From contig NZ_CAMYLS010000007.1 in the NCBI RefSeq assembly GCF_947259345.1, positions 1 to 64,000 on the forward strand: 64,000 nucleotides of DNA, in the 5' to 3' direction. The notes below the pieces were generated by a model that was given only the letters and a program-made list of their open reading frames with translations, was not told the DNA's origin and made no database searches. The stretch comes from an uncultured Maricaulis sp. (GTDB lineage Bacteria > Pseudomonadota > Alphaproteobacteria > Caulobacterales > Maricaulaceae). This document shows, one piece after another, positions 1 through 64,000 of the stretch (within the stretch, counting starts at the first letter, position 1; each line of letters begins with the position of its first letter). A program made the translations under genes and the position numbers.

Positions 1-502
1 CGCCGGGATGACGGTGTGTGGGGCGGGCTTTTGCAGAAAACTTATCCCCACCCCCTCGGCGCCAGCGCATACTCCCCTTGTTCCCGCGTCACCTGAGGCC
101 CGGATTGGTTATCCGGGGGCGTGGGGAGGACGGAGCTCGTCCGGTGGGGTGGATTTGACCACCACCCGACCCGGCGTGGCCATCGGCAGGACGGCGGCAC
201 AAAGCTCGACCGTTTGATCCTGTCGGTTTCGAGACGGGGCCGGTAACGGCCCTGAGTAAATCTCCGTGTGCGAGGTGCCCCCGGCGCCACCCACAAACAC
301 TTCCATAGCAAGGCACCGGCAAGGCACCTCGCACCCCTCTACGGCCCACACCGCCAGGCGAAATCGTCATGGCGCGGGCAAACCTGTCGATCACTTCAAA
401 CACAGGAAAGGAGCCCTTCTGGCGCGCCTTCCCGCCTGCCATCCGGGCATTCCAGTCTGGCGCTGTTGCGTCGCCAGGCGGGCGGGAAGGCCGCTGAACG
501 GT
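1..502. other. Intergenic region rich in inverted repeats, no confident gene
   Basis: No reading frame here looks like a protein and I recognise no RNA gene. The stretch carries several inverted repeats: a 7-bp pair around 99-117, a perfect 12-bp pair (268-279 with 323-334, 43-base loop), and an imperfect long pair near 429-492. The first bases resemble the tail of the CCGGGATGACGG-type palindromic repeats common in alphaproteobacterial intergenic DNA. An unrecognised structured RNA cannot be excluded. Confidence 0.4.
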
Positions 503-533
503 CAAAAAAAAAGCCGACCCCGAAGGGTCGGCT
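503..533 (-). terminator. Rho-independent terminator of the kduD operon
   Basis: On the minus strand, a 9-bp stem (AGCCGACCC with GGGTCGGCT, 512-533) closed by a four-base loop is followed by nine T residues. It sits 26 bases past the kduD stop codon, so it ends the uxaC-isomerase-kduD transcript. Stem and T tract are read directly from the sequence. Confidence 0.92.
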
Positions 534-559
534 GGAGGGAAGGTCCGGGAATCTCGTGG

Positions 560-1315
560 CTATCGGGCCAGCCAGCCGCCATCGACGGGCAGGACCGTAC
601 CGTGGACATAGTCGGCGGCCGACGAGGCCAGGAAAACCGCTGCACCACCAAGGTCGGAGGGATCGCCCCAGCGGCCAGCGGGAATGCGCCCGAGGATTTG
701 TTCATTGCGATCGGGATCAGCCTGCAGGGCGGCGGTGTTATTGGTCGCGAAATAGCCCGGCGCGATGGCGTTCACATTGATGCCCCTGGCGGCCCATTCA
801 TTGGCCAGAAGCTTGGTCAGGCCGGCAATCGCGCTCTTGGACGCGGTGTAGGAGGCAACGCGGATACCGCCCTGGAAGGACAGCATGGAGGCGATATTGA
901 TGATCTTGCCGCCCCCGTTCGGGATCATGCGCCTGGCCGCCGCCTGACACAGGAAGAAGGCGGACTTGATGTTCACGTCCATGACGCTGTCCCAGTCTTC
1001 CTCGGTGAAATCCAGCGCGTCATTGCGTTTGATGATGCCGGCATTATTGACCAGGATATCGAGCCGGCCCGCCTGCTCGACCGCCGACGCAACAACGTCT
1101 TCCACGCAGGACGGATCCGAGAAATCAGCCTTGATCTCGTAGTATTTGCGACCGGCAGACTCGACCGCCTCGCCGGTCTCTGCGGCGCTGGAACGACCGG
1201 CCACGACGATGTCGGCCCCGGCTTCCGCCAGCGCAATCGCCATCGCCTGACCGAGGCCGGTATTGCCACCGGTGACGAGTGCCACCTTGCCCGCGAGGTT
1301 GAATGAAAGGCGCAT
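560..1315 (-). CDS. kduD: 2-deoxy-D-gluconate 3-dehydrogenase (KduD/DhuD-type SDR)
   Basis: A 251-residue classical short-chain dehydrogenase. It has the N-terminal nucleotide-binding motif VTGGNTGLGQ, the NNAG motif near residue 91, and the catalytic Ser with YxxxK (SYTASK) around residues 140-160. Family proteins interconvert 3-deoxy-D-glycero-2,5-hexodiulosonate and 2-keto-3-deoxygluconate (KDG) with NAD(P)H in the cytoplasm, a late step in unsaturated uronate (pectin or alginate) breakdown. It is the last gene of the minus-strand uxaC operon, after a sugar-isomerase-like gene, and is followed by a strong terminator. SDRs are hard to assign from sequence alone, but length, motifs and neighbours agree on KduD. 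It might also reduce a keto-uronate, since no tagaturonate reductase gene is present here. Confidence 0.85.
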   Translation of the reverse strand: MRLSFNLAGKVALVTGGNTGLGQAMAIALAEAGADIVVAGRSSAAETGEAVESAGRKYYEIKADFSDPSCVEDVVASAVEQAGRLDILVNNAGIIKRNDALDFTEEDWDSVMDVNIKSAFFLCQAAARRMIPNGGGKIINIASMLSFQGGIRVASYTASKSAIAGLTKLLANEWAARGINVNAIAPGYFATNNTAALQADPDRNEQILGRIPAGRWGDPSDLGGAAVFLASSAADYVHGTVLPVDGGWLAR

Positions 1316-1353
1316 GGATCTCTCCGTTTCTGTCCGTCCGCGCGAAGCGACGG

Positions 1354-1995
1354 CTAGGATGCCCGCACGGTGCGGATATAGTCCGCGATCGCGTCATCCT
1401 GGCAGTGGGCAAAGAAGAGCTGTTCGAACTTCTCGCCCGCGATGGCGGCCTTCAGCAGGTCCTGGTCGACCGTCTTCAGCACGGTGAGCATGTCATGGCA
1501 GGACGCTGCTTTGAGATCCGCAACAATGCCGCGGTTCTTCGCCATTACGGCGGCGCGCTCTTTCGGGTAACCGGCCCCACGCTCATGCTCCAGCAGCTTG
1601 CGGAAGCAGTCCTGCAGATTGAGCTCGGCGGCCCAGCCGAAGCCCTTGGCATAGGGCATGGAGATCGCATTGCCGTCATTGATCTGGCCAAACAGGAAGG
1701 CGTCGGTCGGATCGACCACAAGGCCACAGAACACGCCCGGCATGGCGTTACAGGCGAGATTGGAGCCAACACCCGTACCGCAGCCGGTAACAACAAAGTC
1801 CACGGCCTTGGAATTGATCAGAAGGCCCGCGAGAAGCCCGTTCATCGGATAGGTGAGCGAGGCGTCGTCCTCGAGCGTGTACATCCCGTAGTGATGGACC
1901 TCATGGCCCAGCGGCTCGGCCACGGCCGTCAGGGCGTCATGCACAATACCGCTCTTGGCGGCCTGGCTGTTTTCAATGATGAGCGCGATCTTCAT
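1354..1995 (-). CDS. RpiB/LacAB-family sugar isomerase, candidate DhuI-type keturonate isomerase
   Basis: A 213-residue protein with the RpiB/LacA/LacB fold signature: an N-terminal MKIALIIENSQ strand, the active-site stretch VTGCGTGVGSNLACN near residues 70-85, and the downstream NDGNAISMPYAKG segment. Ordinary RpiB is about 150 residues; this longer form has an extra C-terminal helical region. It lies between uxaC and kduD with short gaps, so it should act in uronate catabolism. In streptococci an RpiB-type enzyme, DhuI, replaces KduI and isomerises 4-deoxy-L-threo-5-hexosulose uronate before the DhuD dehydrogenase step. The same pairing here makes DhuI-like activity the best guess. That assignment is inferred from context; a pentose- or hexose-phosphate isomerase role cannot be excluded. 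Confidence 0.7.
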   Translation of the reverse strand: MKIALIIENSQAAKSGIVHDALTAVAEPLGHEVHHYGMYTLEDDASLTYPMNGLLAGLLINSKAVDFVVTGCGTGVGSNLACNAMPGVFCGLVVDPTDAFLFGQINDGNAISMPYAKGFGWAAELNLQDCFRKLLEHERGAGYPKERAAVMAKNRGIVADLKAASCHDMLTVLKTVDQDLLKAAIAGEKFEQLFFAHCQDDAIADYIRTVRAS

Positions 1996-2009
1996 GGGAA
2001 TGTCCTGTC

Positions 2010-3434
2010 TCAGGTTTCTACGTCGAGTTTGTAGGCGCGTTTCGCCAGATTGTAGGTGAGGTCGATGATCAGTTCGGCCGCTTCGTCGATGGCAAGGCGG
2101 TGCTCGGCTACCAGCCGGGCGAGGAAGGCGCTGTCCACGCGCCGGGCCACATCATGCCGGGCCGGAATGGAGAGAAAGGCGCGGGTGTCGTCATTGAAGC
2201 CAACCGTGTTGTAGAAACCGGCCGTTTCGGTGGTCTGCTCGCGAAAGCGCGTCATGCCTTCCGGACTGTCATGGAACCACCAGGCCGGCCCCAGTTTGAG
2301 GGCCGGATAGTGACCGGCCAGCGGCGCCAGCTCGCGCGAGTAGGTCGTCTCGTCGAGCGTGAAGACGATACAGCCGAAATCCGGCTCATTGCCGAAGCGG
2401 TTGAGGAGGGGTCGCAGCGCTTCGACATATTCGGTGGGAACCGGAATGTCGGCGCCCTTGTCCCGGCCATGACTGTCGAAAAGCGGGCCATTGTGATTGC
2501 GGCAGGAACCGGGGTGGATCTGCATGACCAGGCCATCCTCCAGGCTCATCGCCGCCATTTCAGTCAGCATTTGCGCACGGAAAAGCTCGGCATCACCCTC
2601 GCGACCCTTGCGGCTGACCAGACGATCAAACAGGGCCCGGCTCTCGCCCGGGTCCAGGTCCGCGGTCCGCGCTGTCGGGTGCCCGTGATCGGTCGAGGTC
2701 GCGCCCGCCGCCATGAAGTCAATGCGCCGCTGGCGGTGGGCGGCCAGATAGCCATCCCAGTTAAAGACATCTTCGCCAGTGACTTCGCCGAAGGCTTCCA
2801 GCGATGAGAAAAAGTCCTCGTGATCCGCATCGATCACCGGATCCGGCCGATAGGCCGTGATCACCCGACCGGACCAGTCCGAGCGGGCGATTGCGTGATG
2901 ATGATCAAGCGTATCGACGGGCGATTCTGTCGTTGCGATGAGTTCGATATTGAAGCGATCGAACAAGGCGCGCGGCCGGAAGGCCTCGGTCCTGAGCGCG
3001 ACATCGATCGCGTCGTAAATCGCGTCGGCGCTGGCGGCGTTCAGCCGCTCGGTAATGCCAAAGACCTCAACCAGGACATGGTTCAGCCACATCGCCGACG
3101 GCGTACCCCGGAACAGGTAATAATGCTCCGCAAACAGGCGCCAGGCTGCACGCGGATCGGTTGACGGCACGCCCTGCCGGTCCGGAATGGCGAGGTCGGC
3201 CAGACGGATTCCCTGGCTGTAGAGCATGCGGAAAATATAGTGGTCCGGCGCCAGAAGCAGGGCGGTCGGGTTTTCGAAAGCGGCATTCCCGGCGAACCAG
3301 CGCGGGTCCGTATGACCGTGCGGCGAGATGATCGGCAGATGCTTCACAGAGGCATACAATTCGCGGGCAATCCCGCGCACGACCGGGTCGGCGGGGAAGA
3401 GGCGATCCTCGTGAAAAAATGTCGTTTCGGGCAT
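2010..3434 (-). CDS. uxaC: Uronate (glucuronate/galacturonate) isomerase UxaC
   Basis: A 474-residue protein of the usual UxaC length. It has the metal-binding SPHGHTD motif near residue 38, the substrate-region signature STDHGHPT near residue 247, and a closing DLTYNLAKRAY segment. UxaC belongs to the amidohydrolase-fold superfamily and converts D-glucuronate to D-fructuronate and D-galacturonate to D-tagaturonate in the cytoplasm. It is first in a three-gene minus-strand operon with the isomerase-like gene and kduD. A LacI-type operator-like site lies 38-52 bases upstream of its start (3472-3486), in the right place for repression. Confidence 0.96.
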   Translation of the reverse strand: MPETTFFHEDRLFPADPVVRGIARELYASVKHLPIISPHGHTDPRWFAGNAAFENPTALLLAPDHYIFRMLYSQGIRLADLAIPDRQGVPSTDPRAAWRLFAEHYYLFRGTPSAMWLNHVLVEVFGITERLNAASADAIYDAIDVALRTEAFRPRALFDRFNIELIATTESPVDTLDHHHAIARSDWSGRVITAYRPDPVIDADHEDFFSSLEAFGEVTGEDVFNWDGYLAAHRQRRIDFMAAGATSTDHGHPTARTADLDPGESRALFDRLVSRKGREGDAELFRAQMLTEMAAMSLEDGLVMQIHPGSCRNHNGPLFDSHGRDKGADIPVPTEYVEALRPLLNRFGNEPDFGCIVFTLDETTYSRELAPLAGHYPALKLGPAWWFHDSPEGMTRFREQTTETAGFYNTVGFNDDTRAFLSIPARHDVARRVDSAFLARLVAEHRLAIDEAAELIIDLTYNLAKRAYKLDVET

Positions 3435-3471
3435 GGATGACCATCCTGTCCAGCGGACTCTCGAGCACGAA

Positions 3472-3486
3472 GGTAACCGGTGTCAT
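3472..3486 (-). promoter_or_regulatory. LacI-family operator-like site upstream of uxaC
   Basis: Read on the minus strand this is ATGACACCGGTTACC, a near-palindrome around a central CG as is usual for LacI-family operators. The same sequence recurs at 4747 upstream of uxaA, and close variants occur at 14446 and 14546 upstream of the TonB receptor. Regulation by the adjacent LacI protein is inferred. Confidence 0.8.
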
Positions 3487-3551
3487 ATTGAGTTTCAACC
3501 GGCAGTGACGGGAGCCGATCAGTGCAAATCCTGCCCGTCAGTTCAAGCGTG

Positions 3552-4670
3552 TCATTGCGGGGGTGCGGTCGTATCCCGGATGACCAGGCTGGGCAGGGCG
3601 CGCGGATCCTGTTGCTCGATCTCGGCAGCCGATTGCGGATTGACCAGCTTTGTCGATGCCCGGCGCCCGATTTCACGGGTCGGGGTATGAACAGTAGTCA
3701 GGCGCGGCCAGAGGCGTTCCGCGAGCTGAAAATTGTCATAGCCAACCACGGACAAGTCGTCCGGCACCCGGATGTCGAGTGAGCGGGCAGCCTGCAGAAC
3801 ACCGGCGGCCATTTCGTCATTGGCTGCGAAGATCGCCGTTGGCCTGTCCGGGCGCTGGAGAAGGTCGCGCGCGCACTCATAACCGGACTCGAACGTATAG
3901 GCGCCCTGGACCACCAGGTCTTCAGTCAGAGAAAGCTCGGCGTCCGACAGCGCCTCTTCAAGGCCACGCCGGCGCTCGTGAGACGATCGGAAAGACTGGC
4001 GCCCGGAGATAAAACCGATCCGCCGGTGCCCCAGCTCGGCGAGATGGCGGCCGGCCGCGACGCCGCCAAGATGGTCGTGCGAAACAATCATGTGTTCCGG
4101 CTCATCCAGCGAGACGGACGCGATGCGGATGAACTCGCATCCGATCTGGCGCAGGATTGGCGGAACCCGCTCGTCCTCCGAAACCGATGGGGTCAGGATG
4201 ACGCCATAGAGCTTCTGGCGCTCCACAAAATTGCGAACATCTTCCAGGAAGGTCTCGCTGGCCCGGTCGCAAGGGTGAACTACCAGCTCGAACCCGGTCC
4301 CGCGCATACCGTCCAGCAGGCCCTGCTGCATGTTGACGACATATTGCGGATTGGGGTTGTCGTAGATCATCCCGATCAGAAAGGAGCGCCGAAAGGCGAG
4401 CCCGCGCGCCTGCGGGTCCGGCGCATAGCCGATCTCGTGCATGACGCGAAGAATGGCTTCGCGCGTATCCTCCTTGACCGCCGGCGACTTGTTGATGACG
4501 CGCGAAACTGTCTTTTTCGAGACGCCTGTCAGCCGGGCGACATCATTGATGGTCGGGCGACGGTCCTTGAATTCATCCCGCAGGCTTTTTGCGGCCTCGG
4601 GCTGGTCTGGCGTGTCGCCATCAATCATCGCTAAGATTCCCCCGAGGTCATCCACCCCATAAATGTCCAC
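3552..4670 (-). CDS. LacI-family transcriptional repressor of the uronate locus
   Basis: A 372-residue LacI/GalR regulator. The N-terminal helix-turn-helix (PTINDVARLTGVSKKTVSR, about residues 38-57) is followed by the hinge and a periplasmic-binding-protein-like ligand domain (typical VVGYDN segment near residue 318). It lies between the uxaC operon and the divergent uxaA operon; each has a copy of one palindromic site, so it probably senses a uronate or KDG-type inducer. The start given is a GTG with AAGGAG about ten bases upstream. An internal ATG at 4628, preceded by GGGGGA, is equally plausible and would remove a 14-residue tail not needed by the fold. Equivalent regulators are called UxuR, KdgR or AguR; I cannot pick a name. 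Confidence 0.88.
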   Translation of the reverse strand: MDIYGVDDLGGILAMIDGDTPDQPEAAKSLRDEFKDRRPTINDVARLTGVSKKTVSRVINKSPAVKEDTREAILRVMHEIGYAPDPQARGLAFRRSFLIGMIYDNPNPQYVVNMQQGLLDGMRGTGFELVVHPCDRASETFLEDVRNFVERQKLYGVILTPSVSEDERVPPILRQIGCEFIRIASVSLDEPEHMIVSHDHLGGVAAGRHLAELGHRRIGFISGRQSFRSSHERRRGLEEALSDAELSLTEDLVVQGAYTFESGYECARDLLQRPDRPTAIFAANDEMAAGVLQAARSLDIRVPDDLSVVGYDNFQLAERLWPRLTTVHTPTREIGRRASTKLVNPQSAAEIEQQDPRALPSLVIRDTTAPPQ

Positions 4671-4746
4671 TACAGGACATCTCCTTGCTTGTCATGCTTT
4701 TACGGCGGGCTGTGGCCGGCCGTGAAATTTTCCCTTTCCGAAGAAA

Positions 4747-4763
4747 ATGACACCGGTTACCAT
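4747..4763 (+). promoter_or_regulatory. LacI-family operator-like site upstream of uxaA
   Basis: ATGACACCGGTTACCAT, ending 26 bases before the uxaA ATG. Its core is identical to the site before uxaC (3472), and it has a central CG with inverted half-sites. It lies between the divergent lacI-type gene and uxaA, so it could control both. Confidence 0.82.
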
Positions 4764-4789
4764 CCTGGCCAGCAAGGGTGAGAGCGACC

Positions 4790-6301
4790 ATGAATGTCAT
4801 CGACAGAATTACCGCCGGACGAGGGCTTGTCGTCCATCCTGACGACCGCGTCGGCGTCGCCGTCACGGCACTGGCCAAGGGCGATCGACCCGGTGCCAAT
4901 CTGCCGCGTCTGGTCGATGACATTCCGCCCGGTCACAAATTCGCCCTCGCCGATATTCGGGCCGGGAATCCGGTTACCAAATATGGCGCCGAAATCGGCC
5001 GGGCGCGATGCGACATCGCCGCCGGCGCCCACGTCCACAGCCATAATCTGGAGACGCAACTGCGGGGCGAACAGGTTTACGCCCACGCCGGCGCGGCTCC
5101 GCGCCCTGTCGCCACACAATCGGCCGATAGCGCCAGTTTCATGGGCTATCGCCGCTTTGACGGACGCGTCGGCATTCGCAACGAGATCTGGGTCATCGCC
5201 ACGGTCGGCTGCGTCAATCGGACGGCCGAACGGATAGCCCGCATGGCCGCCAATCAGGTCCGCGGACAAGTGGACGGCGTCCATGCCATTACCCACCCAT
5301 TCGGTTGCTCCCAGCTCGGCGATGATCTCGACCGGACCCGCGCCATCCTGGCCGGTCTGGCGCAGAATCCGAATGCAGGAGGCGTCCTCCTCGTCGGTTT
5401 GGGCTGCGAGTCAAACCAGTACCGCGCCCTGCTTGATGCGATGCCTGACACCGATCCGCTGCGTGTGCGGGCATTCGCCTGCCAGGATGCGGGCGATGAG
5501 CTCGACACCGGCATCGCCTCGGTGGTCGAGATCGCCGAACATATGAGCCAGATGGACCGGCGAGAACCGTGTCCTGCCTCCGATCTCGTCATCGGCCTAA
5601 AATGCGGGGGATCAGACGCCTTTTCCGGACTGACCGCCAATCCGCTCCTCGGCCGGATCACTGACCGTCTCGACGCCGCAGGCGGCAGCACGATTCTGAC
5701 GGAAGTGCCCGAGATGTTCGGCGCCGAACACCTGCTCATGGCACGCGCCGCATCACGCGACGTGCATGCCGCGATCGGCACGATGATGAACCGCTTCAAG
5801 CGGTATTTCCTGGGTCATGGCGAGCCTGTCCACGCCAACCCCTCACCGGGAAATCTCGAAGGCGGGATCACCACGCTGGAGGAGAAATCCCTGGGTGGGG
5901 TCCAGAAAGCCGGAAACGCCCCGGTCGTGGACGTGCTGGACTATGGCGACCGGTTGCGCCGCAACGGTTTGAGCCTGCTGGAATCGCCCGGCAATGACGC
6001 GGTTTCAACCACCGCTCTCGCGGCCGCCGGAGCCACAATCATACTCTTCACCACCGGGCGCGGCACGCCGCTCGGCACGATGGTCCCGACACTGAAACTC
6101 TCTACCCAAACCAGCTTGGCCGAGCGCAAACCCAACTGGATCGACTTTGACGCCGGCGCCATTCTGGACGGGGAGGCCGCTGACGACACAGCCGACCGGC
6201 TTTGGCAGACAATACTGGACGTCGCTGGCGGCAAGCGGGCGCGCAACGAGCTCTATGATGAACGCCAGATCGCCCTGTGGAAGGGCGGCGTGACGCTCTG
6301 A
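4790..6301 (+). CDS. uxaA: Altronate dehydratase, full-length UxaA
   Basis: A 503-residue altronate dehydratase. It has an N-terminal SAF-type domain (about residues 1-95, including HVHSHNLET) followed by the catalytic domain beginning GYRRFDGRVGIRNE. Conserved segments include FGCSQLGDD, VIGLKCGGSD and the C-terminal TTGRGTPLG. UxaA dehydrates D-altronate to 2-keto-3-deoxy-D-gluconate using iron. An upstream in-frame GTG (4778) is possible, but the ATG at 4790 has a GAGAG at good spacing and matches the family start. It leads a plus-strand operon with the KDG kinase and an exported esterase, under an operator-like site at 4747. No tagaturonate reductase (UxaB), the preceding step, is present in the window. 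Confidence 0.95.
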   Translation: MNVIDRITAGRGLVVHPDDRVGVAVTALAKGDRPGANLPRLVDDIPPGHKFALADIRAGNPVTKYGAEIGRARCDIAAGAHVHSHNLETQLRGEQVYAHAGAAPRPVATQSADSASFMGYRRFDGRVGIRNEIWVIATVGCVNRTAERIARMAANQVRGQVDGVHAITHPFGCSQLGDDLDRTRAILAGLAQNPNAGGVLLVGLGCESNQYRALLDAMPDTDPLRVRAFACQDAGDELDTGIASVVEIAEHMSQMDRREPCPASDLVIGLKCGGSDAFSGLTANPLLGRITDRLDAAGGSTILTEVPEMFGAEHLLMARAASRDVHAAIGTMMNRFKRYFLGHGEPVHANPSPGNLEGGITTLEEKSLGGVQKAGNAPVVDVLDYGDRLRRNGLSLLESPGNDAVSTTALAAAGATIILFTTGRGTPLGTMVPTLKLSTQTSLAERKPNWIDFDAGAILDGEAADDTADRLWQTILDVAGGKRARNELYDERQIALWKGGVTL

Positions 6302-6311
6302 GCGCGCGCCG

Positions 6312-7373
6312 ATGACTCACAGCTTTCTACCCATCAAGCCTGCCGGTTCGACGCGCTGGGATGTCGCTGCGCTGGGCGAGGTCATGCTGCGCCTTGATCC
6401 GGGCGAAGGCCGCGTCCGCAATACGCGCCAATTCCAGGTTTGGGAGGGTGGCGGCGAATACAATCTCGCCCGTGCCGCCCGAAAATGTTTCGACCTGTCC
6501 GCGACCGTGGTCACGGCGCTGCCGCGCAATGATGTCGGCTGGCTGGTTGAGGATTGCATCTGCCAAGGCGGCGTCGACACCTCACACATACTCTGGCGCG
6601 ATTTCGATGGAATTGGCCGCAACAATCGGGTCGGTCTCAACTTCGTCGAACGCGGCTTCGGCCCGCGCCCGGCCCTGGGCGTCTCCGATCGCGGTCATAG
6701 CGCCGCCTCGGCGCTCAAGCCGGGCGAGGTTGATTGGGAAAGCCTGTTTGGAGACGAGGGCGTGCGCTGGTTCCATACCGGCGGCATTTTCGCCGCTCTC
6801 AGCGAAACCACCACCGCTCTCACGCTCGAAGCCATCGCGGCCGCTCGCCAACATGGTGTCGTCGTGTCCTACGACCTCAACTACCGCGCCTCACTATGGG
6901 CGTCACGTGGCGGATCAGCAGCTGCACGCGCGCTCAATCGCAAGATCGCGCCCCATGTTGATGTCCTGTTTGGCGCCGAAGGCCTGGGCGACGCGCCGTC
7001 TGGCGGTGACCCGCGCGCGGCGATCGAAAGCGCAGTCGCCGATTTCCCCAATCTGCGTGTGGTCGCCACGACTTGCCGCACAGCCCGGACCGCCAACAAG
7101 AATGACTGGTCCGCGCTTCTCCATGCGGATGGTGCCTTCCATGCCTCCCGGGAACGCCCGGGCCTCGACATCCTCGACCGGGTTGGCGGTGGAGATGCCT
7201 TCGCGTCCGGTGTGTGCTGGGCCCTCATGGCAGGCAAGAAGCCCGGTGAGGCAGTAGAATATGGCGCCGCTCACGGCGCGCTCGCCATGTCCACACCCGG
7301 CGATGCCTCGATGGCGCGCCTGGACGAGATTGAACGCGCCATCAGGGACAGTGATGCAGGAGTGATCCGATGA
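6312..7373 (+). CDS. kdgK: 2-keto-3-deoxygluconate kinase (PfkB family)
   Basis: A 353-residue PfkB/ribokinase-family sugar kinase. It has the glycine-rich N-terminal motif GGGEYNLARAA and the C-terminal anion-hole/catalytic motif DRVGGGDAFASGV near residue 293. It starts ten bases after uxaA and overlaps the next gene by four bases. Acting on the UxaA/KduD product, it would make 2-keto-3-deoxy-6-phosphogluconate (KDPG) for the Entner-Doudoroff aldolase. PfkB specificity cannot be read from motifs alone; the operon position fixes the assignment. The KDPG aldolase gene is not in this window. Confidence 0.9.
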   Translation: MTHSFLPIKPAGSTRWDVAALGEVMLRLDPGEGRVRNTRQFQVWEGGGEYNLARAARKCFDLSATVVTALPRNDVGWLVEDCICQGGVDTSHILWRDFDGIGRNNRVGLNFVERGFGPRPALGVSDRGHSAASALKPGEVDWESLFGDEGVRWFHTGGIFAALSETTTALTLEAIAAARQHGVVVSYDLNYRASLWASRGGSAAARALNRKIAPHVDVLFGAEGLGDAPSGGDPRAAIESAVADFPNLRVVATTCRTARTANKNDWSALLHADGAFHASRERPGLDILDRVGGGDAFASGVCWALMAGKKPGEAVEYGAAHGALAMSTPGDASMARLDEIERAIRDSDAGVIR

Positions 7374-8929
7374 GCCTGACCGTGAACCGCCGCACCCTTT
7401 TGGCCACCGCCGGTGCCGCCGGGTCTGTCCTGGCGACCGGCTCTGCGAGCGCAGGGCAAAGCGACCCGGTCGTAACAAGCACGAACGGACCCGTGCGCGG
7501 AACGCGCGCCAATGGCATCTGCCGCTTTCTCGGAATTCGCTACGGCGCCAACACCGCATTGACCCGCTTTCGCCCGCCGACACGGCCAACCCCGTGGACC
7601 GAAACTCGGGACGCGATCGAATATGGCGCGGCCTCACCGCAGGGCGGGCGCGAGCCAAACCAGTCGGAAGACTGCCTGTTTCTCAATGTCTGGACTCCGG
7701 GCCTGGAGGAGAACGCCGGACGGCCCGTCATGGTCTATTTCCATGGTGGCGCCTATGCGGCCGGGTCGGGGTCCTCACCGCTCTATGACGGTACCCGCCT
7801 CTGCGAACGCGGTGATGTTGTCGTGGTCACGGTCAATCACCGGCTGAACGCGTTCGGCTATCTTTATCTGCAGCGCCTGCTGGGGCCCGAATTCGCAGCC
7901 TCGGGCAATGCCGGTCAGCTCGATCTTGTCCTGGCGCTTGAATGGGTGAGCGACAATGCGGCCCGATTCGGCGGCGATCCCGGTCGCGTTATGGTTTTCG
8001 GCCAGTCCGGCGGTGGCGCCAAGATTGCCAGCCTGATGGCGACGCCGGTTGCGGACGGTCTTTTCCACTCGGCCGCGACCATGAGCGGTCAGCAGGTCAC
8101 GGCCTCTGGCCCGGCCAATGCGACCGCACGGTCACGGGCCTACCTCGCAGCTCTGGGACTGGACGATACCTGTACCCATCAAATCCTCGATCTGCCGTCC
8201 GAACGCCTGGTCGAGGCGCTCTCGGCGGCAGACCCGGTCCTGCCCTATGGCCGTGTCTATTTCGGTCCCGTGCGGGATGATGTCGTTCTGCCGCGCCACC
8301 CTTTCTATCCCGACGTTGCGCCACAGTCGCGCCATATCCCGATGATCATCGGCAATACGCGCGACGAGACCCGCGCCTTCCTGCGTGGCCCCGAATACGA
8401 AAATCTCGACTGGGAAGACCTGCCGGAACTGTTAATTCCCAATATGCGTGTGGACATCCGTCCGGAAACCGTCATCGCCCACTATCGCGAACTTTACCCG
8501 GAACGGTCGGCGGAAGACGTCTTTTACGCCGCCACGACGGCCGCCCGTTCCTGGCGAGGCGCGGTGATCGAGGCGCAGGAACGGGCCAAGGCTGACACGC
8601 CGACCTGGGTCTATCAACTCGATTTCGGTACGCCCCATGCGCCGCACACCTTCGACATCCCGCTTGTTTTCGACAATACCGCCGTCGAGGGCGCCCTGCC
8701 CGGCAATGGCGATACTGCCCGTAATATGGCGGCGCTGATGAGTGAAGCCTTCATCGCCTTGGCGCGCCATGGCACGCCGCAACATGCCGCCTTGCCGCAT
8801 TGGGACCGCTATACCCTGCCTAATCGCGAAACCATGATGTTCGATTGGCCGCCGCGCATGGAGAATGATCCGCGCGGCGCGGAGCGTGAGCTTTTCGCCA
8901 GCGTCCCCTACGTTCAGCCTGGCACCTGA
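7370..8929 (+). CDS. Exported type-B carboxylesterase
   Basis: A 519-residue alpha/beta-hydrolase of the carboxylesterase type B family. The N terminus (NRRTLLATAGAAGSVLATG) is a twin-arginine-like signal peptide cut after about residue 26, so it acts outside the cytoplasm. The nucleophile elbow is FGQSGGGAK (Ser near residue 211), where most relatives read GESAGG; an acidic residue (TRDETRAF) and a His (PHAPHTFDIP) complete a likely triad. It is the last gene of the uxaA operon and overlaps kdgK in ATGA. In this setting it may remove acetyl, methyl or feruloyl groups from pectic polysaccharide; the substrate is unproven. Its 3' end overlaps the convergent hydrolase gene by 16 bases. Confidence 0.85.
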   Translation: MSLTVNRRTLLATAGAAGSVLATGSASAGQSDPVVTSTNGPVRGTRANGICRFLGIRYGANTALTRFRPPTRPTPWTETRDAIEYGAASPQGGREPNQSEDCLFLNVWTPGLEENAGRPVMVYFHGGAYAAGSGSSPLYDGTRLCERGDVVVVTVNHRLNAFGYLYLQRLLGPEFAASGNAGQLDLVLALEWVSDNAARFGGDPGRVMVFGQSGGGAKIASLMATPVADGLFHSAATMSGQQVTASGPANATARSRAYLAALGLDDTCTHQILDLPSERLVEALSAADPVLPYGRVYFGPVRDDVVLPRHPFYPDVAPQSRHIPMIIGNTRDETRAFLRGPEYENLDWEDLPELLIPNMRVDIRPETVIAHYRELYPERSAEDVFYAATTAARSWRGAVIEAQERAKADTPTWVYQLDFGTPHAPHTFDIPLVFDNTAVEGALPGNGDTARNMAALMSEAFIALARHGTPQHAALPHWDRYTLPNRETMMFDWPPRMENDPRGAERELFASVPYVQPGT

Positions 8930-9897
8930 TCCGCCGCGCGCAGGAATCCGCCACGTTCCAGCCAGGCCAGGACAAGGTCAGGCCAGACCTCAATCGGCAA
9001 GCCTTCGGCAAAACGGATGCCAAACCCGTGCCCGCCCTCCGCGAACACATGAAGCTCCGCCTCCACCCCGGCAGCCCGGTTTGCCGCGAACACATCCAGC
9101 GCGTTAGCGACTGGCACGGCTTCGTCATCGGCGGCATGAAAGAGAAAGATCGGCGGCGCATCCGGCCGCGCCGCTTCGGCAATATCGTAGATAGCCACTG
9201 TTTCAGCCTCCGGCGCCGCGCCAATCAACCGATCACGCGAGCCTTCATGCACGGCCGGGCCGCTCATCCGGGCTACGGGATAGGCAAGGACTGAGAAGGC
9301 CGGGCGTGCACTGATCGCGTCGGCCGCATCGCGCAACGCGTACACATCGGCATCGAAACGCGTCGAAATCGATCCGGCCAAGTGCCCACCGGCGGAAAAT
9401 CCGATCACCCCGACCCGGTCCGGGTCGAGCTGGTAGTCGTTGGCAAGTGACCGGATCAGACGCAGCGATCGCTGCGCGTCCTGCAAGGGCACATCCGCCC
9501 CGTTTTCATGCCCCTCATGCGGCAGGCGATAGAGCAGAATGAAGACCGTAACGCCGGCCTCATTGAAGCGCTCGGCGCTCTCGATACCTTCCTTGTCAAT
9601 CACTTCACGTTGATAGCCGCCGCCGGGCAGCATGAGCATCGCGGTGCCATTGGGACGTTGGGGGCGAAAGACGAGCAGACGCGGCCGGGTGATTCCGACC
9701 ACCATTCGGTCCCGGATGATGTGGGGAGTCGCACTGCGCTCGGTCACGACTTCGCGCAGCCTGTCAGCAACCAGCTCAGACCCCGGAGCATGAGCGTCAC
9801 CCCAGATCACAATCTCCGCATCCGGCTCGCGATGCTGGGCCTGGGCGAGGATCGGCAGGCCAGGGACAAGGAGGAAGGCAAGGCACAGAAACCGCAT
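8914..9897 (-). CDS. Exported alpha/beta hydrolase, acetylesterase-like
   Basis: A 327-residue protein with a signal peptide (MRFLCLAFLLVPGLPILAQA). The start at 9897 was chosen because the upstream in-frame extension overlaps the GH43 gene and carries no signal. The fold shows the oxyanion-hole motif LPGGGY, the nucleophile elbow GFSAGG, an acid in HAADDEAVP and a terminal catalytic His in GGHGFGI. This matches the Aes/acetyl-xylan-esterase-like group (COG0657). It follows the GH43 gene by four bases on the same strand, so the two probably work together, the esterase removing acyl groups that block glycosidase attack. The exact ester is unknown. Confidence 0.83.
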   Translation of the reverse strand: MRFLCLAFLLVPGLPILAQAQHREPDAEIVIWGDAHAPGSELVADRLREVVTERSATPHIIRDRMVVGITRPRLLVFRPQRPNGTAMLMLPGGGYQREVIDKEGIESAERFNEAGVTVFILLYRLPHEGHENGADVPLQDAQRSLRLIRSLANDYQLDPDRVGVIGFSAGGHLAGSISTRFDADVYALRDAADAISARPAFSVLAYPVARMSGPAVHEGSRDRLIGAAPEAETVAIYDIAEAARPDAPPIFLFHAADDEAVPVANALDVFAANRAAGVEAELHVFAEGGHGFGIRFAEGLPIEVWPDLVLAWLERGGFLRAADQVPG

Positions 9898-9901
9898 CAG
9901 A

Positions 9902-11530
9902 TCAGCGCTCCAGATCGCACATGCCGGTGTAAGCGAGATTGCGGAAACGTGCCTCGCCGCCGCGCGCCGCGTAGATCGCCGGACGCAGGCTGAGAAAATC
10001 GTAGGCCGTGTTGTGGTGATAGCCGGAGACTTCCATCTGCACGTCGAATTTCTGCCAGCGCTGGCCATCCAGACTGAAATGCCCCGTCACCAGGTGGCGG
10101 TTGTTTTCGAGACGTAGCCAGAGCCGCTGCGTGCCCGGAGGGATGTCCTGGCCCCGGTGCCGTTCTTCGCCGTAGCGATGCAGGATCATACCGGCATCAT
10201 CAAATCCCATGCCGGCATAGAGGCGATCATTGTAGAACAGGATCAGGCCGGCCTGATTGCCTGGATCGCGCTCGATTTCCACTTCGACGCCGTATCGCAA
10301 ATCGCCGGTGACAAAGCAGAGTGGACTGCAATCAGCCGGCTGCTCCCCGCGGCCCGCAAGGTGGAGCGTATTGTCGGCGACCCGGACGCGGCCATACTCG
10401 TCATCCCCGGGGCGGAAGAAGGCCCAGTGAGAGCGTAACCGGTCGCCGGAGAACGCGTCCGAGAGCGGCATGCCATGTGCAACGGCCTGTCCACCTTGTG
10501 GCATTGGCAGGGGTGTCGACAGATCGCCGCCCACCGCCTCGAACCAGCCATCTTCTGTCCAGCGCGCCGGTTCGAGGAGGCATTGCCGCCCCAGGGTCCA
10601 GAAGCCGTTCTCATAGCCGTGATAGATCAGGTACCAGTCATCCGGAGTCGGCCCTTCCACCAGCGTCGCATGCCCCCGCGACCACCAGCGCTCCTCGCGA
10701 CTTTGGGTTCGGACCTGGGGATTGTTCGGCGCGTGCTCCCAGGGACCATGGACCGAGCGCGAGCGTGCAGCGATCACCATATGGCCCGTCGGCGGTCCGG
10801 CCGTACCGCCCACCGCGGTGAGCATGTAGAACCAGTCACCCCGACGCAGCATTTTCGGCCCTTCCGGACAGAAGCACTCCACGTCCCAGCTCTCGGGATA
10901 CTGCCACGGGTCATAGACATGTTGGACGTCACCATCCGTGGCAAGCCCGTCATCCGTCAGGCGTATCATGTCGCCATTGGACAAGAAAAGGTATCGCCGC
11001 CCGTCCTCGCCAACGACATGGCCCGGATCGATATGATCATGCAGCCCGAGATCAACCGGCTCGCTCCAGGGGCCCTCCGGGCGGTTGGCATGAATGACGT
11101 AAATGGATTTGTAGCCGGGTACGCGGGCCGGAATGTAAATGAAGTAGCGGCCATCATGCTTGATGAGATCCGGCGCCCAGACCGAGCCGATCGGCGTGTG
11201 AAGAGCCGGGGCGAGCGGCTCCCAGTTCACCAGGTCGCGCGACCGCCAGACCATCAGGCCCGGATAGGCATCGAAGGTCGAGAAGGTCAGATAATATGTT
11301 TCGCCATCCTTGATGATGGACGGGTCCGGGTGATCGCCTGCGACAATCGGATTCATGAAGCGCCCGTCGCCGCGATCGGCGATCCGCTGGCCGTCAGGGC
11401 CGCGCCCCCACGCGCCGCAGGCACCAGAGCTGGCTTGCCCCGCTGCGCTGCCGTTCGGACCGCACCCGGCCAGGGTCGTGCCAACACCCGCCAAACCAAA
11501 ACCCAGCGCAATTCGTCGCGAAATCCGCAT
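9902..11530 (-). CDS. Glycoside hydrolase family 43 lipoprotein
   Basis: A 542-residue exported enzyme. The N terminus combines twin arginines (MRISRRIALGFG) with a lipobox (TTLAGC), so it is probably a Tat-exported lipoprotein. The five-bladed GH43 domain (about residues 55-360) shows the expected acids: Asp in AGDHPDPSI, Asp in DHIDPGHV and Glu in CPEGPKM. The C-terminal 190 residues look like a beta-sandwich accessory domain, as in many beta-xylosidases and alpha-L-arabinofuranosidases. In this pectin locus, trimming arabinose or xylose side chains is likely, but the subfamily cannot be set by eye. The ATG at 11530 was chosen because it starts the signal sequence. A terminator just upstream means it depends on readthrough or its own promoter. 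Confidence 0.88.
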   Translation of the reverse strand: MRISRRIALGFGLAGVGTTLAGCGPNGSAAGQASSGACGAWGRGPDGQRIADRGDGRFMNPIVAGDHPDPSIIKDGETYYLTFSTFDAYPGLMVWRSRDLVNWEPLAPALHTPIGSVWAPDLIKHDGRYFIYIPARVPGYKSIYVIHANRPEGPWSEPVDLGLHDHIDPGHVVGEDGRRYLFLSNGDMIRLTDDGLATDGDVQHVYDPWQYPESWDVECFCPEGPKMLRRGDWFYMLTAVGGTAGPPTGHMVIAARSRSVHGPWEHAPNNPQVRTQSREERWWSRGHATLVEGPTPDDWYLIYHGYENGFWTLGRQCLLEPARWTEDGWFEAVGGDLSTPLPMPQGGQAVAHGMPLSDAFSGDRLRSHWAFFRPGDDEYGRVRVADNTLHLAGRGEQPADCSPLCFVTGDLRYGVEVEIERDPGNQAGLILFYNDRLYAGMGFDDAGMILHRYGEERHRGQDIPPGTQRLWLRLENNRHLVTGHFSLDGQRWQKFDVQMEVSGYHHNTAYDFLSLRPAIYAARGGEARFRNLAYTGMCDLER

Positions 11531-11556
11531 GATGCCCCCGTCACCCCAAGACAAGG

Positions 11557-11593
11557 AAAAGGCCCGACGCAGGGGTGGTTGCGCCGGGCCTTT
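11557..11593 (-). terminator. Terminator after the TonB receptor gene
   Basis: On the minus strand, AAAGGCCCGG and CGGGCCTTTT arms (with a further GCGCA/TGCG pairing) form a long hairpin followed by TTTTCCTT. It lies between the receptor stop (11616) and the GH43 start (11530), and would limit transcription from the receptor into the GH43-esterase pair. Confidence 0.85.
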
Positions 11594-11615
11594 CGCCATC
11601 AGTCAGACAGTCTGA

Positions 11616-14372
11616 TCAGAAGGACGCGCGAACCCCGAAGAGGAATTCGGTGCCCGTGTGGTGATAGACATTCGGCAGATTGCCGGCGTCGAAGATTTGC
11701 TGCTCGAACTCGTCGGTCAGGTTGATCGCCTCGAAGGTGATGTCGATCTGGTCATTGACCTGGTAGGACGAGGCAAAGTCGAGATTGAAGCTGGCATCCA
11801 CGCCACGCTCATCCCGGCCCGAACCATTGGCTCGGCGCGTCACATAGGCGTCGCGATAGGCGGCAGACAGGCGAGCCGACAGACGCTCATCCTCATAGTA
11901 GAGGGTCGCGTTGTAGGCGTTCGGCGAGAACCCAATGATCTCGTCGCTGTCCACATAGGTGTAATTGCCCTGGAAGCCGAAATTGTGGAACGGGGCCGGC
12001 AGGAAGGTGAAGGGCTGTTGATAGGCCACTTCGAAACCCTGCACGGCGGCACTGCCACCATTTGACACCTGGCTGATCTCGACCAACGGATCACCGCCCG
12101 CCTGGATCAGGTTGAAAAGCGGGCTGGATGCCGGTGGCAGATTGGCCGGCAGGCCGGACAGGCTGTAAGCGACTTCGACCGACTGCGAAGAAGTGAAGAA
12201 GCTCGACACATCCTTGTAGAAGAGACTGACCGCAAACAGTGACTCATCCGCGAAGTACCACTCGAAGGATGCGTCATACGTCGTGGCCCGATACGGGTCG
12301 AGACCCGGATTGCCCGCATTGTAGCTGAACGGCGGTCCGTTGAAGCTGTCGAGCGAACCACCCGGCGTCAGATTGCCGAGCGACGGACGGGCCATCACCT
12401 TCGCGGCGCCGAAACGGATCAGGAAATCCTCGCTCATCTCGAAAGTCAGGTTCAGTGACGGGAGCGTATCTTCATAGCTGCGCTCCACAGTGACTTCCGT
12501 GCCGCTCACCAGACCAGTCGCCGATGTGGTGGTCTCGACATAGCGCACGCCGACATCACCGCGCACCGGAATATCACCGAACTGGGTGTTGAAATCGGCC
12601 TGGAAGAACGCGCCCATGTCTTCTTCGCTGACCGCGCGCTGATTGCCGGCCCGAACCGTCCCCGGGATCGCGTAGATCCCCGAAGCCGCGGCCGCAGCCT
12701 GGATGTTCGGCACAATCCACGCGGTATCATTGCCATTGGGCATACCGAGATCATTTCCGAACCCGGTCAGGATCGTATAGAGGTCCGAGGTGATCGGCAG
12801 ACCCGTTGCGCCAACCGGGCAGGACACGCCTGGCAGGGCGCAAACGATTGACCCATTGGTGCTTTCGCGACGCGCTTCGCGGGTCTCGAAATCATATTGC
12901 TTGAAGTTCACACCACCCGACAGCGTCCAGGTATCGTTCGCGTCATAGGCGAGGCTCGCCGCAAAGGTGTCGAAGCTGTTGGAAACCGATTGCGGGCGAT
13001 CACGGATTTCCGTGAAGGCGAATTGCGACGGGTCGGTCACATCCAGAGAGCCGAAATCGATAGCCGGCGTATTGATATTGTTCCGGAAATCATAGGAATA
13101 GCCCGTCACATCGCCGATAGCGTCAAACAGGATGGTGGTCTGGACAGGATTGTTGAAATCCGACGTGACCGTACCGGCAATGAAATTACCGCGCAGGCGA
13201 TCGGAGAAGTCATGATCGACGTTCAAGGTGAACTGAGTGAAGTCGGTTGTCAGCTCGTCATAGCGACCTTCAGAACGGATCGGATGCGTCCCGTTGGCGT
13301 TGGCACTGATATCGAACGTGCCGGAGTCCATGATGTTCAGCGCTGGGTTGACCGTGACGCTGTTGACGTCGATCTGGCCTTCCTGGCTCCGGAAAAAGAC
13401 TTCGAGGAAGTTTTCGGTGCGGGTCGCATCGAAGCGCGAATAGAGCGCATCCAGCGACACCGTCGTGCGATCGCTCGGACGGAATTGCAAGCCGCCGGTG
13501 ATACCCAGGCGCTCCTGCTCGTTGGTGAGACGACCATAGCGCGGGATCCGCGGGTGGTAGACGCGGGAATTCGTGTCGATGCTCGCACAATCCGGGCCGG
13601 CCGGGCAGGCAGCGCCATTGACTGACCGGAAATTGCCGTCCTGCCAGCGCACGGTCGAGAAGCCCTCCTCGATGATCGTGCGATCCGAGAAGGCGATGGA
13701 CAGGTTGGCACCAAAGGTTTCTTCCGGATTGACCCAGGACATCAGGCCGGCAACGCGCGGGCTGGTCTCTTCCGACAGGCTGTTATAGCCCATATGGCCC
13801 GACAGGGCGGCGGTGAAGCCTTCTCCATAGTCGAACGGGCGTGCGGTCCGCAGATCGACAGTCGCCCCCAGCGACCCCTCATCCATGGACGCGGACGTCG
13901 TCTTGGTCACTCGGATCTGGTTGAACAGGTCCGAGGCAAACGTGTTGAAGTCGAAACCGCGACCGCGGTTGGAACCGCCGGACGCATCGGAACCGCCGGT
14001 CGTGGACAGGGCTTCCATCCCGTTGATCCGAACGCGGGTGAAGTCGGCGCCAAGACCACGAACCGTAATCTGGCGACCTTCACCGGCAACCCGGTTGATC
14101 GAAATGCCGGGAATACGCTGAATGGATTCAGCCAGGTTGAGATCCGGGAAGGCCGCGATGTCTTCGGCGACCACCGCATCGACGACCCCGTTGGAGTCTC
14201 GCTTCACATCGAGCGCCTGTGCCAGGCTGCTCCGAAAGCCGCTGACTGTGATCACGTCCTCATCCTGAGCTTGGGCTGTCGCGCTGAACGCGGCCCCAAG
14301 CACCAGGCTGGCCGTGGCGCAACCCGCCAAAAGGCGCAGCTTGCCCGTGGGCAAATTGGAATTCCTCATCAT
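11616..14372 (-). CDS. TonB-dependent receptor, probable oligo-uronide outer-membrane importer
   Basis: A 918-residue TonB-dependent receptor of the Caulobacter type. It has a signal peptide (cleavage near ATAQAQ), a short EDVITVSGFRSSLAQAL segment that resembles a TonB box followed by the plug, plug motifs including IQRIPGISI, and a long beta-barrel ending in the aromatic LFGVRASF. It should import oligosaccharides across the outer membrane using proton-motive force from TonB-ExbBD, encoded elsewhere. Two operator-like sites upstream (14446, 14546) match those before uxaC and uxaA, so its substrate is probably a uronate oligomer. The first of two adjacent ATGs is given; the second (14369) is better spaced from GGGGAGGAA. 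Confidence 0.92.
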   Translation of the reverse strand: MMRNSNLPTGKLRLLAGCATASLVLGAAFSATAQAQDEDVITVSGFRSSLAQALDVKRDSNGVVDAVVAEDIAAFPDLNLAESIQRIPGISINRVAGEGRQITVRGLGADFTRVRINGMEALSTTGGSDASGGSNRGRGFDFNTFASDLFNQIRVTKTTSASMDEGSLGATVDLRTARPFDYGEGFTAALSGHMGYNSLSEETSPRVAGLMSWVNPEETFGANLSIAFSDRTIIEEGFSTVRWQDGNFRSVNGAACPAGPDCASIDTNSRVYHPRIPRYGRLTNEQERLGITGGLQFRPSDRTTVSLDALYSRFDATRTENFLEVFFRSQEGQIDVNSVTVNPALNIMDSGTFDISANANGTHPIRSEGRYDELTTDFTQFTLNVDHDFSDRLRGNFIAGTVTSDFNNPVQTTILFDAIGDVTGYSYDFRNNINTPAIDFGSLDVTDPSQFAFTEIRDRPQSVSNSFDTFAASLAYDANDTWTLSGGVNFKQYDFETREARRESTNGSIVCALPGVSCPVGATGLPITSDLYTILTGFGNDLGMPNGNDTAWIVPNIQAAAAASGIYAIPGTVRAGNQRAVSEEDMGAFFQADFNTQFGDIPVRGDVGVRYVETTTSATGLVSGTEVTVERSYEDTLPSLNLTFEMSEDFLIRFGAAKVMARPSLGNLTPGGSLDSFNGPPFSYNAGNPGLDPYRATTYDASFEWYFADESLFAVSLFYKDVSSFFTSSQSVEVAYSLSGLPANLPPASSPLFNLIQAGGDPLVEISQVSNGGSAAVQGFEVAYQQPFTFLPAPFHNFGFQGNYTYVDSDEIIGFSPNAYNATLYYEDERLSARLSAAYRDAYVTRRANGSGRDERGVDASFNLDFASSYQVNDQIDITFEAINLTDEFEQQIFDAGNLPNVYHHTGTEFLFGVRASF

Positions 14373-14445
14373 TTCCTCCCCGCTGCGGCCGGTATCCGGT
14401 CCGCAATTGAACTTTTGACCCTCGATCGGTGCCGCTCAAGGCTTG

Positions 14446-14461
14446 ATGACACCGGTAGCAT
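14446..14461 (-). promoter_or_regulatory. LacI-family operator-like site 1 upstream of the TonB receptor
   Basis: ATGACACCGGTAGCAT on the plus strand, differing at few positions from the sites at 3472 and 4747. It lies about 74 bases upstream of the receptor start. Confidence 0.72.
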
Positions 14462-14545
14462 TTTCGCGTCGACTGATCCAGTTCCAAAGAATGCCGGAGC
14501 TGAAGACGAGGATGCCAGATTGGATCGCAGTCATGCTGCACAACT

Positions 14546-14561
14546 ATGACACCGGTGGCAA
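14546..14561 (-). promoter_or_regulatory. LacI-family operator-like site 2 upstream of the TonB receptor
   Basis: ATGACACCGGTGGCAA on the plus strand, sharing the first 11 bases with the other three sites. It starts exactly 100 bases after the previous site, a spacing compatible with DNA looping by a tetrameric repressor; looping is inference. Confidence 0.7.
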
Positions 14562-14904
14562 TTTCTTTTTCAAACTTTGCTTGCTGCGGCGCAACAAGGA
14601 CTTGCCACTCAGGGCGTTGCGAACAATCCACATACAGGGCGCGCCAGATCTCGGTCAGAAATTTCGGCCGCCTCGGACATCTTGCTGCGTTCGCCGCGAC
14701 GCGAATGACCAGGCTAAGCGAGCCAGGGCATTCAAGATTGGGTTGGCGTCCCAATTCAAGGGATTCAGGCTGTCATTCAAGCGTTACACGTTTGAATTCC
14801 GGCAAGGCGCGCCGTAGCTTGCGGATACTGGAAATATCGGATCGAGGGCGCAGTTGTGGCTGCCCACCGCTGAACGCTGCCATCAACACCGCACAGGACA
14901 GACC

Positions 14905-16296
14905 GTGCCAGACCTCGCCAAACGCATCCCCCTACCGCCTGACCCACTCGGATTCGGCCAACGCATCGGCTACGGACTCGGCGACTTTGCCTTCGTCGCC
15001 CTTTGGCAGGCATGCGCGCTCTTTCTGCTCTTCTATTACACAGACATACTGGACCTGCCGCCCGTGCTCGCTGGCCTGATTTACTTGGCAGGCATGGTCT
15101 GGGATGCACTATCCGACCCCATCGTGTCGGCCTGGTCCGAACGACGCGCGCACCGCGGAGCCGGATATGGTCGCCAGATGCTTCTGGCAGCCCTACCAGC
15201 GGGAATCGCATTCGCACTGGTCTTTACCAATCCGTTCGAGACGCTCGTGGCAATGACCGGTTGGGCGCTGGTGACGCATCTCCTATTCCGCACCGCCTTC
15301 ACCTTCGCGAGCATGCCCTATAACGCATTGCCGGCAAGGCTGACCACGGATGGCGATGAGCGCAGCGCACTCTCCACCGTCCGGGTCATGTTCGCCGCTT
15401 TGGGTGGCCTGATAACCGCGATTCTCCTGCCCATTTTCGTTGCCCGCACAGGCGAGGACGCGGTCCGCCTTGGCTATGCGCTGGCCTCCATCTCTCTGGG
15501 CGGACTGGCGGCCCTGCTCCTCACCATCTGTGCCGTGGCGGTTCGCAAGGCCCCGCCTCTGACTGCAGATATCCAGCCTGAAAAGCAGGACGCCGGGTTG
15601 GGGGGGCTGTGGGCTGCGACGCGCGAGAACCGACCCCTGCAGAGCCTGCTGGCGCTCATGGCGCTGGCGACCATTGGCTACGGGCTCTTCACGCAGTCCC
15701 TGATCTACCTGGTCAATCACGTCCTCGCGCGGCCCGACCTGGTGCCTTTTGCCCTCGCGACGCCAGTCCTGGCAATCATCCTCGCTGCCCCGATCTGGAT
15801 GATGATTGCGGCCCGAACCTCCAAACGCAACGCACTTCTTGGCGGCCTGGCGATGGCAGCCACCGGCTATCTGATCCTTGCACTGACGCCGGTGCCGAAT
15901 ACGAGCATGGCCGTGATCGCGATCGCGATCAGCGGGTTGGGCAATGCTGCCATCCCGATCATGTTCTGGTCGATGCTGCCGGATGCCGTGGACTTCGGAC
16001 ATGCCAGGACCGGCGCCCGGGTAGAAACGCGAACCTTTGGCCTGACGACCTTCGTGCAAAAAACCGCCGCCGGCTTCGCTGCCGTGTGTGTTGGCGGCCT
16101 GCTGGCGCTCGGTCAATACACACCCGAAATTGTCTCTCCTGAAGCGCTGATGGTAATCCGCGCCCTGTCGGGCTGGCTGCCAGCGGTCCTCACGATCCCA
16201 ATGGCGATCGCGATCTGGCGCTACCCGCTGGACCGCGCAGCCCATCAGGTCGTGCTTGAAAAGATTGCTACAGGGGTCACCCGTACGGGCGGTTGA
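14905..16296 (+). CDS. GPH-family sugar:cation symporter (MFS fold)
   Basis: A membrane protein of about 463 residues with roughly twelve hydrophobic segments. It has glycoside-pentoside-hexuronide (MelB/UidB-like) hallmarks: QRIGYGLGDFAFV at the start, the MVWDALSDPIVS loop after helix 2, and the mid-protein FWSMLPDAVDFG motif. It should carry mono- or oligosaccharides, probably uronides, across the inner membrane with a cation. The start is uncertain: the GTG at 14905 sits just before the conserved region, and the reading frame stays open to an ATG at 14854. It completes the locus: receptor in the outer membrane, glycosidases and esterases in the periplasm, then this importer. Confidence 0.85.
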   Translation: MPDLAKRIPLPPDPLGFGQRIGYGLGDFAFVALWQACALFLLFYYTDILDLPPVLAGLIYLAGMVWDALSDPIVSAWSERRAHRGAGYGRQMLLAALPAGIAFALVFTNPFETLVAMTGWALVTHLLFRTAFTFASMPYNALPARLTTDGDERSALSTVRVMFAALGGLITAILLPIFVARTGEDAVRLGYALASISLGGLAALLLTICAVAVRKAPPLTADIQPEKQDAGLGGLWAATRENRPLQSLLALMALATIGYGLFTQSLIYLVNHVLARPDLVPFALATPVLAIILAAPIWMMIAARTSKRNALLGGLAMAATGYLILALTPVPNTSMAVIAIAISGLGNAAIPIMFWSMLPDAVDFGHARTGARVETRTFGLTTFVQKTAAGFAAVCVGGLLALGQYTPEIVSPEALMVIRALSGWLPAVLTIPMAIAIWRYPLDRAAHQVVLEKIATGVTRTGG

Positions 16297-16374
16297 GCGG
16301 TTGCTGGCACAGTGGCAGATTGCAGGATCGGGAGCCGTCCAGAGTTCCCTGCCGTGCCTGGAGTTAGCGCCCGA

Positions 16375-18168
16375 ATGACCGACGCTGCCACACCGACGTC
16401 GGACGGAGATGCGGCCCCCGAGGCCTTGGTGCTGAGTGCTGACCTCGAACAGGTGCGGCTCGATCAGGCGCGACTTCTTCTGGCACGAACCCGCATGTCA
16501 TGCCTGATCATTGGCGGCGTTATTTTGTATCTGGCCGTCCTGATCATGTTGAGCGGCAATTTCCGCTTCGCAGCGATTTGGGTTGCGGCGGCTGGCGGTA
16601 TGGTCGGCGTGGTGTTTGTCTATCCGCGCCTGGTCGTCTCCAACGGCGTCAACCTGACCAATTACCGACGCTACCTGATCGGCCATGTTTTCATCTCCGG
16701 GGTGACGGGCCTGATCTGGGCCACCCTCGCCATCAACTTCCTTGATGACACCTCCCTGCTCAATTTGTTCATCGCCATCAACATGGTGTTCTCGATCACC
16801 GTTGGCGGCATGATGCCGAGCGCAGAGTACCGACCAACATTCATCGCGCTTGCCAGCGCGACACTGCTACCCTTCGCCAGCTACTGGCTGGTAGCAGTGG
16901 AAGGTCCCCTGCGCCTGATCGGTGTCGGCCTGTTGATCTATTACGGCTTCGGACTCCTGGTAAGTGCGCGCGCCGAGATTCAGACACGCGCCCTGCTGGC
17001 GGCCGAACGAAATCAGGAACTGACGCGCCGGTTGCAAGAGAAGAATGCCCTCGTGGAGAAGGTGAGCGCGGAAAAGTCCCGCTTCCTCGCCGCCACCAGT
17101 CACGACCTGTCCCAGCCTCTGCAAGCGCAGGGCTTCTTCATCGGAGCCATGCGGCGGACGCTTCAACAGGCCGAGCACCTGGAGCTCCTCGACAAGATCG
17201 AGGCGTGCTGGAGCAGCCAGCAGCAATTGCTCCAGGCTCTGGTTGAAACCGCGCGCCTCGACAGTGGCGCGATCATCGCCAAGCCCCGCCCCTTCGCGCT
17301 CGAGACAGTGCTGCAAGGCCTTGAACAGGAATTCCTGGATCCGGCTCGCGAGCACAGCCTGACCCTGGAAACCAGTATCGAGACCGCTGTCCTCGACACC
17401 GACCCGCTTCTCCTGGCGCGCATACTGCGCAACCTTCTTTCCAACGCGGTGAAATTCACGCCGGCCGGTGGCCGCATCCGGCTGATCTCCCGCCGTGATG
17501 GTGAAAACATTCTGATTGAAGTCAGCGATAATGGGCCCGGTATTCCATCCGGTGAACTGGACCGGGTCTTCGACGAGTATGTCCAGCTGGCTGCGCCGGT
17601 GGATGGGGGCGAAAGCGGACTCGGACTCGGCTTGCCGATTGTTCGCCAGCTCGCCCGCAAGCTGGGCGCCGAACTGGAGTTCCACTCCGCGACCGGCGAA
17701 GGCACACGCGCCCAGCTCCGCATTGCCAGTGCGTCCCCGGACCAGCCCTTGCCTGACGACCCTGCAAGGCTGGAACGAGTCACCGGCACACCGCTCGTTG
17801 TCCTCGTTGAAGACGATGCGGCGATCCGGGATTCGCTCGCCATCGTGTTGACCGATTGGAGTTGCCGGGTTGTCGCGGCCAAGTCCGGTGACGAAGCAAT
17901 AGATCTTCTGTCCTGGGCGACGTCGGAGCCGGCCCTGCTGATTGTCGACAAGCGCCTGGCCGATGGCGAGGATGGATTGGAAACCATTGCCGCGCTTCGC
18001 AGCGAATTGGCGGCCGACACACCGGCAATCCTGCTGACCGGGGATATCTACCAGTTCGAGAAGCTGGCCGGGCTCCCGGATGTAACCGTCATCACCAAGC
18101 CAGCGGACCCCGCCCGTTTGCAAAGTGTACTTCTCGAAATCCTGGCTCGGGCGCCATCGCCCGAATAA
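16375..18168 (+). CDS. Membrane hybrid histidine kinase with receiver domain
   Basis: A protein of about 597 residues. The first 215 residues contain five to six membrane segments. A short coiled linker leads to the HisKA domain with phospho-acceptor His in FLAATSHDLSQPLQ, then an HATPase domain with N box (LLSNAVKFT) and G boxes (DNGPGIP, GLGLGLPI). The C terminus is a receiver domain (VVLVEDDAA, phospho-acceptor Asp in LLIVDKRL, switch LLTGD, invariant Lys in ITKPAD). The HDL-QPLQA acceptor style is frequent in hybrid kinases encoded beside LuxR-type regulators, and one lies convergently eight bases downstream. The ATG at 16375 was chosen over an earlier in-frame codon. The signal sensed is unknown. 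Confidence 0.88.
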   Translation: MTDAATPTSDGDAAPEALVLSADLEQVRLDQARLLLARTRMSCLIIGGVILYLAVLIMLSGNFRFAAIWVAAAGGMVGVVFVYPRLVVSNGVNLTNYRRYLIGHVFISGVTGLIWATLAINFLDDTSLLNLFIAINMVFSITVGGMMPSAEYRPTFIALASATLLPFASYWLVAVEGPLRLIGVGLLIYYGFGLLVSARAEIQTRALLAAERNQELTRRLQEKNALVEKVSAEKSRFLAATSHDLSQPLQAQGFFIGAMRRTLQQAEHLELLDKIEACWSSQQQLLQALVETARLDSGAIIAKPRPFALETVLQGLEQEFLDPAREHSLTLETSIETAVLDTDPLLLARILRNLLSNAVKFTPAGGRIRLISRRDGENILIEVSDNGPGIPSGELDRVFDEYVQLAAPVDGGESGLGLGLPIVRQLARKLGAELEFHSATGEGTRAQLRIASASPDQPLPDDPARLERVTGTPLVVLVEDDAAIRDSLAIVLTDWSCRVVAAKSGDEAIDLLSWATSEPALLIVDKRLADGEDGLETIAALRSELAADTPAILLTGDIYQFEKLAGLPDVTVITKPADPARLQSVLLEILARAPSPE

Positions 18169-18175
18169 GCGACAA

Positions 18176-18832
18176 TCAGATCAGGCCGAGGGCCTGGGCC
18201 TTGCGGACGCAGGCCGTACGCGTGTGTGCTCCCAGCGCCTCGAATATCGCCCTCAGGTGCGACTTCACTGTATTTTCGCTGATATCAAGGGACGCCGCGA
18301 TTGCCTTGTTGGTTTCGCCCTTGCCGATCAGATGGAGGATTTCCGCCTGCCTTGGCGCCAATGCCGGAACGCCACCAACCAGGGCCGCCGTGTCCGGGGC
18401 CAACGCATCCCGTGCCCCTGTTTCGCGTCCATCCTGCTCGAAAAAGAATGTTCTTCCAGAGAGAATGGTGTCGGTCGCTTCGACGAGAACGGCCGTATCG
18501 GCGGACTTGTGCACAAATCCGCGTGCGCCGAGCGAACGCATTTCGGCAACCGGCGGCTCTGATCCGATACCCGACAGGACGAGAACCGGCGCGCGCGACC
18601 GGCGATCACGCATCGCGGCCAGGACCGCCAGGCCATTCATGCTGCGCATCACCAGGTCAAGAATGACCAAGTCGAAGGTATGCCCCGCCTCCAGGTCTTC
18701 AAGGAAGGCGACCGGGGCGTCATAGGTGCACACCTCGTAGTCCGGTCGCAAGGACCCGAGCAGAACAGCAAAACCATCGACAAACATGCGATGGTCATCA
18801 ACCAGGGCAATCCGGCAAACGCGCGCTACCAT
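18176..18832 (-). CDS. LuxR/NarL-family response regulator
   Basis: A 218-residue two-domain regulator. The N-terminal receiver has the acidic pair IALVDDH, phospho-acceptor Asp in FDLVILDLVM near residue 58, and Lys in GFVHKSAD. The C-terminal LuxR-type helix-turn-helix (about residues 150-210) carries LAPRQAEILHLIGKGETNK and ISENTVKSHLRAI. It is tail-to-tail with the hybrid kinase gene, only seven bases apart, which suggests a partnership although they are not co-transcribed. The genes it controls are unknown. Confidence 0.9.
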   Translation of the reverse strand: MVARVCRIALVDDHRMFVDGFAVLLGSLRPDYEVCTYDAPVAFLEDLEAGHTFDLVILDLVMRSMNGLAVLAAMRDRRSRAPVLVLSGIGSEPPVAEMRSLGARGFVHKSADTAVLVEATDTILSGRTFFFEQDGRETGARDALAPDTAALVGGVPALAPRQAEILHLIGKGETNKAIAASLDISENTVKSHLRAIFEALGAHTRTACVRKAQALGLI

Positions 18833-18905
18833 GCTGTCATTCCGCAGCGCCAGGCCCGATACAGACCGATTTTTGAAACTGTCTTCCCCATGGCCGCAAG
18901 CTAGG

Positions 18906-18925
18906 TGAGCCGACGCATCGGCTCA
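18906..18925. repeat. Perfect 8-bp inverted repeat upstream of the formate dehydrogenase operon
   Basis: TGAGCCGA and TCGGCTCA flank a CGCA loop. There is no T tract, so it is not an ordinary terminator. It sits between the response-regulator start and fdsG and could be an operator or cruciform. Confidence 0.5.
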
Positions 18926-19033
18926 AGCGCTTGTTGCGGGCGATGCCTCTGTCGCCACGATTTGGGAAGTCAGGCGTGACGCGTCATAATGCCCGACAAC
19001 AAAAACCGATTTCGGGGAGACTGGCGTCAGACC

Positions 19034-19510
19034 ATGCCCATATTGATCGATACGATCGATGACGCGACCGCCCGTGCCGCATGCGCACGCCAGGCGCACC
19101 GGCCTGACGCGCTGATCGAAGTTCTGCACGACATTCAACGCACCACCGGCTTCGTCTCTGACGCCGCCATTGCCACAATCGCTGACGCACTCAATCTGAG
19201 TCGCGCGGAAGTTCTGGGGGTGGTCAGCTTCTACCATGATTTTGACCGTCAGCCCGGCGCTCGCCACACGCTCAAACTCTGCCGCGCCGAGGCCTGTCAG
19301 GCGGCCGGCGGTGAAGCGGTGGCCCGCCGACTCGAGGCCGCTCTCGGCGGCACGAACAATGCCATTGCAATCCGCTCTGTCTATTGCCTCGGCAATTGCG
19401 CGCTCGGCCCCGCCGCACTTCTGGACGAGCGCCCGATCGGCCGGCTTGATCCGGACGCATTGATCGCGGAATTGACCGCCAGCGGCGCCCTGTCAGGAAC
19501 CGCAGAATGA
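19034..19510 (+). CDS. fdsG: NAD-dependent formate dehydrogenase gamma subunit (NuoE-like)
   Basis: A protein of about 158 residues of the NuoE/HoxE/FdsG thioredoxin-like [2Fe-2S] family. The four cysteine ligands appear as CRAEAC (near residues 86-91) and CLGNC (near 122-126); an upstream helical region contains VLGVVSFYHDF. It passes electrons within the soluble formate dehydrogenase complex. The ATG at 19034 is preferred over an earlier one because family members begin shortly before the helical domain. Its last four bases overlap the start of fdsB (ATGA), so translation is coupled. Confidence 0.92.
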   Translation: MPILIDTIDDATARAACARQAHRPDALIEVLHDIQRTTGFVSDAAIATIADALNLSRAEVLGVVSFYHDFDRQPGARHTLKLCRAEACQAAGGEAVARRLEAALGGTNNAIAIRSVYCLGNCALGPAALLDERPIGRLDPDALIAELTASGALSGTAE

Positions 19511-21042
19511 GCAAACCTGCCGATCGCGTCTTTGTTCCCGGCGACTCGGCTGCGCGCTCGGTCGGCGCCGACCAGGTCGCCGAAAGGCTCTCTGAGGCCC
19601 TGCCGGGAACCCGCGAGATCGTACGCAATGGCTCACGCGGCCTGTTCTGGCTTGAGCCGTTGGTCGAAGTCGAGCGCGATGGCAGGCGGCTGGGCTTCGG
19701 GCCGGTCACACCGGAGGATGTCGCCGGGTTGGTAGGCGCTGGTTTTCCAGCCAGCGGCCACAGGCTCGCCCTTGGGCCGGTAGAGGAAATTCCGCAACTC
19801 GCCCGTCAGCAACGTTTGATCTTCGCACGTTGCGGGCTGGCAGGTCCGCTGGACCTCGATGCCTACGCAGACAATGACGGGCTGAAAGGTCTTCAGGCGG
19901 CCCGCGCACTCACACCCGGTGCGATCATTGAGCAGGTCAAGACATCCGGCCTGCGTGGGCGCGGCGGCGCCGGCTTCCCCGCCGGGATCAAATGGGAGAC
20001 AGCCCGCAAGGCCCAGGGCGAGCGCAAATATCTGTGCTGCAACGCCGATGAGGGCGATAGCGGGACCTATGCCGACCGCCTGCTGATGGAGGGTGACCCT
20101 TTCACGCTGATCGAAGGCATGAGCATTGCTGCGCGCGCCATTGGTGCGCGGCATGGCTTGGTCTATCTGCGCTCGGAATATCCCGACGCCATCCGCATAC
20201 TCAAACAGGCGATCACACTCTGGCGTGAGGCCGGGCATTTCCGCGAGCTGATCGACGGCGCCGATTTCGATATCGAAGTCCGCACGGGGGCCGGCGCCTA
20301 TATTTGCGGCGAAGAATCCTCGATGCTCAACAGCCTGGAAGGCAAGCGGGGCGAGGTCCGGGCCAAACCGCCCATACCGGCGATATCCGGCCTGTTCGGC
20401 CAACCGACGATCGTCAATAATGTGCTGACCTTGGGCAGTGTGCCCTGGATTCTCGAACATGGCGGCGAGGCCTATCGCGACTTCGGCACCGGCCGGTCGC
20501 GCGGCACCCAGGCCTTCCAGCTGGCTGGCGATGTCGCACAAGGCGCCCTGGTCGAGCTCGCTTTTGGCGTCTCGCTACGGAGCCTGATTGAGGATTTTGG
20601 TGGCGGCACACGGTCGGGTCGTCCGCTCCGTGCCGTCCAGGTGGGCGGCCCGCTCGGTGCCTATCTGGGAGAATCCGACCTAGATGTGGCCATGGATTAC
20701 GAAGCGCTGGCAGAGATCGGCGGCATGCTGGGGCATGGCGGCATCGTTGTGTTCAATGACAGCGTCGACATGGCGCGCCAGGCTCGCTTTGCAATGGAGT
20801 TTTGTGCCATCGAATCCTGCGGCAAATGCACCCCCTGCCGCGTCGGAGCGACACGCGGCCGGGAGACGCTGGACAAAATCATCGCCGGCGACGAAATCGA
20901 GGCCAATCTCGATCTCCTTCAGGATTTATGTGAGCTGATGACTGATGGCTCGCTGTGCGCGATGGGAGGCCTGACGCCCATGCCGGTGCGCAGTGCGATT
21001 GAGCGTTTTCCCGAAGACTTCACCCGTCTGGCTGCCGAGTAG
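19507..21042 (+). CDS. fdsB: NAD-dependent formate dehydrogenase beta subunit (NuoF-like)
   Basis: A 511-residue flavoprotein subunit. An N-terminal thioredoxin-like region of about 120 residues precedes the NuoF core with the NADH-binding LRGRGGAGFPAG motif, the FMN-binding GAYICGEESSMLNSLEG motif, and the [4Fe-4S] ligands ESCGKCTPCRVG near residue 440. It takes electrons from the iron-sulfur chain and reduces NAD+. It is the second gene of the fds operon, overlapping fdsG and ending nine bases before fdsA. The architecture matches Cupriavidus- and Rhodobacter-type FdsB. Confidence 0.95.
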   Translation: MSKPADRVFVPGDSAARSVGADQVAERLSEALPGTREIVRNGSRGLFWLEPLVEVERDGRRLGFGPVTPEDVAGLVGAGFPASGHRLALGPVEEIPQLARQQRLIFARCGLAGPLDLDAYADNDGLKGLQAARALTPGAIIEQVKTSGLRGRGGAGFPAGIKWETARKAQGERKYLCCNADEGDSGTYADRLLMEGDPFTLIEGMSIAARAIGARHGLVYLRSEYPDAIRILKQAITLWREAGHFRELIDGADFDIEVRTGAGAYICGEESSMLNSLEGKRGEVRAKPPIPAISGLFGQPTIVNNVLTLGSVPWILEHGGEAYRDFGTGRSRGTQAFQLAGDVAQGALVELAFGVSLRSLIEDFGGGTRSGRPLRAVQVGGPLGAYLGESDLDVAMDYEALAEIGGMLGHGGIVVFNDSVDMARQARFAMEFCAIESCGKCTPCRVGATRGRETLDKIIAGDEIEANLDLLQDLCELMTDGSLCAMGGLTPMPVRSAIERFPEDFTRLAAE

Positions 21043-21051
21043 GACCCCGCC

Positions 21052-23907
21052 ATGCCCCTGGTCAAGGAGATCGATTTCGGAACCCCGGCGCCGGCTGCGA
21101 GCGAGAGAACCGCGACGCTCGAGATCGACGGCTTCCAGGTCACGGTCCCCGAGGGCACCAGCATCATGCGCGCGGCTATGTCGCTGGGCACGCAAATCCC
21201 CAAACTCTGCGCGACTGACAATCTGAAAGCCTATGGGTCCTGCCGCCTCTGCCTGGTCGAGATCGACGGCAAGCGTGGCACGCCGGCCTCCTGCACCACG
21301 CCGGTCGAGCCCGGGATGAAGGTCACAACCCAATCCGACCGTCTGGCACGCCTGCGTCGCGGCGTGATGGAACTCTATATTTCCGACCACCCGCTCGACT
21401 GCCTGACCTGTTCGGATAATGGCGATTGCGAGCTTCAGGACATGGCTGGCGCCGTCGGCCTGCGCGATGTCCGCTACGGTTTCGCTGGCGAAAATCACGG
21501 CGGTCAGGCGAAGGATGTTTCCAACCCCTATTTCGACTTCGAACCCTCCAAATGCATTGTCTGTTCACGCTGCGTGCGCGCCTGTGACGAGGTCCAGGGC
21601 ACACTGGCCCTGACCGTCGAAGGCCGCGGCTTTGACTCCCATATCTCGGTCGGCGGGCCGGACTTCTTCAATTCCGAATGCGTCTCCTGCGGGGCCTGCG
21701 TCCAGGCGTGTCCCACTGCAACACTCCAGGAGAAGGCGGTCGTCGAGCACGGCGTGCCCGACCGGTCGGTGAGGACGACTTGCGCCTATTGCGGTGTCGG
21801 CTGTTCCTTCAAGGCCGAGCTAAAGGGCGACCAGGTCATCCGCATGGTGCCGGACAAGGATGGCAAGGCCAATCACGGCCATTCCTGCGTGAAAGGCCGC
21901 TTTGCCTGGGGCTATGCCTCCCACGCAGACCGCATCACAACGCCCATGATCCGCGACACAATCGATCAGCCCTGGCGCGAGGTCAGCTGGGATGAGGCGA
22001 TCGGCTTCGCGGCAGACCGGCTCAAAGCAACCCAGGCCGAACATGGTCGCAAATCAATCGGAGCCATCTCGTCCTCGCGCTGCACGATCGAGGAGGTCTG
22101 GCTGGTCCAGAAAATGGTCCGCACCGCCTTCTCCAACAATAATATCGACACCTGTGCCCGGGTCTGCCATTCGCCCACCGGCTATGGCCTGAAACAGACC
22201 TATGGCACCTCCGCCGGCACCCAGGATTTCGACAGCGTCGAAGAGGCGGATGTGATCCTGCTCATCGGCGCCAATCCGACCGATGCGCATCCGGTATTCG
22301 CCTCGCAAATGAAGCGGCGCCTGCGCGCTGGCGCCAAGTTGATCGTGGCCGATCCGCGTGCCATCGATCTGGTGCGCACCCCGCATGTCGAAGCGGCCCA
22401 TCACCTGGCCCTGCAGCCGGGCACCAATGTCGCGCTGGTCAACGCGTTCGCGCATGTCGCGGCCGTCGAAGACCTGCTGGATGGGCGCTTTATTGCCGAA
22501 CGCTGTGAGACGGATTCCTTCGACGACTGGCTCGCCTTCATCAAGGATGAAGCCAACTCTCCAGAAAGTGCCGCGGCGATCACAGGTGTACCGGCGGAGG
22601 ACATCCGGGCGGCGGCGCGCCTCTATGCCAGCGGCGGCAACGCGGCGATCTATTACGGGTTGGGCGTTACTGAACACAGCCAGGGTTCGACCATGGTCAT
22701 GGGCATGGCCAATCTCGCCATGGCAACCGGCAATATCGGCCGTCGCGGCGTTGGCGTGAACCCGCTGCGCGGGCAAAACAATGTCCAGGGCTCCTGCGAT
22801 ATGGGCTCATTCCCGCATGAATTCCCCGGCTATCGCCATGTCAGCGATGACGGCACCCGCGCCATGTTCGAAGCGGCCTGGGAACACAAGCAGGACGCCG
22901 TGCCGGGCCTGCGCATTCCCAACATGTTCGACGAGGCCTGTGCCGGAAATTTCCGCGGACTCTACGTCCAGGGCGAGGATATCGCCCAGTCCGATCCCAA
23001 TACCCAGCATGTCGAAGCGGCGCTTAAGGCGCTCGACATTCTCATTGTCCAGGACCTCTTCCTGAATGAGACCGCGCGCTTCGCCCATGTCTTCCTGCCC
23101 GGCACCTCCTTCCTCGAGAAAGATGGCTGCTTCATCAATGCCGAGCGTCGCATCAACCGGGTCCGCCCGGCGATCCGCAACAAGACAGGTATGGATGAGT
23201 GGGCGGCCACGCAGGCACTGACAGAGGCGATGGGCTATTCGGTGAAGCCTTTCACCTCGAGCTCGGAGATCATGGATGAGATCGCGGCCCTCACGCCGAC
23301 ATTCGCGGGGGTGACCCATGCGCGCCTCGACCAGGAGGGCAGCGTACAATGGCCGTGCAATGAACAAGCGCCGCAGGGCACGCCCATCATGCATGTCGAC
23401 GGTTTCGTGCGCGGCAAAGGCAATTTCGTGGTCACCGAGTTCGTGCCGACGACCGAGCGCACCAATCGCAAATTCCCGCTCATCCTGACCACGGGCCGCA
23501 TCCTCAGCCAGTACAATGTCGGCGCCCAATCGCGGCGCACCGAGAATTCGCGCTGGCATGACGAGGATGTGCTGGAGCTGCATCCCAGCGACGCGGAAAC
23601 ACGTGGCATCCAGGACGGACAATGGGTCTCCGTCCGCTCCCGCAAGGGTGAGATCACGGTGCGGGCCCGCCTCTCCGAACGCATGGCGCCGGGTGTGGTC
23701 TATACAACCTTCCACCATCCCGAGACCGGCGCCAATGTCATTACGACCGAGAATTCGGATTGGGCAACCAGCTGCCCGGAATACAAGGTGACAGCGGTTG
23801 AGGTGGGCCCGGCCAATCATCGCTCCGCCTGGCAGGAAGCCCATGCCGAGCAAGCGGGACCAAGCCGGCAGATCCAGCGAGATGATCGTGTCGAACCGGC
23901 CGAGTAA
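21052..23907 (+). CDS. fdsA: Formate dehydrogenase alpha subunit (Mo-bisMGD catalytic)
   Basis: A 951-residue molybdopterin oxidoreductase. The N terminus has a NuoG-like [2Fe-2S] domain (CATDNL, SCRLCLVE), a His/Cys cluster region (DCLTCSDNGDCELQ) and two ferredoxin-like [4Fe-4S] motifs (CIVCSRCVRACDE, CVSCGACVQACPT). The molybdopterin part starts with another cluster (CAYCGVGCSF) and contains the active-site Cys372 in CARVCHSPT. It is the cysteine, not selenocysteine, type and needs no recoding. It oxidises formate to CO2, passing electrons to FdsB and NAD+. Its 3' end overlaps fdhD by 26 bases. Confidence 0.96.
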   Translation: MPLVKEIDFGTPAPAASERTATLEIDGFQVTVPEGTSIMRAAMSLGTQIPKLCATDNLKAYGSCRLCLVEIDGKRGTPASCTTPVEPGMKVTTQSDRLARLRRGVMELYISDHPLDCLTCSDNGDCELQDMAGAVGLRDVRYGFAGENHGGQAKDVSNPYFDFEPSKCIVCSRCVRACDEVQGTLALTVEGRGFDSHISVGGPDFFNSECVSCGACVQACPTATLQEKAVVEHGVPDRSVRTTCAYCGVGCSFKAELKGDQVIRMVPDKDGKANHGHSCVKGRFAWGYASHADRITTPMIRDTIDQPWREVSWDEAIGFAADRLKATQAEHGRKSIGAISSSRCTIEEVWLVQKMVRTAFSNNNIDTCARVCHSPTGYGLKQTYGTSAGTQDFDSVEEADVILLIGANPTDAHPVFASQMKRRLRAGAKLIVADPRAIDLVRTPHVEAAHHLALQPGTNVALVNAFAHVAAVEDLLDGRFIAERCETDSFDDWLAFIKDEANSPESAAAITGVPAEDIRAAARLYASGGNAAIYYGLGVTEHSQGSTMVMGMANLAMATGNIGRRGVGVNPLRGQNNVQGSCDMGSFPHEFPGYRHVSDDGTRAMFEAAWEHKQDAVPGLRIPNMFDEACAGNFRGLYVQGEDIAQSDPNTQHVEAALKALDILIVQDLFLNETARFAHVFLPGTSFLEKDGCFINAERRINRVRPAIRNKTGMDEWAATQALTEAMGYSVKPFTSSSEIMDEIAALTPTFAGVTHARLDQEGSVQWPCNEQAPQGTPIMHVDGFVRGKGNFVVTEFVPTTERTNRKFPLILTTGRILSQYNVGAQSRRTENSRWHDEDVLELHPSDAETRGIQDGQWVSVRSRKGEITVRARLSERMAPGVVYTTFHHPETGANVITTENSDWATSCPEYKVTAVEVGPANHRSAWQEAHAEQAGPSRQIQRDDRVEPAE

Positions 23908-24697
23908 CCGACCTTGCGTTAAAGAGCAGGGCGTTGCCGCAGCCGTGGCGAGAGACATCGTGCTGGCCGATGGTGCCGCGTGGGCCGTGCCCGAAGAGGT
24001 CCCTGTGGCCCTCGTGTATAACCGGCGCAACTACGCCGTCATGCTGGCAACACCCGATAATCTTGGCGATTTCGCGATCGGATTCTCGCTCGCCGAGGGC
24101 ATTATCCACAACGCCGGCGAAATCGAGGCCATCGAGATCGTCAGTCAGGAGAGCGGGACGGATCTGCACATCACGCTGAATGCGGAGCGACTGGAGCGCT
24201 TCGACCTCATCCAGCGCCGCCGCAACTTGCCCGGTCGGGCGGGATGCGGCCTCTGCGGTCTGGAAAACGCTGAAAGTCTGACAGCACCGTTGCCGCCCAT
24301 CGCTGACCGGGCGATCGAGATCAGCCTGGTCGCGCTCGCCACCGCCATGGCCGCCCTGCCGGACTGGCAGCCCCTCAATGCCCGAACCCGCTCGGTTCAT
24401 GCCGCGGCCTGGGCGGATGCCGACGGGAAACTCCTGACCTCCCGCGAAGATGTCGGGCGGCACAATGCCCTCGACAAGCTGATCGGCGCCCTGGCCCGTG
24501 ACGAACGCGACGCCTCGAAGGGCTTCGTCGTCATGTCCAGTCGTTGCTCCTATGAGCTGGTCGAGAAAGCCGCGCGCGCCGGACTGCCGGCCATCGCGAC
24601 GCTGTCCGCGCCCACCGCCTTTGCGATCCGAAAGGCCCGGGAAGCGCGCATCACGCTCTATGCCCGCAGCAAGGGGCGCTTCGTGCGCGTGACATGA
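23882..24697 (+). CDS. fdhD: Formate dehydrogenase accessory sulfurtransferase FdhD (FdsC)
   Basis: A protein of about 271 residues with the FdhD signature: paired cysteines in GRAGCGLCGLENA near residue 116, and the conserved SREDVGRHNALDKLIGA and CSYELVEKAA segments. FdhD carries sulfur from the cysteine desulfurase IscS to the molybdenum centre, which is required for formate dehydrogenase activity. The ATG at 23882 lies inside the end of fdsA and gives the expected length. It overlaps mobA in ATGA, so insertion and maturation genes follow the structural genes in one operon. Confidence 0.94.
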   Translation: MIVSNRPSNRPCVKEQGVAAAVARDIVLADGAAWAVPEEVPVALVYNRRNYAVMLATPDNLGDFAIGFSLAEGIIHNAGEIEAIEIVSQESGTDLHITLNAERLERFDLIQRRRNLPGRAGCGLCGLENAESLTAPLPPIADRAIEISLVALATAMAALPDWQPLNARTRSVHAAAWADADGKLLTSREDVGRHNALDKLIGALARDERDASKGFVVMSSRCSYELVEKAARAGLPAIATLSAPTAFAIRKAREARITLYARSKGRFVRVT

Positions 24698-25257
24698 CAC
24701 GCTTCGGACTCATCCTCGCCGGCGGCCAGGCCCGACGCATGGGCGGCGCTGACAAGGCATTGGCCCAACTGAAAGGGCGTCACCTGATCGAGCACGTCGC
24801 CGAACGTCTGACACCGCAGGTCGATCAGGTCCTGATCTCAGGGCGCGCTGACTATGGAAGCGAAATGAAGGTTCTGACCGATGGGCCCGTCGGTCCCGCC
24901 GGACCTGCGGCCGGGCTTTTTGCCGCCGCGCAATACCTCGCCGATCACCCAGCGAGCATTGTGATTGCGGTCCCGGTGGACGCACCCTTCCTGCCGCTGG
25001 ATCTGGTCGAGCGTCTGTGCGCGGGATCGCTGCCAGCCGTCGCCCACGCGGGCGGCCGGCTGCAGCCGGCCTTCTCGGCCTGGACACAGGACGAACTGGT
25101 CGCGCAGCTCGCGCGCCACCCGGCCGGGCAAGGCCTGGCCCTGGGTCAGTTGGCCCGGGACGCCAACGCCCGGACCGTCAAATTCGACGACCCGGGCGCT
25201 TTTTTCAATATCAATTCCGCCGATGACCTGGCAGCGGCCGAAGCGCGCTCCGGATAA
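24694..25257 (+). CDS. mobA: Molybdenum cofactor guanylyltransferase MobA
   Basis: A 187-residue nucleotidyltransferase. The GTP-binding signature LILAGGQARRMGGADKAL is at the N terminus, followed by VPVDAPFLP (metal-binding Asp) and the late FFNINSADDLA segment. MobA adds GMP to molybdopterin to form the bis-MGD cofactor that FdsA requires. It is the final gene of the fds operon, overlaps fdhD by four bases, and its stop lies one base from the end of the convergent metalloprotease gene. No fdsD (delta) gene follows. Confidence 0.93.
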   Translation: MTRFGLILAGGQARRMGGADKALAQLKGRHLIEHVAERLTPQVDQVLISGRADYGSEMKVLTDGPVGPAGPAAGLFAAAQYLADHPASIVIAVPVDAPFLPLDLVERLCAGSLPAVAHAGGRLQPAFSAWTQDELVAQLARHPAGQGLALGQLARDANARTVKFDDPGAFFNINSADDLAAAEARSG

Positions 25258-25258
25258 C

Positions 25259-27493
25259 TCAGCCCGGCGCCGTGAAATGCGGTGCGTCGAATTGGTAGGC
25301 CGGTTGCGGCGGCGTTGATGTGGACGGCGCAACGTCGAGCGAATAGCCCGTGCCCGAACACACGCCCGGCGCTTCCGGCATGGTGCGACGGAAGACCATC
25401 AGGGCGGAATGGTCATAGCCGGTCGTATCAACCGTGCCGCGACGCCCCAGCGGAGTCACATCGACCACGCCGTCGCGATGCCCCAGGGCGATCAGCTCCA
25501 GACCGTCATCGCCGCTCAACCCGAAGTCATAACGCCCGTTCAGCTCGAGGGCGATATAGTTTGCGCCCAGCTGCTCCAACCCGCCCTTGGACATCCAGCC
25601 TCGCTCGCTGTTCAGGGTGTGCTGGATATTCACGGTATCGGTGAACATCGGGGCCAGATCGTAAGCCATGGCGTAATTCTGGGCCCGCCACCGCTGGATC
25701 ACCTCCGGAATGGTCGTGCCGACCCGCTCGAGCGGGGCCGACATGGTCTCAAACCCGTCCAGCGTGACACTGTTTTCCCACATCTCCACGATGAGACGCT
25801 CGCCATAGCTGTCGGCAATCGATTGCAGCAAGGTCCATTGGGCGTAGTCAAACCCGTCCTGGCTTGTTGTCCAGCAGACTTCCGGCGAACCGTAATCTGT
25901 GGCGACATAGTCGGTGGCATCCTGGTCGCTGCCGACGGTCGTGGTCTCCGTCCAGGAGGCGGTCGCCTCATAGAGCCAGTCAAGCCCCTCTTCGGAATCA
26001 TAGCCAAACTGGATGACATGATTGAATTCATGCGTCGCTGTGGCGCGCATCAGGCTGTGTACCGGCGCCGTCTTGCCCATGCCGACAAAATCATTGTCGA
26101 CCACAAAGACGGTCCGCGCCGCCGACGTCTCGCGAACGTCACCCGTGTGCACATTGTCAAAGACGATTTGAACCGGATAGGTCACGCCCATCGATCCATC
26201 CGCGTCAGCGACATAGGCCGTATAGCGCCCGTCATCGTCACGAACCGGTTCCGCCCAACCGATGCGCGACACTTGCTCATCGAGCATGGCTTGCAGGGTG
26301 ACACCGACCGATTCAGCGTACTCCGTGGATGAAGCGTCGACGCCTTCAAGCGTGTAGTGAACGCGGAAATCTTCGGTCTCAAGGACCAGTTCCGGCCCAC
26401 TCAGCGCGACTCGGTTCTCCAGCAATTCCTGCAGGGTGTCGACGACAGTCCCGTCCACGAAAGACAGTTCGAGACGGTAATCGCCACTGCTCTCGCCACT
26501 GCGATAGCGTCTCAGTTCCAAGGTGTAGCTGCCATCGGCCGGCGCCGTGAAGGCAATCGCGGAGTTCAGCGATCCATCACCCCGATCATCATTGAGCGCG
26601 ACCGGGAAACCGTCTTCACCAACCAGGCGCAGCACGGTGTCGAGGTCACCGTTGAGCGCTTCGGCCAGAACCATCACGGTCTGGCCGGCTTCCAGCTCGA
26701 GCGGATAATCGAATTCGGTGACTCGGCCACCAATCGAACCCGTTTGCTCGGCGAACACATCCCGCTCGATCGAGTCGAAATCGAACGGCACTTCAGCATT
26801 CGGGTCTGTCGCAATGGAGAGCATGAGATCGCCCGATCCATCGCCACCATAGGTGCTCACGACAACCCGGAAATCGCTGGTCTCTTCCGCTTGATAGACC
26901 AGTTGCGAGTTCAGGCTGCCATCACCGCGGTCGTCATTCTGGGCGATCACCTCTCCACTGCCGTCCAGCAGGGCCAGCGTCGTGTCGAGCCCTTCGGTCA
27001 GCGCGTAGGTGGTGACAACAAGGATGTCGTCGCTCGAGAGGCTGACCGGATAGCTGGCTTCGCGGCGACTGGCGTCGAGCGAAACCCGCTCTTCCGCCAT
27101 GATGTCAGCTTCACTGGTGAGACCGAAATCAAGGCCGTCGGCGATGGTCAGCTCGAACGCGCCGGTTGCACCGCCATAACCTGTTACGACTGCGGAGTAA
27201 TCACCGCTGGTCGCGGCAACATAGATGATCTGCGATGTCAGATCGCCAGGGGCGCGGTCATCGTTTTCAGCGACAGCACGTCCATCAGGCCCAAAGAGCT
27301 CAAGGACAGTATCGAGGCGATCCGCCGAGGCGGTCGACAGGGTGACAAGCTGACCGGCCTCCAGGGAGATCTCGGTGACGGCGCGCGGTGCGGCCTCTGT
27401 CACTTCACCGGCGACCGTGCGGTCCTCCGCGTCTTGCGCCAGAGCGCTCCCAGCCAGACACACGAATGCACCCAAAACATATCCGACGCGCAC
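25259..27493 (-). CDS. Exported putative zinc metalloprotease with PPC-like repeats
   Basis: A protein of about 744 residues. The GTG at 27493 is chosen because GGGAGG lies just upstream and it begins a signal peptide (GYVLGAFVCLAGSALAQ). Three repeats of about 100-110 residues follow, each with an LDTxLxL segment and an NDDR motif (ENDDRAPGDL, QNDDRGDGSL, LNDDRGDGSL), resembling bacterial pre-peptidase C-terminal domains. Around residue 487 is THEFNHVIQFGYD, an HExxH zinc motif, with a likely third ligand in WLYEATASW about 20 residues on, typical of gluzincins. The overall plan resembles the MXAN_6640-type putative metalloproteases. It should be secreted or periplasmic; the substrate is unknown. 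It is unrelated to its neighbours in function. Confidence 0.75.
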   Translation of the reverse strand: MRVGYVLGAFVCLAGSALAQDAEDRTVAGEVTEAAPRAVTEISLEAGQLVTLSTASADRLDTVLELFGPDGRAVAENDDRAPGDLTSQIIYVAATSGDYSAVVTGYGGATGAFELTIADGLDFGLTSEADIMAEERVSLDASRREASYPVSLSSDDILVVTTYALTEGLDTTLALLDGSGEVIAQNDDRGDGSLNSQLVYQAEETSDFRVVVSTYGGDGSGDLMLSIATDPNAEVPFDFDSIERDVFAEQTGSIGGRVTEFDYPLELEAGQTVMVLAEALNGDLDTVLRLVGEDGFPVALNDDRGDGSLNSAIAFTAPADGSYTLELRRYRSGESSGDYRLELSFVDGTVVDTLQELLENRVALSGPELVLETEDFRVHYTLEGVDASSTEYAESVGVTLQAMLDEQVSRIGWAEPVRDDDGRYTAYVADADGSMGVTYPVQIVFDNVHTGDVRETSAARTVFVVDNDFVGMGKTAPVHSLMRATATHEFNHVIQFGYDSEEGLDWLYEATASWTETTTVGSDQDATDYVATDYGSPEVCWTTSQDGFDYAQWTLLQSIADSYGERLIVEMWENSVTLDGFETMSAPLERVGTTIPEVIQRWRAQNYAMAYDLAPMFTDTVNIQHTLNSERGWMSKGGLEQLGANYIALELNGRYDFGLSGDDGLELIALGHRDGVVDVTPLGRRGTVDTTGYDHSALMVFRRTMPEAPGVCSGTGYSLDVAPSTSTPPQPAYQFDAPHFTAPG

Positions 27494-27617
27494 AGACACC
27501 TCCCGAAAATCGCTCACCGCCCCCAGAGCGATGTGTCGCGCGAGATGTACCGGCATCTCGACACCACCACAAGCAATCCACCACGCGCGAGCGCAGCGCG
27601 ACGCCAAGCGAAAACGT

Positions 27618-29222
27618 CTATCGCAAGCGGTATCGCTGAACTTTCCCGGTCTGGGTTTTCGGCAATGCATCCAGAAATTCGACCGCCCTGGGATATTTGT
27701 AAGGCGCGATCTCGGCTTTCACATGAGCTTGAAGCGCCTCGATCATGGCGGCGTCGCCGTCATGATCCGGCTTGAGCACGACGAACGCCTTCACGATCGT
27801 GCCTCGCTCTTCATCCGGCGCGCCCACCACGGCGCACTCAGCCACCGCTTCATGGGTCAACAACGCCTGCTCCACTTCGGGTCCGGCAATATTATAGCCG
27901 GCCGCGACGATGAGATCATCGGCCCGGGAGAAATACCAGAAATAGCCATCCTCATCACGGCGATACAGATCCCCTGTGATATTCCAGCCATCGATGACAT
28001 AATCTGCCTGGCGCGGATCATCGAGGTAGAGACAGCCGGTCGGCCCTCGCACTGCGAGCCGACCGACCTCACCGCAGGGCATGTCCTGCCCCTGCTCATT
28101 GATGACTCGGGCTTCGTAGCCTGGAACCGGCAGTCCGGTTGCGCCGGGCCGGATTTCACTGCCTGACGCCGAGATGAAAATATGGATCATCTCTGTCGCC
28201 CCGATCCCGTCGATCAGTCGTATGCCGGTCTTTTCCAAGACCGCATCAGAGGTCGCCTTGGGCAGGGATTCACCGGCCGAAACTGCCTTGTGAACCGACC
28301 CCATGTCATAATTGCCCCACAAACCCATCAAGGCCCGATAACCCATGGGGGCCGTGAAAAGCGTGGTGACGCCATAGCGCTCCACGGTCTCGCACAGGGC
28401 TTCAAACCCGGGTCTATCCGCCAAGGCAACAGCAATGCCGGAGCGCGCCGGAAAGACCACAAAGGCGCCGAGGCCGAAAGTGAAGGCGAAGGGCGGTGTG
28501 CCGGCATAGATTTCGTCCGACTCGGGCGCGAGCGTGTGCCGACCGAATGTGTCGGCCATGGCCAGGACGCTGGAATGGAAGTGTGCGCAGGCCTTCGGGT
28601 GGCCGGTTGTTCCCGAGGTGAAGGCCAGCAGCGCGATATCGTCCCGCGAGGTGTCAGCATTGGTGAATGTCGCCGGCTTGCCCGCCATCGCGATCGCCAA
28701 CGCCCCGCCCGCTCCCCAGCATTCGATCCGCTTTAGGACAGGATGGGCACTCGCCGCCTCGCGGACCGGATCGAGGAGGGCGGGATCACACAAGGCAAAG
28801 GCGACCTGGCCCTTGTCAATCACCTTGCCCAATTCGAGAGCGCGCAGCATCGGCATGGTAGTCACGGCAACCGCCCCGGCCTTCAAGACCGCGTACCAGG
28901 CCAGCATCAGGTCGATCCCGTTCGGCCCGTGCAACAGGACCCGATTGCCCGGAACAATGCCCAGATCATCGACAAGGTAATGAGCCAGTCGGTTCGCTTC
29001 CTCGAGCAGTTCGGCATAGGTCAGCGTCCGGTCGGGACTATAGACCGCAACCCGATCCCCCCAGCCCTTCGCGACAGCGCCGTCCAGCAGCTCAGCGCCG
29101 CAATTGAGGCGCGCCGGATAGTCAAGATCCGCAGCCTCGAAGCGAAAATCCGGCCATTGCTCGCGCGATGGCAGACGATCACGTGTAAAGCCATCCACAT
29201 GGCCAGACGTCTGTAATGTCAT
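27618..29222 (-). CDS. abmG: 2-aminobenzoate-CoA ligase (AMP-forming)
   Basis: A 534-residue acyl-CoA synthetase of the benzoate-CoA ligase type. Motifs include the P-loop TSGTTGHPKA, an adenylate-binding GIGATEM segment, YNIAGPEVE, and the C-terminal catalytic Lys in PKTQTGKVQRYRLR. It would activate anthranilate to 2-aminobenzoyl-CoA with ATP and CoA. The ATG at 29222 has GGGGAGGA five bases upstream, better than the in-frame ATG at 29252. It is last in the operon whose first gene encodes the matching monooxygenase/reductase, and it follows a hairpin. Benzoate or salicylate as the acid is possible from sequence alone. Confidence 0.85.
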   Translation of the reverse strand: MTLQTSGHVDGFTRDRLPSREQWPDFRFEAADLDYPARLNCGAELLDGAVAKGWGDRVAVYSPDRTLTYAELLEEANRLAHYLVDDLGIVPGNRVLLHGPNGIDLMLAWYAVLKAGAVAVTTMPMLRALELGKVIDKGQVAFALCDPALLDPVREAASAHPVLKRIECWGAGGALAIAMAGKPATFTNADTSRDDIALLAFTSGTTGHPKACAHFHSSVLAMADTFGRHTLAPESDEIYAGTPPFAFTFGLGAFVVFPARSGIAVALADRPGFEALCETVERYGVTTLFTAPMGYRALMGLWGNYDMGSVHKAVSAGESLPKATSDAVLEKTGIRLIDGIGATEMIHIFISASGSEIRPGATGLPVPGYEARVINEQGQDMPCGEVGRLAVRGPTGCLYLDDPRQADYVIDGWNITGDLYRRDEDGYFWYFSRADDLIVAAGYNIAGPEVEQALLTHEAVAECAVVGAPDEERGTIVKAFVVLKPDHDGDAAMIEALQAHVKAEIAPYKYPRAVEFLDALPKTQTGKVQRYRLR

Positions 29223-29258
29223 CACGTCCTCCCCGACGCGTTTGACGCTCATTCTTGG

Positions 29259-29278
29259 CCGGACCGGCCCGGGTCCGG
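29259..29278. repeat. Inverted repeat between ridA-like and ligase genes
   Basis: CCGGACC and GGTCCGG arms flank a six-base loop. No T tract follows, so it is more likely an mRNA processing or attenuating hairpin than a full terminator. It lies in the only sizeable gap within the 2-aminobenzoate operon. Confidence 0.5.
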
Positions 29279-29288
29279 TGATGCCGAT

Positions 29289-29681
29289 TCAGCGCGGCAG
29301 CACGGCAGTCGTTTCGATCTCGACCTTGGCACGCGGCTCGATCAGGCCTTGCACGATGACAAAGGCCATGGCCGGGTAATTCCGCCCCATCCTCTGTTTC
29401 CAGATTTCGCCAAGCTCGCGGCCGGCAGCCAGGTATTCATCGCGCCCCGTCACATAGCCGGTCATTCGAACAACATGCTCCGGCCCGGCTCCGGCCTCAG
29501 CCAAGACTGCCAGCGTATTGTCGATCACCTGGCGGAATTGCGCCGCAAAGTCGTCCGAGACGATCTCACCGCTCGCGTCCCAGCCAATCTGACCGGCAAC
29601 GTGGACTGTGCGCCCTTCCGCGAGAACTCCGTTGGAATAACCCTTGGGGCGCGGCCAGCCGGGCGGTTGCAAAATCTGCAT
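29289..29681 (-). CDS. RidA-family enamine/imine deaminase
   Basis: A 130-residue protein of the RidA/YjgF/UK114 family, normal in length. It contains VHVAGQIGWDASGEI, VVRMTGYV and the late PRAKVEIETTAV strand carrying the Arg expected to hold the substrate carboxylate. RidA proteins hydrolyse reactive enamines or imines to ketones and ammonia. In this operon the monooxygenase/reductase is expected to produce 2-amino-5-oxocyclohex-1-ene-carboxyl-CoA, itself an enamine, so this protein may release the nitrogen. That role is inference. It overlaps the thioesterase stop by one base. Confidence 0.88.
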   Translation of the reverse strand: MQILQPPGWPRPKGYSNGVLAEGRTVHVAGQIGWDASGEIVSDDFAAQFRQVIDNTLAVLAEAGAGPEHVVRMTGYVTGRDEYLAAGRELGEIWKQRMGRNYPAMAFVIVQGLIEPRAKVEIETTAVLPR

Positions 29682-30094
29682 CAGACGGTCTCCTCAAATG
29701 CCTGCATCCGCTCACGCAAGGCTGGCGGGATGGCGATCGGCTTGTTGGCCGGTCCATCAATGAAAACCAGGGTCGGGCGGGCGATCATGCGAACTTCGTC
29801 ACCGCACCGGGCGGTCAGGGTCAGCTTTATCGAGGACCGCCCGAGCTCGCGCACGACCAGCGAGAAATCGAGCGTATCATCAAGGCGACTGGGCGCCTTG
29901 AACTCGGCTTCCATGTGGGCCAGCGGAACGCCATGCGGCCCTTTGACGATCATGGCATCGAAGCCATAGCCCAGACCGTCGTCGAACCAGTCCTCGATCA
30001 TTCCGTTGATCATCTCGAAATAGCGCGGATAGAAAACGATCCCGGCCGGATCGACATCGGCAAAGCGCACGCGGCGGGAGCGATCAAAACTCAT
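29681..30094 (-). CDS. 4-hydroxybenzoyl-CoA-type hot-dog thioesterase
   Basis: A 137-residue hot-dog fold protein with the family signature [19 protein letters not shown]; the catalytic Asp is expected in this segment. It hydrolyses an acyl-CoA thioester in the cytoplasm. In the operon it may recycle CoA from dead-end 2-aminobenzoyl-CoA derivatives or release an intermediate. Its start overlaps the acyl-CoA dehydrogenase stop in ATGA and its stop overlaps the RidA-like gene. Confidence 0.86.
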
Positions 30095-31266
30095 GCCCCG
30101 GCCTCCGCCAGATGCGAGCGTGCTATTACAAGCTTCTGGACTTCCGACGCGCCCTCATAGATGCGCAAGGCCCGGATTTCCCGGTAGAGCGCCTCGGCGA
30201 CATTACCCTTGGTCACGCCCAGCCCGCCGAATATCTGGACCGCGGCGTCGATCGCCTTCTGGGCCGCCTCGGTTGCATAGAGCTTGGCCATGGCCGCTTC
30301 GCGGGTGACGCGGGCGGCACCACCATCCTTGGTCCAGGCCGCGCGATAGATCAGCAGCGCCGCCGCGTCGATATCGACCGCCATCTCGGCCAATTGCGTC
30401 TGGACCCCCGGAAGATCTGCCAGTGGAGCGCCGAAGAGCTCGCGCCCGCGCGCGCGCGCTGTGGCCTCGTCCAGTGCACGCCGGGCAAAGCCCAGCGCCG
30501 CCGCGCCGACGGTCGAGCGGAAGACGTCCAGCGTCGACATGGCGATCCTGAAACCGGCCCCGCCCTCACCCAGACGATGGTCCACCGGGACCCGGCAATT
30601 CTCGAACCGCAAGCAGGCCAGCGGATGCGGCGCCATGGTCTCGATACGCTCGGCGATGACGAGACCCGGCGTATTTGCCGGCACGATGATGGCACTCAGG
30701 CCGCGCGCGCCATCGGCCTCGCCCGTGCGCGCGAAAACGACGTAGAAGTCGGCGATTCCGCCATTGGAGATGAAGGTCTTCTCGCCCTCGATGACGTAAT
30801 GGCCGCTATCAAGGCGCGCCTCAGTCGTGATCGCTGCGACGTCTGAGCCGGCCTCGGGTTCGGTCAAAGCAAAGGCCGCGCACAGCTCACCCGAGGCCAC
30901 ACCTGGCAGCCAGGCCTGTTTCTGTGCGGACGTCCCGAACAGCGATATGGCCCCGGACCCCAGGCCCTGCATGGCGAACACGAAATCGGCGAGACCGGAG
31001 CGGTAAGCCAGGTGCTCGCGGACAAGGCAGAGCGAGCGGACATCCAGTGACTCCTGCGCGCCACCATAGGCCGACGGAACGACCTGACGGGTCAAACCGG
31101 CCTCACCCAGCGCGGCGCGAATCTCGGCACAATCCGCATCGATATCGGCATGTTCGGAAAAGCCTGTCTCGCCAAATCGCGTTTTCGCCCAATCGGACAA
31201 TTGCGCGGCGAGGGCGCGATGATAATCGTCAAAAAAGGGCCAGGCCAGATAGCTGGTATCGGACAT
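30091..31266 (-). CDS. Acyl-CoA dehydrogenase family protein
   Basis: A 391-residue acyl-CoA dehydrogenase with the FAD-binding signature [10 protein letters not shown], the [13 protein letters not shown] segment, the [10 protein letters not shown] signature and the catalytic Glu in [10 protein letters not shown] near residue 376. It would oxidise a CoA-linked intermediate downstream of 2-aminobenzoyl-CoA ring reduction, passing electrons to ETF. A dehydrogenase of this family also occurs in the Azoarcus evansii 2-aminobenzoate clusters. It abuts the enoyl-CoA hydratase gene without a gap. Confidence 0.88.
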
Positions 31267-32079
31267 TCAATCCCCCTCGAAGACGGGCTTTTCGCGCGCG
31301 ACGAAAGCTTCATAGGCGCGCTCGAAGTCGCGGGTCTGCATGCAGATCGCCTGGGCCTGGGCTTCCGACTCGATGGCGGTATGCAGGCCCATATCCCATT
31401 CGGTATTGAGCTGGTTCTTGGTCATGGCATTGGCGAAATTCGGCCCGCTCGCGATCCGCCTAGCCCAGGCCTGCGCCGTTTCCATCAGGGCGTCCGCCTC
31501 GACGATGGAGTTGTAGAAGCCCCAGCGCTCGCCCTCCTCGGCCGACATGGAACGCCCGAAGAAAAGAAGCTCGCTCGCACGGCCCTGGCCGATCAGCCGT
31601 GGGAGGATGGCGCAGGCACCCATATCGCAGCCGGCGAGTCCGACACGATTGAAGAGAAAAGCGGTCTTGGCCGCGGGTGTCGCCACGCGCAGGTCAGATG
31701 CCATCGCCATGATCGCACCTGCACCGACACAGACCCCGTCCACCGCGGCGATCACCGGCTGCGGACAATCGCGCATCGCCTTGACCAGATCGCCGGTCAT
31801 CCGCGTGAAATCGAGCAGGCCGGCCATGTCTTTCTTGACCAGCGGGCCGATGATGTCGTGGACGTCACCACCGGAACAGAAGTTTCCGCCCGCACCCGTG
31901 ACGATTACGGACTGGACGGACCTGGCATAGACAAGGTCGCGGAAAAGGTCGCGCAGCTCGGCATAACTTTCGAAGGTCAGAGGATTCTTGCGATCCGGGC
32001 GGTTCAACGTGATTGTGGCGACACCGTCCTCGAATGACCAAAGAAAATGTTCAGGCTGGAGCGTGTTGGGATCAAGCAT
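31267..32079 (-). CDS. Enoyl-CoA hydratase/isomerase family protein
   Basis: A 270-residue crotonase-fold protein. The first oxyanion-hole segment reads [10 protein letters not shown] and the second [10 protein letters not shown]. At the second catalytic position, where typical hydratases have a Glu-containing GxGGT-like motif, this protein has [16 protein letters not shown], so it may be a divergent hydratase, isomerase or hydrolase. It lies three bases from the MarR gene and next to the acyl-CoA dehydrogenase. A role in hydrating or opening the reduced ring-CoA is plausible but not shown. Confidence 0.83.
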
Positions 32080-32082
32080 GAT

Positions 32083-32556
32083 CTATCCGTTCGTTTCGAC
32101 TTGGAGACTGCGGAGCAGGGCTTCGGAATGACGGGCGAGCGACGTCGCGCTGGCCGGTGGGAGGTCAGCCAGCAATTCTGTCAGCCACCCGGCATGTGCC
32201 TGTGCCATGCGGGAAAAGGTGGCCCGGCCTTCGTCGGTCAGCGCGACACGAAAACTGCGGCGGTCCTGCGGCTGCGCTTCGCGCGTCACCAGCCCGTCTG
32301 CCAGCATGCGGCTTATCAAGCCCGTGACATTGCCATTGGTCACCAGAAGCCGGTCGGACAGTTCGCCCATGAGCAGACCATCTGGCGCGCGGTCGAGCGC
32401 CGAAAGCGCATCAAAGCGCGACAGGCTGACCCCGAATTCGCGCTGGAAACGGCTTCGCAGCTCGCGCTCAATCAGGGAGACCGGGCGATAGAGGCGCAGC
32501 CACAGCTTGACCGCCTGCCGGTCATCCTCCTGCGTCTTGTCGGCGCCTGATCTCAT
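32083..32556 (-). CDS. MarR-family transcriptional regulator
   Basis: A 157-residue MarR protein with the winged helix-turn-helix (GELSDRLLVTNGNVTGLISRM, about residues 60-90) and wing (AQPQDRRSFRVALTDEG). The ATG at 32556 was chosen because the upstream extension overlaps the SDR gene. It is embedded in the 2-aminobenzoate operon, and by analogy with other aromatic-CoA operons it may repress the operon promoter near 35600 and be relieved by an aryl-CoA. No operator is proven. Confidence 0.88.
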   Translation of the reverse strand: MRSGADKTQEDDRQAVKLWLRLYRPVSLIERELRSRFQREFGVSLSRFDALSALDRAPDGLLMGELSDRLLVTNGNVTGLISRMLADGLVTREAQPQDRRSFRVALTDEGRATFSRMAQAHAGWLTELLADLPPASATSLARHSEALLRSLQVETNG

Positions 32557-32557
32557 T

Positions 32558-33303
32558 TCAGATCGCCCCTCCGGATATGGTGATTGCCTGGCCGGAGACT
32601 GACCCTGAATGCGGCGAGCACAACCAGGCGACCGCCTCGGCAACCTCGACGGGCTGGATCAGGCGACCTTGCGGGTTCTCCTTGGCCAGCTCAGCCAGCG
32701 CCTGGTCCCGCGTGCGACCGGTCTTGGCCATGATATTGGCGATCGCATCCTCGACAATCTGCGTCTCGACAAAGCCGGGGCAGACCGCGTTCACGGTCAG
32801 GTTTGTTTGCGCGTATTCCAGCGACAGCGACTTCGTCAGTCCGACAACGGCATGCTTGGACGCGACATAGGGGGCGACATAGGCCCCGCCGCGCAGGCCC
32901 GCGATAGAGGCGATATTGATAATTCGGGCATAGTCCGCCCGGATCATCGAACCGAGCACGGCTTGAGTACAGCGCACCAAGCCTTCCACATTCACGGCCT
33001 GGATCTGGCGCCAATCGTCCATTGAGGTCTTGGTGAAGGCGCACGCGGCGGCGATGCCGGCATTATTGATCAGAATATCGATCGGCCCGCTGGCCTTGAA
33101 CGCCGCCTCGACACTCGCATCATCCGTAACATCGCAACGGATGGCACGGGCCCGCTCCAGCGTCCCGGCCGCGGCTTCCAGACGCTCGAGGTCGCGCCCC
33201 ATGAGCAGGGTCTCGATCCCCTCGACATCGAGACGGCTGGCACAGGCCAGGCCAATCCCGGTGCCACCGCCGGTGATGACAGCCCGTTTTCCGGTGAGCT
33301 TGC

Positions 33304-33307
<4 letters not shown>
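32558..33307 (-). CDS. SDR-family dehydrogenase, probable 3-hydroxyacyl-CoA dehydrogenase
   Basis: A 249-residue classical SDR with the cofactor motif [14 protein letters not shown] near residue 85, the catalytic Ser region ([11 protein letters not shown]) and YVASK. Its start overlaps the monooxygenase/reductase stop in ATGA, so the two are translationally coupled. The Azoarcus 2-aminobenzoate clusters also include a hydroxyacyl-CoA dehydrogenase; acting on a ring-derived hydroxyacyl-CoA is the likely role. Substrate specificity cannot be read from sequence. Confidence 0.83.
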
Positions 33308-35589
<2,282 letters not shown>

Positions 35590-36024
35590 CGCACACCGCT
35601 CCACCCTGATGCGAGGTTATTTTAGGTATAAACTATCGAGCTACCAAGCCCAACAAACACCCGAATAACGGGCGACCTCACTCCAGGCCCTGCTCGATAT
35701 TGAGTATGCAGGGAAATCGCCCCGCCTCGATCAGCTCGAAAGTCTGGTCAGGGGCAGGCGAAACTTAACGTACCGGCTTCGCTGAAACGCCCGGCTTGTG
35801 CGCACGGAGAGCACTCGAACGCGAGGGGATTCCGCTGGGGCGAGCCGTTCAATTTAATCTTGAAAATTCAGGAAAAAATGTGGCGGCTCAGGCAGACAAA
35901 ATCTGCTCGGTCTCGGCCATTCATAAGCCGGAGCATACCGCCACAGCATGAGGACATACCCTGCAAGCGCAGGCCAAGCCTCACCCGATACGCGGAAGTC
36001 GCATGGTTTCGATCCTGGTCCAGG
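35590..36024. other. Intergenic region upstream of the 2-aminobenzoate operon
   Basis: A 435-base gap with the operon promoter presumably near 35600-35650, where an AT-rich tract lies. A minus-strand stretch at 35678-35763 reads as 27 sense codons ending in FPCILNIEQGLE then a stop, but has an upstream stop and no start codon; it could be a decayed gene tail or chance. A three-stem inverted-repeat element lies at 35879-35945. Confidence 0.5.
35879..35945. repeat. Three-way-junction inverted-repeat element
   Basis: A perfect 8-bp outer pair (TGTGGCGG 35879-35886 with CCGCCACA 35938-35945) encloses two hairpins: GCAGA/TCTGC with a CAAAA loop (35892-35906) and CTCGGC with GCCGgAG (35912-35933, one bulge). 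The fold is visible directly. It could be a structured RNA, a DNA cruciform or a small mobile-element remnant. It matches no riboswitch or ribozyme core that I recognise. Confidence 0.5.
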
Positions 36025-37485
36025 TCAGAATACACGAGGCGCGATAAAGAGCGATACCATGCTCAAAACGGCCACGGCGATGATATTGAGTACCAGACCA
36101 ACGCGCGCCATGGCTGGAATGGCTACAAGCCCGGAACTGAACACGACCGCATTCGGCGGGGTCGCCACTGGCAGCATGAAGGCGCAGCTGGCGGCCAGTG
36201 TGACGGGAATGACGTAGACCAGAGGGTCCTGCCCGGTCTCGACGCCGATGGCCGCGATCACCGGCAGGAAGGTCGCCGTCGTGGCCAGGTTGCTGGTTAG
36301 TTCTGTGATGAAGATCACCAGCGCGGTCGCCACCACAATCAACAGAACGGCATTGATGGTACCAACGCCCACCAATTGCTGCCCGAGCCACAGAGCCAGA
36401 CCCGATGCTGTAACGGCCGAGGCCAGAGCCAAGCCGCCGCCGAACAGGACCAAGACGCCCCAAGGCAGTTTCGTTACTGCATCCCAGGTCATAAGGGTTT
36501 CACCCTTCTGACCCGATGGAATGAGAAAGGCTGCCACAGCGGCCGCCATCGCCACGCCGGTGTCCGTGACCTCCCCCACAAATGGCAAGTCATTCAACCA
36601 GCCTCGCGACAGCCAGCCGCCGACCAGGAAGGCGAACAGCAGTGCCGTCCGCAGCTCCGCTTTGCTCATCTCGCCAAGGCCCGAGCGCATGCTCCGGATG
36701 TGGCGCACCGCTTCGTCCGAGGCCTTGAAGTCGATCGGGTAAATGAAACGCGTCAGCACGAACCAGGCGATGGGCAGCATGATCAGGGACACTGGCAGAC
36801 CAACCAGCATCCATCGGGCAAAGTCGATTTCGACCCCGTAATTGTCCGCCATGAAGCCGGCCATGAAAGCATTCGGCGGTGTTCCGACGAGGGTGGCGAG
36901 ACCGCCCAGTGTTGAGCCGTAGGCAAGCCCCAGCAAGAGTGAGATTCCGAAATTCTCGCTTTGTCGCGTCTGCAATGTGGGCATGGTTTCACGGATCACC
37001 GTGACCACGGACATCGCGATCGGGAGCAGCATCAAAGTTGTCGACGTGTTTGAAATCCACATGCTCACAAAGGCTGCAGATCCCATAAATCCGGCAACCA
37101 GCCCGCGCGCATCCGCACCGGCCAGTGAAAAGACCAAAAGGGCGATACGCCGGTGCAGGCCACACCGCTCGATCGCCAGTGCCACCACGAAGCCACCGAA
37201 GAACAGATAGATGATCGGGTGGGCATAGGGTGCCGCGATACTGGACATAGGCACCACACCCAAAAGCGGCAGAGCAACCAGCGGCAAGAATGCCGTCATA
37301 GCAACGGGAATGGCCTCGGTGGCCCACCAGATGGCCATCCACAGGCCAATAGCGGCGACCAGCACGCCCTCTCTTGGCAAACCCTCGGGCGAAAACGTGA
37401 AAGCAAGGAGCGCGGCGAGCACAGGGCCCAGAACCAAGCCGATACGTTGGTAGGATGCAGGTCCGGAATAGTCGTGTGTGGTCAT
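36025..37485 (-). CDS. DASS-family (SLC13) dicarboxylate:sodium symporter
   Basis: A membrane protein of about 486 residues with many hydrophobic segments and the hallmarks of the divalent anion:Na+ symporter family: WWATEAIPVAMTAFLPLVALP near residue 55, a SNTSTTLMLLPIA motif in the first half and the matching SNLATTATFLPVIAA in the second half. Such proteins import succinate, fumarate, malate or related di- and tricarboxylates. The ATG at 37485 was chosen over an upstream in-frame ATG. It is third in a minus-strand run of TonB receptor, exported hydrolase and transporter. In that context it probably recovers a dicarboxylate made in the periplasm, such as fumarate from the lyase encoded at 43052. 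Confidence 0.88.
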   Translation of the reverse strand: MTTHDYSGPASYQRIGLVLGPVLAALLAFTFSPEGLPREGVLVAAIGLWMAIWWATEAIPVAMTAFLPLVALPLLGVVPMSSIAAPYAHPIIYLFFGGFVVALAIERCGLHRRIALLVFSLAGADARGLVAGFMGSAAFVSMWISNTSTTLMLLPIAMSVVTVIRETMPTLQTRQSENFGISLLLGLAYGSTLGGLATLVGTPPNAFMAGFMADNYGVEIDFARWMLVGLPVSLIMLPIAWFVLTRFIYPIDFKASDEAVRHIRSMRSGLGEMSKAELRTALLFAFLVGGWLSRGWLNDLPFVGEVTDTGVAMAAAVAAFLIPSGQKGETLMTWDAVTKLPWGVLVLFGGGLALASAVTASGLALWLGQQLVGVGTINAVLLIVVATALVIFITELTSNLATTATFLPVIAAIGVETGQDPLVYVIPVTLAASCAFMLPVATPPNAVVFSSGLVAIPAMARVGLVLNIIAVAVLSMVSLFIAPRVF

Positions 37486-37575
37486 CAGGTCGGCCTTCGG
37501 GATTGAGGTCGGCAATCGGCAGTCCATAACGGCACGGATGCGAAGCCCCTCGGCCGCGAGCCGCGCCGAAAACAG

Positions 37576-38433
37576 TTACTCTGCCATGGTGGCATTGGCG
37601 ATCAGGGCAGCGGCACTTCGGGCCATGCCCGCATTGTCATGAGCCACGCGCGGCACGACTACGCTTGTCCAGGCGAAGTTGGCACCCAATGCCTCTGCAG
37701 CGTCCCGCCCGGCACGGTGAAAGTAGAGCCCTCGCGCGAAGCGGTGCAAACCTTGGGCGTCAGCCTCCGGCGTACGGCGCAGATTGCGATCATCCGGATC
37801 GGTATCGGCATCGCCCAGCATTACCACGAGCGGCGTTTCGACCCAGCCGACAATCGCCGCGTTTTCGAGCGGTACATCCAGCAATCCATACGGCCAGGCG
37901 AGCGTGCGGTCGGGCAAGGTGTACCAGCCAGCATTCGCCGCATAGGCCCGGACAAGGTTCGGCAATTCTTCGAACAGAACAGCGCGATGGACGAATTGCG
38001 CGCCCGCCGAGTGGCCGAAAAGGTGATAGCCGTCCGCCTGTCCGCCGCGAGCGGCAATAGCGCGGAACAGGGGCTCGATGTATGAGTAGGCGTAGGGACC
38101 GTCGGTCCCGACACCGCCCAGATTGAACAATCTGGAACCGGGAAAATCCTGGGCCGAGAACTCCGGCACGTAGACCCGAAGCCCATAATCCCGCGCAAGT
38201 GCGATCCAGTTATCACGGTACTCGTCCGCATTGCGATTGACGCCGTGCAGGACGATGACAACAGGCGCGAGATCCATGCGATCCGGACCCGGCTCGAAAT
38301 AATGCACATTCAGACCGGGGCCCGCCGCCGATGAGAAAGAGAATTGCCCTGTTTGTCCGTCGCCGGTCAGGGCGACTGCCGAACCGGAAAGCAAGCACGC
38401 GGCCAGAATAAGTACGAAGAGGGTCTTCAGCAT
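37576..38433 (-). CDS. Exported alpha/beta hydrolase
   Basis: A 285-residue protein with a signal peptide (MLKTLFVLILAACLLSGSAV). It has an alpha/beta-hydrolase core: oxyanion-hole motif VLHGVNRNADEY, nucleophile elbow FGHSAGAQF near residue 150, an acid in MLGDADTDPDD and a late His in PRVAHDNAG. It resembles poly(hydroxyalkanoate) depolymerase-like or peptidase-like hydrolases without matching one closely. Lying between a TonB receptor and a dicarboxylate transporter, it probably cleaves an ester or amide in the compound the receptor imports. No strong ribosome-binding site precedes it, so it may rely on readthrough from the receptor. Confidence 0.8.
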   Translation of the reverse strand: MLKTLFVLILAACLLSGSAVALTGDGQTGQFSFSSAAGPGLNVHYFEPGPDRMDLAPVVIVLHGVNRNADEYRDNWIALARDYGLRVYVPEFSAQDFPGSRLFNLGGVGTDGPYAYSYIEPLFRAIAARGGQADGYHLFGHSAGAQFVHRAVLFEELPNLVRAYAANAGWYTLPDRTLAWPYGLLDVPLENAAIVGWVETPLVVMLGDADTDPDDRNLRRTPEADAQGLHRFARGLYFHRAGRDAAEALGANFAWTSVVVPRVAHDNAGMARSAAALIANATMAE

Positions 38434-38446
38434 GACGTCAGCGGCA

Positions 38447-38470
38447 GAGCGCCGCCCGAGGGCGGCGCTC
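38447..38470. repeat. Perfect 11-bp hairpin after the TonB receptor gene
   Basis: GAGCGCCGCCC and GGGCGGCGCTC are separated by two bases and there is no T tract. It lies in the 51 bases between the receptor stop and the hydrolase start. Such GC-only stems often protect the upstream mRNA or weaken downstream expression. Confidence 0.65.
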
Positions 38471-38484
38471 CCCGATCCATTGGA

Positions 38485-41400
38485 CTAGAAGTTCTTGCGA
38501 ACGTCGAAGTAGACCTGACGGCCACGGATGCTGTGATACGCGGCATCATAGCCATTGGTTTCGTCCGCAAGCGGTGGTTCTTCGTCAAAGATGTTGTTGG
38601 CGCCGACCCGGATGCGCAAGTCATTGAGCGGACCATGCCGGTCGAACTCATACTCCATATACGCATTGGTCTGGGTCCAGGCTTCGACGATGAAAGGATC
38701 ACCATTCGGATTCAGACCGGCACCGGTGTCGATGAACTCGCCGGTATAATCGGCACGGATCCCGCCGCCCCAACCGCTCGGGTGCGCCCAAGACAGGCTG
38801 GCACCCACGCGCCATTCCGGCTGGCCATCCTGCAGGATGATGTCGCCTTCCTGCGAGACCGTGATCTCGTCAGCGATGAGGCCGCTGTCCACAGCATCCC
38901 GGATCTGCTGGGCGCCCGGCGACAGGGCGATGAAGTAGGTCTCTAGGTAGGACGCGTTCACCTTCAGATTGAAGTCGCCGAACCGGGTATCTTCCAGATC
39001 ATAGTAGATGCCGTAGTCCAGACCCGACACCTCAATCTCTTCATTGTTGTCATAGGTGTCTCGAATGAAGAGGATATCCCCGACCGGATCGAGACCCGCT
39101 GCGGTGAAGAAGCTGATTTCATCCGCGTTTGGCGCGTCACGCACCACATTGGGGTTGGACGAACCCTGTAGTCGCAGCAGGTAGTCGAGGCTGATATGGT
39201 TCTCGGCACCGAACACACCGACAACACCCTCGCGCTGGATTTCCCAGCGATCCACGGTCACCGTCAACGCGTTCAGGAAGCGGAGCGGACCGCTCAGGCC
39301 GCGCGGCTCGAACACGACACCAAAGGTGATGTTGGTATCGTCCTCCGCGCCAATACCGTCAGCGACCGACCGGCGCTCGGTTCGGCCTTCGGAATAGCCG
39401 GTACAATCCGCGAAGGTCGCGAACGTGCCATTGCGCACACCGGCTTCACAGAAGTAGCTGTCCTCGCGGGAGTTGGAGCGGTCGACACCTTCATTGATGA
39501 CGATCAGATTCGGTGCCCGGAAGCCCTCGGAATAAGCCCCGCGGAACATCAGGCCCTCGAACGGGCGCCAGGCGGCGGCAACCCGCGGCTTGATGCCGCT
39601 GTCGCCGAAGTCGGAATAATCCTCGATACGAGCCGCGACCTGCACGTCGAATGTGTTGACCAGCGGGACATTCATGTCCGGGCTGACCAGCGGAATGGAC
39701 GCCTCGACGAAAGCGCCGAGTACATCGCGTGATCCGCTGGAATCAGGCGTTGGACTGGTGCCGTACACGTCCGTCTCGCTGACTTCACCCGTCACCTGAT
39801 CGGTGAATGTGATGGTGCCGTCCACACGGTCGTCACGATCCTCTTCATAGGCCTCATAGCGCGCCTCGACACCGGCTGCGATGCCCACACCGCCACCGGG
39901 CAGTGTGAACACATCGCCATTACTGACCTTGAAGTCGACCAAGGCGAGTTCCGCCGTGCTTTCACGAACCACATCGACCAGAAAGGGCTCAATCAGCGCC
40001 CGAGCGTTGGGCGTGGCATCACCGACAGACGGGTTGGCCGGGTTGCCGCCATTGAAGATGTTGTAAACGTTCGGCGTCTCGTTGAAGAGCGCCTGCTGGA
40101 ACAGGGTCCGCGAAATGGAGTTATTCACCGTGTCTTCGGCGTAGGACCGATTATAGAGCAGCGCGCTGTCCCAATCCCAGCCATTGGCGAACTCGCCGCG
40201 AGCACCACCCAGCGCACGCCATTGCGTGTTAACGACTTCAATATCGCGGAAGCCGACATCAACAAACCGGTAGCGGCCAGCATCGGTGAACACTGGCAGG
40301 CCTGCTGCCGGCACATTGGTCAGACCGGGAAGGCGGTTGGGGTTCGGCGTTCCGTCAGAGAAGTTCACCGGGCCGAACGGGTTGTAGTAGTAGTTCGCGG
40401 GAACAGAAATATTAGTCGCGCCGATACCGTTCCGCGGCTCATTGGTCGACTGGGTTTCAGCGTAGTAGAAGCCGAGCTCGGCATACAGCCGGACGCCATT
40501 GTTCAGATCGTGATTCAGGAAGGCAAAGCCGTTGAACCTGTCACGGTCGGAAATGATTGAACGCCCGGTCGCCCCATCATAGCGCAGATCCCGATCCTGG
40601 CTGCCATCATCGATACACAGGTCGGCCACAGACAGTGCGCCGGCCGTGTCGGCCCGGCATCCACTGAAACTGGCCGGCTGGAAGTGGAAAACGCCAGATG
40701 CGGATGTCAGCGTGGTACCGTTCTGGCGGACGCGATTGCTGGAGGTAGTGTCGAGTGTCCACTGACCCCATGGTGTTTGGGTGGCCCGGTTATCGAAGGA
40801 GGCATCGCCCTCGAAGCTCGTTCCGATCAGAAAGGGCCGCAAATCCTCGCTGGCGGCGCGGTCGGTTTCCGAGGCGAACAGACCATTGCGGCGCGAGAAC
40901 TCGGCCGAGATGGACAGGTTGGTCCGACCGTCATTGAAATTCTCGCCGGCCTTGATGGTCAGGGTCTGCTCACTAAGATCATTGCCTGTGGCGAACAGGG
41001 TGCGACCGCGGGCATAGAAGCCTTCAAAATCGTCATCGAGAATGGTGTTGAAGACGCCAGCGACGGCATCGGTGCCGTAAATCGCGGAAGCGCCGTCATT
41101 GAGCACTTCCACGCGTGAAATGCCGGCGACCGGCAGAGCATTCACGTTCGTCGTCGTGACGGGCGTTGAGAGCTCCGCCTGGGTCGACGGATGATTAACC
41201 ACCCGGCGACCATTGAGCAGGACCAGCGTCCCGCTAGATCCGATCGAGCGCAGGTTGATCGATGCAACGTCGCCCCGAGCATTGTTGTTGGTCGTATTAT
41301 TGTCGGTCCGGAACTGGACGCTGCCTTGTGCCGGCAAGGCGCGGATCAGGTCTTCACCGTCGACTCCGCCAATGGCCGCGATGTCTCTCTCTCCCAAAAC

Positions 41401-41565
41401 CGTGACCGGCAGAGCCTCGTTGATTCTGGCGCCCTGGATATTGGTCCCCGTGACGACAATGACGTCTTCCACCGGCGCCACTTCGTCTTGCTGTGCGTAG
41501 GCAGTGCTACCGATAGCCAAGGCAGTGAGCGCGATGCCAGAGCGAAGAATCTTCCTGAACGACAT
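38485..41565 (-). CDS. TonB-dependent receptor of the lyase/peptidase locus
   Basis: A 1026-residue TonB-dependent receptor with a signal peptide (cleavage near STAYAQQ), a TonB box-like EDVIVVTGTNIQG, the plug domain (NLRSIGSSGTLVLLNGRRV, DGASAIYGTDAVAGV) and a barrel ending in GRQVYFDVRKNF. It belongs to the large sphingomonad/Caulobacter group that takes up peptides, glycans or metallophores. It is first in a minus-strand run with an exported hydrolase and a DASS transporter, and divergent from a TetR-controlled lyase-carboxypeptidase operon. Substrate unknown; the surrounding enzymes suggest a compound with succinyl or acidic amino-acid parts. Confidence 0.92.
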   Translation of the reverse strand: MSFRKILRSGIALTALAIGSTAYAQQDEVAPVEDVIVVTGTNIQGARINEALPVTVLGERDIAAIGGVDGEDLIRALPAQGSVQFRTDNNTTNNNARGDVASINLRSIGSSGTLVLLNGRRVVNHPSTQAELSTPVTTTNVNALPVAGISRVEVLNDGASAIYGTDAVAGVFNTILDDDFEGFYARGRTLFATGNDLSEQTLTIKAGENFNDGRTNLSISAEFSRRNGLFASETDRAASEDLRPFLIGTSFEGDASFDNRATQTPWGQWTLDTTSSNRVRQNGTTLTSASGVFHFQPASFSGCRADTAGALSVADLCIDDGSQDRDLRYDGATGRSIISDRDRFNGFAFLNHDLNNGVRLYAELGFYYAETQSTNEPRNGIGATNISVPANYYYNPFGPVNFSDGTPNPNRLPGLTNVPAAGLPVFTDAGRYRFVDVGFRDIEVVNTQWRALGGARGEFANGWDWDSALLYNRSYAEDTVNNSISRTLFQQALFNETPNVYNIFNGGNPANPSVGDATPNARALIEPFLVDVVRESTAELALVDFKVSNGDVFTLPGGGVGIAAGVEARYEAYEEDRDDRVDGTITFTDQVTGEVSETDVYGTSPTPDSSGSRDVLGAFVEASIPLVSPDMNVPLVNTFDVQVAARIEDYSDFGDSGIKPRVAAAWRPFEGLMFRGAYSEGFRAPNLIVINEGVDRSNSREDSYFCEAGVRNGTFATFADCTGYSEGRTERRSVADGIGAEDDTNITFGVVFEPRGLSGPLRFLNALTVTVDRWEIQREGVVGVFGAENHISLDYLLRLQGSSNPNVVRDAPNADEISFFTAAGLDPVGDILFIRDTYDNNEEIEVSGLDYGIYYDLEDTRFGDFNLKVNASYLETYFIALSPGAQQIRDAVDSGLIADEITVSQEGDIILQDGQPEWRVGASLSWAHPSGWGGGIRADYTGEFIDTGAGLNPNGDPFIVEAWTQTNAYMEYEFDRHGPLNDLRIRVGANNIFDEEPPLADETNGYDAAYHSIRGRQVYFDVRKNF

Positions 41566-41581
41566 GTCTTTCCTCCCGTTC

Positions 41582-41636
41582 GTATAATTTCCGCGACGAG
41601 AGCAATCGCTCTGGACAGTGTCAACAAAAATTATAC
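41582..41636. promoter_or_regulatory. Spaced 9-bp inverted repeat in the divergent control region
   Basis: GTATAATTT (41582-41590) and AAATTATAC (41628-41636) are perfect inverse copies 37 bases apart, in the 182-base gap between the TonB receptor and the double-TetR gene. Each also looks like a -10 element, so they may be promoter cores, operator half-sites for the two-headed regulator, or both. Confidence 0.4.
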
Positions 41637-41747
41637 ACTCGGTTCAAATTTCATGCGAACAGCCTGCCTAAACTTGCTGCCTGTGACGACGAAGTTACAC
41701 TTGGGGCGAGTCACGCCTCGCGACGCAGTCAGTGTTGAAAGTTTGAT

Positions 41748-43055
41748 ATGACCGTTCTGAGACCTGAATTCCCGGATCATGGATCGCCGTTTTCTCGACA
41801 GCGAGAGCGTGACCGCAAGACCGCGGCAATCCGGTCGGCGGCATCAAAGCGTTTCATCGCGCAAGGTTTCCAAGGCACCCGTTTAGAGGACATTGCATCA
41901 GATCTCGGCCTGACCAAGACCAGCATCGCCTACTACTTCGCATCAAAGGACGAACTCGCCGAATCGGTCTTCCTGACGGCCGCCGAATTCCTGGAAGATG
42001 CCGTGAAGGCCGCCGGTACAGCTGACGCCGATGCCGGCGAAAGGGTGCTCGCCGTATTTGAGGCGTACAGCGATCAGCTCATTGATGCTTTGGACGGACG
42101 GCGCGATCAGCCCGCCCAGCTACAGGAGCTGGGCACACTGCCGGAAGAGGCCAGGTCGCGGATCGTGTCGCGCCTAAGTGCAGCTGTCGGCAGTGTCGAT
42201 GCCATGGTTCTGGCTTGGATGAACCTAGCCCCTCACGGGCTGGGTCGGAGCGAGCCGGTTACGTTTTGCCTGATTGCGCTGCTCGATTGGCTGAAGACCA
42301 GTGCCGGCACCATGTCGCGCGCCGAGTTCAGTCAAGCCTCCTCGGTTCTGCTGGACGTGCTGCGCAGCGGGCTGACCTGCTCTTGTGAGACGCTGGCGCC
42401 CATACGGCCGCAGTTTTCGCCCGGCAATGACTTGCCCCAGATCTTCGACCGCAAAGCCCGCAACAAGATGAAGCGCGAGGCCTTCCTCAAGGCAGGCATC
42501 CGGTTTTTCAACGCATACGGGTTCGACGGCGTTTCCTTGGCCGATGTGGCCAAGTCACTCGGCGTGACTCGCGGCGCCTTCTACTATCACATTCCCGACA
42601 AGGAGAGCTTTCTCGATCAATGCATGGAGCATTCGCTCGAGGTGGTGGAAGCGACCCTGGACAGTGCCGCCGATGCCCATTCAGGCCTCGGCTTCATACA
42701 CCGCGTCCTGTTCGATCTGATCTACACCCAGGCCAGCGGCGTGACCCCCCTGATCCGGCTGGGCCTGATGACCGCCCTGCCCATCGCCAGGCAGAACCGC
42801 CTACAAGCGCGACTGCGCAATATTTCGCGTCGACTTGGTGACGCCCATGCCGCGGCGATTGCTGACGGCGCGGCACGCGAGCTGGATACCGGCACGGTGG
42901 AAGCGATCCTGACCAATATACTCTTCCTCAATGACGGCTTCACACTCTCCGCCGCCAATAGTCTGAAAGACTGGCGGATTTCGGAAGAGCCACAGTCGGC
43001 GACGAATGACTATCTGCATGTTTTGCTGTACGGGCTGACGGCAGAACCCCGATGA
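41748..43055 (+). CDS. Tandem TetR regulator with two DNA-binding domains
   Basis: A 435-residue protein, about twice the usual TetR length, containing two complete TetR-type helix-turn-helix domains. The first (about residues 25-70) includes TRLEDIASDLGLTKTSIAYYF; the second (about 238-285) includes SLADVAKSLGVTRGAFYYH. Each is followed by a helical ligand/dimer domain. The two halves differ strongly, so this is an old fusion rather than a recent duplication. One polypeptide could mimic a TetR dimer or recognise two sites. It overlaps the lyase gene in ATGA and is divergent from the TonB receptor, so it probably controls both operons. Confidence 0.88.
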   Translation: MTVLRPEFPDHGSPFSRQRERDRKTAAIRSAASKRFIAQGFQGTRLEDIASDLGLTKTSIAYYFASKDELAESVFLTAAEFLEDAVKAAGTADADAGERVLAVFEAYSDQLIDALDGRRDQPAQLQELGTLPEEARSRIVSRLSAAVGSVDAMVLAWMNLAPHGLGRSEPVTFCLIALLDWLKTSAGTMSRAEFSQASSVLLDVLRSGLTCSCETLAPIRPQFSPGNDLPQIFDRKARNKMKREAFLKAGIRFFNAYGFDGVSLADVAKSLGVTRGAFYYHIPDKESFLDQCMEHSLEVVEATLDSAADAHSGLGFIHRVLFDLIYTQASGVTPLIRLGLMTALPIARQNRLQARLRNISRRLGDAHAAAIADGAARELDTGTVEAILTNILFLNDGFTLSAANSLKDWRISEEPQSATNDYLHVLLYGLTAEPR

Positions 43056-44554
43056 AGACGCTGATCCTGCTGGCGACGTCATTCGCCCTGGGCTGCTCCG
43101 GTCAACCACCCGATACCACAGAGCTCGTCACCGAGCAGGAGACGGCTGCACTGGTCGAGCCGCTAGCGGCACCGACCGCGCCACGCTTTGTCCCGCAAGT
43201 CGCCCCCTTGGAGCGCAACACGCAAATCGCCGAAATCTTCACGACGGCTTCGCTCAATGCCCGCGTCCTGCGCCTCGAAGCCGCCCTGGCCCGCGCGCAG
43301 GCGCGTCATGGCGTGATCCCGCAGAGCGCGGCCAATGCCATAACCGCCGCCGCGATTCCGGACCGCATCCCGCAGACAGAGATCGACGCGGAATATGCTC
43401 GGGTCCGCCACCGCATGGTCGCCCTGTTGAACGTCCTGCGCCGCTCACTCGATGAGGAGAGCGCCGATTACCTGCACTTCGGCGCCACGACAGTCGACCT
43501 GTATGACAGCGCCATTATGCTGCAGATGCGCGACAGCGTTTTCGAACTGATCGAGGACCTTCGCACGATCGAGCTTCAACTGTTCGAACTGGCCGAGCGC
43601 TACAAGTCGACACCGATGATTGGACGCACGCTGGGCCAACACGCCCTGCCCATCACTTTCGGCAAGAAGATGACCGGCTATATCGGCGAGAACCGGCGCC
43701 ACATCGAGCGACTGTCTCAAGTCCTGGATCGGATCGAACGCTCGATCAGCATGCGCGGTGCCGTCGGCAGCTTCCTGGGCATGGGGCCGCAAGGCCGCGC
43801 AGTGGAAGTCAGCCTGGCCGCCGAACTGGGCTTACCGGAGCCCTATCCGGATGACTGGCATGCCAGCCGGGATGTGTTCGCTGAGTTTGCGCTGATCCAG
43901 TCCATGATCGCGCAAACCTATGGCCGGCTGGGTCAGGAGGTGTTCCTGCTGCAGATGACCGATATCGGTTCGGTCGTGGAGCAGCGGCCCGGCGGGGCTG
44001 TCGGCTCCAGCGCGATGCCGCACAAGATCAACCCATCCCTGTCTGAAGCTCTGATCCAACACAGCCGCACCATTCCGCGCCTCGCCGAGATCGTCCAGGA
44101 CGACATGGTCAACATCTTTGAACGCGACAACACGTCCCGGCCCAACCGGGCTGTCGAGACTGTCGCCATCGCCACCGAAAACATGCTGGGTGATGCCAGC
44201 CGTCTGATTGCCCGCCTTCAGGTGGACGAAGCTCGCATGGCCGAGAATCTGAACCGCAGCCAGGGCTGGATTCTGACACAGCGCATCGTATTCGCAGTGC
44301 AGGACACGCTGGGACGTGAGCGCGCGGAGCTTCGCTTGCGCGATCTGGCCGCGGGCGCAGTCGACAGCGGCTTCTCCTTGCGTGCGGCCATCGAAGCCGA
44401 CGCGGAACTCCATGCATTGCTGGAGCCGCAGGAATGGGAGGTTCTGCTGGACCCGACGACCTATCTCGGCCTCGACTCCAATATCGTGGATCAGGTGATC
44501 GCCGAGGCTCGCCTGGCTCGCCAGTCCGATCCGGTCCGACCACCATCACAATGA
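43052..44554 (+). CDS. Exported lyase of the fumarase/aspartase (adenylosuccinate lyase-like) superfamily
   Basis: A 500-residue protein of the superfamily that eliminates fumarate or muconate-type products. The signature GSSAMPHKINP (residues 318-328) carries the catalytic Ser, and His142 lies in LHFGATT, as in adenylosuccinate and 3-carboxymuconate enzymes. The N terminus (MKTLILLATSFALGC) is a lipoprotein-like signal with an imperfect lipobox, followed by a flexible acidic linker to about residue 50, whereas known members are cytoplasmic. At the position of the usual THGQ His the protein has Leu194 (GRTLGQH), with His197 nearby. It is coupled to the TetR gene upstream and the M14 peptidase downstream. 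Likely a periplasmic C-N or C-C lyase releasing a dicarboxylate; substrate unknown. Confidence 0.82.
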   Translation: MKTLILLATSFALGCSGQPPDTTELVTEQETAALVEPLAAPTAPRFVPQVAPLERNTQIAEIFTTASLNARVLRLEAALARAQARHGVIPQSAANAITAAAIPDRIPQTEIDAEYARVRHRMVALLNVLRRSLDEESADYLHFGATTVDLYDSAIMLQMRDSVFELIEDLRTIELQLFELAERYKSTPMIGRTLGQHALPITFGKKMTGYIGENRRHIERLSQVLDRIERSISMRGAVGSFLGMGPQGRAVEVSLAAELGLPEPYPDDWHASRDVFAEFALIQSMIAQTYGRLGQEVFLLQMTDIGSVVEQRPGGAVGSSAMPHKINPSLSEALIQHSRTIPRLAEIVQDDMVNIFERDNTSRPNRAVETVAIATENMLGDASRLIARLQVDEARMAENLNRSQGWILTQRIVFAVQDTLGRERAELRLRDLAAGAVDSGFSLRAAIEADAELHALLEPQEWEVLLDPTTYLGLDSNIVDQVIAEARLARQSDPVRPPSQ

Positions 44555-45756
44555 ACCTTGCCATGAAACCTGTTGTCCTGATCCTTGCAGCCGGCCTCGC
44601 CGCCTGCGCGACCCCGGCAATGCCGCCGCGAGCGTCCACGCCCGGCAGCCAGACCTGCGCCAGTTCGGAGGTGCGGGTCGATGCCGCGTTTGAAGGTGGT
44701 GCAATGGCCCACTGCCAGGCCGCCGGGCCGCGCGAGTTCGACATCACGATCCGGCCGGAAGACCAACCGATCAATCCCAGCCCCTGGTACGCTGTGCGCC
44801 TGACACCGCAAACCGCTGGCCCGGTACAGATCAATCTGCTCTATGGCGACGCTCGGCACCGCTACCGCCCCAAGACCGGGCCAGACGGTGACAACTGGAC
44901 CTATGTGGATGACGCTGACGTTAGAGTATCCGACGACCGCTCCGTGGCCCATATCCGGTTGGATCTCGACGCCGCACCTGTCTTTCTCACCGGTCAGGAA
45001 ATCCTGACTGCTAGCGACTACGCGACCTGGATGATGCCTTACAGGACACGCAATGACCTATCGGTCTCGACTGTCGGATACTCGCTGGAGAACCGCCCGA
45101 TCGAGATGATCACACACCATCCTGAGTCTGGTCGGGGCAGTGTCGTACTGATAGGCCGCCAGCATCCGCCCGAAACCACGGGGGCGGTGGCGATGCAGGC
45201 ATTTGTCGAGGTTGTGCTGGGTAGCAGCGCCCTGGCACAGGAGTTCCGGTCGACATACGGTGTCGTCATCCTGCCCCTGCTTAATCCGGACGGCGTACAA
45301 CACGGGTACTGGCGACACAATCGCGGCAGCACCGATCTCAATCGTGATTGGGGGCCCTTTGCTCAACCGGAGACCCGTGCAGCCCGTGACGCCATCGACA
45401 CGTTGGATCAATCGGCGTCCACGCGACCCGTCCTGTTCCTCGACTTTCATTCCACCAATCGGGATGTGTTCTACACCCAACCTGCCGGCGAAGACGGAAC
45501 GCCGTATCGCTTCACGGGACTTTGGCTGGAGCGTGCCGGCGCGCGCTTGCCTGGCTATGAGATCGAACGGGCAGAGCGGCACCAATCGGACCTGCCGACC
45601 GCCAAGAATTATATGTTCGGTCGATTCATGATCCCGGCTATCACCTATGAACTCGGCGACGATACGGACCGCGCACTTATCCGGCAGACCGCCGCGGTGT
45701 TCGCCGAAGAGATGATGGCCATCCTGTTGGATTACGGACTGGCCGCAGCTCACTGA
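44551..45756 (+). CDS. M14-family zinc carboxypeptidase lipoprotein
   Basis: A 401-residue protein with a good lipobox (GLAACATP), so an exported lipoprotein. An N-terminal beta domain (about residues 35-160) precedes the M14 peptidase. Zinc ligands are visible as His205 and Glu208 in GRQHPPE and His300 in LDFHST; the catalytic Glu367 is in TYELGD. Conserved NPDGVQHGYWRHNRG and DLNRDW segments place it near the cytosolic-carboxypeptidase/deglutamylase branch, which removes acidic C-terminal residues. It overlaps the lyase gene in ATGA. In this operon it may release an amino acid that exposes or follows the lyase reaction; that order is speculative. Confidence 0.87.
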   Translation: MNLAMKPVVLILAAGLAACATPAMPPRASTPGSQTCASSEVRVDAAFEGGAMAHCQAAGPREFDITIRPEDQPINPSPWYAVRLTPQTAGPVQINLLYGDARHRYRPKTGPDGDNWTYVDDADVRVSDDRSVAHIRLDLDAAPVFLTGQEILTASDYATWMMPYRTRNDLSVSTVGYSLENRPIEMITHHPESGRGSVVLIGRQHPPETTGAVAMQAFVEVVLGSSALAQEFRSTYGVVILPLLNPDGVQHGYWRHNRGSTDLNRDWGPFAQPETRAARDAIDTLDQSASTRPVLFLDFHSTNRDVFYTQPAGEDGTPYRFTGLWLERAGARLPGYEIERAERHQSDLPTAKNYMFGRFMIPAITYELGDDTDRALIRQTAAVFAEEMMAILLDYGLAAAH

Positions 45757-46200
45757 CGGGTACTGTCAGGCGAACGCGGAGCGGTCTCGAAAGCCCAACT
45801 TCGACGCATTGTCAGGTCGGCAGCCGACGCCATTCCGCCAAGACGGCAAGGCTTCCTTGGAGACTCACCCCCTGTTCGACCGGATCAATCGCCCGGTTCT
45901 TGTCGGTATCAAGGGAAGCCTGGACCTTCTATTTGCGCACGAGGGAGTGCTTCCCCAAAATCGGTTGGTCGCGACAAACTTTTGCGAATAATTGGGAGAT
46001 CGGGTTTTTTCGACCAACTCCCGACGGCTCGGCAAATTTTGGGAAACCAGCCTTCCCGATCGGCCTCAAAGCCCGAACAGAGACCGGCGGGACATATCGC
46101 GCCGGGACCGGTCATACGCCAAGGTCTGCATGCCGGGAAAAGTCGCGCCGGCGTGGCAACCGCGCACCGAAATTATATCTAATAATGTCAGGAAGATATG
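45757..46200. other. Intergenic region between the M14 gene and tRNA-Ser
   Basis: A 444-base gap with no convincing coding frame. Its main content is a nested inverted-repeat element (45913-46057). The last 60 bases before the tRNA 3' end are AT-richer (AAATTATATCTAATAAT) and may include the tRNA 3' trailer. No clear terminator seen. Confidence 0.45.
45913..46057. repeat. Nested imperfect inverted-repeat element near tRNA-Ser
   Basis: Three arm pairs nest correctly: GGGAAGCCTGG (45913) with CCAGCCTTCCC (46047), TTCCCCAAAAT (45951) with ATTTTGGGAA (46036), and GTTGGTCG (45964) with CGACCAAC (46011). Each has at most one mismatch or bulge. This could be a structured RNA or a MITE-like remnant. 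No terminal duplication was recognised. Confidence 0.42.
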
Positions 46201-46290
46201 TGGCGGAGAGAGAGGGATTCGAACCCTCGGAACGCTTGCGCGCTCAACGGTTTTCGAGACCGCCCCGTTCGACCACTCCGGCACCTCTCC
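46201..46290 (-). tRNA. tRNA-Ser (anticodon CGA)
   Basis: A 90-nucleotide class II tRNA on the minus strand. It has the acceptor stem GGAGAGG paired with the 3' CTCTCC, a long variable arm (GCGCGCAAGCGT region) typical of tRNA-Ser, the T arm GAGGGTTCGAATCCCTC, and an encoded CCA end. The anticodon loop reads CTCGAAA, giving CGA, which decodes UCG. All elements are directly visible. Confidence 0.95.
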
Positions 46291-46442
46291 GCGGGGAAGC
46301 GGGGTTGTGACCGAGTGGGCCGACAAAATCAAGGGCTGGATGCTGCACACGCGCCGCAGGGCAAGCAAAAATTTATTTTACCTACCCCGCCACCTTCCTC
46401 TAGGGTCCCGGCAAACAAGCAATGTGGGGTTTCGTGACCAGT

Positions 46443-46754
46443 ATGACCAAGTTCAATATCAAGACGCTCGCCTGCGCCGTCGGCGCTGCCACGCTCACCG
46501 CTGTCGCGGGCTGCGCAACCACGTCCAACGATGAAGTGGCAGAGGCACTCCCGGATCAGGGCGTCACGTCCGAGGGTGATCGTTTCACCTGCCGTCGCAT
46601 CCAGGTCACCGGTACGCGTCAGCGTGAACGCATCTGTTATACGGAAGCCGAGTGGGACGCCTACCAGGAGCGCGTGCGCGAGGGTGTGGACTCAACGCGT
46701 GAAGGCAATCGTGGCGAAGTGCGGCCGGACACATTTGGCGGCCCGGGCCGGTAA
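46443..46754 (+). CDS. Small Cys-containing lipoprotein of unknown function
   Basis: A 103-residue protein with a lipoprotein signal ending in LTAVAGC, followed by an acidic linker and a compact domain containing FTCRRIQVTGTRQRERIC and TEAEWDAY. Two cysteines in the mature part could form a disulfide. Similar short lipoproteins with an R-x-C-x-T-x-x-E-W pattern occur in alphaproteobacteria, but I know of no assigned function. The ATG at 46443 fits the signal peptide better than the upstream ATG at 46422. It lies alone between tRNA-Ser and the rplU promoter. Confidence 0.7.
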   Translation: MTKFNIKTLACAVGAATLTAVAGCATTSNDEVAEALPDQGVTSEGDRFTCRRIQVTGTRQRERICYTEAEWDAYQERVREGVDSTREGNRGEVRPDTFGGPGR

Positions 46755-46780
46755 CACGCGCATTTAGCACTGACAGCTGA

Positions 46781-46808
46781 TTGACTCTGGGGCGGGCATG
46801 CGTATAAC
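46781..46808 (+). promoter_or_regulatory. Sigma-70-like promoter of rplU-rpmA
   Basis: TTGACT and TATAAC are separated by 16 bases. Transcription would start near 46815, leaving an untranslated leader of about 150 bases before rplU, long enough for ribosomal-protein feedback, though no known leader motif was recognised. Confidence 0.7.
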
Positions 46809-46962
46809 GCCCGCTCCTGCTCGCGCGGCCAGCCGTTGCGGGCCCATAAATGATGAACAACGCTCCGGGCATACGGGGTGAAGAAAAAGGACCCGCCGAG
46901 CCAACCGGATCAAGGTGATCCCGCGGCCATCGGACGGATCGGACAAAAGGATAGAAACGATC

Positions 46963-47634
46963 ATGTTTGCAGTGATCAAGACCGGCGGTAAGCAATACCG
47001 CGTTGCCGCTGGCGACGAAATTCGCATCGAGAAGCTCGAAGGCGCCGCTGGCGACACGCTTGATCTCGGTGACGTTCTGATGCTCGGCTCTGATGCCGGC
47101 GTCACGGTCGGCTCGCCGACCATTGATGGCGCCCAGGTTATCGGCGAGCTGCTGGATACCAATCGCGCCCGCAAGATCATCGTCTTCAAGAAGCGCCGCC
47201 GTCAGAATTACCGCCGTACGAAGGGCCACCGTCAGTGGGGTTCGGTCGTGCGCATCGCGGAAATCGTCGCACCTGGCGAAAAAGCCAAAACCAAGCTGAA
47301 GTCGACCACAGCTGCGCCGAAGAACGAAGACGCTCCGAAGGCGAAAGCCAAGGCCGCTCCGAAAGCTGAAAAAGCTGCGGCGCCGAAGGCCCAGAAGGCT
47401 CCGGCCAAGAAGGCTGCGGCCCCGAAGGCTGCTGCCGCCGACGCGCTCACCGAGCTGACCGGTGTGGGCCCCGCCCTCGCCACCAAGTTGAACGAAGCCG
47501 GCATCACCACGTTCGCTCAGGTCGCGGCCTGGACTGAAGCCGATCTGGACGCCCTGAACGAGACCATCACCGGTCTCAAGGCCAAGGCTGAGAAAAACGA
47601 CTGGATCAACGCCGCCAAGGCGCTGGCCAAGTAA
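46963..47634 (+). CDS. rplU: 50S ribosomal protein L21 with HhH-like C-terminal extension
   Basis: A 223-residue protein. The first 103 residues are standard L21 ([32 protein letters not shown]), which sits on 23S rRNA. After that come about 55 residues of Ala/Lys/Pro-rich linker and a terminal domain of about 65 residues ([35 protein letters not shown]) resembling a helix-hairpin-helix nucleic-acid-binding fold. L21 is normally about 100 residues; extended forms are known in alphaproteobacteria. It is followed 15 bases later by rpmA. Confidence 0.96.
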
Positions 47635-47649
47635 TCGGAGGACTGATCA

Positions 47650-47919
47650 ATGGCTCACAAAAAAGCAGGCGGTTCATCCCGTAACGGTCGCGACTCCGCA
47701 GGTCGCCGCCTTGGTGTGAAGAAGTATGGCGGCCAGGAAGTCATTCCGGGCAACATCATCGTGCGTCAGCGCGGTACCAAGGTGAATCCGGGTACCAATG
47801 TCGGTATGGGCAAGGACCATACCCTCTTCGCACTTACCGAAGGCCGCGTGGTCTTCGCGAAGAAGTCCGGCGGCAAGGCCTTCGTCTCGGTAGAACCGAC
47901 GGCCAAGGCAGCTGAATAA
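47650..47919 (+). CDS. rpmA: 50S ribosomal protein L27
   Basis: An 89-residue L27 of standard length, beginning [20 protein letters not shown] and including [14 protein letters not shown]. Its N terminus reaches the peptidyl-transferase centre. There is no cleavable N-terminal extension of the Firmicutes kind. It is co-transcribed with rplU and followed by a terminator at 47982. Confidence 0.98.
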
Positions 47920-47981
47920 GCGGTTCGCACATATCCGGACCGTGTCTTGAACAGGCAGGTCCGGAAACGCCAGATGCGTTT

Positions 47982-48016
47982 AAAGGGGAGACGGACCACC
48001 GCCTCCCCTTTTCTTT
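47982..48016 (+). terminator. Terminator after rpmA
   Basis: AAAGGGGAG and CTCCCCTTT arms around a GC-rich loop, followed by TTCTTTT, form a rho-independent terminator 60 bases beyond rpmA. It overlaps the spacer just before the acetyltransferase gene. Confidence 0.85.
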
Positions 48017-48037
48017 TGCCCCCGCGAGGAGAGGCTC

Positions 48038-48565
48038 ATGGGCCCGCGGATCGAAACTGAACGCCTGGTGCTGCGCCTGCCGGAGCTGGAAGATGCCGGC
48101 ACTGTTGCCACCTATCTGGGTGATTACGACGTCGCAAAGAATACAGCCCGCGTGCCGCATCCCTATCCGGAGCTGGCCGCGGAGATGTGGGTGCTGATCA
48201 CGCGCGCCAGCTGGCAGCCCGGTGGCAATCTTTCGCTGACCGTGGAAATGGATGGCGATGTAATCGGCGGCGGCGGCGTCTTCAAGCGCACCGCCGGCGC
48301 CGACTGGGAAATCGGCTACTGGATCGCCAAGCCCTGGTGGGGACAGGGTCTGGCAACCGAACTCGGGCGTGGCCTGATTGGCTATGCGCGCGAGACGCTG
48401 GGCACGCAACGGGTCATCGCCGGGCACTACATCGACAACCCGGCATCAGGGCGCGTTCTCGAGAAGCTCGGCTTCCAGTATACCGGGGACACTGCAGACC
48501 TGTTCAGCATGGCCCGCATGGGCAAGGCTACCACTCGAGACATGGTGTGGCAGTCCAACGGCTGA
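48038..48565 (+). CDS. GNAT-family N-acetyltransferase (RimJ/RimL-like)
   Basis: A 175-residue GNAT enzyme with the RimJ/RimL opening (ETERLVLRLPELEDA), the WEIGYWIAKPWWGQGLATE acetyl-CoA-binding motif A region and the C-terminal NPASGRVLEKLGFQYTG motif. These enzymes acetylate protein N termini or small amines; the substrate here is unknown. A gene of this type often follows rplU-rpmA in alphaproteobacteria. GAGGAGAGG lies just upstream of the ATG. Confidence 0.88.
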   Translation: MGPRIETERLVLRLPELEDAGTVATYLGDYDVAKNTARVPHPYPELAAEMWVLITRASWQPGGNLSLTVEMDGDVIGGGGVFKRTAGADWEIGYWIAKPWWGQGLATELGRGLIGYARETLGTQRVIAGHYIDNPASGRVLEKLGFQYTGDTADLFSMARMGKATTRDMVWQSNG

Positions 48566-48639
48566 CAATCGTCGCCGTAGCTCGCCGCTTCGCGTGATGA
48601 ACCACACATGGTCTCCACGCAGCCATGCCCGAACGCGGA

Positions 48640-52144
<3,505 letters not shown>

Positions 52145-52148
<4 letters not shown>

Positions 52149-52747
52149 TGCGCGACGGAGCACTTCGCGGCGAGGGCGTGTCGGCAGGCATGCGCATCGG
52201 CCTGTTTGGTGGCAGTTTCGATCCGCCGCATGCCGGTCACAGGCACGTCGCCCGCACCGCCCTGCGACGCCTGGGACTGGACCAGGTCTGGTGGCTCGTC
52301 TCGCCGCAAAACCCCCTGAAAGCCACCGCATCCGGCGATTTCGAACGACGCTTTGCTGCGGTCGAAGCCATCGCGAACGAGCCGGGCATGAAAGTCAGTG
52401 ATATCGAGACACGTCTCGGCACCAACCGGACCATCGACCTGCTCGACCATCTCAGACGCCGCTACCCCGCGACCCACTTTGTCTGGCTGATGGGCGCCGA
52501 CAATCTGGCCGGCATCCATCGCTGGGCCAACTGGACGGCGATATTCGAAACCGTTCCCGTGGCCGTCATCTCCAGACCCCAGGATGCCGTGCGCGCGCGC
52601 CTCTCCCGCGCCGCGCGGCAATATGCCGGCTCACGAATTCGTGAGAGCGAAGCCGCTGCACTGCCCCTCCAATCAGCACCGGCATGGACCTATCTGACTG
52701 AGCGGTTACACTCTCACTCTTCGACCGCGCTGCGCGCCCGCAACTGA
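52145..52747 (+). CDS. nadD: Nicotinate-nucleotide adenylyltransferase
   Basis: A protein of about 200 residues with the NadD signature RIGLFGGSFDPPHAGH (nucleotide-binding HxGH), WWLVSPQNPLK and WLMGADNLAG. It converts nicotinate mononucleotide to deamido-NAD in NAD synthesis. ATG codons at 52145, 52148 and 52190 are possible starts; the first overlaps the proB stop. It lies in the conserved obgE-proB-nadD order before rsfS, here interrupted by egtD. Confidence 0.95.
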
Positions 52748-52777
52748 TCTTCCAGACGACGCCGACAGGATAATACC

Positions 52778-53782
52778 ATGCACGACCGGGTCTCCGGCCG
52801 CCCGAGCGCTCACGCAGCGCTTGCTTTTTACGACGACCAGCATCCACCGGCCGGCGATTTTCTGGCTGATGTGCTGGACGGGTTCTCGCGAGTCCCGAAG
52901 CAATTGACGCCGGTCTATTTCTACGATGCCAAAGGCTCGGCGATCTTCGACGAGATCACCGAGCTCCCGGAATACTATGTTACGCGCACCGAGCTGGATA
53001 TTCTTGACCAGATCGGAACGGAGCTAGCGGCCCTCGCAGGGCCGGGCGCGGTTGTGATCGAGCCGGGCTCAGGATCCAGCGTGAAGATCCGGAAGCTTCT
53101 GAATGCCCTCACCGAACCCGCAGCTTATGTCGGCCTCGACATTTCAGGCGAGCACCTTGAGACCGCGTGCCAGGAGATTGCCGCAGACTACCCAAATCTC
53201 CAAGTCGGGGCGATTTGCGCCGACTTCACCAAGGGCCTGGATCTCAATCATCTCACACTGGAAAGCGGTCGGCGGCTCATCTTCTTTCCGGGCTCCACGA
53301 TAGGCAATTTCGAGCCGGATGGCGCGCGCGAGCTCCTGGCCGGGTTTCGGAGCGCCATGCGCCCCGGTGATGCAGTTCTCATTGGCGCCGACCGTGTGAA
53401 GGATCCCGACCGCCTCGTCGCGGCCTATGACGACAGCGCCGGAGTAACCGCCCGCTTCAATCTCAATCTGATCGACCGGATCAATGAAGAACTGGACGGA
53501 AGGATTGATCCATCGGCCTTGCGCCACGAAGCCGTCTGGAATGCGCAGAAGGCTCGCATCGAGATGCACCTGGTCGCCATCCGTGACCTGCACTTTACGG
53601 TGTCGGGGCAAGAGTTCGAACTGCGCGAGGGAGAGAGCATTCACACCGAGAACTCCCACAAGTTCACACCGGAGAGCTTCACTTCCCTAGCAGAATCAGT
53701 GGGTTTCGATGTCCTGCATTCCTGGTCCGACCCGGCTGATCTGTTCACGCTACATTGGCTCGAACCGGCCGACAAAGCGTGA
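52778..53782 (+). CDS. egtD: L-histidine N-alpha-methyltransferase (EgtD family)
   Basis: A 334-residue SAM-dependent methyltransferase. Features of the EgtD family include YFYDAKGSAIFDEITELPEYYVTR at the N terminus (given here only as its position, residues 46-70), the SAM motif IEPGSGSSVK, FPGSTIGNFEP, and IHTENSHKFTPESF near the C terminus. EgtD trimethylates histidine to hercynine, the first step to ergothioneine. No egtB is adjacent, so hercynine may be the product used, or egtB lies elsewhere. It is inserted between nadD and rsfS, which are usually neighbours. Confidence 0.88.
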   Translation: MHDRVSGRPSAHAALAFYDDQHPPAGDFLADVLDGFSRVPKQLTPVYFYDAKGSAIFDEITELPEYYVTRTELDILDQIGTELAALAGPGAVVIEPGSGSSVKIRKLLNALTEPAAYVGLDISGEHLETACQEIAADYPNLQVGAICADFTKGLDLNHLTLESGRRLIFFPGSTIGNFEPDGARELLAGFRSAMRPGDAVLIGADRVKDPDRLVAAYDDSAGVTARFNLNLIDRINEELDGRIDPSALRHEAVWNAQKARIEMHLVAIRDLHFTVSGQEFELREGESIHTENSHKFTPESFTSLAESVGFDVLHSWSDPADLFTLHWLEPADKA

Positions 53783-53824
53783 TACAGTGAGGTCTGTGTT
53801 TGGATGACAGAGAGGACTTAGACC

Positions 53825-54235
53825 CTGTCTACGGAATTATCGCGCCGCGCTGAGCAGGAAACGGCAGCTGCCGTTCGCGTCACCGGCGATGACGGCCCCG
53901 TCGAGGCCCTGGAAACCCTGATCCTCGACTCGCTCGATGACGACAAGGCGGAAAACGTCGTCGCCATTGATCTGCGTGGAAAATCATCCATCACCGATAT
54001 CATGATCATCGCATCAGGTCGTTCGGCAAGGCATGTCGCCTCGCTGGCCGATCACCTTGTGCGCAAGCTCAAGGATGCCGGCAGCGGGAAGGCCCGTATT
54101 GAGGGCACCCAGACCAATGACTGGGTCCTGATCGATGTTGGCGACATCATTGTTCACCTGTTCCGACCTGAAGTCCGGGAATTCTACAACCTGGAGAAAA
54201 TGTGGTCGGTCGAGCCAGGCGCTTCGGCTTCCTAG
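53825..54235 (+). CDS. rsfS: Ribosomal silencing factor RsfS, non-canonical start
   Basis: The frame encodes a clear RsfS: LDSLDDDKAENVVAIDLRG, SSITDIMIIASGRS, DWVLIDVGDIIVHLF and FYNLEKMW. RsfS binds L14 and blocks subunit joining in starvation. There is no ATG, GTG or TTG between the in-frame TAG at 53819-53821 and the conserved domain. The best start is the CTG at 53825, preceded by AGAGAGGA. Alternatively an ATG at 53804 in the same frame would encode MTERT before the TAG, so a sequencing error or nonsense mutation is possible. An internal ATG (54002) would delete half of the domain. Confidence 0.85.
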   Translation: MSTELSRRAEQETAAAVRVTGDDGPVEALETLILDSLDDDKAENVVAIDLRGKSSITDIMIIASGRSARHVASLADHLVRKLKDAGSGKARIEGTQTNDWVLIDVGDIIVHLFRPEVREFYNLEKMWSVEPGASAS

Positions 54236-54706
54236 GTGAAGCTGCGTATCGCGGCCCTTGGCCGGATCAAATCCGGCCCCGAACGAGACCTGGTCGATGA
54301 CTATGCCGGTCGCGGCACCGCGACCGGTCGTCCGATCGGCCTGGGCCCCTTGTTAGAAACCGAGATCGACAACCGCTCACTCAAGAGCGCGAGCGAAGAA
54401 AGCCGAGCACTGGCTGCGAGTCTTGAGCCCGGCACTCGCCTCGTTCTCCTTGATGAGCGCGGCAAGGCCCTGTCCTCGCGACAGCTTGCCCGGCATATCG
54501 GCCAATGGCGCGATGAAGGATGTCGTGAGGCCGTATTCTGCATTGGCGGCGCCGACGGTCACGACCGAAGCCTACTGCCCCCGCCGGATTTGATGCTGGC
54601 GTTTGGCCCGGCCGTTTTCCCGCACAAACTGGTGCGCGTGATGCTCGCCGAGCAGCTCTACCGTGCCATATCCATTCTCGCTGGCACGCCTTACCATCGT
54701 GATTGA
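54236..54706 (+). CDS. rlmH: 23S rRNA (pseudouridine1915-N3)-methyltransferase RlmH
   Basis: A 156-residue SPOUT methyltransferase of standard length. Conserved parts include LVLLDERGKALSS, FCIGGADGHD (SAM-binding knot) and the C-terminal RVMLAEQLYRA, then GTPYHRD. It methylates pseudouridine 1915 in helix 69. The start is a GTG lying directly after the rsfS stop codon, so the two genes are translationally linked. Confidence 0.95.
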   Translation: MKLRIAALGRIKSGPERDLVDDYAGRGTATGRPIGLGPLLETEIDNRSLKSASEESRALAASLEPGTRLVLLDERGKALSSRQLARHIGQWRDEGCREAVFCIGGADGHDRSLLPPPDLMLAFGPAVFPHKLVRVMLAEQLYRAISILAGTPYHRD

Positions 54707-54737
54707 GCGCCAGCCGGTAGCGAGCTAGCCTTCCGCC

Positions 54738-55943
54738 ATGTTGAGCCTGATTGCCGCCCTCCTGATCCTTCAGACCCAACCCGCCAGTCCACCGGACCCG
54801 GACGAAGCCGCTCGTCTGGAACAGGAAGAGGAGGCCGCCGCAGCGCGCGCAGAAGCAGCACGTCGCCAAGCTGAAGAACTGGCCGATGAGGTCGCGCTGA
54901 TGCAACGCCAGCTCGTTGATCTGGGTGAGCGGGTCGGAGCGAGCGAGAATGCGGCCTTGAGCGCAGAACAGCAGCTGAACCGACTGACGCGGGAGGAAAC
55001 AGACCTCCTGGAGCGGCTGACAGAGGATCGTGAAAGCCTCATCGATATTCTCGCAGCCATCCAGCGAATTGAGAGCCAGACCCCGCCTGCCGTAGTGGCT
55101 GCACCCGACGACGCGGCGGAGGCTGCACGTGCGGCTGCCTTGATGGCGGAGATTGCGCCGGCGCTTCGGGACAGGGCCGACCTGATCGCCGGGCAACTTA
55201 CACAATTGCGTGAAGTGCGAGCCTCGATCGAAGCCGAGCGGGCGACGCTGAACATTGCTGAGGAGGCGCTCTCATCCCAGCGACTGGAGCTGCAAGTGCT
55301 GATCGCGGAGCGTCGAGCGCTGGAAGCACGACGCCGAAATGAAGCCGTCGCCTTTCTGGAGGCCTCGAGCACTGCAGGCCAGCGCGCCCGCTCGATCCGT
55401 TCGTTGATCGGTGAATTGTCCCGCATGGCGGAGGTGATGCCGACCCTGAGCCCACGCCGGCAGCCGCCTGAGACGGGGGTTCCTGCCCCGCGACCCAGAC
55501 CGCCCCGCGAGCTCGTGTCCGCCCGCATTCCGACCGCACCACTCGAGACGCTGCGCTTTGCCGATGCGCGAGGGCGTCTGCGCCCGCCCGCTGCCGGCGA
55601 AATTGTGCGGGAGTACGGAGATATGGCCGAAGATGGCACAGCATCTGAAGGAATTTTCATTCGGACCCGCCCTCGGGCGCAGGTAGTGTCTCCCTTCGAT
55701 GGCCGCGTCGAGTTCGCCGGACCGTTCAACACATACGGCGGTCTCTTGATACTCAATGTCGGCGACGGCTATTATGTTGTGCTGGCAGGCATGTCCGTGA
55801 CGTATGCCAGTGTCGGTCAGAGCGTCCTTGCCGGGGAGCCGGTGGGCGCCATGTCCGAAAACACCCAACCGGCACCGGACTTGTATCTGGAGCTGAGACG
55901 GAATGACGATGCGATCGATCCCGGCCCGTGGTTCCGGACCTGA
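54738..55943 (+). CDS. EnvC-like murein hydrolase activator (degenerate LytM)
   Basis: A 401-residue exported protein. A short signal (MLSLIAALLILQTQPA) precedes about 200 residues of Ala/Glu/Arg-rich coiled coil, a proline-rich hinge and a C-terminal LytM/M23 domain (from about residue 285; VVSPFDGRVEFAGPF, LNVGDGYYVVLAGM, LYLELRRN). The zinc-binding histidines of active M23 peptidases are missing (the usual YAHL region reads VVLAGM), as in EnvC, which activates amidases during cell separation rather than cutting peptidoglycan itself. It sits in the conserved rlmH-envC-ctpA order. Confidence 0.88.
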   Translation: MLSLIAALLILQTQPASPPDPDEAARLEQEEEAAAARAEAARRQAEELADEVALMQRQLVDLGERVGASENAALSAEQQLNRLTREETDLLERLTEDRESLIDILAAIQRIESQTPPAVVAAPDDAAEAARAAALMAEIAPALRDRADLIAGQLTQLREVRASIEAERATLNIAEEALSSQRLELQVLIAERRALEARRRNEAVAFLEASSTAGQRARSIRSLIGELSRMAEVMPTLSPRRQPPETGVPAPRPRPPRELVSARIPTAPLETLRFADARGRLRPPAAGEIVREYGDMAEDGTASEGIFIRTRPRAQVVSPFDGRVEFAGPFNTYGGLLILNVGDGYYVVLAGMSVTYASVGQSVLAGEPVGAMSENTQPAPDLYLELRRNDDAIDPGPWFRT

Positions 55944-55988
55944 TCGCACCCGGGTCTGACCCATCGCGCTCAAAGGACGCGAGTTTGC

Positions 55989-57302
55989 ATGCGTATCAAT
56001 GTCTTCGTTTCGATGGTGGCTCTGGCCGTAGGCGCGGTCGCCATCGCGGTGTCCGCTGAGGGCGCCCAGGAAGACCGGTCGGCGAGCTTCCGCCAGATCG
56101 AGCTTTTTGGCGATGTGCTCAGCCGGATTGAAGCCGATTATGTGTCGGACACCGACCAGGCCGAGCTTATCGAGGCCGCAATCGAAGGCATGTTGACATC
56201 GCTCGACCCGCACTCCGCCTATCACAGTCCGGACGCCTATGAAGACCTCCGGGTGACCACGCGCGGCGAATATGGCGGGCTGGGTATGGAGGTGGTCCGG
56301 CGTGACCAGTACATCACCATCGTCTCACCGATTGCCGATACACCGGCGGAGCGCGCCGGTCTGCGCACCAATGACCGCATCATCGCCGTTGATGGCGATG
56401 CCATCGTCGGCATCTCTGTTGACGAAGCTGTCGCCCTGATGCGGGGCGCGGTTGGCGACCCGGTGACCATCACCATTGCCCGTGAAGATGATGACCCGTT
56501 TGACGTCACCCTCGTGCGCGACACCATTCCGTTGAGAACCGTGGCCACCCGGATCGAACAAGGCGTGCCCTATATGCGCATCGCCGGCTTTAATGAGCGT
56601 ACGACGGAGATGGTGCATGAGGGCCTGACTGAATTGCGGGACGAATTCGGCACTGATCTTCCAGGCCTAATCATCGACATGCGGTTCAACCCTGGCGGAC
56701 TGCTTGACCAAGCCATTGGTGTGACCGATGTCTTCCTGGACGGTGGAGAAGTCGTTTCGACGCGGACTCGCGATCCACGTGATACCCAACGCTACAATGC
56801 GCGTCCTGGCGACCGCCTCGCCGGCGTCCCGATCGTAATCCTGATCAATGAAGGTACCGCCAGTGCCGCCGAAATCGTAGCCGGTGCCCTGCAGGACCGC
56901 GAGCGTGCTGAGCTGATCGGCATGACGAGTTTCGGCAAGGGCTCGATCCAGACCATTATCCCGCTGCGTGGTGGACGTGATGGTGCCCTCCGCCTGACGA
57001 CCGGCCGCTACTACACACCCGCAGGTCGCTCCATCCAGGCGACGGGAATTGTCCCGGACCAACTGATTTCCGCCTGGGCGTTGGAGGAGGACGAGGAACA
57101 CAGCGTGCCGCAAATCGGCTCGGAGGCAGACCTCGACGGCGCGCTTGAAAACGAGAATGGCGACCAGCGCGAGACGACCGATATCGCATCAGTTGAACAA
57201 CCGCCGGCGGATTGGCCGGAGGATGAGGATTATCAGCTGCATCGCGCAGTCGAGGTTCTCAGCGCGGCCATGGAAACCCAACAGGCCTCACTGCGCCCCT
57301 GA
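55989..57302 (+). CDS. ctpA: Carboxy-terminal processing protease (S41, CtpA)
   Basis: A 437-residue S41 peptidase. The signal peptide (residues 1-26) is followed by a helical N-terminal region, a PDZ domain (about 85-165; GLGMEVVRRDQYITIVSP) and the protease domain with catalytic Ser292 in GTASAAE and Lys317 in TSFGKGSIQT. It degrades or trims periplasmic proteins from the C terminus, often peptidoglycan hydrolases. It lies directly after the envC-like gene. The C-terminal 60 residues are acidic and poorly conserved. Confidence 0.95.
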   Translation: MRINVFVSMVALAVGAVAIAVSAEGAQEDRSASFRQIELFGDVLSRIEADYVSDTDQAELIEAAIEGMLTSLDPHSAYHSPDAYEDLRVTTRGEYGGLGMEVVRRDQYITIVSPIADTPAERAGLRTNDRIIAVDGDAIVGISVDEAVALMRGAVGDPVTITIAREDDDPFDVTLVRDTIPLRTVATRIEQGVPYMRIAGFNERTTEMVHEGLTELRDEFGTDLPGLIIDMRFNPGGLLDQAIGVTDVFLDGGEVVSTRTRDPRDTQRYNARPGDRLAGVPIVILINEGTASAAEIVAGALQDRERAELIGMTSFGKGSIQTIIPLRGGRDGALRLTTGRYYTPAGRSIQATGIVPDQLISAWALEEDEEHSVPQIGSEADLDGALENENGDQRETTDIASVEQPPADWPEDEDYQLHRAVEVLSAAMETQQASLRP

Positions 57303-57393
57303 CGCTGACAGTCGCGACAGGTTGGACCGGATATGACGGCGGCGGGTAAAAGCCTGTCGCCGTTAACCGTTTCTTACAGCAGGGGCAGGCACA

Positions 57394-58803
57394 TTGGCAC
57401 TTCCGCGAGGTCCGAAAACCTCGCTCCAAATGCAACCCACAGACCGTGCCGCCGCCATGTCGACCGCTCTTCTTCGCCACGCCCAACCGCTTCTCACACT
57501 GCGGGCGCCGCTCTTTGCGGGCCTGGCTGCGGCCGGAGCCTTGAGCTTGGCTATTGGGGGTGTCGCACTATTTGGAAATGGTGAAATAGCGCTTCCGAGC
57601 GCTGTGCGCGGCGTTGAACCGGCACCCGTGCCGGAGCCGATCCAGCAAGCCATGCGCACCGATCAGGCAGATCCACAGGATGGCATTCGCTTCCTGGACC
57701 CGGACGGCGACGAGGAAGTGACATTGTCTGGTGTCCGCGAAGGCTTCCAATCCCCGGCCAGCACACGCGTCGAGCCCGGCTCGTCTGACACCTCGGGCTC
57801 CGACCCGGCTGACGCAGAGGCCCGTCTCACCGCGAGCACGGCGCCGGCTGCCAATCCCAATGCCCTGCCCGCCGCGCCCATCGCCGGTCTGACCGAACCC
57901 GGGCCAGGCGGCCCGCTTCCGATCATCGCCGCCGATGGCTCACGCCCGTCTCGCGCCTATGCCCGGCCCTATCATGGCGATCCCGGCGCCCCCACGATTG
58001 CCGTCGTGATTGGCGGCATGGGTCTCAACACGGCTGTGACCGAGGCTGCCATCAACGAATTACCGCCGGAAGTGGCGCTCAGCTTTGCGGCCTATACCCG
58101 CGATCTTCAGGCCTGGATTGATCGCGCTCGTGCCGCCGGCCACGAGGTCCTCATCGAAGCGCCCATGGAGCCCTTCGACTATCCCAACAATGATCCCGGC
58201 CCGCACACCTTGCTGGCCGACGGAACCGCCGAAGAAAACAGCCGTCGCCTGGCCTGGGTGCTTAGCCGCGCAACCGGCTATTTCGGCGTGACCAATTATC
58301 TGGGGGCCCGCTTCTCGGCCTCACAGGGCGCCATGCGCCAGGTCTTCGGGACGCTGGAGGAGCGCGGCGTCGCATTCCTGCACGACGGCGCCGGTCGCCG
58401 CTCGACCATCGAGGCGGCCGCTGGCGCCACCGATATCGAGTACGCGGTTGCCGACAGGATCCTGGATGAGGACCTCTCGCCTGACGCGATCGATGAGCGC
58501 CTGCTGGCGCTTGAAGCGCTGGCCATCCAGAATGGCTCTGCCCTCGGAACCGGCTTTGCCTATCCGGCTACCGTTGAACAGATTCGAGACTGGGCCATCA
58601 GTCTCGACCTTCGAGGCTATCAACTTGCGCCCCCATCGGCCGTCATGGCGCGTCGCCGCCTGGAGGCCCGCTTGGCAGCAGAGGCGGAAGCCGCCTTGCC
58701 GCATGACGCGACGGCTTCCACGGACCACCGCTGGGCACGCGACCCGAATGATGCAGCAACTGCTGACGATGGCTACGGCGCGTCGACGTCCAACGGCCAC
58801 TGA
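57394..58803 (+). CDS. Divergent polysaccharide deacetylase (YibQ/DUF610 family)
   Basis: A protein of up to 469 residues. One N-terminal membrane helix (APLFAGLAAAGALSLAIGG), a proline/alanine-rich linker to about residue 190, then a YibQ-type domain starting TIAVVIGGMGLNTAVTEAA and containing EAPMEPFDYPNNDPGPHTLL and GVTNYLGARFS. The family shares the NodB-like barrel but its activity is unproven; its neighbours (envC, ctpA) suggest an envelope role. The start is a TTG at 57394 with AGGGGC upstream; ATGs at 57430 and 57457 are alternatives. Its stop overlaps rppH by one base. Confidence 0.85.
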   Translation: MALPRGPKTSLQMQPTDRAAAMSTALLRHAQPLLTLRAPLFAGLAAAGALSLAIGGVALFGNGEIALPSAVRGVEPAPVPEPIQQAMRTDQADPQDGIRFLDPDGDEEVTLSGVREGFQSPASTRVEPGSSDTSGSDPADAEARLTASTAPAANPNALPAAPIAGLTEPGPGGPLPIIAADGSRPSRAYARPYHGDPGAPTIAVVIGGMGLNTAVTEAAINELPPEVALSFAAYTRDLQAWIDRARAAGHEVLIEAPMEPFDYPNNDPGPHTLLADGTAEENSRRLAWVLSRATGYFGVTNYLGARFSASQGAMRQVFGTLEERGVAFLHDGAGRRSTIEAAAGATDIEYAVADRILDEDLSPDAIDERLLALEALAIQNGSALGTGFAYPATVEQIRDWAISLDLRGYQLAPPSAVMARRRLEARLAAEAEAALPHDATASTDHRWARDPNDAATADDGYGASTSNGH

Positions 58804-59303
58804 TGACAACCACAACATCCGATCCATACCCGCATCATCGGGCCAATGTCGGTATTGCCCTGTTCAACCAGGCTGGCGAAATCTGGTTGGGAAGACGCGA
58901 CAGCACGCCGGGCCCGTGGAACTGGCAGCTGCCGCAAGGCGGGATCGACCCTGGCGAGAATATCCAGGACGCCGCGCTACGCGAGCTTGCCGAGGAGACC
59001 GGGATTCAGTCCCGGCTGGTCAGCTATCTCGGAGAAATCGACGGCTGGTTGGCCTATGACTATCCGCCGGAAGTCCGCGAAGATCCCCGCTTCCACAAGA
59101 AGCGCCATCTGGGCCAAAAGCAGCGCTGGTTCGCTTTTCGCTTCAAGGGCACCGACGGTGATATCGACCTGAAAGCCCACGCCGAAGTCGAGTTCGATAC
59201 CTGGCGCTGGGGCCAGTTGAGCGAGATACCTGACCTCATTATTCCGTGGAAACGGGATGTCTATCTGGAAGTTGCCCGCGCCTTTGCGCCTTTCAGCAAA
59301 TAG
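58803..59303 (+). CDS. rppH: RNA pyrophosphohydrolase (Nudix)
   Basis: A 166-residue RppH with the opening RANVGIALFNQAGEIWLGRR, WQLPQGGIDPGE, the Nudix box core REL-EETGI (AALRELAEETGIQSR) and LGQKQRWFAFRF. It removes pyrophosphate from 5'-triphosphate mRNA ends to start decay, and may act on dinucleoside polyphosphates. It starts within the stop of the YibQ gene (TGATG). The end is 12 bases from the convergent amidohydrolase gene. Confidence 0.95.
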   Translation: MTTTTSDPYPHHRANVGIALFNQAGEIWLGRRDSTPGPWNWQLPQGGIDPGENIQDAALRELAEETGIQSRLVSYLGEIDGWLAYDYPPEVREDPRFHKKRHLGQKQRWFAFRFKGTDGDIDLKAHAEVEFDTWRWGQLSEIPDLIIPWKRDVYLEVARAFAPFSK

Positions 59304-59315
59304 CGCTGAACCCGA

Positions 59316-60875
59316 TCACTCACCTCGCGCCGACAAGCTGGCGCGATCGATCGGCCGGCCTTCCACGACTACGATCTCGATGTGTTCAAACGCCGAGACC
59401 GACATGCGCGGGTCAGCGCTGAGGATGAGCAGGTCAGCATCCTGCCCCGAGGCTACCAGACCCCGCTGACCAGCCAGACCAAAGGAACGCGCGTTGCGGA
59501 TAGTCGCCGCCGCGAGGATGTCCTCGGGCGAAATGCCTGATGCCTCCCAGTCACGCATTTCCCAATACCCGGCGAGGCCTGGCGGTGAAGCCCACCCGAA
59601 CCCACCAACCGCCGTGTCGGTGCCGAACAAGAGCCGACCGCCACTGCGATGGAAGTCAGCCAGGAGCGTTTGGTAACGGCCAAAGAAATTGGCCTGCAGG
59701 GCTGGCATGTCCTCCACCGTCTGGCCGGAGGCGAGAATGACCGGACCGAAGCGGGAGAGGAAATCGTCCCGTTGAACTTGGGCTCCCGAGCGCAAATGAC
59801 CCAGCATCTCCGCAGGGATGACATCCAGCCAAGCGGGATCATTCAAAACCTCAGACTGGAAGAGCGAGCCCGTATTCGCCAGGGTTCGCAGGGTTGATTG
59901 CACGCCGATCCCGGTCTGTGCGAGAGCCGTCAATGTCTCGGAAATTTGCTCGCCGGGGCGTGTCGCGGCAAATCCGTCTTGCGGCCACTCCCACGGGCCG
60001 TGCGCGAACATGTCTATGTTAGCCGCAATGCCCAGTTCGATGCCGGCCGGTGTGGTTGCATGAAGCAGAACCGGCATGCCACGAGCCCGTGCGGCTGCCG
60101 TGATTTCGCTCATGATGGCGAGAGACGGCAGGGCGAAGTCCGGCGCGCCTCCGGGCCACCATAAAGCCTCTTCATAATAGAGCTTCACACATTGCCCGCC
60201 GGCCGCCTGGACAACGTCGAGGACAGCATCCGGCGTATGGTCTGCCGGATCCATACCCGGGGCAAGCGTGTTTCGGCCAAATCGGTCATGAAGCAGGGCG
60301 GGGAAAGCGCGGGTCACCGCATCAGCCGGCACGTCCAGTGCCATGAAGCCGTCTGGTAGAACCACACCGGGCCCGCAATGGATCAGACGCGGTCGCTCGG
60401 GCGCTTCCAGGAATTGCGCATTGGTGTCGGGATCAGCATTGAGCTCCACCACAGTGGTGAAGCCATGGAAAAGATAGCTTCGCGGCATTTGGCGCAGATA
60501 AGCACCATGCAAGGCATCGAAATCGGGCGTATCACGGCGCCGCAAGCCCGTGGCATGATAAAGATGAACATGGCCATCAATCAGTCCAGGCAGCAGGAAA
60601 CGGCCATCAGCCTCGATAACCTCGCGCGCGTCACTTGCCTGCAAATCACCGATTCGTGCGATACGGCCAGCATGGATGGCGACGTCCAGGACCTGCCCAT
60701 CATGGGGGCTTTCCGGGGACACGATCGTCGCGCCGCGAACGATCAGATCATAGCTCGGGTCCGGAGCCGATGGCTGAGCCGACTGGCAAGCAGCAAGCAC
60801 GGCGCAAAGCAGCGTCGCGAGAGTGCGCAGACTGGTTCTATCAAACAGCTGCGGGATAGATGGATGACGTTGCAC
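59316..60875 (-). CDS. Exported amidohydrolase lipoprotein
   Basis: A protein of about 519 residues. The GTG at 60875 has GAGGAG six bases upstream and starts a lipoprotein signal ending TLLCAVLAACQS. The metal-dependent amidohydrolase domain has the paired His motif GLIDGHVHLYH, a Lys in CVKLYYEE, metal His in LLHATTPAG and FAHGPWEW, and the catalytic Asp in LFGTDTAVGG. It resembles imidazolonepropionase-like or prolidase-like exported amidohydrolases; the substrate (cyclic amide, dipeptide or imide) is not predictable. It is divergent from a membrane AraC-type regulator, a likely controller. Confidence 0.85.
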   Translation of the reverse strand: MQRHPSIPQLFDRTSLRTLATLLCAVLAACQSAQPSAPDPSYDLIVRGATIVSPESPHDGQVLDVAIHAGRIARIGDLQASDAREVIEADGRFLLPGLIDGHVHLYHATGLRRRDTPDFDALHGAYLRQMPRSYLFHGFTTVVELNADPDTNAQFLEAPERPRLIHCGPGVVLPDGFMALDVPADAVTRAFPALLHDRFGRNTLAPGMDPADHTPDAVLDVVQAAGGQCVKLYYEEALWWPGGAPDFALPSLAIMSEITAAARARGMPVLLHATTPAGIELGIAANIDMFAHGPWEWPQDGFAATRPGEQISETLTALAQTGIGVQSTLRTLANTGSLFQSEVLNDPAWLDVIPAEMLGHLRSGAQVQRDDFLSRFGPVILASGQTVEDMPALQANFFGRYQTLLADFHRSGGRLLFGTDTAVGGFGWASPPGLAGYWEMRDWEASGISPEDILAAATIRNARSFGLAGQRGLVASGQDADLLILSADPRMSVSAFEHIEIVVVEGRPIDRASLSARGE

Positions 60876-60977
60876 GGGAATCTCCTCAGTGAAGCCGCTG
60901 TGATAGGATCGCCCGCCAATCCATGCGTCCTCGATCGCGATCTTGGACATCGCAATCAGACATCGTTACATGAGCGC

Positions 60978-61976
60978 ATGATTTGGCTGCTGCCCGTTTC
61001 GGTCGCCCTGACCGCGCTCATGTCGCTCTATCTCGCATCGTTGAAAGGCGAGCAGAGGGTAGCGCACACTTGGCTCGCCGCCGCCTTTGCGCTCCTCGCC
61101 GTCATGCATGGATTGACCAGCTTCGCAACGAGCGGGCAATCAGCCTCGATCCACCTGATTCGCCCTGCGCTGGCGGCCGGCTTCCCGAGCTTGATTTTCC
61201 TGCATGCACGCGCCCTCGTGAGGCCGCCCGGCCTGCCGAAATGGGGCGACCTCGCGCATCTGATCGGCCCCGCCTCGCTCGTGGTATCGCAGTGGCTGGA
61301 AAGTCACCGGGCCTTGGGAACGGGATGGCTTGTCGACCTTGTGATTTTTGCGATCACCATCGGATACGCGATGGCGACGTTCGGCCTTGCGCGGAGGATG
61401 GTTGCGCCCGCGCGGCGCCGTTGGGGCGTCATGCTCGGCAGCTGGCTTTCGGCTATGGCGATCAGCGATGCCGTGATCGCGTTTGAGGTCATGCGCTCGA
61501 CACCGCTTTCAGCGTCAATTGGACTCATGATCGCGCTCGCCGGCCTGATCGGCTTCCTCGTCTACTTCCTCTATTCGAGCCTGCATCAAAATGGTCCGGT
61601 CGCCTGGATGAGGGCGCGATTGAGAACCCCGGCACTTGGTTTCCCGGAGCGATTGGAAGCGCACATGATGTCCCGTGAGCCATGGCGTGATGCCGAACTC
61701 ACGGTCGCGCGCCTCGCCCGGCAAATCGGCTGCCCGCAGCGCCAGATATCCGAAACGGTCAACGACCGCTGGGGCATGTCGGTCAGCCGCTGGTTGACGA
61801 CCTATCGGGTCACCGAAGCCCAGCGCCTGATGCTGGAGACGCCGAAGCGTCCACTTGTCGAACTCATGCTCGATTGCGGGTTCCAAACGCGATCAAATTT
61901 CAATCGTGCCTTCAAGGAAATAGCGGGTCAGTCGCCGTCGGCCTGGCGCGCAGCCCTCGCAAAAGGCCGCCCCTGA
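60978..61976 (+). CDS. Membrane-anchored AraC-family regulator
   Basis: A protein of about 332 residues. The N-terminal 215 residues contain about seven hydrophobic helices. The C-terminal 100 residues are an AraC-type double helix-turn-helix (LARQIGCPQRQISETVND, MSVSRWLTTYRVTEAQRLM, CGFQTRSNFNRAFKEIAGQS). DNA binding from the membrane implies a signal sensed in or across the inner membrane. It is divergent from the exported amidohydrolase with about 100 bases between starts. The ATG at 60978 begins the first helix; the frame is open far upstream but overlaps the amidohydrolase. Confidence 0.85.
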   Translation: MIWLLPVSVALTALMSLYLASLKGEQRVAHTWLAAAFALLAVMHGLTSFATSGQSASIHLIRPALAAGFPSLIFLHARALVRPPGLPKWGDLAHLIGPASLVVSQWLESHRALGTGWLVDLVIFAITIGYAMATFGLARRMVAPARRRWGVMLGSWLSAMAISDAVIAFEVMRSTPLSASIGLMIALAGLIGFLVYFLYSSLHQNGPVAWMRARLRTPALGFPERLEAHMMSREPWRDAELTVARLARQIGCPQRQISETVNDRWGMSVSRWLTTYRVTEAQRLMLETPKRPLVELMLDCGFQTRSNFNRAFKEIAGQSPSAWRAALAKGRP

Positions 61977-61986
61977 CGGAGCGGCC
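61961..61986 (-). terminator. Terminator of the atpC transcript
   Basis: On the minus strand GGCCGC and GCGGCC arms around a ten-base loop are followed by TTTT. It lies just past the atpC stop and overlaps the end of the convergent AraC-type gene. Confidence 0.75.
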
Positions 61987-62015
61987 CGGATCGACCAGCC
62001 ATAAGCCTGTCAACG

Positions 62016-62417
62016 CTAGTGCGCGACAACCGCCTGCATGGCTTCATACTTGGCAACAAGCGCAGCCGCCTGTTCGCGCTCTTCGTCGTCCTTGGCGGCG
62101 GTTACGTCTTCGCGCGCGTCGGAGAGGTCTTGGGAAAGCTTCTCAGTGTCGATATCAGCGACGGCAATCGCTTCCTCGGCGAGGATGGTCAGACCAGCCG
62201 GTGTCACCTCGGCAAAACCGCCATGAATGAAAGTCCGGGTTTCCGAACCGCCATCAATGACCGTAATTGCACCGGGACGGATGACGGACATGAATGGCGC
62301 GTGGTTCGGCAGGACACCGAAATCACCCTCTTCGCCCGGCACCACCACCTGGTCGACATTGCCCGCGAACAGGCGGCGCTCGGGAGAGACGAGATCAAAA
62401 TGGAGTTTGTCAGCCAT
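62016..62417 (-). CDS. atpC: F0F1 ATP synthase epsilon subunit
   Basis: A 133-residue epsilon subunit. The N-terminal beta-sandwich shows KLHFDLVSPERRLFAG, QVVVPGEEGDFGVLPNHAPF and FIHGGFAEVT; a short helical C-terminal region follows. It is part of the central stalk and inhibits ATP hydrolysis. The ATG at 62417 begins the conserved domain. It is usually directly after atpD, but here a terminator and a secreted-protein gene lie between them. Confidence 0.96.
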   Translation of the reverse strand: MADKLHFDLVSPERRLFAGNVDQVVVPGEEGDFGVLPNHAPFMSVIRPGAITVIDGGSETRTFIHGGFAEVTPAGLTILAEEAIAVADIDTEKLSQDLSDAREDVTAAKDDEEREQAAALVAKYEAMQAVVAH

Positions 62418-62518
62418 GAGTAAGCCCTTCGATATTCCGCGTCCGTCTAGCAGGTATTCCGCAGCTTGTGGACCCCCTAGATCACAGGGCCTCATCGGGC
62501 TCAACGCGCGAGCAGCAC

Positions 62519-63298
62519 CTAGCCGTCACAGGCCTGCACGCCAGCGGTAATGGTCTGCCAGAGCGCCGATATTTGCGGATTGCGGGAATCCTCTATCCGG
62601 ACGTTCACATTGGCACCGCCGAACGCCTTCATGGGAATATCGAGTGTGTAGCGGATATGGATCGGAATCGGGGGCAGCACGGGGCCGCGGGCATCATCGC
62701 GCTCACCGGCAAGGGGCAGGGGCTGCAAGTCAGCCAGCGCGGCTTGCCACTCGCCGACAGCGGGGCAATCAGCTTCACGCACCTGCCGCAGCCGAAGGCT
62801 GGATGCAATCAAATCGTCAAGAGAGGCGTCTGCTTCGAATCGATGACCCTCAAGTCCGGCGCGGTCCGATGGCGGAATTCCATTCGCACGGAGCGCTGCA
62901 GCCAGCCTCGCTCCGTCAAAATGGGTTTCCGCCATATCAGCATAGATTTGCGCGTTCTGTTGCAGGCCCGCGGACCGGAAAATCCATTCGCAGCTTGCGT
63001 CTGTATTGGGGCAGGAACGGACATAGCCAGCCTGAAAATACTCCGTCCACCAGCCGGTATTACGCTCGAAACTCGGCCCGGCCCGGTAGATGCGCCATCC
63101 ATCCGGCGCGCCGAGCGCCTCGAAGGCATCTGCGCGTGTTGTGATCGCGCGAAGTCGAACCGCACTCAGCCACGCATCCCAGAGATCCGGGCCGGAATAA
63201 CCATCGAACTCGCCCTGCGCGATGTCAGGCGCTGGATTTGGGGGCGGGGGCGGCGAGGCGGTATGGCTCAGCACCAAGGCTGCAATCGCGACAAGCAT
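62519..63298 (-). CDS. Hypothetical exported protein between atpD and atpC
   Basis: A 259-residue protein with a short signal sequence (MLVAIAALVLSHTAS) and proline-rich spacer. The mature part has cysteines in RSCPNTDASCEW near residue 100, near residue 179 (ADCPAVGEW) and near the end (VQACDG), suggesting disulfides, so a periplasmic location is likely. I do not recognise a family. GGGGGA lies about six bases before the ATG. It sits between the atpD terminator and atpC on the same strand, so it may share a transcript with atpC. Confidence 0.7.
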   Translation of the reverse strand: MLVAIAALVLSHTASPPPPPNPAPDIAQGEFDGYSGPDLWDAWLSAVRLRAITTRADAFEALGAPDGWRIYRAGPSFERNTGWWTEYFQAGYVRSCPNTDASCEWIFRSAGLQQNAQIYADMAETHFDGARLAAALRANGIPPSDRAGLEGHRFEADASLDDLIASSLRLRQVREADCPAVGEWQAALADLQPLPLAGERDDARGPVLPPIPIHIRYTLDIPMKAFGGANVNVRIEDSRNPQISALWQTITAGVQACDG

Positions 63299-63345
63299 TG
63301 TGAATCCCCCAACTCGAACGGCTCCAGAGTGACCGAGAGACTGGC

Positions 63346-63380
63346 AAAAGAAAAGGCCGGCTCACGAGGAACCGGCCTTT
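63346..63380 (-). terminator. Strong terminator directly after atpD
   Basis: Minus-strand AAAGGCCGG and CCGGCCTTT arms around an 11-base loop, followed by TTTTCTTT, 25 bases past the atpD stop. It would end most atp operon transcripts before the hypothetical gene and atpC. Confidence 0.88.
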
Positions 63381-63405
63381 GTCTCGATCAGGCGTGCGGA
63401 GAAGC

Positions 63406-64000
<595 letters not shown>

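Follow-up and report, generated by a model that had tools for sequence, protein, structure and literature searches.

Organisation of the locus

The window, which is the whole 64,000-nucleotide stretch of DNA analysed here, carries six open reading frames between positions 36025 and 45756, arranged in two divergent arms. The leftward arm comprises a DASS symporter, an alpha/beta hydrolase and a TonB-dependent receptor, and the rightward arm a double TetR regulator, a lyase and an M14 metallopeptidase. Open reading frames and domain searches agree with the gene orientations and protein families given in an earlier note on this DNA. The features are:

36025..37527, minus strand: DASS (SLC13-type) sodium/dicarboxylate symporter (TIGR00785)
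37576..38433, minus strand: exported alpha/beta hydrolase of the PahZ1 group (sequence kinship; GHSAG serine and His invariant)
38485..41565, minus strand: TonB-dependent outer-membrane receptor (plug and barrel domains)
41614..41650, no strand: conserved divergent promoter/operator-like element, GACA(G/C)TGTCAAC..ATACACTCGGTTCAAATT (alignment of 14 loci)
41748..43055, plus strand: fused double TetR regulator (two TetR_N stretches in one protein)
43052..44554, plus strand: exported lyase of the fumarase/aspartase/adenylosuccinate-lyase superfamily, probably a lipoprotein, accessory (Lyase_1 and ADSL_C)
44551..45756, plus strand: M14 metallopeptidase, probable lipoprotein (Peptidase_M14)

The right-arm genes overlap: the TetR stop and the lyase start share 43052-43055, and the lyase stop codon runs into an ATG at 44551. 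These overlaps suggest translational coupling, with M14 starting at 44551 and not at 44434. Export signals were judged by eye from the N-termini and, as previously claimed, are present in three enzymes: the hydrolase has a classical signal, and lipobox-like motifs close the N-termini of the lyase (MKTLILLATSFALGC) and of the M14 protein (MNLAMKPVVLILAAGLAAC), so that both of the latter are probably lipoproteins.

The symporter scores 282 bits against TIGR00785, above the cut-off of 198.6, and its nearest solved relatives are the Na/citrate cotransporter SLC13A5, SLC13A2, SLC13A3 and VcINDY; it is presumed to be the inner-membrane carrier for a C4 product. The M14 protein is closest, among solved structures, to bacterial M14 carboxypeptidases and CCP-like proteins. 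Its zinc ligands and catalytic glutamate (H205, E208, H300 and E367) are invariant in all 16 aligned sequences, 14 of which come from lyase loci. The CCP N-terminal domain (PF18027) was found in two of five scanned M14 proteins (L167 and L046; not in the window, L213 or L168). Pfam matches for the alpha/beta hydrolase were weak and fell under the cut-offs.

Conservation in the window's family

The lyase was searched against 137 sampled genomes of the window's family at a threshold of 1e-40. Matches were found in 18, one of which (G077) lies at background level, leaving a close group of 17 that includes the window's own genome. DASS, hydrolase, double TetR and lyase are clustered in all 17; in the 16 further loci fetched, identities to the window's proteins are 65-84% (DASS), 41-62% (hydrolase), 29-69% (TetR) and 46-78% (lyase). 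An orthologous receptor is present in 14 of these 16 (76-82% identical in 13, 45% in L041), and M14 was found in 13 and is missing in three, with its gene located beyond DASS instead in L033 and L039. Three flanking genes served as controls: the fused monooxygenase (33304-35604) has matches in none of the 16 family loci, the SDR (32558-33307) has one weak match (28%, L032) and the L21 gene (from 46963) has one (58%, L029, about 7 kb past M14). The six-gene cluster, conserved in certain alphaproteobacteria, is not a chance grouping.

Together with the eight loci of a second family described below, the window and the 16 family loci make a set of 25 lyase loci. A dicarboxylate carrier is present in all 25 (DASS in 23), M14 in 21 and a receptor at least 40% identical to the window's in 21. 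A PahZ1-like hydrolase lies inside 19 of the loci and somewhere in the genome for 23. A gene recorded as absent from a locus is absent from the fetched stretch of 12-20 kb; genome searches scored alignments for at most 4 first-look candidates per genome with the lyase and 17 with the hydrolase, and since the genome groups were sampled, absence is not strict.

The receptor and TetR genes form a divergent pair in 15 lyase loci. After leaving out L041, which lacks the exact core, alignment of the remaining 14 revealed a 37-base intergenic element conserved in all of them. Its core is the near-palindrome GACA(G/C)TGTC, whose first base is A in L036 and L038, and promoter-like hexamers on both strands overlap the element. 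Allowing up to three mismatches, the element occurs once in the window's own genome. The exact core also occurs in L232, a locus without a lyase, and is absent from L034, L035, L230, L233 and the eight second-family loci. These features are consistent with a dedicated shared control site on which the TetR protein may act.

The alpha/beta hydrolase is related to PahZ1

The earlier note overlooked the PahZ1-like nature of the hydrolase, which is the most informative gene of the cluster. Against solved structures, its best matches are the poly(aspartic acid) hydrolase-1 entries 6ve6 (E 2.7e-62, 213.7 bits), which we take to be Sphingomonas KT-1 PahZ1, and 9o7u (E 1.6e-37, 132.4 bits), presumably Pedobacter PahZ1. 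LpqC, a protein of unknown function, is a close third (E 4.6e-37, 130.9 bits); since 9o7u has no real lead over LpqC, kinship with PahZ1 is not enough to fix the substrate. With LpqC set as the outgroup, a tree places both PahZ1 chains and the window hydrolase in one 46-row branch (SH-aLRT 96), with the hydrolase of L233 outside it. The second-family hydrolase of L167 matches poly(aspartic acid) hydrolase with an E of 1.2e-74. The window hydrolase shares with PahZ1 the sequence family and the active-site motifs HGxxRN, GHSAG and NAGWYT, and differs in its setting beside a receptor, carrier, M14 peptidase and lyase. The putative catalytic residues S142 (of GHSAG), D210 and H265 are invariant in 10 of 10 aligned hydrolases, with D210 the likely triad acid.

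The hydrolase tracks the lyase across genomes. A PahZ1-like hydrolase is present in 17 of 17 lyase-bearing versus 4 of 120 other genomes of the window's family (Fisher p 2.8e-18, relatedness ignored), and in 5 of 7 versus 27 of 390 genomes of the second family (Fisher p 4.7e-5, relatedness again ignored). In four of the five second-family genomes carrying both genes the two are unlinked, and lyase-bearing G720 and G895 have no PahZ1-like match at 1e-40.

PahZ1 of Pedobacter KP-2 is described, in the portion of the report drawn on here, as cutting the beta-amide bonds between aspartate units of poly-aspartate, with L-Asp required at one subsite and an L-Asp/D-Asp junction favoured (PMC4456602). 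That portion has PahZ1 enzymes isolated using a synthetic polymer and leaves the natural substrate unnamed (PMC4456602). In searches of open-licence papers we came across no description of the genomic surroundings of published PahZ1 enzymes. The kinship of the hydrolase moves the likely substrate of the window's system away from an N-succinyl compound or metallophore and towards an aspartyl (or malyl) chain.

A clade of the fumarase/aspartase superfamily with export-type N-termini

The 25 lyases group in a single clade, separate from 42 background rows that include two PurB sequences (SH-aLRT 99; quick tree search, no bootstrap). The background relatives are 29-36% identical and mostly differ from the clade at positions 121-122, 205 and 359-363. 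By a crude score of at least 1.7, a hydrophobic N-terminal stretch is present in 24 of the 25 clade members, the other (L162) having no clear start. With the same score, a signal-like N-terminus was not seen in 38 of the 42 background rows, and the four that pass (L144, L145, L149 and L154) have no clear signal by eye. Lipobox-like and ordinary signals alternate among the lyase relatives, so export seems to be kept while its form changes. Lyases of this type are otherwise known as intracellular enzymes. Among the matches listed in searches of open-licence papers, we found no description of this locus or of an exported lyase of the superfamily.

The catalytic signature of the superfamily (the GSSxMPxKxN loop, T-T and QHAxP) is intact in all 25 lyases, each of which has S319, S320, K325, N327, T146, T147 and H197. 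Residues in common with PurB are likewise retained: H120, H197 and Q410 in 25 of 25 and R411 in 24. H120 was considered as a hallmark of the exported clade alone and rejected, as it also occurs in 10 of 40 background rows; H197 occurs in 28 of 40. Like PurB and argininosuccinate lyase, then, the window lyase has the superfamily signature and some PurB residues; unlike PurB it is of exported type, falls in a separate clade and lacks the N-terminal RY motif of its own genome's PurB, a motif that in PurB binds phosphate. It reached none of the curated NCBIfam cut-offs, scoring 246.7 bits against adenylosuccinate lyase (TIGR00928, cut-off 326.2) and 278.9 of 595 and 221.3 of 355.75 bits against 3-carboxymuconate cycloisomerase (PcaB) models, and its three best scores are about half of the cut-offs. 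The genome holds three further PF00206 proteins, by eye FumC, ArgH and PurB, making the window lyase the fourth; a separate aspartase was not seen among them. The idea of an ergothionase led nowhere.

The lyase is accessory

Three genomes of the window's family (G094, G091 and G011; loci L230, L232 and L233) carry TetR, receptor, hydrolase and DASS and have no lyase match, either in these stretches or in the genomes at 1e-40. In L230 and L232, M14 lies directly after TetR, at the place expected for the lyase. L230 is the clean case, its receptor being 78% identical to the window's; the receptors of L232 and L233 are 35-36% identical, so their substrate may differ. A fourth case, G110, has two stops in the hydrolase frame, and amidohydrolase and dehydrogenase matches 5 kb away. 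Because the other genes occur together in three family loci without it, the lyase is an accessory and not the centre of the system, contrary to the earlier description of a system built around it. The three loci also show that fumarate release alone does not explain DASS, and they break the strict transporter swap suggested by the second family, in which DctA would go without the lyase and DASS with it.

The second family came to light in a sample of 385 genomes of the class, in which, besides the window's own genome, only G281 is clear of background (622 bits versus at most 336). Seven of 397 sampled genomes from the family of G281 have the lyase at 1e-110. Among the best 80 matches listed, a scan of named genomes added a close outsider, an uncultured Erythrobacter (L046, 47% lyase identity), which we assigned to the second family because its genes match L167 best, giving eight second-family lyase loci. 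Most of these comprise receptor, M14, lyase and a dicarboxylate carrier, in an order differing from that of the window. An amidohydrolase is present in 6 of 8, a D-amino-acid-dehydrogenase-like gene in 5 of 8, a DctA/GltP-like carrier in 3 of 8 (L165, L166 and L167) and a LysR-type regulator match in 6 of 8 (partial in L166 and L167). None of the amidohydrolase, dehydrogenase and DctA/GltP-like proteins reaches its NCBIfam cut-off (172 of 340, 326.7 of 383 and 264 of 513 bits, respectively). For the amidohydrolase there is a match to PRK09061 ('amidohydrolase family protein'), under the cut-off; we read the protein as N-acyl-D-amino-acid-deacylase-like, and it may be a D-acidic-amino-acid deacylase.

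Lyase-free arrangements recur in the second family. From its 32 genomes matching PahZ1 we fetched 20 stretches, four from lyase-bearing genomes and 16 lyase-free. Seven of the 16 have receptor, M14 and hydrolase (L199, L209, L211, L212, L213, L217 and L218), and the receptor and M14 pair was not shown in the other nine. DctA is present in five of the seven; four were scored, all over the curated cut-off, and that of L218 was recognised by similarity. A sensor-kinase gene lies beside DctA in three of these five, and DASS is in none of the 16.

Amidohydrolase, D-amino-acid dehydrogenase, DctA and DAACS genes were found in none of the 17 lyase loci of the window's family, and this weakens a D/L-specific reading for the window. 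The idea of an organism without a DAACS carrier fails, as PF00375 was found in 130 of the 137 family genomes and in the window's own.

Proposed system and alternatives

We propose, with a probability of a little under one half (about 0.47), that the locus takes up an acidic chain of aspartyl units, most likely joined by beta linkages, and breaks it down in the periplasm, with an exported lyase where present, import by DASS and control by TetR. This reading jointly explains the PahZ1 kinship, the peptidase, the second-family amino-acid genes and the dicarboxylate carriers. The substrate would be isoaspartyl peptides or a polymer resembling poly-beta-aspartate, which may also be racemised in the second family. 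The TonB receptor would move oligomers through the outer membrane, the PahZ1-like hydrolase would cleave internal amide bonds and the M14 lipoprotein would trim acidic ends. Where present, the lyase would eliminate fumarate from an aspartyl or N-substituted-aspartyl product; DASS would then import the C4-dicarboxylate, and the fused double TetR would control both arms. Gene content, synteny, export-type N-termini, the lyase clade, hydrolase kinship and the conserved intergenic element are direct observations; from them we infer the substrate, the order of steps, the lyase reaction, the DASS substrate and the action of TetR on that element.

The lyase step could be elimination from a terminal aspartyl unit, simple deamination of aspartate, or another reaction. 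When PurB cleaves SAICAR, it eliminates fumarate from an N-acyl-aspartate; by analogy, such chemistry could conceivably act on a terminal aspartyl amide. It is doubtful, at long odds, that the exported lyase acts in this way as a lytic exo-enzyme, breaking the N-C(alpha) bond of a terminal N-acyl-aspartate to give fumarate and a primary amide. Such an enzyme would be a periplasmic superfamily member shortening peptides non-hydrolytically, in the use of natural poly-beta-aspartate or the scavenging of isoaspartyl or D-aspartyl material.

The pathway of the earlier note, in which an N-succinyl compound or an acidic, EDDS-like metallophore is imported and trimmed, other enzymes preparing a substrate from which the lyase releases fumarate, survives in part: the conserved uptake-and-periplasmic-breakdown system, the export-type lyase clade and the carrier in all lyase loci stand, and the lyase as centre does not. 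We consider this substrate unlikely. The lyase does combine an intact superfamily signature with scores below every curated cut-off, and the receptor has weak matches, well short of cut-off, to models of B12, heme and siderophore receptors; against this, lyase-free loci still have TetR, receptor, hydrolase and DASS, the hydrolase is PahZ1-like and the carriers are dicarboxylate carriers.

Less likely again is the use of polymalate, the polyester analogue of beta-poly-Asp, in which the hydrolase would be a polyester depolymerase akin to PHB depolymerases and DASS or DctA would admit malate or fumarate. Both kinds of carrier typically accept malate, one or the other lies beside the hydrolase even where the lyase is missing, and the hydrolase weakly matches PHB-depolymerase models. 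However, the solved relatives of the hydrolase are named poly(Asp) hydrolases, M14 is frequent in lyase loci and its catalytic residues are invariant in the 16 sequences aligned, the second family adds D-amino-acid genes, and a lyase would be needless for malate.

That the module is as described and the lyase catalyses a cycloisomerisation, a Tad1-like decarboxylation or an addition, passing a tricarboxylate or other acid to DASS, has the poorest prospects of the three: the closest PDB sequences are 3-carboxy-cis,cis-muconate cycloisomerase, the 3c8t fumarate lyase, CreD and trans-aconitate decarboxylase (Tad1), and the three best NCBIfam scores are about half of the cut-offs, but the PurB-shared H120, H197, Q410 and R411 are kept, H120 and H197 being found in the background as well.

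TonB-receptor-centred utilisation loci are a known kind, and the aspartyl-chain system resembles them in its receptor, exported depolymerase, inner-membrane carrier and local regulator; it differs in its probable acidic amide-type substrate and in the exported lyase step. The locus places PahZ1 enzymes in a conserved genomic setting and points to a class of substrate that can be tested, which could reveal the natural role of poly-aspartate-degrading enzymes. It also ties aspartyl material, perhaps D/L in the second family, to a candidate uptake route, and the fumarase/aspartase superfamily gains a clade with export signals.

Relatives on plasmids

A plasmid search with the lyase returned relatives that were all less than 60% identical. 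The hydrolase matched 16 plasmid records; the stretches of four were examined, and receptor, M14 and DASS matches were absent from these four. The plasmid stretch L044 carries a weak, 27% lyase-family match annotated argH.

Genes of and around the lyase locus

The window's double TetR regulator has near full-length matches in all 16 of the other family loci. In the lyase tree, the sequences of L168 (genome G895, second family) and L041 (genome G107, the window's own family) cluster together with a support of 98. The two genomes belong to different families, and the grouping may reflect a transfer of the lyase gene or the module.

Individual genes in the window and in other fetched stretches (L-numbers)
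Window 33304-35604: FAD monooxygenase and old-yellow-enzyme-like fusion gene, immediately downstream of DASS; named by eye
Window 41748-43055: double TetR regulator, one protein made up of two joined TetR units
L162 12201-13790: AbgT-family transporter gene, immediately following DASS; family score below cut-off
L164 12140-15694: 5-oxoprolinase/hydantoinase-like gene, hydantoinase A and B domains; near a locus with the lyase
L213 672-4244: 5-oxoprolinase/hydantoinase-like gene, hydantoinase A and B domains; near a locus without the lyase
L231 2871-3626: PahZ1-like frame of genome G110, two stop codons inside

Among the 16 family loci and the eight second-family loci, the fused monooxygenase was matched in L164 only, by a 61% identical gene at 17943-19799, ∼6 kb past DASS. 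Around the L162 lyase, neither a receptor nor an M14 match was found within the fetched stretch.

The interrupted PahZ1-like frame of G110 represents either a decayed gene or an assembly error; amidohydrolase and dehydrogenase matches lie ∼5 kb from it.
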